Source: Myxococcales bacterium | GTDB taxonomy: Bacteria > Myxococcota_A > UBA9042 | Length of the DNA: 32,404 nt | Assembly (NCBI GenBank): GCA_023954815.1 | Contig: JAGSHB010000057.1 | Coordinates: 1-32,404 of the forward strand | Direction of reading: 5' to 3' | Shown: in pieces, positions 1 through 32,404 of the stretch | How positions within the stretch are numbered: position 1 is the first letter of the stretch | Layout: each line of letters begins with the position of its first letter | Position numbers and translations under genes: made by a program | The notes under the pieces: model-generated | Seen by the model: only the letters and a program-made list of their open reading frames with translations | Databases searched by the model: none | Told to the model about the DNA's origin: nothing

Positions 1-1
1 G

Positions 2-76
2 CAGAAGTGCGCCGACTGCCTCAAGGCCGAGTGCGACGGCGAGTACGACAAGTGCATCGCTGGCGACAAGAAGTAG
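2..76 (+). CDS. 3' end of a Cys-rich protein gene (partial)
   Basis: Only the last 24 codons and the TAG stop lie inside the window. The visible tail is rich in Cys, Lys, Asp and Glu, with cysteines in a CxxC...C...C pattern (KCADC, AEC, DKC). It is followed at once by a strong intrinsic terminator, which supports it as a real gene end. Its character resembles the secreted Cys-rich protein encoded further right at 2537, so it may belong to the same class of exported, disulfide-rich proteins. It has no C-terminal membrane helix of the kind seen there. The function cannot be called from this fragment. Confidence 0.6.
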   Translation, partial: QKCADCLKAECDGEYDKCIAGDKK

Positions 77-113
77 GCTCGAACGAGTCAACTGAACCCT
101 TCACACAGGTTCT

Positions 114-158
114 AGCGGCGGGGGATGCACAGCGATGTGTGTCCCCCGTTCGCTTTTT
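114..158 (+). terminator. Rho-independent terminator of the Cys-rich gene
   Basis: A long hairpin with outer arms AGCG/CGCT and inner arms GGGGGATGCACA/TGTGTGTCCCCC pairs throughout with two G-U pairs around a GCGA loop. It is followed directly by five T residues. It lies 38 bases after the upstream stop codon. Confidence 0.85.
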
Positions 159-418
159 GCCTGCGCTCAGTGGGGATCAATCCAGCAGCGTACGCGTAGG
201 CTGGCGCACAGATTGGCCCTGTTTCGGCGCCGCCGGCACGAAGGAACCAGTCCGGATTCTGAATGATTTGGGCAACGGAGAAAAAGGCACCGACACGGTG
301 TTGACAGGCGCGCCGAGTGTCATGCATTGTCCGCCTCCGCGGTGGGGACGCCGCGCCTGATGTTTGCCCCTGCGCGGGGTAACCCCTAGATTGCCCCTCT
401 GCGGGGCGTGCCTACTTC
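159..418. other. Intergenic stretch before the tRNA genes, with two tandem hairpins
   Basis: I see no convincing gene here. Just before the tRNA, two short similar hairpins stand in tandem: GCCCC-tgcgc-GGGGT at 366-380 and GCCCC-tctgc-GGGGC at 393-407. They could be processing or pausing elements in the tRNA leader, or a small duplication. A possible promoter lies at 301 and is listed separately. Confidence 0.5.
301..331 (+). promoter_or_regulatory. Possible sigma-70 promoter for the tRNA unit
   Basis: A perfect TTGACA -35 hexamer at 301-306 is followed after 18 bases by a weak -10 (CATTGT, 325-330), with a TG just upstream. It would start transcription about 80 bases before tRNA-Phe. The -10 match is poor, so this rests mainly on the -35 element and the position. 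Confidence 0.3.
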
Positions 419-491
419 GCCCAGATAGCTCAGTCGGTAGAGCAGGGGATTGAAAATCCCCGTGTCGGCGGTTCGATTCCGTCTCTGGGCA
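419..491 (+). tRNA. tRNA-Phe (anticodon GAA)
   Basis: A complete cloverleaf is visible. Acceptor arms GCCCAGA (419-425) and TCTGGGC (484-490) pair perfectly. The D stem is GCTC/GAGC, and the anticodon stem GGGGA/TCCCC encloses the loop TTGAAAA with GAA at 452-454. The T stem GGCGG/CCGTC encloses TTCGATT. The discriminator is A491. The genome continues CCG, so the 3' CCA is not encoded and must be added after transcription. Confidence 0.97.
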
Positions 492-571
492 CCGCAGCCG
501 CAACAACATTGAAGGCTCGGTAGCGCCACGCGCAGCCACGGTGGGACCCAGGCAGTCCCGCTGCAGTTCCT

Positions 572-647
<76 letters not shown>

Positions 648-698
648 AGCGGCTTCGGCTGCACCTACATCCGGCCCAAAGGCCGTCCCCCTTTGTGA

Positions 699-737
699 GG
701 CCATTCGTACCGCGTGCGAATGGTCTTTCTTTCTTTT
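699..737 (+). terminator. Rho-independent terminator of the tRNA unit
   Basis: A nine-pair stem GGCCATTCG/CGAATGGTC (one G-U pair) with a nine-base loop is followed by a T-rich tail TTTCTTTCTTTT. It closes the Phe-Ala tRNA transcript and separates it from the aminopeptidase gene. Confidence 0.85.
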
Positions 738-784
738 GCGCTCGGTATCAGGTGATAACGCGCCCGACCCAGCCAGGAGTGACT

Positions 785-2242
785 ATGAGCCAGCTCACCT
801 TCTCTGCCAGTGCCGATGATTTGGCCGCCGTCGACCAGTTGATTGTCATTGGCCGCAGCGCCGATCTCGCTGCAGGCTGGCCCTTCGCTGATCTTCCCGC
901 CCATGTCGCGGATTGGGGCGCTCGCTTGGCGGCGGATGCGCGGCCGGGTCGTACCGGTGGTCCTGCGACGACCCTGCTCCCGTCCGGGGATGGCCCCAGC
1001 AAGCTGTCTGTGATCGCGCTGCACGACTCGGTGACACGCCACGTCAGTGACACACGCGCCGAAGAGATTTGGGGGCAGCTTCGTGGCTTGGCGAGCGGCT
1101 TGTCCGGTCAGGTCGGTGTCCTTGTTGCTATGGCCGATCCAGCCCACGCGCTCGGCGCTGCACTCGGTGTGGCTCGCTGCTTCCCGCTGTACAGCCGCAA
1201 GACGAAACCCAATAAATTGTCCGGCATTACGGTGGGATTGTGCCATTCCGGCGGCTGGATTACCGATACGACTGAGAGTGGCATCGCTGCGGACGCCATT
1301 CGCCTCACGCAGCGCGTCGTCGATATGCCGCCGGCAGAGCTCGACACCCAGACCTTCGAAAATGAGGCGCGTCAGGCGGTCGAGCACCTGCCCAACGTGA
1401 GCGTAACTAGTATCGTGGGCGACGACCTGCTCCAGGCAGGGCTCGGTGGTCTGCACGCTGTTGGACGCGCGGCAATGGTGGCTCCTCGCCTCGTCGTCCT
1501 CGACTACGAGCCCCCCGGAGCGACCGAGACGATCGCATTGGTGGGCAAAGGGCTGGTGTACGACACCGGCGGTCTCAGCCTGAAGATCGTTGGCGACCGC
1601 ATGCTCACGATGAAATGCGACATGGGCGGCGCAGGCGCGGTCCTAGGCGCTTTCACACTGCTAGCTCAGACCAAACTTCCCAAGCGTGTCATCGCTGTGC
1701 TGGCCATGGCTGAAAACGCCATTGGGCCCGACAGCTACCGCCCCGATGACGTCCTTAAGATGCACTCTGGCAAGACCGTGGAGATCAACAACACCGACGC
1801 CGAAGGTCGCCTCGCGCTGGCCGATGCGGCGAGCTTTGTGGCACGCGGTTACGAGCCTGCGGTCATCATCGAGGCAGCGACGCTGACAGGCGCGCAGCTG
1901 ATGGCTACCGGCAAGGCCCACGCAGGTATCTGCGCTACCGATGCCGACCTTGAGCAACGCGCTTTGGCCGCCGGACTCGCGACGGGCGATCACTGCCTCG
2001 CGATGCTCTGGAGCCCCGCGCACATGCGCGCCGAATTCAAAAGCAAGGTCGCTGACATGCGCAACTCTGTCGCCGATCGCATGAACGCGTCGTCGGCTGC
2101 TGCCGGATTCTTTGTCTACAGCCACATCGAAGACACCGGCTCACGCTTCTTGCACATCGACCTCGCTGGCCCGTCCTTCCGCGACAATCGCGCAACCGGC
2201 TACGGTGTTGGACTGATCACAGGTGTCGTGCGCGAGTTCTAG
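785..2242 (+). CDS. Leucyl aminopeptidase family protein (M17, NPEPL1-like)
   Basis: A two-metal cytosolic aminopeptidase of peptidase family M17, releasing N-terminal residues from peptides. The 485-residue product carries the family signatures: the metal/substrate lysine in VGKGLVYDTGG (K255), the metal ligand in MKCDMGG (D279), and the hallmark NTDAEGRL at 336-343. The context AENAIGP...SGKTVEINNTDAEGRL looks closer to the NPEPL1-like branch than to classical E. coli PepA. The ATG at 785 has AGGAG a few bases upstream. The frame stays open further left, but only by running through tRNA-Ala, so longer starts are rejected. An in-frame GTG at 779 is the only close alternative. It lies alone downstream of the tRNA terminator. 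Confidence 0.9.
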   Translation: MSQLTFSASADDLAAVDQLIVIGRSADLAAGWPFADLPAHVADWGARLAADARPGRTGGPATTLLPSGDGPSKLSVIALHDSVTRHVSDTRAEEIWGQLRGLASGLSGQVGVLVAMADPAHALGAALGVARCFPLYSRKTKPNKLSGITVGLCHSGGWITDTTESGIAADAIRLTQRVVDMPPAELDTQTFENEARQAVEHLPNVSVTSIVGDDLLQAGLGGLHAVGRAAMVAPRLVVLDYEPPGATETIALVGKGLVYDTGGLSLKIVGDRMLTMKCDMGGAGAVLGAFTLLAQTKLPKRVIAVLAMAENAIGPDSYRPDDVLKMHSGKTVEINNTDAEGRLALADAASFVARGYEPAVIIEAATLTGAQLMATGKAHAGICATDADLEQRALAAGLATGDHCLAMLWSPAHMRAEFKSKVADMRNSVADRMNASSAAAGFFVYSHIEDTGSRFLHIDLAGPSFRDNRATGYGVGLITGVVREF

Positions 2243-2388
2243 GCAGGTGGGAGCTATTTGTGCTCGCGCGGCAGACGTTGACCGAATCGCTCATCGGACG
2301 TAGCTGTGGAATTGCACATCACTTCGTTGAATTGCCTGTTCATTATTTCCACATGACGCTGTGCTGACGATACTGAGTCTCATAGACC

Positions 2389-2405
2389 GTGCGGTCCGTC
2401 CGCAC
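2389..2405. promoter_or_regulatory. Inverted repeat, possible activator site
   Basis: A perfect 6-base inverted repeat GTGCGG-N5-CCGCAC is centred about 100 bases upstream of the start site predicted from the -24/-12 promoter at 2474. That is a usual distance for an enhancer bound by a sigma-54 activator. No second copy was noticed nearby. Confidence 0.3.
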
Positions 2406-2473
2406 GACTATGATCCTCATTATAGATGTAATGTCATACGGATAAGAGAATCGCGCACCAACAGCTTTCGTCC

Positions 2474-2489
2474 TGGCACGGAACCTGCT
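2474..2489 (+). promoter_or_regulatory. Sigma-54 (-24/-12) promoter
   Basis: The sequence TGGCACGgaacCTGCT matches the RpoN consensus TGGCACG-N4-TTGCW at all but one position, with the required GG-N10-GC spacing. It lies about 50 bases before the ATG of the Cys-rich protein, giving a predicted leader of roughly 35-40 bases that contains a good GGAGG. An inverted repeat upstream could serve as the enhancer. Confidence 0.6.
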
Positions 2490-2536
2490 CTTGTAAGGTT
2501 CCGACATCGGCGGCCATGCCGCCTGGAGGATGAGCG

Positions 2537-3841
2537 ATGCGACCCATGAATTGGACCCTCTCTGTAGCGCTGCTGTGTAGCGCTGCTGTTATCACAACGG
2601 CATCTCCCGCTTCCGCGCTGTCTTCGTGCGGCAAAGATAGCGACTGCAAGACAGCTGGGGACGTCTGTCACGGCGGCACTTGCCTACCGAAAACGAAACA
2701 GTGCAAAGCCGACACGGACTGCAGTAGCCACGAAGCGTGCGACATGACATGCCCGCACGGTGGGTCGGCAACCAGTACGACGGTCTCTGTTCCGCCGTCG
2801 GAGACCGGCACGGCGACGGATGGAGAGGGCCAGTCAGGTAGCGATGACTCGAAGTCTGAAGATGGCGAAGAAGCTGGCGGCAGCGGCTCCAGCGGCAGTG
2901 CTTCAAGTGGCAGTGGCTCGGCAAGCGGTTCCGGCGGCAGCGCATCGAGCGGCGACGGAGGCGGCACGAGCAGCGTGAAAGCCTGCCCCAAGGAGGTCGG
3001 CGTCTGCGTGGCATCTATCAAGAAGGTAAAAGCTGACGCACAGTGCCAGAGCTTTTGCGCGGCCGCCGCCAAATGTGGCGGGATGACCGGAGGCTCGAGC
3101 TCGAGTTCCTCGTCGGGCGGCACCGCAACGCCAAGCCCCACGCCGGCACCCGATACAGAGGGCAGCTCGGGGAGTGATGCCACCGACACCCCACCGAGCA
3201 GTGGTGCAGGCAGCGGCGCAACCCCGCCGTCGAGCGGCGGCGCCGACGATGCCAACGGCGATGACGACGGCGAACCGTCGTCCGACGGTGAGAAGAAAGA
3301 CGCCGACGCTGACAAGAAGGCTCCAGACGGTGAAGCGACGGACACCAAGACCACCGTAGACACCGGCGCGTGCGAGTTCATGTGCGCTGTTATCAAGTTG
3401 GAAAAAGTCGCTGAGAGTGAGTTTCAGGCCGCGGTCAAATGCGTGACGGACAACGCGAGCAAGACCTGCAACGACATCGAAAAGACATGCGACAAGGAGT
3501 TCGACGCTGTCGATGACGCCATGAAGAAAGATGGGGACAAGCTTCAAGTTGCCCTCGCTGGTGGATTCGGTGGCAGCGAGGCATCGCTGAGCGGGACCGC
3601 TCGGAATAATGAAGACGACAAGAGCACTGGTGGCACAAACACGTCAGGAGATGGCGGGCAGCCAGCGTCTTCGGAGGCCGCTGGTAACGGCGCTGCCGCA
3701 GGCGCGGGTGGCGCGACGGGCTCGGCGGCAGCATCTGGCGGGTGCACGGCTGGATTTGCTCCGCGCAATGGCGCCACTGGCTTGATGATCGTGTTCATGC
3801 TGCTCTGTGGCGCGGTGCTCTTGCGACGCCAAGAGAGCTAG
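2537..3841 (+). CDS. Secreted Cys-rich, Ser/Gly/Asp-rich protein with MYXO-CTERM-like tail
   Basis: A 434-residue exported protein of unknown function. Residues 1-27 form a Sec signal peptide ending ASPASA. Next comes a short disulfide-type module with the repeated pattern DSDC...GDVC..GTCL and DTDC..HEAC, as found in many myxobacterial surface proteins. Long low-complexity Ser/Gly and Asp/Glu/Pro linkers separate further cysteine clusters (about residues 150-180 and 275-320). The end is GGC (Cys403), a hydrophobic helix at about 414-428, then RR. That Cys-helix-Arg layout resembles MYXO-CTERM sorting tails, though only one Cys is present. The ATG has GGAGG 7 bases upstream. A sigma-54 promoter precedes it and an intrinsic terminator follows. 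It is probably surface-anchored; no enzymatic motif was seen. Confidence 0.8.
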   Translation: MRPMNWTLSVALLCSAAVITTASPASALSSCGKDSDCKTAGDVCHGGTCLPKTKQCKADTDCSSHEACDMTCPHGGSATSTTVSVPPSETGTATDGEGQSGSDDSKSEDGEEAGGSGSSGSASSGSGSASGSGGSASSGDGGGTSSVKACPKEVGVCVASIKKVKADAQCQSFCAAAAKCGGMTGGSSSSSSSGGTATPSPTPAPDTEGSSGSDATDTPPSSGAGSGATPPSSGGADDANGDDDGEPSSDGEKKDADADKKAPDGEATDTKTTVDTGACEFMCAVIKLEKVAESEFQAAVKCVTDNASKTCNDIEKTCDKEFDAVDDAMKKDGDKLQVALAGGFGGSEASLSGTARNNEDDKSTGGTNTSGDGGQPASSEAAGNGAAAGAGGATGSAAASGGCTAGFAPRNGATGLMIVFMLLCGAVLLRRQES

Positions 3842-3896
3842 GACGAATCGCACTCGATTCGGCGCCCCGTATCAATCGACAATCACTCGCGAAAGT

Positions 3897-3939
3897 GGCG
3901 CCCTCTCAGGCTTGGCTTGGGAGGGCGCCCTGGTTTTTT
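3897..3939 (+). terminator. Rho-independent terminator after the Cys-rich gene
   Basis: Arms GGCGCCCTCTC and GGGAGGGCGCC form an 11-pair stem (one G-U) around an 11-base loop. A six-T run ends it. The reverse strand lacks a T run, so it acts mainly on plus-strand transcripts. Confidence 0.88.
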
Positions 3940-3967
3940 GTGGTGCGGTGGGCATGGACCGTTTGAG

Positions 3968-5089
3968 TCAGCCCGCCGGGGCGCTGTCAGCCGCGCCTTC
4001 CTGCTCACCAGCGAGTTGCCCACAGGCTGCGCCGATGTCCTGGCCCTTTGACTCGCGCAAGCTAATGGATGCGCCGAAACGGCTGACTCGGTCAGCAAAG
4101 GCGCGGACGCGGTTGCGACTCGGTCGTTCGTAGGGCGCTCCAGGCCACACATTGAACGGGATCGCGTTGATATGCGCGTCGACAGCCAGCGCCATGTCGG
4201 CGAGTCGCTCCGCATCTGCGTCACTATCATTGACGCCCTTGAGCAACGCGTATTCGAACGTAATCTTGCGATGGTGACTCGGAGGAAGCGCCTCCAGGAC
4301 CTCCACCATCCGACGAATCGGCACGCCGCGGTTCACCGGCATCAGGCGATCGCGCACCTCATCGGTTGTCGCCGTCAATGACCAGGCCAAATGGAGGTTT
4401 GGATGGACCGCAATCAGCCCCGGCACGCGCTTGGCCAGCCCCACGGTGGAGACCGTGATCCGGCGTGGAGAAAAGCCAAACCCTTTGGCGTCGGTCAGGA
4501 TGGAAATGGCATCGACAAGCGCCGTGAAGTTATCCAGCGGCTCGCCCATGCCCATGAATACAAGGTTTTGGGGCCGTGCGGCGAGCGGACCAGAAACACC
4601 ACCGGACACGCCGCCGCGCACCTTTCCCTCAGCGGCACGCATTCGGCAAGCAATAGCGACTTGTTCGACGATCTCACCGGCCGTCAGATCCCGACGGACC
4701 CGAATTCGACTCGTGGCGCAGAAGTCGCAGCCCATCTTGCAGCCAACCTGGCTCGACAGACACTGCGTCGTCCACCCGCCAGCCATGGGCATCACAACAG
4801 ACTCGATGACCTGCCCATCGGCGCACGCCAGCACCAGTTTTTGTGAACCGTCGATCGCCGACACCGGGGCATGAACGACCGTCAGCTTGGGAAAAGGCAA
4901 CGCCTCGGAGACCGCGGCCCGCAAACGCTTCGGCAAGTCACTCATCGCATCAAGATCTCGTTCCATCTGCACATGCAACCACCGAAACAGCTGGTCGGCG
5001 CGAAACTTCTTGAAGCCCGCTCCCACAAACGTCTCGCGAAGGACCGGCAACGGCATGCTGGCGAGATCGAGATTCGCGAACGCACTCAT
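3968..5089 (-). CDS. rlmN: 23S rRNA (adenine(2503)-C2)-methyltransferase RlmN
   Basis: A radical-SAM enzyme that methylates C2 of A2503 in 23S rRNA (and A37 of some tRNAs in known homologues). The 373-residue product has the iron-sulfur motif CKMGCDFC (Cys117, 121, 124), the SAM-binding MGMGEPLDN at about 179-187, and the C-terminal methyl-carrying cysteine in AACGQLAGE (Cys356). The companion cysteine in the CLSSQVGC stretch is also present. The length is normal for the family. A small Gly/Val/Ser-rich insert near residues 156-168 is unusual but falls in a loop. The ATG at 5089 is chosen because GGAG lies 7 bases upstream; an upstream TTG at 5107 lacks this. It is divergent from the response regulator gene. 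Confidence 0.95.
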   Translation of the reverse strand: MSAFANLDLASMPLPVLRETFVGAGFKKFRADQLFRWLHVQMERDLDAMSDLPKRLRAAVSEALPFPKLTVVHAPVSAIDGSQKLVLACADGQVIESVVMPMAGGWTTQCLSSQVGCKMGCDFCATSRIRVRRDLTAGEIVEQVAIACRMRAAEGKVRGGVSGGVSGPLAARPQNLVFMGMGEPLDNFTALVDAISILTDAKGFGFSPRRITVSTVGLAKRVPGLIAVHPNLHLAWSLTATTDEVRDRLMPVNRGVPIRRMVEVLEALPPSHHRKITFEYALLKGVNDSDADAERLADMALAVDAHINAIPFNVWPGAPYERPSRNRVRAFADRVSRFGASISLRESKGQDIGAACGQLAGEQEGAADSAPAG

Positions 5090-5257
5090 AGGGCTTCTCC
5101 AAACCAATTGCCACGCTCAATGGAACAGGAGCATTGCCAGCGCGTCATACCAGCGCGCGATCCTCCTGCACAAGACCACATCCGAATTCGGCTAGGCCAC
5201 AGAATGTGTCTCAAATCGCAAGGTGGAGGTTGCGAAGCGCGGGCTGACACTTTACCA

Positions 5258-5278
5258 TGTGTCTCAACTTGAAACACA
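5258..5278. promoter_or_regulatory. Imperfect palindrome before the response regulator gene
   Basis: Arms TGTGTCTCAA and TTGAAACACA flank a single C, with one mismatch out of ten. It sits in the divergent region between rlmN and the NtrC-type regulator, about 70 bases before the regulator's start. It is a plausible operator, possibly autoregulatory. The right arm shares TGAAACA with the palindrome at 10434. Confidence 0.35.
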
Positions 5279-5344
5279 GTCCGGCCAACACCCCGTCGCG
5301 GCGCGATGGCTGTTTTACCGGGCGCTTGAGACGTTGGAGAGTCG

Positions 5345-6811
5345 GTGTCGACGAAGCAAGAAAAAGCTGCAGTGTTGGTGGTCGAAGACGACGCAGTGTT
5401 TCTAAAAATAATCGAGGGGGCGCTTGAAGCCCTCGAATGCGGCGTGATCGCGGCAACGACGCGTCAGGAAGCGATCTCTCGCGTCAACGAAGGGCATCAT
5501 GGGGTGATCTTGCTCGACGTCGAGCTCCCCGATGGTAGCGGTCTCGACATGATTCAGGAGCTCAAGCAGATCCAACCCAACAACCCGATTATCTTAATGA
5601 CGGGCGACCACGCCGGTGAACGGGCCATCAGCGCAACGCTGGCCGGCGCATTCGACTTCATCACCAAAGACCAACAGTTCAACAACCGGGTCTTCATTTC
5701 GACGCGGAATGCGCTCGATTCGATGCAGAAGGAAGATCGGATTCAGAGTCTGACGCACACGAGCACTGGCCGCCGCGGCGCATCCCCGATCATCTCACGT
5801 TCTGCGGAGATGGCGGTTGTCCTGGCGGACATCGACAAACTTGGCACGTCCAAAGTCAGCGTGCTGATTCAGGGAGCGAGCGGCACCGGAAAGGAAGTCG
5901 TCGCTCACGCCATTCACGATGCCGGGCCGCGGCGGACAAGCCCATTTATCGCCGTAAACTGCGCTGGCATCCCGGATTCCCTGCTCGAAAGCGAGCTTTT
6001 GGGCTACGAAAGAGGGGCCTTCACCGGCGCCGTTGCGCGGAAGATCGGTCGATTCGAAGCGGCCCATGGCGGCACGATCTTTCTTGATGAAATCGGCGAA
6101 ATGAGTCTACCGCTGCAAGCGAAGCTACTCCGAGTGGTTCAGGACGGTCGTTATGAACGGCTCGGAGGAAATCAGACGATCGAGGTCGATGTTCGAGTCC
6201 TGTCGGCTACCAACCGCGATCTGACTCAAATGGTCGAGGATGGAACCTTTCGCGAAGATCTCTACTACCGACTCGCAGTGTTCACGCTGAATCTTCCGTC
6301 GCTAGCGAAGCGAAAGGACGATGTGGAACCGCTCGTTCGCCATTTCTTGCGCAACGCTTGCCGTGACGAGGACAAGACCGAACCGCAGATTTCCAGTGAA
6401 GTGATGCACATGCTCAAGCAGCACCCGTGGCCAGGCAATGTGCGGCAGCTGCAAAACGTCATTCGCCACGCGGTTGTTGTCGGGGACGGCGAGTGGATGA
6501 CCATCGGCGATCTGCCGAGCTCCTTCACCCGTGGATTGTCAGAGCTGCAGCAGCATCGCAGCCAACCAGACATGGCGTTCCTACCGGCGCTTCAGACTTC
6601 GACACCAATGCCCTCAAGGCTCGATACAGCACTGTCGTATGCTTTTCCCGACTCCCAGATTCTACCGTCGACGGACGATCTGGAAGCCGCAGCGATTCGG
6701 TTGGTCATGAAGCGGCTCGATGGCAATCGCAAACGCAGCGCTGAGGTGCTCGGGATCAGCCGTGCGACGCTCTACCGACGACTCGATGCGACGACTGCCA
6801 AAGCAAATTAG
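5345..6811 (+). CDS. NtrC-family sigma-54-dependent response regulator
   Basis: A 488-residue transcription activator that opens RNA polymerase-sigma-54 complexes using ATP. The receiver domain (about 8-125) has the acidic pocket EDD at 14-16, phospho-acceptor Asp58, Thr86 and Lys108. The AAA+ domain follows, with Walker A GASGTGKE (177-184; Ala where Glu is usual), an intact sigma-54-contacting GAFTGA loop (224-229) and Walker B GGTIFLDEIGEM (242-253). The C-terminus (about 455-482) is a Fis-type helix-turn-helix ending in ISRATLYRRL. It starts with GTG, with GGAG 5 bases upstream. No sensor kinase is adjacent, so it is an orphan in this window. Its stop overlaps that of the convergent DUF2520 gene. 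Confidence 0.93.
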   Translation: MSTKQEKAAVLVVEDDAVFLKIIEGALEALECGVIAATTRQEAISRVNEGHHGVILLDVELPDGSGLDMIQELKQIQPNNPIILMTGDHAGERAISATLAGAFDFITKDQQFNNRVFISTRNALDSMQKEDRIQSLTHTSTGRRGASPIISRSAEMAVVLADIDKLGTSKVSVLIQGASGTGKEVVAHAIHDAGPRRTSPFIAVNCAGIPDSLLESELLGYERGAFTGAVARKIGRFEAAHGGTIFLDEIGEMSLPLQAKLLRVVQDGRYERLGGNQTIEVDVRVLSATNRDLTQMVEDGTFREDLYYRLAVFTLNLPSLAKRKDDVEPLVRHFLRNACRDEDKTEPQISSEVMHMLKQHPWPGNVRQLQNVIRHAVVVGDGEWMTIGDLPSSFTRGLSELQQHRSQPDMAFLPALQTSTPMPSRLDTALSYAFPDSQILPSTDDLEAAAIRLVMKRLDGNRKRSAEVLGISRATLYRRLDATTAKAN

Positions 6812-7746
6812 TCGCGCGAATCGAGGGCGCGCCGAACGTGCGTCGCCTGCTCCTGTGATAGTCCGCCGACGTCCATGACCAACTCCAGTAGGATCATCGA
6901 CAGCTGCCGGTGGACGTCTCTGCCACCGCCAGAGAGCGCCTCAAGATGACCTGTGAGCGTCGCTGCGTCCCCACGCCCAACTGCACCGGTCAGGCCATCC
7001 GCCAAACTCGCGCCGGGCGCCAAAGACGCCGCCGTCACAGCATCGAGGGCCGTCCGGGCAAGGTGGACAAGTGCGGGTCTCGCCACGGCTGAGGGGAGCT
7101 CACACTGGGCGCACAAGCGCTCCCCAATCGCCAACAGAGCTACTAGATCATTGGCCACGACGGCTGCGGCTCCGTGATAGGCCATGCGCCGGCCCAGCGG
7201 CACGACGTGTGGCGAGCCTCCCAGGGCGGTTGCGAGCCAGTGGGCGTGTGGCAGCGCGCTGTCGTCGCCTGCGAGCGCAAAGAAGGCGCCGTCGAGCGGC
7301 GCGGTTGCAGCAGCGACCAAGTCACCTGTATTGCGAGCTGCGACCAGCGGATCAGGGATCGCCGCAAGCGGATGACAAGAACCCACAGCGGCGGCAACTG
7401 AACCTGAGCGCAGGACTTCCGGGCTAGCAGCACCACTGAGATGGAGCCAAACTTGACGGTCACTGGCGGCCCGCGAGTTTTCCCACTGAGTTGCAGCCTT
7501 CGTCAGGTCACGATCGGCAGTCGCGAAGGCGACGATGTCGGCAAGGGTCTGCGCCTGACTTGGCGTTTGAATGATGGTGAGGGTCTCCGGGAGCGTGTGG
7601 CGCTGAATTTGTGCCCGCCGGTCCGCAGAACGACAAACCAAGGTCACGTCACACGCTCCCGGGCCGGAGGAGAGGCCGAGTGCGACGGCGAGTCCCGCGC
7701 GGCCCGCCCCCACGACGGCGACCCTGGGCTGATCGGGACTACGCAT
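6808..7746 (-). CDS. Rossmann-like / DUF2520 oxidoreductase-like protein
   Basis: A 312-residue protein with an N-terminal nucleotide-binding fold (VAVVGAGRAGLAVAL, GxGxxG at 13-18) and an all-helical C-terminal half. This is the two-domain layout of the Rossmann-like plus DUF2520 family, related in fold to ketopantoate and pyrroline-carboxylate reductases. The substrate is not established for the family, and I do not assign one. The preferred ATG overlaps the end of nadD by 8 bases, indicating translational coupling; an in-frame ATG three codons upstream is possible. It is the last gene of a minus-strand operon, and its TAA overlaps the TAG of the plus-strand regulator. Confidence 0.8.
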   Translation of the reverse strand: MRSPDQPRVAVVGAGRAGLAVALGLSSGPGACDVTLVCRSADRRAQIQRHTLPETLTIIQTPSQAQTLADIVAFATADRDLTKAATQWENSRAASDRQVWLHLSGAASPEVLRSGSVAAAVGSCHPLAAIPDPLVAARNTGDLVAAATAPLDGAFFALAGDDSALPHAHWLATALGGSPHVVPLGRRMAYHGAAAVVANDLVALLAIGERLCAQCELPSAVARPALVHLARTALDAVTAASLAPGASLADGLTGAVGRGDAATLTGHLEALSGGGRDVHRQLSMILLELVMDVGGLSQEQATHVRRALDSRD

Positions 7747-8332
7747 CTCGCCCATCCGCGTCGGCACCGGATCGGGGCAGACCGTAGAGGCCATCGACGA
7801 CTATCTGTCTTCGCACAGGGGCTGGGAGCCAGGCTGGAAGCTCGCCACCGGCCATCGCCGCACGGGCGTCTGTGGAGCTCATCTCCGGCAACAGCACGGT
7901 CTCTGCAAAGGCCGGATCGGTCGGGTGTCCCACGCGCGCCAGCACAATTGGCGGGGCCATGGCGCACACCTCGTCAAAGCGATGCCAAGCATGGCGATTG
8001 GAGAGCTGGTCACTGCCAATCACAAGCCGAAACCGCGCTTTGGGATGATGTTTTCGCAGGTGTTGCAGCAGATCGAACGTGCGCCCAGCCCCACCGAGCT
8101 GCCGCTCATCGGAACGCACTTCAACCTTGGAACCGAAGATGGAAAAGGCCGCCCGACAAAGACTGAGGCGCTGCTCCCACGAAGCTGGATTCTTCGCTAG
8201 GGGGTGTTGATTGACCGGCAAGACCCAGACGGCATCAACATCGAAAGCGCTCAAGACGTAGGCGACGGTCAGCACGTGAGAGACATGCGGCGGATCGAAA
8301 CTGCCGCCATACAGCGCGATGGTGCGTGACAT
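7739..8332 (-). CDS. nadD: Nicotinate-nucleotide adenylyltransferase
   Basis: Transfers AMP from ATP to nicotinate mononucleotide, giving deamido-NAD in NAD synthesis. The 197-residue protein has the nucleotidyltransferase signature GGSFDPPHVSH (9-19, with Ser in place of the usual Gly of HxGH), a conserved central GSDQL, and the C-terminal SSTDAR (152-157; the family's ISSTxIR motif). Its start shares one base with the stop of the NamZ-type gene (TAATG), so the two are translationally coupled. It overlaps the next gene by 8 bases. The small changes in both motifs leave open a related adenylyltransferase activity, but NadD is the best call. Confidence 0.85.
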   Translation of the reverse strand: MSRTIALYGGSFDPPHVSHVLTVAYVLSAFDVDAVWVLPVNQHPLAKNPASWEQRLSLCRAAFSIFGSKVEVRSDERQLGGAGRTFDLLQHLRKHHPKARFRLVIGSDQLSNRHAWHRFDEVCAMAPPIVLARVGHPTDPAFAETVLLPEMSSTDARAAMAGGELPAWLPAPVRRQIVVDGLYGLPRSGADADGRDA

Positions 8333-9567
8333 TACGAAAACGCGCCGGATGCCCTTGGATAGCGCAGATGGGGTCGCACACGTTCGACAAACCGGGCCTC
8401 AGCTGCGGCGAAATCCGCCGTTGCTTCGTCCAAGGAACCGCCCTGCTCCAAGGTCTCGCGGGCCAGCGACCCGCCCATAAGCAAGTCCATGGCAGAGATC
8501 TCGTCCACGAACTCATAGGCTTCCGCGCGCCACTTAAAAACCTCAGGGCACAACGTCATGGTGGCGGCGATGATGGCAAGACCGCTGCGGACAGATCGCA
8601 GCGCACCTCTGTCGGTGCACTCCAAGATGACGCCCTCACAGGTCTGCCGAGCCCACTTTTGAAAGGTCGGCTCAAAGCGAAGCGGCCGAGCATGAAGACC
8701 GCCGCCCGTCAGCTCGACAATACGCTCCGCCAATGCCCGGGCCGGAAGGTTCGGCGCCCCCATGACCTCAAACGGACGCGTCGTACCACGACCCTCGGAC
8801 AGGTTCGTCGCCTCGACGAGACAGCCACCTGGGTAGAGAACTGCGGTCTCCACGGTGGGCATATTGGGCGAGGGCGGAGTCCAGGCGGGAAGCAAGCCGC
8901 CCGTATCTTGTTCGTCCATATACCGGCCAACCTGCCAGCCGTTGCACGTCACGATCTGCAACTCGACATCAAGGCCAGCCTCAGCGGCGTACAGCGCTGC
9001 GATCTCGGCGACGGTCAGTCCATGACGCTGCGGAATATCGATCCACCCAACAAACGAACGATAGCGCTCGGGCACAGCGTTGCCTTCGATCCGCTCCCCG
9101 CCCAATGGATTCGCTCTGTCGAGCACCACGACCGGCACGTTGCGCGCGGCGCACGCCTCCAGCGTCATACAGAGGGTGGCAGCGTAGGTGTAGTAGCGCG
9201 CGCCGATGTCCTGCACGTCAAAAACCAGCCGATCGACGCCATCAAGCGTCTCAGGGCGTAGCACCAGCGAGTCGGCGTCGTAGCCGTACAAGCTGCGCAC
9301 CGGCAGGCCGAAGATCGGATCGCGGCCGCCATCGACGCCGATCATGTCCTGCGCGGTGGCCCAAACCCCGTGTTCCGGGCCGAAAAGCTGCACAACATCG
9401 ACACCAGCTCCTCGCATCGCATCGACGATGTGAGTCCGACCGGTGGGTGTGCGAACCAGTGAGGTCGGATTGCAAACGACGGCTACGCGGTGCCCCAAAA
9501 GGGACTGCCAGCCGTCTTGGTGCAGCAGTTCAGCGCCCGCTCGATAAGGACCATGTGCCACGTTCAT
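8332..9567 (-). CDS. namZ: DUF1343 / NamZ-type exo-beta-N-acetylmuramidase
   Basis: A 411-residue protein of the YbbC/DUF1343 family, whose characterised members (NamZ, GH171) remove terminal MurNAc from peptidoglycan fragments. Signatures are FGPEHG (62-67), FDVQDIGARYYTY (116-128), DRANPLGG (150-157), a later SPNMPT and EGRGTTRPFE, spanning the two-lobed fold. No signal peptide is visible, unlike secreted relatives, which suggests cytoplasmic processing of imported or recycled muropeptides. The ATG is preceded by AGGAG at a good distance. It forms an operon with nadD and the DUF2520 gene. The family assignment is firm; exact substrate preference is inferred. Confidence 0.88.
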   Translation of the reverse strand: MNVAHGPYRAGAELLHQDGWQSLLGHRVAVVCNPTSLVRTPTGRTHIVDAMRGAGVDVVQLFGPEHGVWATAQDMIGVDGGRDPIFGLPVRSLYGYDADSLVLRPETLDGVDRLVFDVQDIGARYYTYAATLCMTLEACAARNVPVVVLDRANPLGGERIEGNAVPERYRSFVGWIDIPQRHGLTVAEIAALYAAEAGLDVELQIVTCNGWQVGRYMDEQDTGGLLPAWTPPSPNMPTVETAVLYPGGCLVEATNLSEGRGTTRPFEVMGAPNLPARALAERIVELTGGGLHARPLRFEPTFQKWARQTCEGVILECTDRGALRSVRSGLAIIAATMTLCPEVFKWRAEAYEFVDEISAMDLLMGGSLARETLEQGGSLDEATADFAAAEARFVERVRPHLRYPRASGAFS

Positions 9568-9633
9568 CAAAGCTCCTGGGCGGCTGTTGCCTGACAGCGC
9601 ATCGTAGCGGGGTGAGGCGTCGGAAGGAGGGCG

Positions 9634-9879
9634 CTAGGAGGGCGCCTCTTCGTCTTCGGTCTCTGGGAAGCGCAGCAGCCGAAGCTCCCTTTCCCCCTCT
9701 TGCCGGTAGACCTCAATCTCTTTCACATTCGAGAGGTTAACGTACAGGGATGGCTCCGTCTCGCTCTCATTTCTAAGGGCGACGAAACCGCTGTCCACGC
9801 TATCGACAACACCGATGACGGAGGTCTCCTCGTCGTCAAATTGCACGACCCACACCTTCTGTCCGACGAGTCGCTTCAT
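9634..9879 (-). CDS. Small conserved-looking protein, possible Sm-like barrel
   Basis: An 81-residue acidic protein. The first 55 residues alternate hydrophobic and polar positions as in a small beta-barrel (VGQKVWVVQFDD..., GVVDSVDSGFVALRN, YVNLSNVKEIEV), reminiscent of Sm/Hfq-like or SH3-like folds. The tail is highly charged. I do not recognise a named family. The ATG at 9879 has GGAG 9 bases upstream; the frame stays open to 9951 without a comparable site. It lies 66 bases before the NamZ-type gene on the same strand and may lead that operon. Confidence 0.65.
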   Translation of the reverse strand: MKRLVGQKVWVVQFDDEETSVIGVVDSVDSGFVALRNESETEPSLYVNLSNVKEIEVYRQEGERELRLLRFPETEDEEAPS

Positions 9880-10012
9880 AGTCGTGGTCTCCTCACGCCT
9901 GCGGGGTTGGGCCGGCATGGTAGGACCGAGAGCCCTCGGCGACAACAACAACAGACGAATGCGCCGACTGGCTGCTGACTTTTCGCTTCAGGTCGACTGG
10001 GAGTACGCCTCT

Positions 10013-10029
10013 AGTGATTTGATATCACT
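10013..10029. promoter_or_regulatory. Inverted repeat in AT-rich promoter region
   Basis: Perfect arms AGTGAT and ATCACT are separated by TTGAT. It lies about 135 bases upstream of the small minus-strand gene and 465 bases before the sulfite reductase, so it could serve either direction. Confidence 0.3.
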
Positions 10030-10362
10030 CGATCTTCTGCCATCCGACTCTCGAATTGTTGACTTTTGCTTTGCTACATCTGCAGGATGCGCCTGGACTT
10101 AGGAGCAAACCGTGTACCGCACCCACCAGCCAATCAGCGCCGCCGCACATCCAATGGATGTTGTCGCACTGCGCTCTGGGCAGGCGTGTTGTCGCACGAT
10201 GAAGGCCTGCCTCTGTTGTGATGAGGCATGTCTTGGGCCCTGGCGCCAGTAAGCTGGGTGGTCACTGACCGCCAACCCCAGCAGCACCAGGGCACTCCCA
10301 TCCACTAGGCCATCAAGCGGGCCACAAACCACAGTCGTCCTGCAACTCAGCCCCCGAATCTA

Positions 10363-10380
10363 CCGACTAGTCGGACGACT
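10363..10380. promoter_or_regulatory. Two overlapping palindromes upstream of the sulfur operon
   Basis: CCGACTAGTCGG (10363-10374) is a perfect 12-base palindrome. It overlaps AGTCG-GA-CGACT (10369-10380). GACT/AGTC half-sites recall operators of Rrf2-type (IscR-like) regulators, but those sites have a spacer that is missing here, so the regulator is unassigned. Confidence 0.4.
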
Positions 10381-10433
10381 TCCCAGACACACTCGATGAA
10401 CAACCCTACCCACAGACGGACTACGCACATCCC

Positions 10434-10455
10434 CGATGTTTCAAATGAAACATCG
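10434..10455. promoter_or_regulatory. Perfect palindrome resembling parS, upstream of sulfite reductase
   Basis: Ten-base arms CGATGTTTCA and TGAAACATCG flank AA. The core TGTTTCAAATGAAACA equals the parS consensus TGTTTCACGTGAAACA at 14 of 16 positions; only the central CG is changed to AA. It sits 39 bases before the chosen start codon, where an operator would be expected. Because known ParB proteins read the central CG, an operator for another regulator is the likelier reading. Confidence 0.55.
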
Positions 10456-10494
10456 GTTGGTCCCAACAGCGCCGCGCAGCACTACGAGGCTCCC

Positions 10495-12249
10495 ATGAAC
10501 ATCGTCACCCTACCCACCAAGTCCAGTGTCACCGAGACAACCGCTGGCGGTCTCGACCTCAACTACGTGGCGACCGATGAGGTCGACGAGTTCATCGCTC
10601 GCACCGATGCGTACAACCGCGGTGAGATGACGGCTGATGTGTACCGCGCCTACCGCCTGACCCGTGGTGTGTACGGCCAGCGCCAGGACGGCGTGCACAT
10701 GATGCGGGTGAAGATCCCCGGTGGTCTGCTCGCTCCCGACCAAGCGCGGCGGCTCGCAGAGCTGCTCGACGAGTCCGAGCTCGGTTTCGGCAACATTACG
10801 ACGCGGTCCAACGTACAGATTCACCATGTGGCGCCGGAGACAGTGCCGTTGTGGAAGGCGCGGCTTAACAACGCGGGCATCAGTCAGCTCGACGCGTGCG
10901 GTAACTCTGTGCGGACCGTGACCCAAGACCCTCACGCCGGTCTCGCCGCGGACGAGGTCTTCGATACGACGCCCTACATGCAGGCGATTACCCGCTTCTT
11001 CCTGGACCATCCGCGCGCCCGTCTGATGCCGCGCAAGTTCAAGATCGCGCTGTCGACATCGACGGCGGATCGCGGGCTGACCGCCATTCACGATGTGGGC
11101 TTGGTCGCGGTGAAGGGGCCGGATGACAAACCGGCATTCCGCGTGGCTATCGGCGGTGGTCTGGCTTCGATGCCGCAAAACGCCATCGTGCTCCATGACG
11201 CGTGGCCAGCCGAGGACGTACTCACCCCGCTGCTCGCCGCGATCGATATGTTCCAGGACTACGGCAACCGCAAGGTCCGCTCGAAGGCGCGGCTCAAGCA
11301 CGTGCTGCGTAAGCTGAAAGCCGAGAAATTCACCACGATCTACCATACCTACCTGGAGAAGGTGGTCGCAGCGCCGCCCGCGAAAGTCATCGCCGATACG
11401 CCGCTCTGGCAGCATCGCCCATGGACGTTCGCTGTGCCCCGCGAGACCGGAATTGTGGGCTTTGAGCAGTGGGTGCGCTCCTCGGTTCGCCCGACTCGCA
11501 TCCAGGGCAAGGTCTTCGTGACGGTGCGCTTGGACGATGGCGGCCGCACCACCGGCGACGACTTGCGCACGCTGGCCGATGTCACCACCAAGTTCGGCGA
11601 TGGCCTGGTCGTCCTGACGGTTCACCAGAACGTGCTGCTGCGCGCGGTTCACACCGATGATTTGGTCGAGCTGTACGGCGTGCTCAATGCGGCGAATCTG
11701 GCGCGGCCCGGCGCGCTCTACGCCAGCAACGTCACGAGCTGCCCCGGTACGAGCACCTGCAACCTGGGGATCACCTCGAGCCGCAACCTCGCCAACGCAC
11801 TGCAGTCCGTATTGGAAGCGCGCGAGGACAGCGATATCTCGGTCAAGATCAGCGGCTGCCACAACAGCTGCGGTCAGCATCACATCGGCACATTTGGCTA
11901 CTACGGTGCGGTCAAACGCGTCGCCGGTCGCCCTGCCCCGCACTACCGTCTGATGATTGGCGGCGGCATCGACGAGAGCGGCGCTACGTTTGGGCAGCGC
12001 TACGGTCTGCTGCCCGCCCGCCGGGCGACGGAAGCGATGGCCCGCGTGCTGACATGGGCGGACGCCAACAAGCAGGACGGGGAGACCGCCGGCGATGCGA
12101 TTCGTCGGTCGACCAAGTCGGATTTGAACCCGCTGCTAGGCGACTTGTTCAACCTCGGAGCGGACGAGCTGACCGAGCTGGACTACACCGATATTGGCTT
12201 GGATTCGGCGTTTGAGGTCCTCAACCGCAAGGGCGAGTGCGCGGCCTAG
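10495..12249 (+). CDS. sir: Assimilatory siroheme sulfite/nitrite reductase
   Basis: Reduces sulfite to sulfide (or nitrite to ammonia) with six electrons, probably from ferredoxin. The 584-residue protein has the two-fold repeated reductase architecture. The cluster/siroheme ligands are complete: TSCPGTSTC (Cys416, Cys422) and SGCHNSC (Cys455, Cys459). RSNVQIHH near residue 105 lies in the siroheme-contact region. Its position directly before cysD and cysN argues for sulfite as substrate. The ATG at 10495 is chosen because GAGG precedes it; starting at 10396 would make the upstream palindrome coding. There is no flavoprotein subunit in the window, consistent with a ferredoxin-type enzyme. 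Confidence 0.88.
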
Positions 12250-12292
12250 CCAGCGCGACGACCGCAACGAACGACGTCCCGAGGAGGACTCC

Positions 12293-13219
12293 ATGACCCT
12301 GAACACGCCTACATCGACCCAGCCGCCCGCAGCGCCGAAAGTGCGCTCCGGCGGCGGCTTGAGTCGCCTACGCGAGCTCGAAGCGCAGAGCATCTACATC
12401 CTGCGGGAGGCCTACCGTCACTTCGACTCGTTGGCGATGCTGTGGTCCATCGGCAAGGACTCAACCGTGATGCTGTGGCTGGCGCGCAAGGCCTTTGCTG
12501 GCCAGGTGCCGATCCCTTTGGTGCACGTCGATACCAGCTACAAGATCCCGCAGATGATCGAGTACCGAGACCGGCTCGCCCGCGACTGGGGCTTGACCAT
12601 GATCGTTGGTCAGAACGAGAAAGCGCTCGCTGGGGGCATGCACCCGTCGAAAGGTCGCCTGGAGTGTTGCGCCGCGCTGAAGACGGAGGCCCTACGGCGT
12701 ACCCTTGACGGAACGGGCCCTCGTCTGCGGATGAATGCGGACGGCGAGTACGTGCCGGACTGGAATCCGCGGCCCTACAACGGCGTCATCGTTGGTGCCC
12801 GTGCCGATGAGGAAGGAAGTCGCAGCAAGGAGCGCACTTTCAGCCCGAGAAATGAGCAAAATGACTGGGATGTAGCTGAACAGCCGCCCGAGTTCTGGAA
12901 CCAGTTCAAGACGCGTTTTGCCCCTGGCACCCACGTCCGCGTGCACCCGCTACTGGATTGGACCGAGATCGATCTGTGGGTCTACATCGCTCAGCAGCAG
13001 ATTCCGATCATCGATCTCTACTACGACAAGGGCCAAGGCACCCGCTACCGCTCCCTCGGATGTGAGCCGTGCACGGGCAATATCGTCAGCAAGGCGACCA
13101 CCCCCGAAGAGGTGGTGACCGAGCTGCGGATCACGAACACCCCCGAACGGGCCGGTCGGGCACAAGATGCCGCCGATCCACACGCGATGGAAAAGCTCCG
13201 TCGCGATGGCTACATGTAG
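12293..13219 (+). CDS. cysD: Sulfate adenylyltransferase subunit 2
   Basis: The catalytic ATP-sulfurylase subunit, forming adenosine 5'-phosphosulfate (APS) from ATP and sulfate in complex with the GTPase CysN. The 308-residue protein begins with a short Pro/Thr-rich lead, then [16 protein letters not shown] and the PP-loop SIGKDS (52-57) that binds pyrophosphate. Later come the family stretch [17 protein letters not shown] and the C-terminal [12 protein letters not shown]. The ATG has GAGGAGG just upstream. It follows the reductase by 43 bases and precedes cysN by 12, so the three form one operon. Confidence 0.96.
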
Positions 13220-13231
13220 GAGGAACCAGCG

Positions 13232-15118
13232 ATGACCCCACTGTCACCAGCTTTGAAACAGGGTACCGCAGCGGCGCCTACCACCGACAATCCCAACAAC
13301 CCAGGACCGAAAGCCATCGACACTTCAAGCAGCGTGCACCAAGTCGCCGAACGCGAGATCTTGCAGGTCGTGACGGTGGGCCATGTCGATCACGGCAAAT
13401 CTACCCTCGTCGGCCGTCTGATGGTCGATACGGAGACCATCGCGCCAGCCAAAGTGCAGGCCGTCCGGGAGCTGTGCGAACGCCAAGGCAAGCGCTTTGA
13501 GTTTGCCTTTCTGCTGGACGCCCTCGAGGCCGAACGTGAGCAGGGCATCACCATCGACAGCGCCCGCTCGTTCTTTCAGACGGACAAGCGCGACTACATC
13601 CTGGTCGACGCTCCGGGTCACGTGGAGTTTCTGCGCAACATGGTCTCTGGTGCCGCACGCACGGAAGCCGCGCTGCTGCTGATCGATGCCCACGAAGGTG
13701 TGCAGGAGAACTCTCGTCGTCACGGCAAACTGCTGAGCCTGCTGGGCATCAAGCAGATGGTCGTCGTAGTCAACAAGCTCGATCTCATCGACTTCGAACA
13801 GGGCCGCTTTGAGGAGCTGGTGGCTGAATACGGCGAGTTCCTAAAGGAATGTGGGATTACCCCGACCCACTGGGTGCCCATGAGCGCCCGCGGCGGCGAG
13901 AACGTGGTGTTCCGGTCCGACAAGCTGGATTGGTGGAAAGGCCCGACCCTCTTGGAGGCGTTGGAGAGCCTGAAGCGCGCACCGAATCTCGATCGCGGGC
14001 CGCTGCGGATGCCTGTGCAGGACATCTACAAGTTCAACAGCAAGGGAAATGACGAGCGCATGGTCGTCGGCCGCATCGACAGTGGTCGGATGAAGATCGG
14101 CGACGAGGTCATCTTCTCTCCTAGCGGCAAGCGTTCGAAGATCAAGGCGCTGCGCCAGTTCGCTGGTCCAGATCCCATCAGCGCGGTCGCCGGCGAGAAT
14201 GCGACGATCGTGCTGGAGGATGAGCTGTTCATCCCCCGTGGCGAGATCATGCACCACAAAGATGATCTGCCAGTGACGGGTCAACTGCTCAACGGCAGAA
14301 TCTTCTGGCTCGGCAAGCGCTCTCTGCGCGTCGGTGGCATGTACGGCATGCGCCTTGGCACAGCTGAGCTCGAGTGTGAGGTGGTGGCGATCCCCAGCTC
14401 GACCGACGCGGCCACCTTGCAGACGAAGTTCGATCAATCCCATGTAGAGCGCAATGAAATTGCAGAGGTGCAGCTGCGCCTGACGCATCCAATTGCAGCC
14501 GATATCGACAGTGGTTGCCCGCAAACTCGGCGTTTTGTGCTGCTCGACGGCTACGACCTATGGGGTGGGGGTCAACTCCTAGATCTCGCGCCTGTGCCGC
14601 ATCACGGCCGCCGCGCGGTGGACTACCTGCCCGATTTCGAGTGGCAGCCACAGCCCATCGCTGCCGGTCGCTGGCAGTCGATCTATGGTCACAAGGCGGG
14701 GCTGGTCGTCATCGCTGGTGATCGCGGTCAAGGCAAGCGTCAGCTCGCTGCGAAGGTCACCCGTGATTTGGTGGACGCAGGGATTCACACGGTGCTCCTC
14801 GACAGCCTCAACGTGCTGGGTGATGCCCCGCGCGACACGAGCCTCGACACCGCACGTGAGCAGCTGGCCAGCCAAATGCGGCGAACGCTGGCGCCGCTGC
14901 TGGGTGCAGGTCTGGTGGTGGTGCTGACGACAAACGCGCTCGGGCTCGCCGATCACGCCTTCCTCCGCAACGAGTTTGCCGAGCCGCAGCTGACGGTCTT
15001 GCTCAGTCCGGATCGAAACGCCAGACTCGTCGATGCTGACGTGCAGATCTTCGGCGCGTCTCGCGGTGAGGAGACCCTCGCCGACTTGAGTCAGCGGATT
15101 CAGACCCTGGTGAAGTAG
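13232..15118 (+). CDS. cysN: Sulfate adenylyltransferase subunit 1 fused to a degenerate APS-kinase-like domain
   Basis: The regulatory GTPase of ATP sulfurylase, driving APS formation with CysD. Residues 40-465 are a normal EF-Tu-like CysN: G1 GHVDHGKST (50-58), G3 DAPGH (126-130), G4 NKLD (181-184) and SARGG near 218. An extra domain at about 486-628 occupies the place of CysC in CysNC fusions. It keeps a P-loop-like GDRGQGKR (496-503), but the APS-kinase hallmarks are altered: the loop lacks the GLSGSGKST form and the usual DGD-N-R motif reads DSLNVLGD. APS kinase activity is therefore doubtful. If it is lost, sulfate would be reduced from APS by a reductase encoded elsewhere. A ribosome site (AGGAGG) overlaps the cysD stop. 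Confidence 0.92.
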   Translation: MTPLSPALKQGTAAAPTTDNPNNPGPKAIDTSSSVHQVAEREILQVVTVGHVDHGKSTLVGRLMVDTETIAPAKVQAVRELCERQGKRFEFAFLLDALEAEREQGITIDSARSFFQTDKRDYILVDAPGHVEFLRNMVSGAARTEAALLLIDAHEGVQENSRRHGKLLSLLGIKQMVVVVNKLDLIDFEQGRFEELVAEYGEFLKECGITPTHWVPMSARGGENVVFRSDKLDWWKGPTLLEALESLKRAPNLDRGPLRMPVQDIYKFNSKGNDERMVVGRIDSGRMKIGDEVIFSPSGKRSKIKALRQFAGPDPISAVAGENATIVLEDELFIPRGEIMHHKDDLPVTGQLLNGRIFWLGKRSLRVGGMYGMRLGTAELECEVVAIPSSTDAATLQTKFDQSHVERNEIAEVQLRLTHPIAADIDSGCPQTRRFVLLDGYDLWGGGQLLDLAPVPHHGRRAVDYLPDFEWQPQPIAAGRWQSIYGHKAGLVVIAGDRGQGKRQLAAKVTRDLVDAGIHTVLLDSLNVLGDAPRDTSLDTAREQLASQMRRTLAPLLGAGLVVVLTTNALGLADHAFLRNEFAEPQLTVLLSPDRNARLVDADVQIFGASRGEETLADLSQRIQTLVK

Positions 15119-15140
15119 CCGACTGGAATAGGGCTACCGA

Positions 15141-15162
15141 TGTGGGATGTTTGTATCCCACA
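15141..15162 (+). other. Hairpin after cysN
   Basis: A perfect 8-base stem TGTGGGAT/ATCCCACA with a six-base loop lies 22 bases after the cysN stop. No T run follows, so it is not a classical terminator. It may protect the mRNA 3' end or act as an attenuating element before the lipoprotein gene. Confidence 0.4.
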
Positions 15163-15190
15163 GCTGAGCCTTTGCCCGCCAGCCGGAGCC

Positions 15191-15742
15191 ATGACGTTGC
15201 CCATCCATTCAACCGCGCGCGCCCTGACCCTGCTTGTGCTCCTCTCTGGGCTTTCGGCCTGTAGCGGTGCCACGCGTGTGGTTCACAAACTCGACCCGGA
15301 CAAGGTCGTCCTCAAACCGACCGACAAGCAGGACGTACGCGGTACTCGGGCCACCCTTGAGGTACCTCGGGGGTTCACCCGCGCATCCGATCGCGTCTGG
15401 ACGCTCAAGCAACGCAAATCCGTGGTGCTGCTCTTGAATGTGCAGCGCGTCAAATTGCCGGAGAGGGGCGCCGAGCGCTGGCTCAAACGCCGCATTCAGG
15501 TCGTTCAGCGCAGTGGCCAGGCGGGCATTACTCGCAATGAAGCCGTCGAACTCGGAGACCTCGACGCTCGCTATGTGGAGGCCATCGATCTCGTCGGTCG
15601 GCAGCGGCAGGTGGTCTATCAGGTGGTCGCTGAGGGCGAGGACGGGATGTACATCGTCTCTCTCTACGCGCCGATTTCCCTGCACAAGACCCACGGCAAA
15701 CAGCTCGGCACCATCGTCCGCTCGCTGCGTATCTCACGTTGA
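15191..15742 (+). CDS. Small predicted lipoprotein of unknown function
   Basis: A 183-residue protein with a short basic start, a hydrophobic stretch LTLLVLLSGL and the lipobox LSAC (Cys24 becomes the lipidated N-terminus). The mature part is basic and looks like a single alpha/beta domain, with strands such as VVLLLNVQRVKL and RQVVYQVVAEGEDGMYIVSLYAP. This recalls small lipoproteins of the Myxococcota type that share no named domain. The start at 15191 is set by the signal peptide; a longer frame to 15140 would be non-hydrophobic at its N-terminus and run through the hairpin. GGAG is present but unusually close to the ATG. It follows cysN by 72 bases. Confidence 0.75.
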   Translation: MTLPIHSTARALTLLVLLSGLSACSGATRVVHKLDPDKVVLKPTDKQDVRGTRATLEVPRGFTRASDRVWTLKQRKSVVLLLNVQRVKLPERGAERWLKRRIQVVQRSGQAGITRNEAVELGDLDARYVEAIDLVGRQRQVVYQVVAEGEDGMYIVSLYAPISLHKTHGKQLGTIVRSLRISR

Positions 15743-15797
15743 TGCCAATCCCGCACGACTAGGATGACGCTGGGTTCAGCCTAGCGAGCAGATCAGA

Positions 15798-17609
15798 TCA
15801 ATGGGCGCCGCTGCCGCCTGGCTTGGCGTTCCAGATCCGCAGGCAGAGCAGAAAGCCGATCACCGCAAAAGGCAGCAGGAACAAGGGCCAATAGCTCCAG
15901 GACTGCGACGTCAAATAGCCGAGGCTGAGCGACTGCACGCCGGTTCCCAGATACACAAACCCATCGATGACACCCACCGCTGTACCCGCGCCCTTGCGGC
16001 CACCGAAGTCCATCGTGGCGGTGCCCGATAGCAGGCCGTGGGTGCCGATGACGCACAGGCTCATCAGAAACACGATGGCGCCGAGAAAGAATGGCGACAT
16101 GGGCAAGACGGGACGCACTTTGAGTTTGCGCTTGTCACCGGCCTTCTGCTTCATCATGGGGTCGGCAATCTTGATGTCCATCTCCCGGCCATCCCGGTTG
16201 ATGCGCGCGGGAATCGTGCCCTGAGAGGGGCTGTCCGTGCCGGCAACGGTAGACTTGGTGGAGCAGACGCACTTCTTGGCGTCCCATTTGGAGTCGATGC
16301 ACTGCGCGGGCCAGCACTTGATCGCTGCGGACGCCGTCGCCCAGCCCTCGATCTTCTTGCCACCGATCTGCAAGACCTCATCGCCTGCGACCAAACCACT
16401 GCCCTTGGGAGCGTCGCCCACAACATTGCCGGGCTCGGCCAGGGTGAAGATCATCAGGCCTGTACACACAGCTAGCGCGGCGTAGAGACCACCAGCAGCG
16501 GGGCCGCGCCGTGACTGGAAGACCAAGTCTGAGACCCAGCCGGCGACATTGCCGCCAATCACGCCGGCGATGAACAAGATGCCGCCCCAGCCGCCCTGAA
16601 CGAACGGAGCGAGGAACGCCAACACCGCCAGCGAAACCAACACGACGCGACGGCGGCCAGCGGACTTTGAAGCCAGAAATCCGGACACTGCAGCGACGCA
16701 GAACATCACGCCGATCAGCCAAGCATGCGTCCATTGGCCATAGACCAAGGCGTGATTGCTCGGCAGGACCCAGACCTCTTTGGCGTAGATTGGAAACCAG
16801 TGCATGACACCGTTGCGCAAGATGCCGGTACAGAACTCGATCAAGGCGACGGTCAGAATCACGGGGTTCGTCAGAATGCGCTTGAACAGTTCGAGCGTTG
16901 GGATCGGCTCGTCTGAGGTATCGCCACTCGACGCATCACCGGTGTCGAAGTCTTTGTGGCCGGCGCCGCTTGGCTGATTCTGGAGCAAGCCCATCTCGAC
17001 GAAGAACATCAGGCCAAGCAGTAGCGACGGCGCTGCGAATACGATCCACTGGCTCTTTGGACCGATGTGCGATGTGGCGAGCTTAAGTAGCCAGCCATTG
17101 ACGGTGAAGGCGAGGAAGATGCCGGACGAGATCATCGTCCCGAAAATGCCGGAAAATCCACCTCGTTCGCTGACGTGGAACCAGTTGGAGTTGACCTTGA
17201 CGATGCTGACCGCGCCGAAGGACTGGAAGTACATGTTGACGGCGTAAAGGATGGAAAACGTGGTCACCATGGATTCCGCGCCAGCGGTCGGATCGGCGAG
17301 TAGACCGTGTAGGTAATACGCCATTACGAGGTTGGCGATGGCGGAGCCGGCAGAGGCAAGCAAGATGCCGAGACGGCCGCCCAAACGGTCGACGAGCGGC
17401 CCATTGATCAAGAACGCAAAGGCGTAACAGAAGGTGCCCGCTGCGAAGATGATGCCGAAGTCCTCTTTCGTCATCAGGTCGCCGAGCGACGTCTTCGCGA
17501 CCGTGAGGTTGTAGCGGCCCATGTACAGGAATGCGTACGTGAGCCCCATGGGGAACCAGTTGAGGAATCGACGCGTTCTAAACGCAGAAGTGTGCGCGAC
17601 GGCAGCCAT
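15798..17609 (-). CDS. OPA/GlpT-type MFS transporter with an inserted PDZ-like periplasmic domain
   Basis: A 603-residue membrane transporter. The first half matches the organophosphate:phosphate antiporter type (GlpT/UhpT), with YMGRYNLTVAK after helix 1 and GPLVDRLGGR after helix 2. The second half has the matching GWVSDLVFQSRRGP and GAGTAVGVIDGFVYLGTG stretches. Hydrophobicity suggests two more helices than the usual 12, between about residues 295 and 338. Between the helices at 372-391 and 503-527, where GlpT has a short periplasmic loop, lies a soluble insert (about 394-485) with a PDZ-like pattern: GLVAGDEVLQIGGKKIEGW and, later, IPARINRDGREMDIKI. The insert carries four cysteines (432, 437, 447, 449). 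The ATG at 17609 has AGAGG upstream. The substrate is unknown. Confidence 0.85.
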   Translation of the reverse strand: MAAVAHTSAFRTRRFLNWFPMGLTYAFLYMGRYNLTVAKTSLGDLMTKEDFGIIFAAGTFCYAFAFLINGPLVDRLGGRLGILLASAGSAIANLVMAYYLHGLLADPTAGAESMVTTFSILYAVNMYFQSFGAVSIVKVNSNWFHVSERGGFSGIFGTMISSGIFLAFTVNGWLLKLATSHIGPKSQWIVFAAPSLLLGLMFFVEMGLLQNQPSGAGHKDFDTGDASSGDTSDEPIPTLELFKRILTNPVILTVALIEFCTGILRNGVMHWFPIYAKEVWVLPSNHALVYGQWTHAWLIGVMFCVAAVSGFLASKSAGRRRVVLVSLAVLAFLAPFVQGGWGGILFIAGVIGGNVAGWVSDLVFQSRRGPAAGGLYAALAVCTGLMIFTLAEPGNVVGDAPKGSGLVAGDEVLQIGGKKIEGWATASAAIKCWPAQCIDSKWDAKKCVCSTKSTVAGTDSPSQGTIPARINRDGREMDIKIADPMMKQKAGDKRKLKVRPVLPMSPFFLGAIVFLMSLCVIGTHGLLSGTATMDFGGRKGAGTAVGVIDGFVYLGTGVQSLSLGYLTSQSWSYWPLFLLPFAVIGFLLCLRIWNAKPGGSGAH

Positions 17610-17764
17610 GGCTCGGACCTCTACAAAATGGAATCGGCAAGATAGAGAGCCCATCGCATAGCGCGTGGTCACAGGTCCTGACAAGGGGCAGATGGTGACG
17701 GGACAGAATCTGTAAGTGCCACGCCTAGCTTTCACCGACGCTCAGATCGTGGCAGCGTGCAGAC

Positions 17765-18073
17765 ATGATCGATTCGCAACACGACCGCTCCATCTTGATC
17801 GCAGGCTTGCTTGTTCCCGGCGCCGGGCAACTGCTCCGCAAGGACTATGTCTCCGCCTTGGCGCTGCTCGCCGCGACGCTATTTTTCTGGCTGGCGGCTG
17901 CGATCGAGTTGATCGTGGCGAACCAAGCTGGTTACCCCGCGCCGCTCGTGTTGATGGAGGCGCTGGCTGCATTGCAACCGCCGCTGACGGTGCTCCCGCA
18001 GTTGGTCTATGCAGTGGTCTGCGCGCTAACGATGCACGTTGGTGGCGCTTGGCTCGCGAGTCGCGCACGCTAA
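17765..18073 (+). CDS. Small integral membrane protein
   Basis: A 102-residue hydrophobic protein. It opens with a short charged segment, then LIAGLLVPGAGQLLRKDY, recalling the PGAGQ...G turn of TM2-like and related small membrane proteins. Helices follow at about 31-52 and 75-97. No family can be named with confidence. It is divergent from the MFS transporter. The ATG lacks a strong ribosome site, but the composition is clearly that of a real membrane protein. Confidence 0.6.
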   Translation: MIDSQHDRSILIAGLLVPGAGQLLRKDYVSALALLAATLFFWLAAAIELIVANQAGYPAPLVLMEALAALQPPLTVLPQLVYAVVCALTMHVGGAWLASRAR

Positions 18074-18150
18074 AATGCTGGATATTCGGGACAATTCGTT
18101 CCTCATCGCATTGTAACTCCGCGAGTCATCGGCCGTCAGAGGCCAAACCA

Positions 18151-18179
18151 TTGATCGTGATCCAAAGCGCGCGCATAGT
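18151..18179 (+). promoter_or_regulatory. Possible sigma-70 promoter for the cupin gene
   Basis: TTGATC and CATAGT, each matching four of six consensus bases, are separated by 17 bases. They would give a leader of about 30 bases to the cupin ATG. Confidence 0.35.
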
Positions 18180-18217
18180 GCTGCACCGCAACGCCAGCGG
18201 AAGGAGACTCCTCGTTC

Positions 18218-18556
18218 ATGCGCATTATCGACAAACCCTGGGGCCACGAAGAGATTTGGGCCGAAACCTCCCGTTATGCGGGAAAGTTTCTCATTATCCG
18301 CGCCGGGGAAGAACTCTCTCGCCAGTACCATGAGAAGAAAGAAGAGACGATCTGCGTGCTCAGTGGAAAGCTGCGCCTGGAGATCGGAGCGAGCCCCAAT
18401 ATCGAGATCCGCTACCTCGACCCGAATGAGTCATTCCACGTCAAACCGGGAACTGTGCATCGTTTTTGTGCCGATGAGGTGGACGTAAAGCTCGTCGAAG
18501 TGAGCACGCCAGAGCTGGACGATGTGGTTCGGCTTGAGGATCGCTACGCACGGTAA
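18218..18556 (+). CDS. Single-domain cupin, type II phosphomannose isomerase-like
   Basis: A 112-residue cupin. PWGHEEIW at the start, SRQYHEKKEETICVLSGKLRL (34-54) and PGTVHRF (77-83) match the C-terminal domain of mannose-6-phosphate isomerase/GDP-mannose pyrophosphorylase proteins. The usual first HxH is Q36-x-H38, with E42/E43 and H81 as further likely metal ligands. It may be a free-standing sugar-phosphate isomerase or a sugar-binding cupin. AAGGAG lies 11 bases before the ATG. Confidence 0.82.
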   Translation: MRIIDKPWGHEEIWAETSRYAGKFLIIRAGEELSRQYHEKKEETICVLSGKLRLEIGASPNIEIRYLDPNESFHVKPGTVHRFCADEVDVKLVEVSTPELDDVVRLEDRYAR

Positions 18557-18574
18557 ATCTAGGTGCGTCCCACA

Positions 18575-18590
18575 CAGGTCAGATGACCTG
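18575..18590. promoter_or_regulatory. Perfect palindrome before the giant TPR gene
   Basis: CAGGTCA-GA-TGACCTG, with outer matching arms GCGTC (18565-18569) and GACGC (18593-18597), lies 18 bases after the cupin stop and about 125 bases before the giant gene. No T run follows, so it may be an operator or a weak stem-loop between the two genes. Confidence 0.4.
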
Positions 18591-18713
18591 CCGACGCGCT
18601 ACACGCCTTCGTAGAAGTTCGAGTACGCGTAATCTTGTCCGACTCCATGCGGACGGGTACATTTACGCGACCGAATACGGCCACGTTGCGGCTGTTCTTC
18701 ACGAGGAGCGCCG

Positions 18714-21700
18714 ATGTCCGACGCAACACCGACGACGCTGCAGGCCCCAACGCAAGACGACATTGCGAAGCTGATCGCTCACCTGCGAGACGATCAGACC
18801 CTTGAGGTTCGCTCTGAGGTGGCCGATCGGCTGGTCGTTTTGGCCGCCCGAGAGCCCCATGAGCGCGCGAAGGGAGCCCTCCTAGAGCGGGCAGCCAATT
18901 TGGTCGGTGAGGAAGACCCCGAACGCGAGTTGCTCCTGTTGCGGGAGTCATTTCGCCATTACCCCAGGTATGGGGTGGGTGTACGCCTGTGTGAGATCGC
19001 CGCAGACGATGAATCTCTCGCCCAACTCGGTCGACTTGGCCAGCTATTCGACGCGGTCGCTGCACTCGCCCCGACGGACGAGCGACCATGGGCGCAGCTG
19101 CGTGCCGCGCGAGCCCATGTGGAGCAAGGCCACGGTCAATTGGCGCTCGCCGCCCTGAAAGCGCTCGGCGATCCGATGGATGCCATGGGGGACGAGCCCA
19201 AAGAGCTACGCGAGATTGCGGAGTCACAGGTGCAGGATCGTCACGAGATGTTGACGGCCAAGCGTATGGAAATCGCGGAAGCGACCGACGGAGAGCGCGG
19301 TACGGTCCTGCTGGAGTACGCCCAGCTATTGCTCGCCGGAGACGAACCTCTCGCCGATGCGAGCGCTGTCCTCGCCGACGCGATTGAGGCCGGCGCCGAC
19401 GCTGAGGAAGCAGCCCCACTCTGGGCTGAGGTGGCGCGAGCGGTCGGGGACTGGACCATGCTCGGGCGAGCATTGGCGGCCTCTCTCGGCTGTGATCAAC
19501 CCATGCATATCCGCCTTCGTACGGCGGATGAACTCGCCAATCGTCCTGGCATCGATCGCGACCAGCCCAGCGTTGCCCGCCAGGCGCTCGAGGTGTTGGC
19601 AGAAGCCCTGCCCGACGACCTGGGGGTGCGCAGTCGGCTTCTCGCCCTCTCTGCCATCGATGGCGACGAAGGTGCGGCTCACCAACTGGATCAACTGCGA
19701 CTCCATACCGTCAAAGAACGGGACCGCGATGGCGAAGCGGTCGTTTGTCTGGCGCTCGCGCGGGTGTCGATCGCCGCCTCAGAGACGGCTCAGGCCGAGC
19801 GCTATATGCGCCGCGTCCGCGCGCTTGATCCCCGCAACGGCGAGGCGCTCGACTTCTTTGAGACCCAATTTCGCGACAACGGCGACACGAAACGACTGTA
19901 CATGGTGCTCAGTCACCGGCTCCCCGGGGCGACCGGCTCAGGGGCTATTCGGATCGCCTCGGACATGGCCGCGCTGGCCGAAAACGACATGGACAGCCCG
20001 GAGCGCGCCATCGAGGCTTGGCAACGGGTGCGAGGCATCGATACGCGCCACACGGAAGCGGATGCAGCACTCGAAAGGCTGTATCGCCAGACGAGCCGCT
20101 GGTCTGAACTCCGCGATGTTCTCGTACGGCAAAGCGAGCGTGCCAAAGATGCTGGTGACAATGCAGCCCTGGCCGACATTCTAGCGCGCCGTGCGGCACT
20201 GCATGGGCCGGATGCGGGGTTGGCCGAGCCTGCTGTTTCTCTTGCGCTGTGGCGACGTGTCGCATCGTTGGCACCCGAACGTGACGGCATCGATGACGCG
20301 CTCGATAGTGCACTGCGGGGCGTGCGCGCGTGGCCTGAGCTGGCTGAACGCTTGGCTGGGCGGCTGAGCGACGAAGCTGCTGCGCTGCCATCGGCAAGGG
20401 CGCTGCTGGCCCTGACGACCGAACAGCATGACGATCCAGCCCTGGCGGCGAAAGCCCTCGATGCGCTCGTGCAAGGGCGGACGGCTGATGGCGACGACGA
20501 CGCACTCATCGAAGCGACGGCGCGGCAACTGGGAGAAGATAAGCACCTGCTAACCGCCTTGAGCTGGCGTCGTCCCTCGGTTGATGGCGACGATGCGGTG
20601 GAGCTACTGGAAGAGGCTGGCGCACTCGCTGCATGGGCGCTGGATGATAAACCGCGCGCGATTAAGCTCTTTGAAGATCTGCGATCACTCAAACCATCCC
20701 ATCCGGCAGCGCTTCGCGGGCTGAGCCGTCTATTTGCGGGCGAAGAAAAGTGGGCTGAGCAAGTCGAAGTGATTGGCCAACTGCTGAAAGCCAAACGCCT
20801 ACCCGATGAAGATCGCGTGCAACTCCTCGGGGAATTGGCGACGGCCCATGCCGACGGTCTCGGGGACTTGGACGCGGCGGTTGCCGTCATCGAACAGCTG
20901 TCAAAGTTGGCGCCGGAATCTCCGGTGGTCGCCGATGTGCAACGTCGGTCGGCGGTGGCCCGCGGGGATCTCGCAGGTCTGCGGCAAGCCCTTCCCAAGG
21001 GCGCCGACGGTGCTGCGACCTACGTCGAACAGCTCGAAACCATCGCTGCTGGGCTTGAGGGAGTCCTGGCGGTAGCGCCATTGCGTGCTGCTGCTGATGC
21101 TGCGGACAAAGAACTCAACAACGCCGAGCGCGCAGTCGAACTGTGCGGCCTAGCGCTCCTCCACACCTCCGACAGCGAAGATGATGCGCTTGCGACGGCC
21201 GTGGCAAACGAGTTGCTCGCGCTCGCAAAGAAAGCCGATGACGACGCGTGGACCGAACAAGCGCTCAGCGTCCTAGCCACCCGCGGGTCCGACAAGGCAG
21301 CGACCCACCGGCTGATGGCCGCACGGGCGGAGAATCGCGACGATTGGGAAGAAGCGCGGTCAGCATGGGAATTGGCGCTCCAAGAGTCGGAGGAATCAAC
21401 CGAACTCGTTAGCGACAGTGAGCGGCTATGCGATGCAGCCGAGCGCGCGGGCCAAGCATCGGGGGTCGTCGTACTGATCGCGGCGGCAGCCAAGCGGCAC
21501 ATGGCGGCCGCGCCAGACGATGCAAAGGCAGCCCTGGTGGCAGCCGTAGCGTGGGCGGCTGCCGACGGTGTCGACCTCGAAGAAGCACAGTCAGCGGTGG
21601 ACGCAGCGCTCGACGGCGGCGAAGACGCCGACCTGTTGCACGTACGAGAGCTGGTGCTCATCGAGCGTGGCGCGTGGGCTGAGGTTGTCGAGACCCTGGA

Positions 21701-24700
21701 AAGGGCGGCGAGCCTTCAAACAGACGAAGAGCGGGTGGAGACCCTGCGGCGCGCCGCAGGCATCTGTGACGGTGGACTGGACGACGCAAAGACCGCCGCG
21801 CGACTGTACGCTCTGGTCGTCGAACTATCGCCCGATGACATCGAGGGCTGGACGCTGCGACTCGCCGCTTGCGAGCGCGTGGCCGATGATTCCGGGACCC
21901 TGGCGGCTCTGGACGCTTTTTTGGCGACGAGCATTGGCGACCGGCGAACGAGAGCGAGCGCAACGGTGCGCCGCATCGAACTGACCGATGGCGACGATCA
22001 CGACACGGTGATTGCGCTTGCAGGCCCGGTGCTTGCAGGAATCACTGCCGATCCCCCCCTTCACGACGACGAGGAGCTGGTCCTGGCCGTGATCACCGGC
22101 CGGCTCGACATCGAGTCATGCGCTAAGGAGGCGGCGGCTATCGTCTCGCCTGCTGCGCGCACGCTGAACCGCTGGGACGACGTTCTCCGTTGCGTAGAAA
22201 TTCTCAGTGCAGACGTGGAGCCGGGTAGTGCCGCGCACATCAGCAGCCTGCTCGATCAAGCCGAGCTTGCCCACGCCCATGCCGACGACGGCGCGACTGC
22301 GATCGCGAAAGCAAAGGAAGCGGTGGCGTTGGCGCCCGACGCCTTGGAGTCTTGGGCACGCGCATTGCTCATCGCGGATGCCCGCAAGAACAAGGAGCTC
22401 GACGGCGCGCTGGATCTCGCTGCTGGCCTCAATGGGGGAAACAAACGCCGCGCGTCGCTGCTGCACATCGTTGCCGGTCGCGCTGCTGACGCGGATGACA
22501 CCGACCGCGCCATCGCCGCCTGGGGAGCGCTCAAAGACCACGATCCTACCACCCCCGAAGCGTACGACATGCTGGAGATGCTCTACCGAGAGGCCGCCGA
22601 TCTCGACAGCATCGCCCTGCACATGACTGAACGGCTCGACGCGAAGGTCACTGATGATGATCGCGAACTTGTGTGGCTCCGGTTGGCGCAACTGCACGCA
22701 GACGAACGCCAGGAACAGGCAGAAGCCATTGACACGCTTCACCTCGCAGTCCTGGAGTTGCCAAAGTCGGAGGCCTTGTGGGCCACGCTGCTCGATACGG
22801 TACGGGGCGACAACCCGGCCACGATCAAAGCCCTGCAAGCGCGCCTAGCCACGCTGGGTGAGACAGACGACGACGCGGATACGGCTGAACTGTGCCACCG
22901 CGAGCTGGCCGACCTGCTCGATGAGGACCGCGCCGCGGAGGCAACTGCCCACTGGGCCGCTGTGCTGACCCGCTGTCCGGAGGACGAAGACGTCGCTGCC
23001 CGAGCTGCGGCCAATCTGCTGGCCCAAGCCGATCCAGGGCTACCCGCCGAGGTCCTCGAGACCGCGGCGCTGGTCAGTGACCACCTGAAGACACAGGGGC
23101 AGGACGAGCTGCTGGATGCCTTGCTCTTGGCGTGGGCCGGTGGGGTGGCGCCCGAGGCTGCGACCGCGCTGTTTGTCCGGCGGGCCGAACATGCGGCGGA
23201 CGCTCAAACCGCGTTCAATCGACTTGCTGAAGGCCTGCTGGCGCTGCCGGGGAACGCTACTCTCGTCGCTGCCCTGGATGAGCTAGAGGGCGCAATTGCC
23301 CCGGATATTCGGGCAGAAGCGTGGTCTGAAGCCGCAGCTGCAGTGAGCTCAGATGCGGCGCGCGCGCCGCTGACGCTGAGATCGTTGAAGGCCCGGGTGG
23401 CAGTCGATGATCAACGGGACGCCGGGCTTGAAGCCTGGCTCGCACTCTGGCGTTCGGCGCCAGCGTCCGGCGACTTCGACGGTCTCGTTGCTGCACTGGG
23501 TGCGGCGGGCCGCCAAGAGGAGGCTCGCGCGCTGCAGTTGGAGCGACTCGACGACGCGCCTGATGGCGTGGATGTGCGCACCGAGCGGGTCAAACTGGCT
23601 GAGACGTTCGCAGCATCGGGTAATTCGGCGGCAGCGAGTGCCCAGTGGCAGCAGCTGGTATTGGCCGATCCAACCGATGCGGAGGCGGTCGCAACTCTGC
23701 GCAAACTCGCGTCAACAGACCCTGAGCGAGCCGATACGCACGAATGGCTAGCCGCGATCGCCAACGGCATCGAGGACGCGTCGACACGTGCGACCTACCT
23801 GCAAGAGTTGGCAGAACACGCACTTGAGCGAGAAGCTTGGACGCAAGCGGCTGATGTGCTCGACACGGTATTGGCGGAGGCCCCGGCCAACGCGGACGCT
23901 TTCGCGCTGCGCGACTTGGCCCTCGGTAGCATGGCCCCGGATCAAGCCGGTCCACGTCTGGCCACCCACCTCACCGAAGCGATTCAAAGGGCCGGCGATG
24001 AGCCTGAGCGCCGTATGATTCGATTGCGTTTGGCCGACCACGAGGCGTCCCATGGCGCCGGTGCCGAAGCTGCGTTGGCTGTGGTCCACGCTGCTTTCTT
24101 GGAAGCCCCCAACGACGAGCGCGCTGACCTACTGACGCTGGCCGTGCACATGGGCGAAGGCGCGGATGCCCCGTCAGCACTACTCGAATTGCTGCGTGAG
24201 GGCAGCGGAAGTGATGACAAAGCACTCGCAAGCCAGGCACTCCGAGCCATGGCAGTCACAGAGACCGACGCAGACGACGGAGCGACAGCGGCATTGAAAG
24301 CGATCGCGATCGCCGAACAAGACGGTGACGACGCCATGCTGCAGCACGTCTGGGACGCAGGTGCCCGAAGTCCCGCGCTCGTCGACGCACTGCTCGCTCG
24401 TGCCAAGGACGACGAATCCCGCGTTCGCGTGGCCCGGTTGGCGACCGAAGCCTGCGGTGCCGCCACGAAAGACAAGTGGCTAAAAACCTGGATTTCCGCC
24501 GCGCCAGACGATCTTGCACCACTGGCGGCTCGTTTTGCGCTCAAACCGAGCGACGCCAAGCGCTGGAAAGCATTGAGTGCCCATGCCAGCGCACCGGAGC
24601 TCATCCTGGACGCGCTGCTGGGCTCTCTGGAGTTGGCGAGCACACCGGCTTCACAGGCTGCGGTATTGACCCATGCGGCGGAGTTGGCCGCGGCATCAAA

Positions 24701-27700
24701 CGAGCATGAAACAGCGGCTGCCTACGCTGGTATGGCCCTGGAGCACGGCGCCAACGAGCAGCTTCAAGACCTGCGCCGCGGCTGGCTGATGAAGGCGGAA
24801 GCCTACGACGAACTGGCAGAACTCCTCGAGTCCGAGGCCGAATCTACAGACGACGCGGACACCAAAATTGCCCGCCTAGACCAAGCAGCGGACTTGTGGC
24901 TCAACCGCCTGGACGACGCCGGTCGCGCGTCCAAGCTGCTGGCGCTCATGCAGGAACTGTCGCCTGACAATCCGGCGCTGGCGGTACGTAAAATAGCGGT
25001 GCAGCGTGCGGCTGGTGACGCGGACTGGGCTGCGGCTGCGATCGCAGCTGTAGGCAAGAAGACCACAACCAATGGACTGGCTCTCGCCATCGCGGCCCAC
25101 CTGCAGAACGGCGACATCGATTCAGCTTTCACGCTGAGCGAGCGCGTCGCTGCGGACGGCTCATTGCGTGCGCTCGGCGATACGCTCGACGAGTTGGGCG
25201 AGCAGGCCGACCTGCTGTCTGCCGAGCAAGCTCGCAAGGTGCTGAGTTGGCAGCTAGGTGAACTGGACGCCGCGACAGCCCCACAGCGATGGGCGTCGCT
25301 GAAACTGCGTTGGCTGACCCAAAGCGACGACGTCGCCGATCAGCTGCAAGCTTTGGACGACTTGGTCGAACACGCCATGGGGCCGCTGGACGATCCGTCC
25401 CTCGCGCTGGATTGGATTGTGCGCGCCTTGTTGCTCGACCCAACAGCACGCGATCGGGCAACTTTGACGTTGGCCCTCGCTGAGACGCCTGACCAGCAAG
25501 AGATGGCCTTCGACGCGGTTCGCGAATCACTCACCACAGCGGGAGGCGATCAGGACGCGGATCTTGCGGTCTTTGCAGCACTGCTCGATGTGGACGTGCC
25601 GGGCACGGCGACCGCCGAGCTCCTGGTGACGCGCGGTCGTGCCGATTCCGCATTTGCGACGGCGGCGCTCAACTCCTTTGCCGATCAACTGACCGAACGC
25701 CAACTTCATGCCGCGCTGATTGGGTTGCGGCGTGCTGCGTTGGCGGGTACCTCCGGCCACCACCGGGTGAGCGGACTGATCGATCTGGCCGACGGTGTGG
25801 CACAGCAAGGCGATGTAGACGGCGCCATCCACGCGTTGCTCGACGGTTGCCCAGACGTGCGCGATCCCGAAGCCCTGATCGAACGAGCCCAAGCTCTCGC
25901 TGAGTCCGCGAACAACCCCGCCGCCTTCGTGGATGCCGTGGAGATGGGCCTTGGAGGCCGTCTGTCCGAAAAACCGGCTGTTGAGCAGCAGCTGATCTCC
26001 GCAGCGGCAGGCTGCGCGGCTGGTGAACTCGACGATGCGGCCAGGGGTGCAGACCTTTACAACCGCTTGTGGGAACGCGACCCGGATGACATCGACGCCA
26101 GAGATGCGGTGCTGGCTTTCCGACGCGCAGCTGGCGACACGGACAGGCTAGCCGATGACCTGGATCGGGCGATCCTCGATGGCGGAGATGGCACCCTGGA
26201 GTTGCGAACGGAGTTGGCTGGACTACTGCTCGATCAAGGCGACCGCGCGGACGAAGCCCTGCGTCATCTCAAGGCGGTTTTGCGCAAAGACGCCGCAGAT
26301 TCGGACGCAACGGCCGTACTTGAGCGTCTCGCTGACCATCGCAAGCATGGTGTTCCTGCACTCACACAGCTCGAAACCGCCTACCGAGCGCAAGGTGATT
26401 TCGACCAGGTGGCCACCTCTCTTCAGCGGCACATCGCGCGACTGGGGTCGGATACGGCGGCACACCGGCAACTGGAGTCGCTGGCCGAGGTGCTCGAAAG
26501 CCAATTGGCGGCTCCGGGTCGCGCCGCGCAGGTCTACGCACGGCTGGTCCTCATCAAGGCAACCACGGCGAGAGTGCGCAAGCTGCTCAAATTTGCGCCG
26601 GAGGCCGACCACACGCCGCAATTGGGTAGCGCCCTGGAGGCGACCCTAGGCACCAAGCTGTCGGATAAGGATCGCGCGACGGTGATGGGGCTGCTGTTGC
26701 GCGGCGCGGACACCGGCGAAGATGCCTCTGAGACGGAGACTCGCCTGCGCCAACTCATCGCCCTCCAACCCGACAACGAGCAGGCCTGGGACCAGTTGGA
26801 TGAGCTGCTGGAAACGGATAATCGTTGGCCCGATTTGGTCGCGACACTGAAGCAGCGGGTCGAATTGACCTCGTCACCGGAGATGAAGTTTGCCCTGCAA
26901 AATCGGCTGGCCGGTATGGCGAGAGCGAGCGGCCTCATCGAGGAAGCTGTCGCGGCCTACGAAGCACTGAGTGAGCTCGATCCAACCAGCCCCGACGCCT
27001 TGGAAGCGTTGGTAGAGCTGTTGGCGGAGGGCGACACGCAGGCCTACTGCGATGCGCTCGCACGTTGGGCTGAACGACTGCCGAAGAACAGTGCACCCCG
27101 TTGCGCTGCATTGCTCCGGGCGGCTCGCCTGTGTGCCAATGAGCTCGCCAATCCGGCGCGGGCGACGGAGCTCTATCAGAGCGCGTTCGATACCTTGCCA
27201 TCGGACGATGAGTCATTCCGCTTCTTGGAGCGGCAGGCCAACGGCGATCCGCAGACATTGCTGCGCATCTACCGCCGCCGTGCAGAGGGTGTCGAAGGAG
27301 GTCCAGCGCGAACGATCGTTCTCCGGCGACTGGCTGCGGTGAGCGTGGAGTTGGGCAAACATGATGAAGCCCGCGCTGCGCTGGCAAAGGCGGCTGAGAA
27401 CGACCCGAATAACGAAGCGCTGCAGCGCGAAATGATCGAGGTGTGCGAGGATGCCGGTGACATTGCTGGCTTTCAGCGAGCAGCTGCGCGCAGGCTTGAG
27501 GGCGATATTCCGAGAGTCGAGCGCGTGATGCTGACGCGAAAACTGGCACACAATGCCGTAGAGCAGAACGAGGATGCCGATCGTTGGCTCACGGCCTTGG
27601 AGGCCCTGTCTCCGACCGATCCAGACCTCGTGACGTGGCGTGCCATGGTGCAAGCCCGCAGTGAGGACCCGGAGACGGCCGCCAAGGGCATTGAGCGTGT

Positions 27701-28529
27701 CCTTGCCCAGTCCATTGATGCGAAACAGCGGGTTGCGCTGCTCTGGCGGCTGGCCGATCTGTACACGGGCGCGCTCGATCGCCCAATGCAGGTGCTCAAT
27801 GCTTTGCAGCGGTTGCTCAAGGTCGAGCCGGGCCACTGGGATGCGAACGAAAAGCTATGCACGCTCTACGCAGCCCGGGGTAGTCAGGAGGCGCTGGCCG
27901 AGAGTTTGCGCCACTGGGCCGATGCCATTGAACCAACTGACATCAGTCGCGCGGTTGTGCTGGCGCAGCTCGGCGGTGCGTATCTGCAGCTCAATCAGGG
28001 TGAAGACGCGCGAAAGGCACTCGAAGAAGCGTATGCGCTCGACGCCAAAAACATCGAGATCAATCAGCCACTGGCGATGGTCTGGACGACAGCGGGCAAG
28101 TTTGAAGAAGCCGCCGACCTGCAAGCCTGGGTTGTGGAGCAGCTCCACCGTACCCGTCAGCGCGAACGGCTGCCTGCGGCGGCGGCGCGCGCTGGGATGC
28201 TGTGTGAGCGGATCGGCCGGAACGAAGAGGCACGCAAGCATTATCGAACCGCTCTCAAGGGCACGAAGGGCGACATCGACGCGACCCTAGGCCTTGGACG
28301 TGTGAGTGCGGCCCTGGGCGATGATACGCGGGCGCTGGCAGAGTTTGAGCGGGTCGCTGCGATGGGGTCTCAGCGCGCATCTGCGGCCAACCGTTCCGAG
28401 GCGCTGCTCAATATCGGTCTGCTGCACAAGAAAAGCGGGCGCCGAACTCAGGCGCGCAATGCCCTGAACCGCGCGCTGGAGCTCAAGCCCGACTTGCGAG
28501 AAGCAGTGGCGGCGCTCGCGGACCTGTAG
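18714..28529 (+). CDS. Giant TPR/alpha-solenoid repeat protein (3271 residues)
   Basis: One uninterrupted frame encodes about 340 kDa of almost purely helical, Ala/Asp/Glu/Leu-rich sequence. No signal peptide, membrane helix or catalytic motif is seen. Loose repeats of 34-38 residues, often paired into modules of about 70-80, recur from end to end. Their pattern is a W-x-E/A-L helix, then R-A/x-L, then A-x-x-L/Y...L-x-P-D/x-x-x-A. Examples are GRNEEARKHYRTAL and the final RRTQARNALNRALELKPDL; canonical TPRs are clearest after about residue 2750 and more diverged before. The likely role is a cytoplasmic scaffold. GAGGAG lies just before the ATG. Neighbours (cupin, argC) give no functional hint. 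Similar large TPR proteins occur in Myxococcota, mostly without known function. Confidence 0.88.
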   Translation: MSDATPTTLQAPTQDDIAKLIAHLRDDQTLEVRSEVADRLVVLAAREPHERAKGALLERAANLVGEEDPERELLLLRESFRHYPRYGVGVRLCEIAADDESLAQLGRLGQLFDAVAALAPTDERPWAQLRAARAHVEQGHGQLALAALKALGDPMDAMGDEPKELREIAESQVQDRHEMLTAKRMEIAEATDGERGTVLLEYAQLLLAGDEPLADASAVLADAIEAGADAEEAAPLWAEVARAVGDWTMLGRALAASLGCDQPMHIRLRTADELANRPGIDRDQPSVARQALEVLAEALPDDLGVRSRLLALSAIDGDEGAAHQLDQLRLHTVKERDRDGEAVVCLALARVSIAASETAQAERYMRRVRALDPRNGEALDFFETQFRDNGDTKRLYMVLSHRLPGATGSGAIRIASDMAALAENDMDSPERAIEAWQRVRGIDTRHTEADAALERLYRQTSRWSELRDVLVRQSERAKDAGDNAALADILARRAALHGPDAGLAEPAVSLALWRRVASLAPERDGIDDALDSALRGVRAWPELAERLAGRLSDEAAALPSARALLALTTEQHDDPALAAKALDALVQGRTADGDDDALIEATARQLGEDKHLLTALSWRRPSVDGDDAVELLEEAGALAAWALDDKPRAIKLFEDLRSLKPSHPAALRGLSRLFAGEEKWAEQVEVIGQLLKAKRLPDEDRVQLLGELATAHADGLGDLDAAVAVIEQLSKLAPESPVVADVQRRSAVARGDLAGLRQALPKGADGAATYVEQLETIAAGLEGVLAVAPLRAAADAADKELNNAERAVELCGLALLHTSDSEDDALATAVANELLALAKKADDDAWTEQALSVLATRGSDKAATHRLMAARAENRDDWEEARSAWELALQESEESTELVSDSERLCDAAERAGQASGVVVLIAAAAKRHMAAAPDDAKAALVAAVAWAAADGVDLEEAQSAVDAALDGGEDADLLHVRELVLIERGAWAEVVETLERAASLQTDEERVETLRRAAGICDGGLDDAKTAARLYALVVELSPDDIEGWTLRLAACERVADDSGTLAALDAFLATSIGDRRTRASATVRRIELTDGDDHDTVIALAGPVLAGITADPPLHDDEELVLAVITGRLDIESCAKEAAAIVSPAARTLNRWDDVLRCVEILSADVEPGSAAHISSLLDQAELAHAHADDGATAIAKAKEAVALAPDALESWARALLIADARKNKELDGALDLAAGLNGGNKRRASLLHIVAGRAADADDTDRAIAAWGALKDHDPTTPEAYDMLEMLYREAADLDSIALHMTERLDAKVTDDDRELVWLRLAQLHADERQEQAEAIDTLHLAVLELPKSEALWATLLDTVRGDNPATIKALQARLATLGETDDDADTAELCHRELADLLDEDRAAEATAHWAAVLTRCPEDEDVAARAAANLLAQADPGLPAEVLETAALVSDHLKTQGQDELLDALLLAWAGGVAPEAATALFVRRAEHAADAQTAFNRLAEGLLALPGNATLVAALDELEGAIAPDIRAEAWSEAAAAVSSDAARAPLTLRSLKARVAVDDQRDAGLEAWLALWRSAPASGDFDGLVAALGAAGRQEEARALQLERLDDAPDGVDVRTERVKLAETFAASGNSAAASAQWQQLVLADPTDAEAVATLRKLASTDPERADTHEWLAAIANGIEDASTRATYLQELAEHALEREAWTQAADVLDTVLAEAPANADAFALRDLALGSMAPDQAGPRLATHLTEAIQRAGDEPERRMIRLRLADHEASHGAGAEAALAVVHAAFLEAPNDERADLLTLAVHMGEGADAPSALLELLREGSGSDDKALASQALRAMAVTETDADDGATAALKAIAIAEQDGDDAMLQHVWDAGARSPALVDALLARAKDDESRVRVARLATEACGAATKDKWLKTWISAAPDDLAPLAARFALKPSDAKRWKALSAHASAPELILDALLGSLELASTPASQAAVLTHAAELAAASNEHETAAAYAGMALEHGANEQLQDLRRGWLMKAEAYDELAELLESEAESTDDADTKIARLDQAADLWLNRLDDAGRASKLLALMQELSPDNPALAVRKIAVQRAAGDADWAAAAIAAVGKKTTTNGLALAIAAHLQNGDIDSAFTLSERVAADGSLRALGDTLDELGEQADLLSAEQARKVLSWQLGELDAATAPQRWASLKLRWLTQSDDVADQLQALDDLVEHAMGPLDDPSLALDWIVRALLLDPTARDRATLTLALAETPDQQEMAFDAVRESLTTAGGDQDADLAVFAALLDVDVPGTATAELLVTRGRADSAFATAALNSFADQLTERQLHAALIGLRRAALAGTSGHHRVSGLIDLADGVAQQGDVDGAIHALLDGCPDVRDPEALIERAQALAESANNPAAFVDAVEMGLGGRLSEKPAVEQQLISAAAGCAAGELDDAARGADLYNRLWERDPDDIDARDAVLAFRRAAGDTDRLADDLDRAILDGGDGTLELRTELAGLLLDQGDRADEALRHLKAVLRKDAADSDATAVLERLADHRKHGVPALTQLETAYRAQGDFDQVATSLQRHIARLGSDTAAHRQLESLAEVLESQLAAPGRAAQVYARLVLIKATTARVRKLLKFAPEADHTPQLGSALEATLGTKLSDKDRATVMGLLLRGADTGEDASETETRLRQLIALQPDNEQAWDQLDELLETDNRWPDLVATLKQRVELTSSPEMKFALQNRLAGMARASGLIEEAVAAYEALSELDPTSPDALEALVELLAEGDTQAYCDALARWAERLPKNSAPRCAALLRAARLCANELANPARATELYQSAFDTLPSDDESFRFLERQANGDPQTLLRIYRRRAEGVEGGPARTIVLRRLAAVSVELGKHDEARAALAKAAENDPNNEALQREMIEVCEDAGDIAGFQRAAARRLEGDIPRVERVMLTRKLAHNAVEQNEDADRWLTALEALSPTDPDLVTWRAMVQARSEDPETAAKGIERVLAQSIDAKQRVALLWRLADLYTGALDRPMQVLNALQRLLKVEPGHWDANEKLCTLYAARGSQEALAESLRHWADAIEPTDISRAVVLAQLGGAYLQLNQGEDARKALEEAYALDAKNIEINQPLAMVWTTAGKFEEAADLQAWVVEQLHRTRQRERLPAAAARAGMLCERIGRNEEARKHYRTALKGTKGDIDATLGLGRVSAALGDDTRALAEFERVAAMGSQRASAANRSEALLNIGLLHKKSGRRTQARNALNRALELKPDLREAVAALADL

Positions 28530-28567
28530 TCGCCGAGTTGCCCGATCTGCCGAAATACGCCCTCGCC

Positions 28568-28585
28568 CTGGAAGTTCCATTCCAG
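28568..28585. promoter_or_regulatory. Inverted repeat upstream of argC
   Basis: Arms CTGGAA and TTCCAG flank GTTCCA, with a nested GGAA/TTCC. It lies about 85 bases before argC in the 141-base gap after the giant gene. It is a candidate operator; it does not resemble the E. coli ARG box. Confidence 0.3.
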
Positions 28586-28670
28586 ACGTGGCTAGGTGGC
28601 GCCGTCGGATCCACCATCCGTGCCTAGATCGCCCCCAAGCGCGCGCCCAGCTCGCCCCCAGGAGACTTCA

Positions 28671-29726
28671 ATGAACGGACGCAAGCGCGCCGCCATCATC
28701 GGCGCTACCGGCTATGGCGGAGCGGAGCTCCTGCGGCTTCTGCTCGCCCACCCCCACATCGAGATCACGCGTATCGCTGCCAAGAGCGAGATCGGTGTGC
28801 GTATCGATCAGCTCAACCCTGCGCTCAGAGGGTTTACCGACCTGATCGTCGAGGACGCGCCGCCGGCCGACATCGCTAAGGACGCGGACGTTGTCTTCCT
28901 CGCCCTGCCCCACCGCGTCAGCGCGCTCATCGGCGCCGAATACGTGGCGCTGGGCGTTAAAGTGGTCGACCTCAGCGGCGACTGGCGACTGCTCGATGCA
29001 GAGCTCTACTCTCGCTACTACGGCGTGAGCCATCCCTTCCCTGAGCGGCTCGGCTCCTTCGTCTATGGCATGCCCGAGATGAATCGCGAGGCCATCGCCT
29101 CGGCCGACCACGTGGCGAGTCCTGGGTGCTTTGCGACCGCGACCACCCTCGCGCTACTGCCTTTTGCACGCGCCGGGTTGTTGAACGGTCGCGTCCATGT
29201 CAGCGCGATGACCGGCTCGTCCGGCTCCGGGGTGCGCGCCTCAGCGGGAACCCATCACCCGGTTCGCGCGGTCAACCTGAAGCCCTACAAACCCCTAGTC
29301 CACCAACACACGCCGGAGATTGAACAGAGCCTGCATCTCTCCGGGGCACCGAACCTGACGATCGACTTTGTACCTGTGTCCGCACCGCTGTCCCGCGGGA
29401 TTTTGACCACTTGCTTCTTCGAGGTGCCGGCAGCGGTCGAGCCGTCAGCTATTGTTGCGGCGCTCGACGACTGCTATGGCGACGAATCGCTCATTCGCAT
29501 CATCAAGACGGGCTTGCCGCAGGTCGCCAGTATCAAGGGCTCCATCTACTGCGATGTGGCTGTGTCCGTCGGCGAGACGGTGGTCGATGGTCGCAGGACG
29601 GTCGTCGCCCATTCAGCCTTGGACAATCTGGTGAAAGGCGGTGCGGGGCAGGCGGTCCAGGCGATGAACCTCATGCTCGGCTTCCCTGAGGGCTGCGGCA
29701 TCTCAGCGCAACCGTTGTGGCCATGA
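28671..29726 (+). CDS. argC: N-acetyl-gamma-glutamyl-phosphate reductase
   Basis: NADPH-dependent reduction of N-acetylglutamyl phosphate to the semialdehyde, step three of arginine synthesis. The 351-residue protein has GATGYGGAELLRLL (11-24) for NADP binding, active-site Cys153 in ASPGCFATA, and the conserved HQHTPEI (211-217). The stretch SAGTHHPVRAVNLKPYK recalls the LysY-like subgroup acting on LysW-bound substrates, so a lysine or LysW-dependent arginine role is possible. No LysW carrier gene is in the window. The ATG has AGGAGA upstream. Its stop overlaps argB by 4 bases (ATGA). Confidence 0.9.
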   Translation: MNGRKRAAIIGATGYGGAELLRLLLAHPHIEITRIAAKSEIGVRIDQLNPALRGFTDLIVEDAPPADIAKDADVVFLALPHRVSALIGAEYVALGVKVVDLSGDWRLLDAELYSRYYGVSHPFPERLGSFVYGMPEMNREAIASADHVASPGCFATATTLALLPFARAGLLNGRVHVSAMTGSSGSGVRASAGTHHPVRAVNLKPYKPLVHQHTPEIEQSLHLSGAPNLTIDFVPVSAPLSRGILTTCFFEVPAAVEPSAIVAALDDCYGDESLIRIIKTGLPQVASIKGSIYCDVAVSVGETVVDGRRTVVAHSALDNLVKGGAGQAVQAMNLMLGFPEGCGISAQPLWP

Positions 29727-30544
29727 AACGCCGAAATGTCCTCGTAAAGATAGGCGGCGCGACCCTGATACAGCCAGCGGATCGCGCGCTCATCGCCCGG
29801 GATCTCAAGGCGGTCGCAGCCCAGGGGCATAACCTATGTGTCGTCCATGGTGGCGGTCCGCAGGCGACGGCGCTCGCGCGCCAACTGGGTCATGAGCCCA
29901 CGTTTCGTGGTGGCCGGCGGGTCACGGATGCGGCGATGCTGGACATCGTCAAGATGGCGCTCGTCGGCGAAGCGGGAACCAACTTGCTGGCTGCGTGCCT
30001 AGGCGAAGGCGTGCAGGCGGTCGGTCTCTCCGCGTCGTCGGGTCGTTGGGTCACGGCAAAGCGCCGACCTCCGCGCCTCGTTGCTGGGGAGTCCGAGGCG
30101 GTCGACTTCGGCTACGTCGCAGATGTCGAAAGCGTTCATCCCAAGCTACTGCAGACTCTCTGGGCAGGCGATTTTGTGCCGGTGCTGTCATCTGTTGTCA
30201 TCGACGATGCCGGGCAACCGCTCAACCTGAATGCGGACACGCTGGTGCGCAGCCTGTGTGAGGCGATGCCCTTTGACGATGTCTTCTTCGTGGCGGACGT
30301 GCCGGGTGTCTTCGAGGACCTCGCTCGCCCTGAGAGCCACATCCCGAGCCTGCGTACGGATCAAGTTCCGGAGCTCATCGAGGCGGGAGTCGTGCAGGGC
30401 GGCATGATCGCCAAGTTGACGGAAATGACGAGAATCGTGGGTGCCGGCGTGGCTTCCGTCTGGATTGTGGGGCTGCACGAAGACGCGCCAGTCTCCTCGG
30501 CACTCAGTGGTCAAGCAGGTCTACGTACCCAGTTGAGCGCGTAG
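29723..30544 (+). CDS. argB: Acetylglutamate kinase (amino-acid kinase family)
   Basis: Phosphorylates N-acetylglutamate (or a LysW-linked analogue) just before the ArgC step. The 273-residue protein has LVKIGG (7-12, Lys9), VHGGG (41-45), GGRRVTDAAML (63-73), NLNADTL (168-174), DVPGVF (192-197) and QGGMIAKL near 234. The C-terminal HxxLxExF stretch common in ArgB is replaced by EDAPVSSALSG, nearer to the LysZ-like end. The start is the ATG embedded in the argC stop (ATGA); no separate strong ribosome site is seen, indicating coupling. Confidence 0.87.
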   Translation: MKRRNVLVKIGGATLIQPADRALIARDLKAVAAQGHNLCVVHGGGPQATALARQLGHEPTFRGGRRVTDAAMLDIVKMALVGEAGTNLLAACLGEGVQAVGLSASSGRWVTAKRRPPRLVAGESEAVDFGYVADVESVHPKLLQTLWAGDFVPVLSSVVIDDAGQPLNLNADTLVRSLCEAMPFDDVFFVADVPGVFEDLARPESHIPSLRTDQVPELIEAGVVQGGMIAKLTEMTRIVGAGVASVWIVGLHEDAPVSSALSGQAGLRTQLSA

Positions 30545-30645
30545 CTGTCGGCTTGATCCTGATCGGTGCGGTGTTGCCCCAAGACAGCCAGACGCGGTAC
30601 ACCAGCCCTTCCACGGACGGGGTGAGTGCCCCTGTTGGAGGCCCC

Positions 30646-31257
30646 TTGTTCCGCCGCCGCACAGTTCGATTCGCGTCCCTGCTGACCCTCATCTTGGTCA
30701 GCACTGCGGCTGCGTCAGCATTCGGCTACACGGTCGATCGCAAGCTCGGCATTGGCTTTGAACAAACTCTCACCGCGTTGCCCGAGGCGTCTGGCCTCGA
30801 CGCATCGACACCGGACATCGCCGCATCCGGCCTCGTCGTGCAGTACTGGAACCGTCACGTAGGACTGGAGGCCATTGTGGGCGGTCGCGCGCTCCTCGTG
30901 AGAGACGCCCCGATCGGCTGGGCCGGATTCTTAACCCTTGGCGCCCACTACAACGTCTTTCGCGCCCCGATGGTCAATCTCTCAGTCGGCCTTCGAGTGA
31001 CGGCTGGTCTGTCTCGCCCCGTGAATGTCCAGACCAATGCGACTCAGCCCATGCGTGTTGGCTTTTCGAGTGAAATTCCGCTTCGCGCGATGTTCTTCTT
31101 GAGCGATCACTTCGCTTTGACGGGCTCCGTTGGACCTGTTGTCACGTTCGGCAGCTCCGCCGGCAACCCACTCACCGGCGCAGCTGATACCACCACCTTC
31201 TCCCTGTTTCGGGGCGGGTTTTCGGGCGGGCTCGGCTTCGTCGTCTTCTTCCGCTAG
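30646..31257 (+). CDS. Probable outer-membrane beta-barrel protein
   Basis: An exported protein of 203 residues. From the TTG at 30646 the N-terminus is (M)FRRRTVRFASLLTLILVSTAAASA, a textbook signal peptide with predicted cleavage before FGY. GGAGG stands four bases before this TTG. The frame is open to 30553, but that adds a polar leader that would bury the signal. The mature part alternates polar and hydrophobic residues in strand-like runs (GLVVQYWNRHVGLEAIVGG, MVNLSVGLRVTAGL, GGLGFVVFFR) and ends in Phe-Phe-Arg. That is close to, but not exactly, the aromatic last residue typical of barrels. The function is unknown. It lies between argB and the LeuB-type gene, same strand. Confidence 0.72.
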   Translation: MFRRRTVRFASLLTLILVSTAAASAFGYTVDRKLGIGFEQTLTALPEASGLDASTPDIAASGLVVQYWNRHVGLEAIVGGRALLVRDAPIGWAGFLTLGAHYNVFRAPMVNLSVGLRVTAGLSRPVNVQTNATQPMRVGFSSEIPLRAMFFLSDHFALTGSVGPVVTFGSSAGNPLTGAADTTTFSLFRGGFSGGLGFVVFFR

Positions 31258-31296
31258 TTCACTGCGGGCCGAATCCCGCACGTTCGGAGTCCACAG

Positions 31297-32349
31297 ATGC
31301 TGCGTATCGCATTGCTTCCCGGGGACGGGATCGGCCCAGAGGTCATCGAGGAGGCCAAGAACGTCCTCGCCGCCGCCGCAGACCGTTTCTCCATCCAATG
31401 GCAGAGCGAAACGCTGGATCTAGGCGCTGACCGCTACCTTCGCACCGGCGACACCCTGCCCCAAGCTGACTTCGATCATCTGCGCGACGACTTTGACGCG
31501 ATTGTTGTCGGCGCTTTTGGCGATCCCCGCGTGCCGACCAATATCCACGCCAAGGACATTCTGCTCGGGCTGCGGCAACGCCTCGATCTGTACGTCAACC
31601 TGCGCCCAGTTCGGCTGCTGGACACCCGGTTTTGCCCCCTAAAGGACCGCGGACCTGCAGACATCGACATGGCGATCGTGCGGGAAAACACCGAGAGCGT
31701 TTACACCGGCATTGGTGGTCATCTGCGCAAAGACACGCCGCACGAGGTCGCTCAGAGCATCATGATCAGCACCCGTATGGCGTGCGACCGGCTACTGCAC
31801 TACGCCTTCCAGTTGGCCGGGCAACGGCGCAAGATCGTCACGCTCTGTGACAAGGCCAACGCCATCCCTCACGCCCATGGCCTGTGGCGGCGTTCCCTCG
31901 CCGCGGTCGCTCCCCAGTACCCGGATATCGAGGCCCGCACCCTGTACTCCGACGTGGCGGCGATGCGCATGGTCACCCATCCTCAAGAGTTTGACGTGGT
32001 CGTCGGCGACAACCTCATGGGCGACATGCTGAGCGATCTGGCCGCCGCGTTGGTCGGTGGTTTGGGGCTGGCCCCGTCGGCGAGTTTGCATCCCGGATCG
32101 GCCGCCCTCTACGAGCCCGTTCACGGCTCAGCGCCCGATATTGTGGGCACTGGCAAGGCAAACCCGCTCGCCGCCATCATGAGCGTTGCCATGTTGCTGC
32201 GCGATTTCGGTCACACGGCCGCTGCCAATGCCGTGGATGCTGCCTGTGAAAACGCTGTAATGAGCGGCTCCACGACACCTGATCTTGGCGGCAACCTTGC
32301 CACGGCGGAGGTCGGTGCCTACATTTGCGCGCAGGTGGCCGCGGCCTAG
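31297..32349 (+). CDS. leuB: 3-isopropylmalate / homoisocitrate-type beta-decarboxylating dehydrogenase
   Basis: NAD-dependent oxidative decarboxylation of a 3-substituted malate, in leucine synthesis if LeuB. The 350-residue protein has LLPGDGIGPEV (6-16), substrate-binding arginines around YVNLRPVR (99-106), catalytic Tyr136 in VRENTESVYTG, Lys186 in CDKANAI, and metal ligands Asp219, Asp243 and Asp247 (DNLMGDMLSD). NAD specificity is suggested by HGSAPDIVGTGKANP. VRENTE and GGHLRKDTPHEVA are of the type found in actinobacterial LeuB and in homoisocitrate dehydrogenases rather than E. coli LeuB. With argC/argB beside it, homoisocitrate dehydrogenase of the aminoadipate lysine route is a real alternative. 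CGGAG precedes the ATG. Confidence 0.85.
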   Translation: MLRIALLPGDGIGPEVIEEAKNVLAAAADRFSIQWQSETLDLGADRYLRTGDTLPQADFDHLRDDFDAIVVGAFGDPRVPTNIHAKDILLGLRQRLDLYVNLRPVRLLDTRFCPLKDRGPADIDMAIVRENTESVYTGIGGHLRKDTPHEVAQSIMISTRMACDRLLHYAFQLAGQRRKIVTLCDKANAIPHAHGLWRRSLAAVAPQYPDIEARTLYSDVAAMRMVTHPQEFDVVVGDNLMGDMLSDLAAALVGGLGLAPSASLHPGSAALYEPVHGSAPDIVGTGKANPLAAIMSVAMLLRDFGHTAAANAVDAACENAVMSGSTTPDLGGNLATAEVGAYICAQVAAA

Positions 32350-32404
32350 AGAGTTGACCAACAGTTAGCGCGAGTGGGCTTCGGAGTGTCGGCTTGTCAG
32401 ATGC

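Follow-up and report, generated by a model that had tools for sequence, protein, structure and literature searches.

The closest described counterpart of the protein analysed here is GltI/AgmK (MXAN_4863, Q1D2V1) of Myxococcus xanthus, a TPR protein of 4132 aa with neither signal peptide nor transmembrane segment, whose gene adjoins gltJ in the published G1 cluster (order gltD-E-F-G-H-I-J; PMC3169522). In gliding, GltI is described as a large inner scaffold linking the AglQ motor, via GltG, to the MreB track (PMC13104615). Few components of the myxobacterial gliding machinery are as poorly understood. Our analysis concerns a window of 32,404 nucleotides, the whole of the stretch studied (contig JAGSHB010000057.1, assembly GCA_023954815.1, Myxococcales bacterium; GTDB lineage Myxococcota_A, UBA9042), which encodes a giant TPR protein (hereafter the window protein; Table 1). 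Sequence comparisons place it as a strongly diverged member of a clade, A, for which no characterised member was found in the literature searched. What is new here is this A-clade sister of the GltI/AgmK lineage, together with a double-TPR module of 72–76 aa as the evolutionary unit of the giants.

A single giant reading frame and its relatives

The gene starts with ATG and stays open over its entire length with zero internal stops, giving a product with a calculated molecular weight of 350 kDa and a pI of 4.6. The GC content at the three codon positions (about 0.77/0.48/0.69) is constant from one end of the frame to the other. When the gene was compared with its two nearest relatives, identity was 0.60–0.83 at codon positions 1 and 2 and 0.34–0.42 at position 3, and this held in each part of the gene, the variable middle among them; positions 1 and 2 being far better conserved than position 3 everywhere, the whole length is evidently selected as one protein. 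Searches with the first 600 residues recovered one single-copy giant frame in every well-assembled genome of the same family, at 42–69% identity. Full loci fetched from 15 of these genomes each contain one stop-free frame (3011–3894 aa) that aligns full-length with the window protein at 28–58% identity, and independently assembled public contigs show the same single giant frame.

The original prediction of a single 9.8-kb frame is thus upheld by the intact reading frame, the uniform codon-position GC and the single frames of 15 relatives. It had named as its own refuting case a frameshift or assembly error that fused separate genes. As those relatives, from independent assemblies, carry uninterrupted frames of comparable length, and the coding signal is uniform along the frame, we give this next to no credence and reject the chimera or frameshift reading.

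Table 1. Features of the giant gene and its immediate neighbours (coordinates within the window)
Feature	Coordinates	Strand	Remarks
Cupin (mannose-6-phosphate isomerase C-terminal family)	18218..18556	+	112 aa; 158 bp upstream of giant
Giant TPR-solenoid protein gene (A-clade, GltI-related)	18714..28529	+	3271 aa
Residues 1–460, N-terminal region	18714..20093	+	most invariant columns in family; all-helical
Residues 334–3271, tandem ~72–76-aa double-TPR modules	19713..28526	+	repeat profile
Residues 1850–2350, least conserved, up to 64% gaps among relatives	24261..25763	+	family alignment
Residues 2450–3271, second conserved block	26061..28526	+	family alignment, profile register
argC-like semialdehyde dehydrogenase	28596..29726	+	67 bp downstream of giant
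argB-like amino acid kinase	29717..30544	+	downstream of argC-like gene

Conservation along the giant is bimodal, with two well-conserved terminal blocks and, towards the C-terminal one, a section variable in both sequence and length, within which repeats have been gained and lost. Neither a single-sequence scan of genome contigs nor a scan of viral contigs returned relatives of the window protein, and none was found in phages. The window protein appears to be a family-specific, fast-diverging version of the ancient Myxococcota A lineage.

The repeat module and the predicted fold

In Pfam searches of the window protein only TPR families scored above cut-off (TPR_8, 56.1 bits with a cut-off of 25.7; TPR_2, 53.3 and 27; TPR_1, 46.4 and 27.8). 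Its N-terminus is hydrophilic, with no signal peptide, and no 19-residue Kyte–Doolittle window reaches 1.6, leaving no membrane helix. All of this agrees with the original description of a protein lacking export signal, enzyme domain and membrane anchor, and its sequence is that of a cytoplasmic protein.

Self-match offsets in the A and B giants (B being the second clade described below) fall near 75, 150, 225, 300 and further multiples of ~76, and half periods are nearly empty; the signal is weaker in the window family than in the A and B giants. The multiplied unit is therefore a two-TPR, four-helix module, and the near-absence of half-period offsets in the A and B giants rules out the 34-residue unit as the evolutionary repeat, which is instead a double-TPR module of ~72–76 aa. 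We built a repeat profile of 68–69 positions, trained on A and B giants only and with the window protein excluded (consensus 'E.a.dpeer..ll.rlA.lyeerLgdpd.Aieay.raLeldP.d.eal.aLerLye..erw.eLaevL'). It returned 38 candidate modules in the window protein, of which 25 had iE<0.01, whereas 100 block-shuffled copies of the same protein yielded none; among the A and B giants listed it found 42–52 strong copies each. Some forty small helical modules, each of two hairpins, follow one another in the very long window protein, with no module recognisable by the profile in the first ~330 residues.

The distribution of modules departs from the picture first drawn, of 2700 diverged residues followed by cleaner TPRs at the C-terminus. 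Clean modules are not limited to that end: strong ones also occur at residues 407–470, 622–686 and 1242–1302, and the stretch weakest as TPRs, of ~460 residues at the N-terminus, is nevertheless among the best conserved between relatives. The internal expansion proposed from that picture stands as ancient repetition and falls as recent duplication. Self-BLAST of the window protein with default settings returned nothing, so that a segment-wise comparison was needed, in which the best internal protein matches reached 25–32% identity; with that identity, and no DNA-level repeats in the gene beyond chance, recent internal duplication is ruled out. A shift of ~1000 columns in the A profiles and a similar self-match shift of ~1044 residues in the window protein may reflect an ancient block duplication.

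AlphaFold2 models built from family alignments were all-helical and confident for residues 1–1000 (mean pLDDT 89.2) and 2222–3271 (mean pLDDT 89.0), with median hairpin periods of 37.0 residues in the N part and 35.5 in the C part; hydrophobicity autocorrelation peaks at lags 34 and 37. Low pTM values (0.48 and 0.39, respectively), as expected for long solenoids, make the overall curvature of the models unreliable. For the two thirds modelled, the predictions support a helical solenoid that runs on without a break, and the profile search finds repeat modules in residues 1001–2221, between the two models. Of the solenoid originally proposed, the TPR-like character holds throughout and the continuity holds for the modelled two thirds.

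Two clades of giants in Myxococcota

A frame of this kind had initially been called rare, which is wrong for the phylum. HMM searches found giants in over half of 141 Myxococcota genomes, and among the matches listed at least 40 other Myxococcota genomes carry two separate giant TPR ORFs of 3300–4700 aa, pairs being usual; the genome counts of the A and B models are not independent, as each model also matches the other clade. Combined BLAST and profile comparisons split the giants into clades A and B. The longest-ORF picks at two loci (L151 and L176) were excluded, being unlike any giant and lying opposite the mapped giants. In one genome a single contig (G128, C44) bears three giant TPR ORFs of 3874, 4215 and 4018 aa (222172–223878, 684731–686140 and 717293–718855). 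A Myxococcota giant gene is also present in a record titled 'Klebsiella pneumoniae isolate MaH-04nov19-278' (L069, CAMDBH010000014.1), a title that looks mislabelled.

The B giants lie, in conserved clusters, behind genes of GltE, CglF and GltG type (NCBIfam) and a TPR lipoprotein gene, and at one locus (L165) the next gene after the B giant is GltJ-like, its product having a zinc ribbon, a GYF domain and an AgmX-type tail. All these Glt-named neighbours score below the NCBIfam curated equivalog cut-offs and are termed '-like' for that reason. Since this gene order matches the published G1 cluster, we take B as the GltI/AgmK clade, an identification made by synteny only. B giants extend ~570 residues beyond the A-type end. 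These last residues (for example L054:4283–5209) are conserved and do not look like TPRs, and they include an 'ELAF.IGK.LTYF' helix which, by eye only, is degenerate-metalloprotease-like. Many B giants have an rsmI-like gene directly after them (L047, L051, L057, L060, L171, L173–L175, L181, L184 and L185); rsmI encodes 16S rRNA methyltransferase I. Downstream of A giants, genes with an MXAN_5187 C-terminal domain occur at L048:612–2333, L059:631–2343 and L056:493–2280 (the last below cut-off), and at L161:16105–20000 an A giant stands divergent beside genes resembling a TolQ/TolR/TolA/TolB operon.

To which clade the window protein belongs was examined by comparing the profile of its family with those of A and B segment by segment. 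N-terminal columns 33–499 align with A columns 69–533 (score 298; other registers ≤190), and C-terminal columns 2802–3286 align with A columns 3341–3820, at the very end (score 410; other registers ≤291), so that the last ~470 residues line up, in register, with the outermost C-terminal part of the A giants. The in-register match at both ends was reproduced in a second comparison. Against the B profile, the N-terminus of the window family preferred no register and the C-terminus matched columns about 2680–3150, well short of the B end, so that the extra ~570 residues of B are missing from the window protein. In a tree of the C-terminal block, B was monophyletic (100/99), and a branch with support 96/90 set the family and the A giants of its class apart from every B giant and the remaining A giants. 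On the in-register ends and this tree we assign the window protein to the A clade. Its best BLAST match to A or B giants is about 140 bits, and with similarity this low the orthology rests on profile register and the tree of one block. With B equated to GltI/AgmK by gene order, clade A would be sister to the GltI/AgmK lineage, which makes the window protein a distant sister of GltI; that it is GltI itself is ruled out by gene location, clade and the missing C-terminal extension.

Gene context, proposed role and comparison with known systems

A search with the B model found no B-type match in any of 14 family genomes, nor, at E 1e-30, in the window genome. No giant scaffold other than the A-type one was found in this family, which, by the same gene-order identification, appears to have lost GltI itself. 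The family keeps a locus with CglF-like, GltG-like and TPR-lipoprotein genes. In the window genome this locus (L200:7291–10094; G000 contig C307) is on a contig separate from the giant gene, with the GltG-like gene at L200:7650–9218; the locus was also found at L201, L202 and L203. In the four loci checked the GltG-like protein lacks an FHA domain, which is present in those scanned from B-carrying genomes. The two losses coincide in a small sample and are possibly correlated, which would fit the published GltI–GltG partnership (PMC13104615).

One way to read this pattern is that the A giant has replaced the lost GltI and works with what remains: the CglF/GltF-like protein, the FHA-less GltG-like protein and the TPR lipoprotein. 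The persistence of the locus where every B-type match is gone would suit such a replacement, as would the four GltG-like proteins, unlike those of B genomes, in which docking looks as if it had changed. We nevertheless consider it unlikely. A and B coexist elsewhere, implying an older, separate role for A; in the window's family the A gene is unlinked to the glt locus; and the GltG-like proteins, at 145–171 bits, score far under the curated cut-off of 650.

The immediate neighbours point in another direction. A cupin gene lies upstream of the giant on the same strand in 16/16 family loci, and, among the 15 loci whose contigs reach far enough downstream, the window included, argB follows in all and argC in 13. 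Co-expressed with these genes, the giant could serve arginine synthesis, either by holding the enzymes together as a scaffold or by regulating them, as might be expected from short gaps on one strand (Table 1) and from an order kept in 15–16 family loci despite ~30% identity between the giants. Conserved gene order can also persist by inertia, however, and we know of no scaffold requirement for ArgC or ArgB. Above all, in the loci read, neither argC nor a cupin gene adjoins the A genes of other families. Because these neighbours are not common to the A-clade relatives, a role in arginine metabolism is a possible but less likely one, and we rate it as more doubtful still than replacement of GltI.

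Taken as a whole, the window protein is probably best explained as a GltI-like giant cytoplasmic alpha-solenoid scaffold of tandem two-TPR modules. A long, acidic, cytoplasmic TPR superhelix with conserved ends and an elastic middle is what would be expected of a scaffold or spacer, and a cytoplasmic scaffold role is likely. Working like GltI, as a long, acidic and flexible superhelix, the protein would bind fixed partners through its conserved N- and C-terminal blocks, and its variable middle would set the length of the scaffold. Most likely, by analogy with its sister lineage, it would dock cytoplasmic components of a machine associated with the envelope or the cytoskeleton.

More tentatively, and in a reading more probably wrong than right, Myxococcota may possess two ancient scaffolds: GltI for gliding, and an A-type sister that perhaps organises a second cell-length or envelope-linked machine, with the window's family having dropped GltI and the FHA domain of GltG and running on A alone. 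If true, this family would be a natural experiment on the function of each giant. An equally widespread sister lineage, a common unit of 72–76 aa and a family that has the sister only and whose GltG-like proteins, in the loci checked, have lost the FHA domain offer a comparative handle on binding by giant scaffolds, and the repeat model can be used to annotate proteins labelled merely 'TPR repeat protein' in databases.

Among solved structures, the best Foldseek matches of the modelled parts are the eukaryotic TPR scaffolds IFT139 (IFT-A), Ski3 and Ctr9, likewise long TPR superhelices that serve as assembly platforms. Identity to the window protein is 10–15%, and TM-scores are about 0.1–0.2, low because the curvature differs; the likeness is one of common fold class, with no evidence of shared descent.

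Within Myxococcota, the window protein resembles GltI/AgmK in being a very large TPR protein devoid of signal peptide and transmembrane segment. With the GltI/AgmK-type B giants it has in common the repeat module, as recognised by HMM, and a homologous C-terminal solenoid block. It differs from GltI/AgmK in its gene location, outside the glt cluster (gltG/gltH/gltJ) and between a cupin gene and argCB, and from the B clade in lacking the C-terminal extension, having an A-type N-terminus and falling outside B in the tree. The A giants, at about 3500–4000 aa, are closest to it: both ends are in register, the module is the same and neither has extra domains. Compared with A giants elsewhere, however, the window protein is highly diverged, several hundred residues shorter and set among other neighbours, with argCB downstream where some A genes have an MXAN_5187-domain gene.
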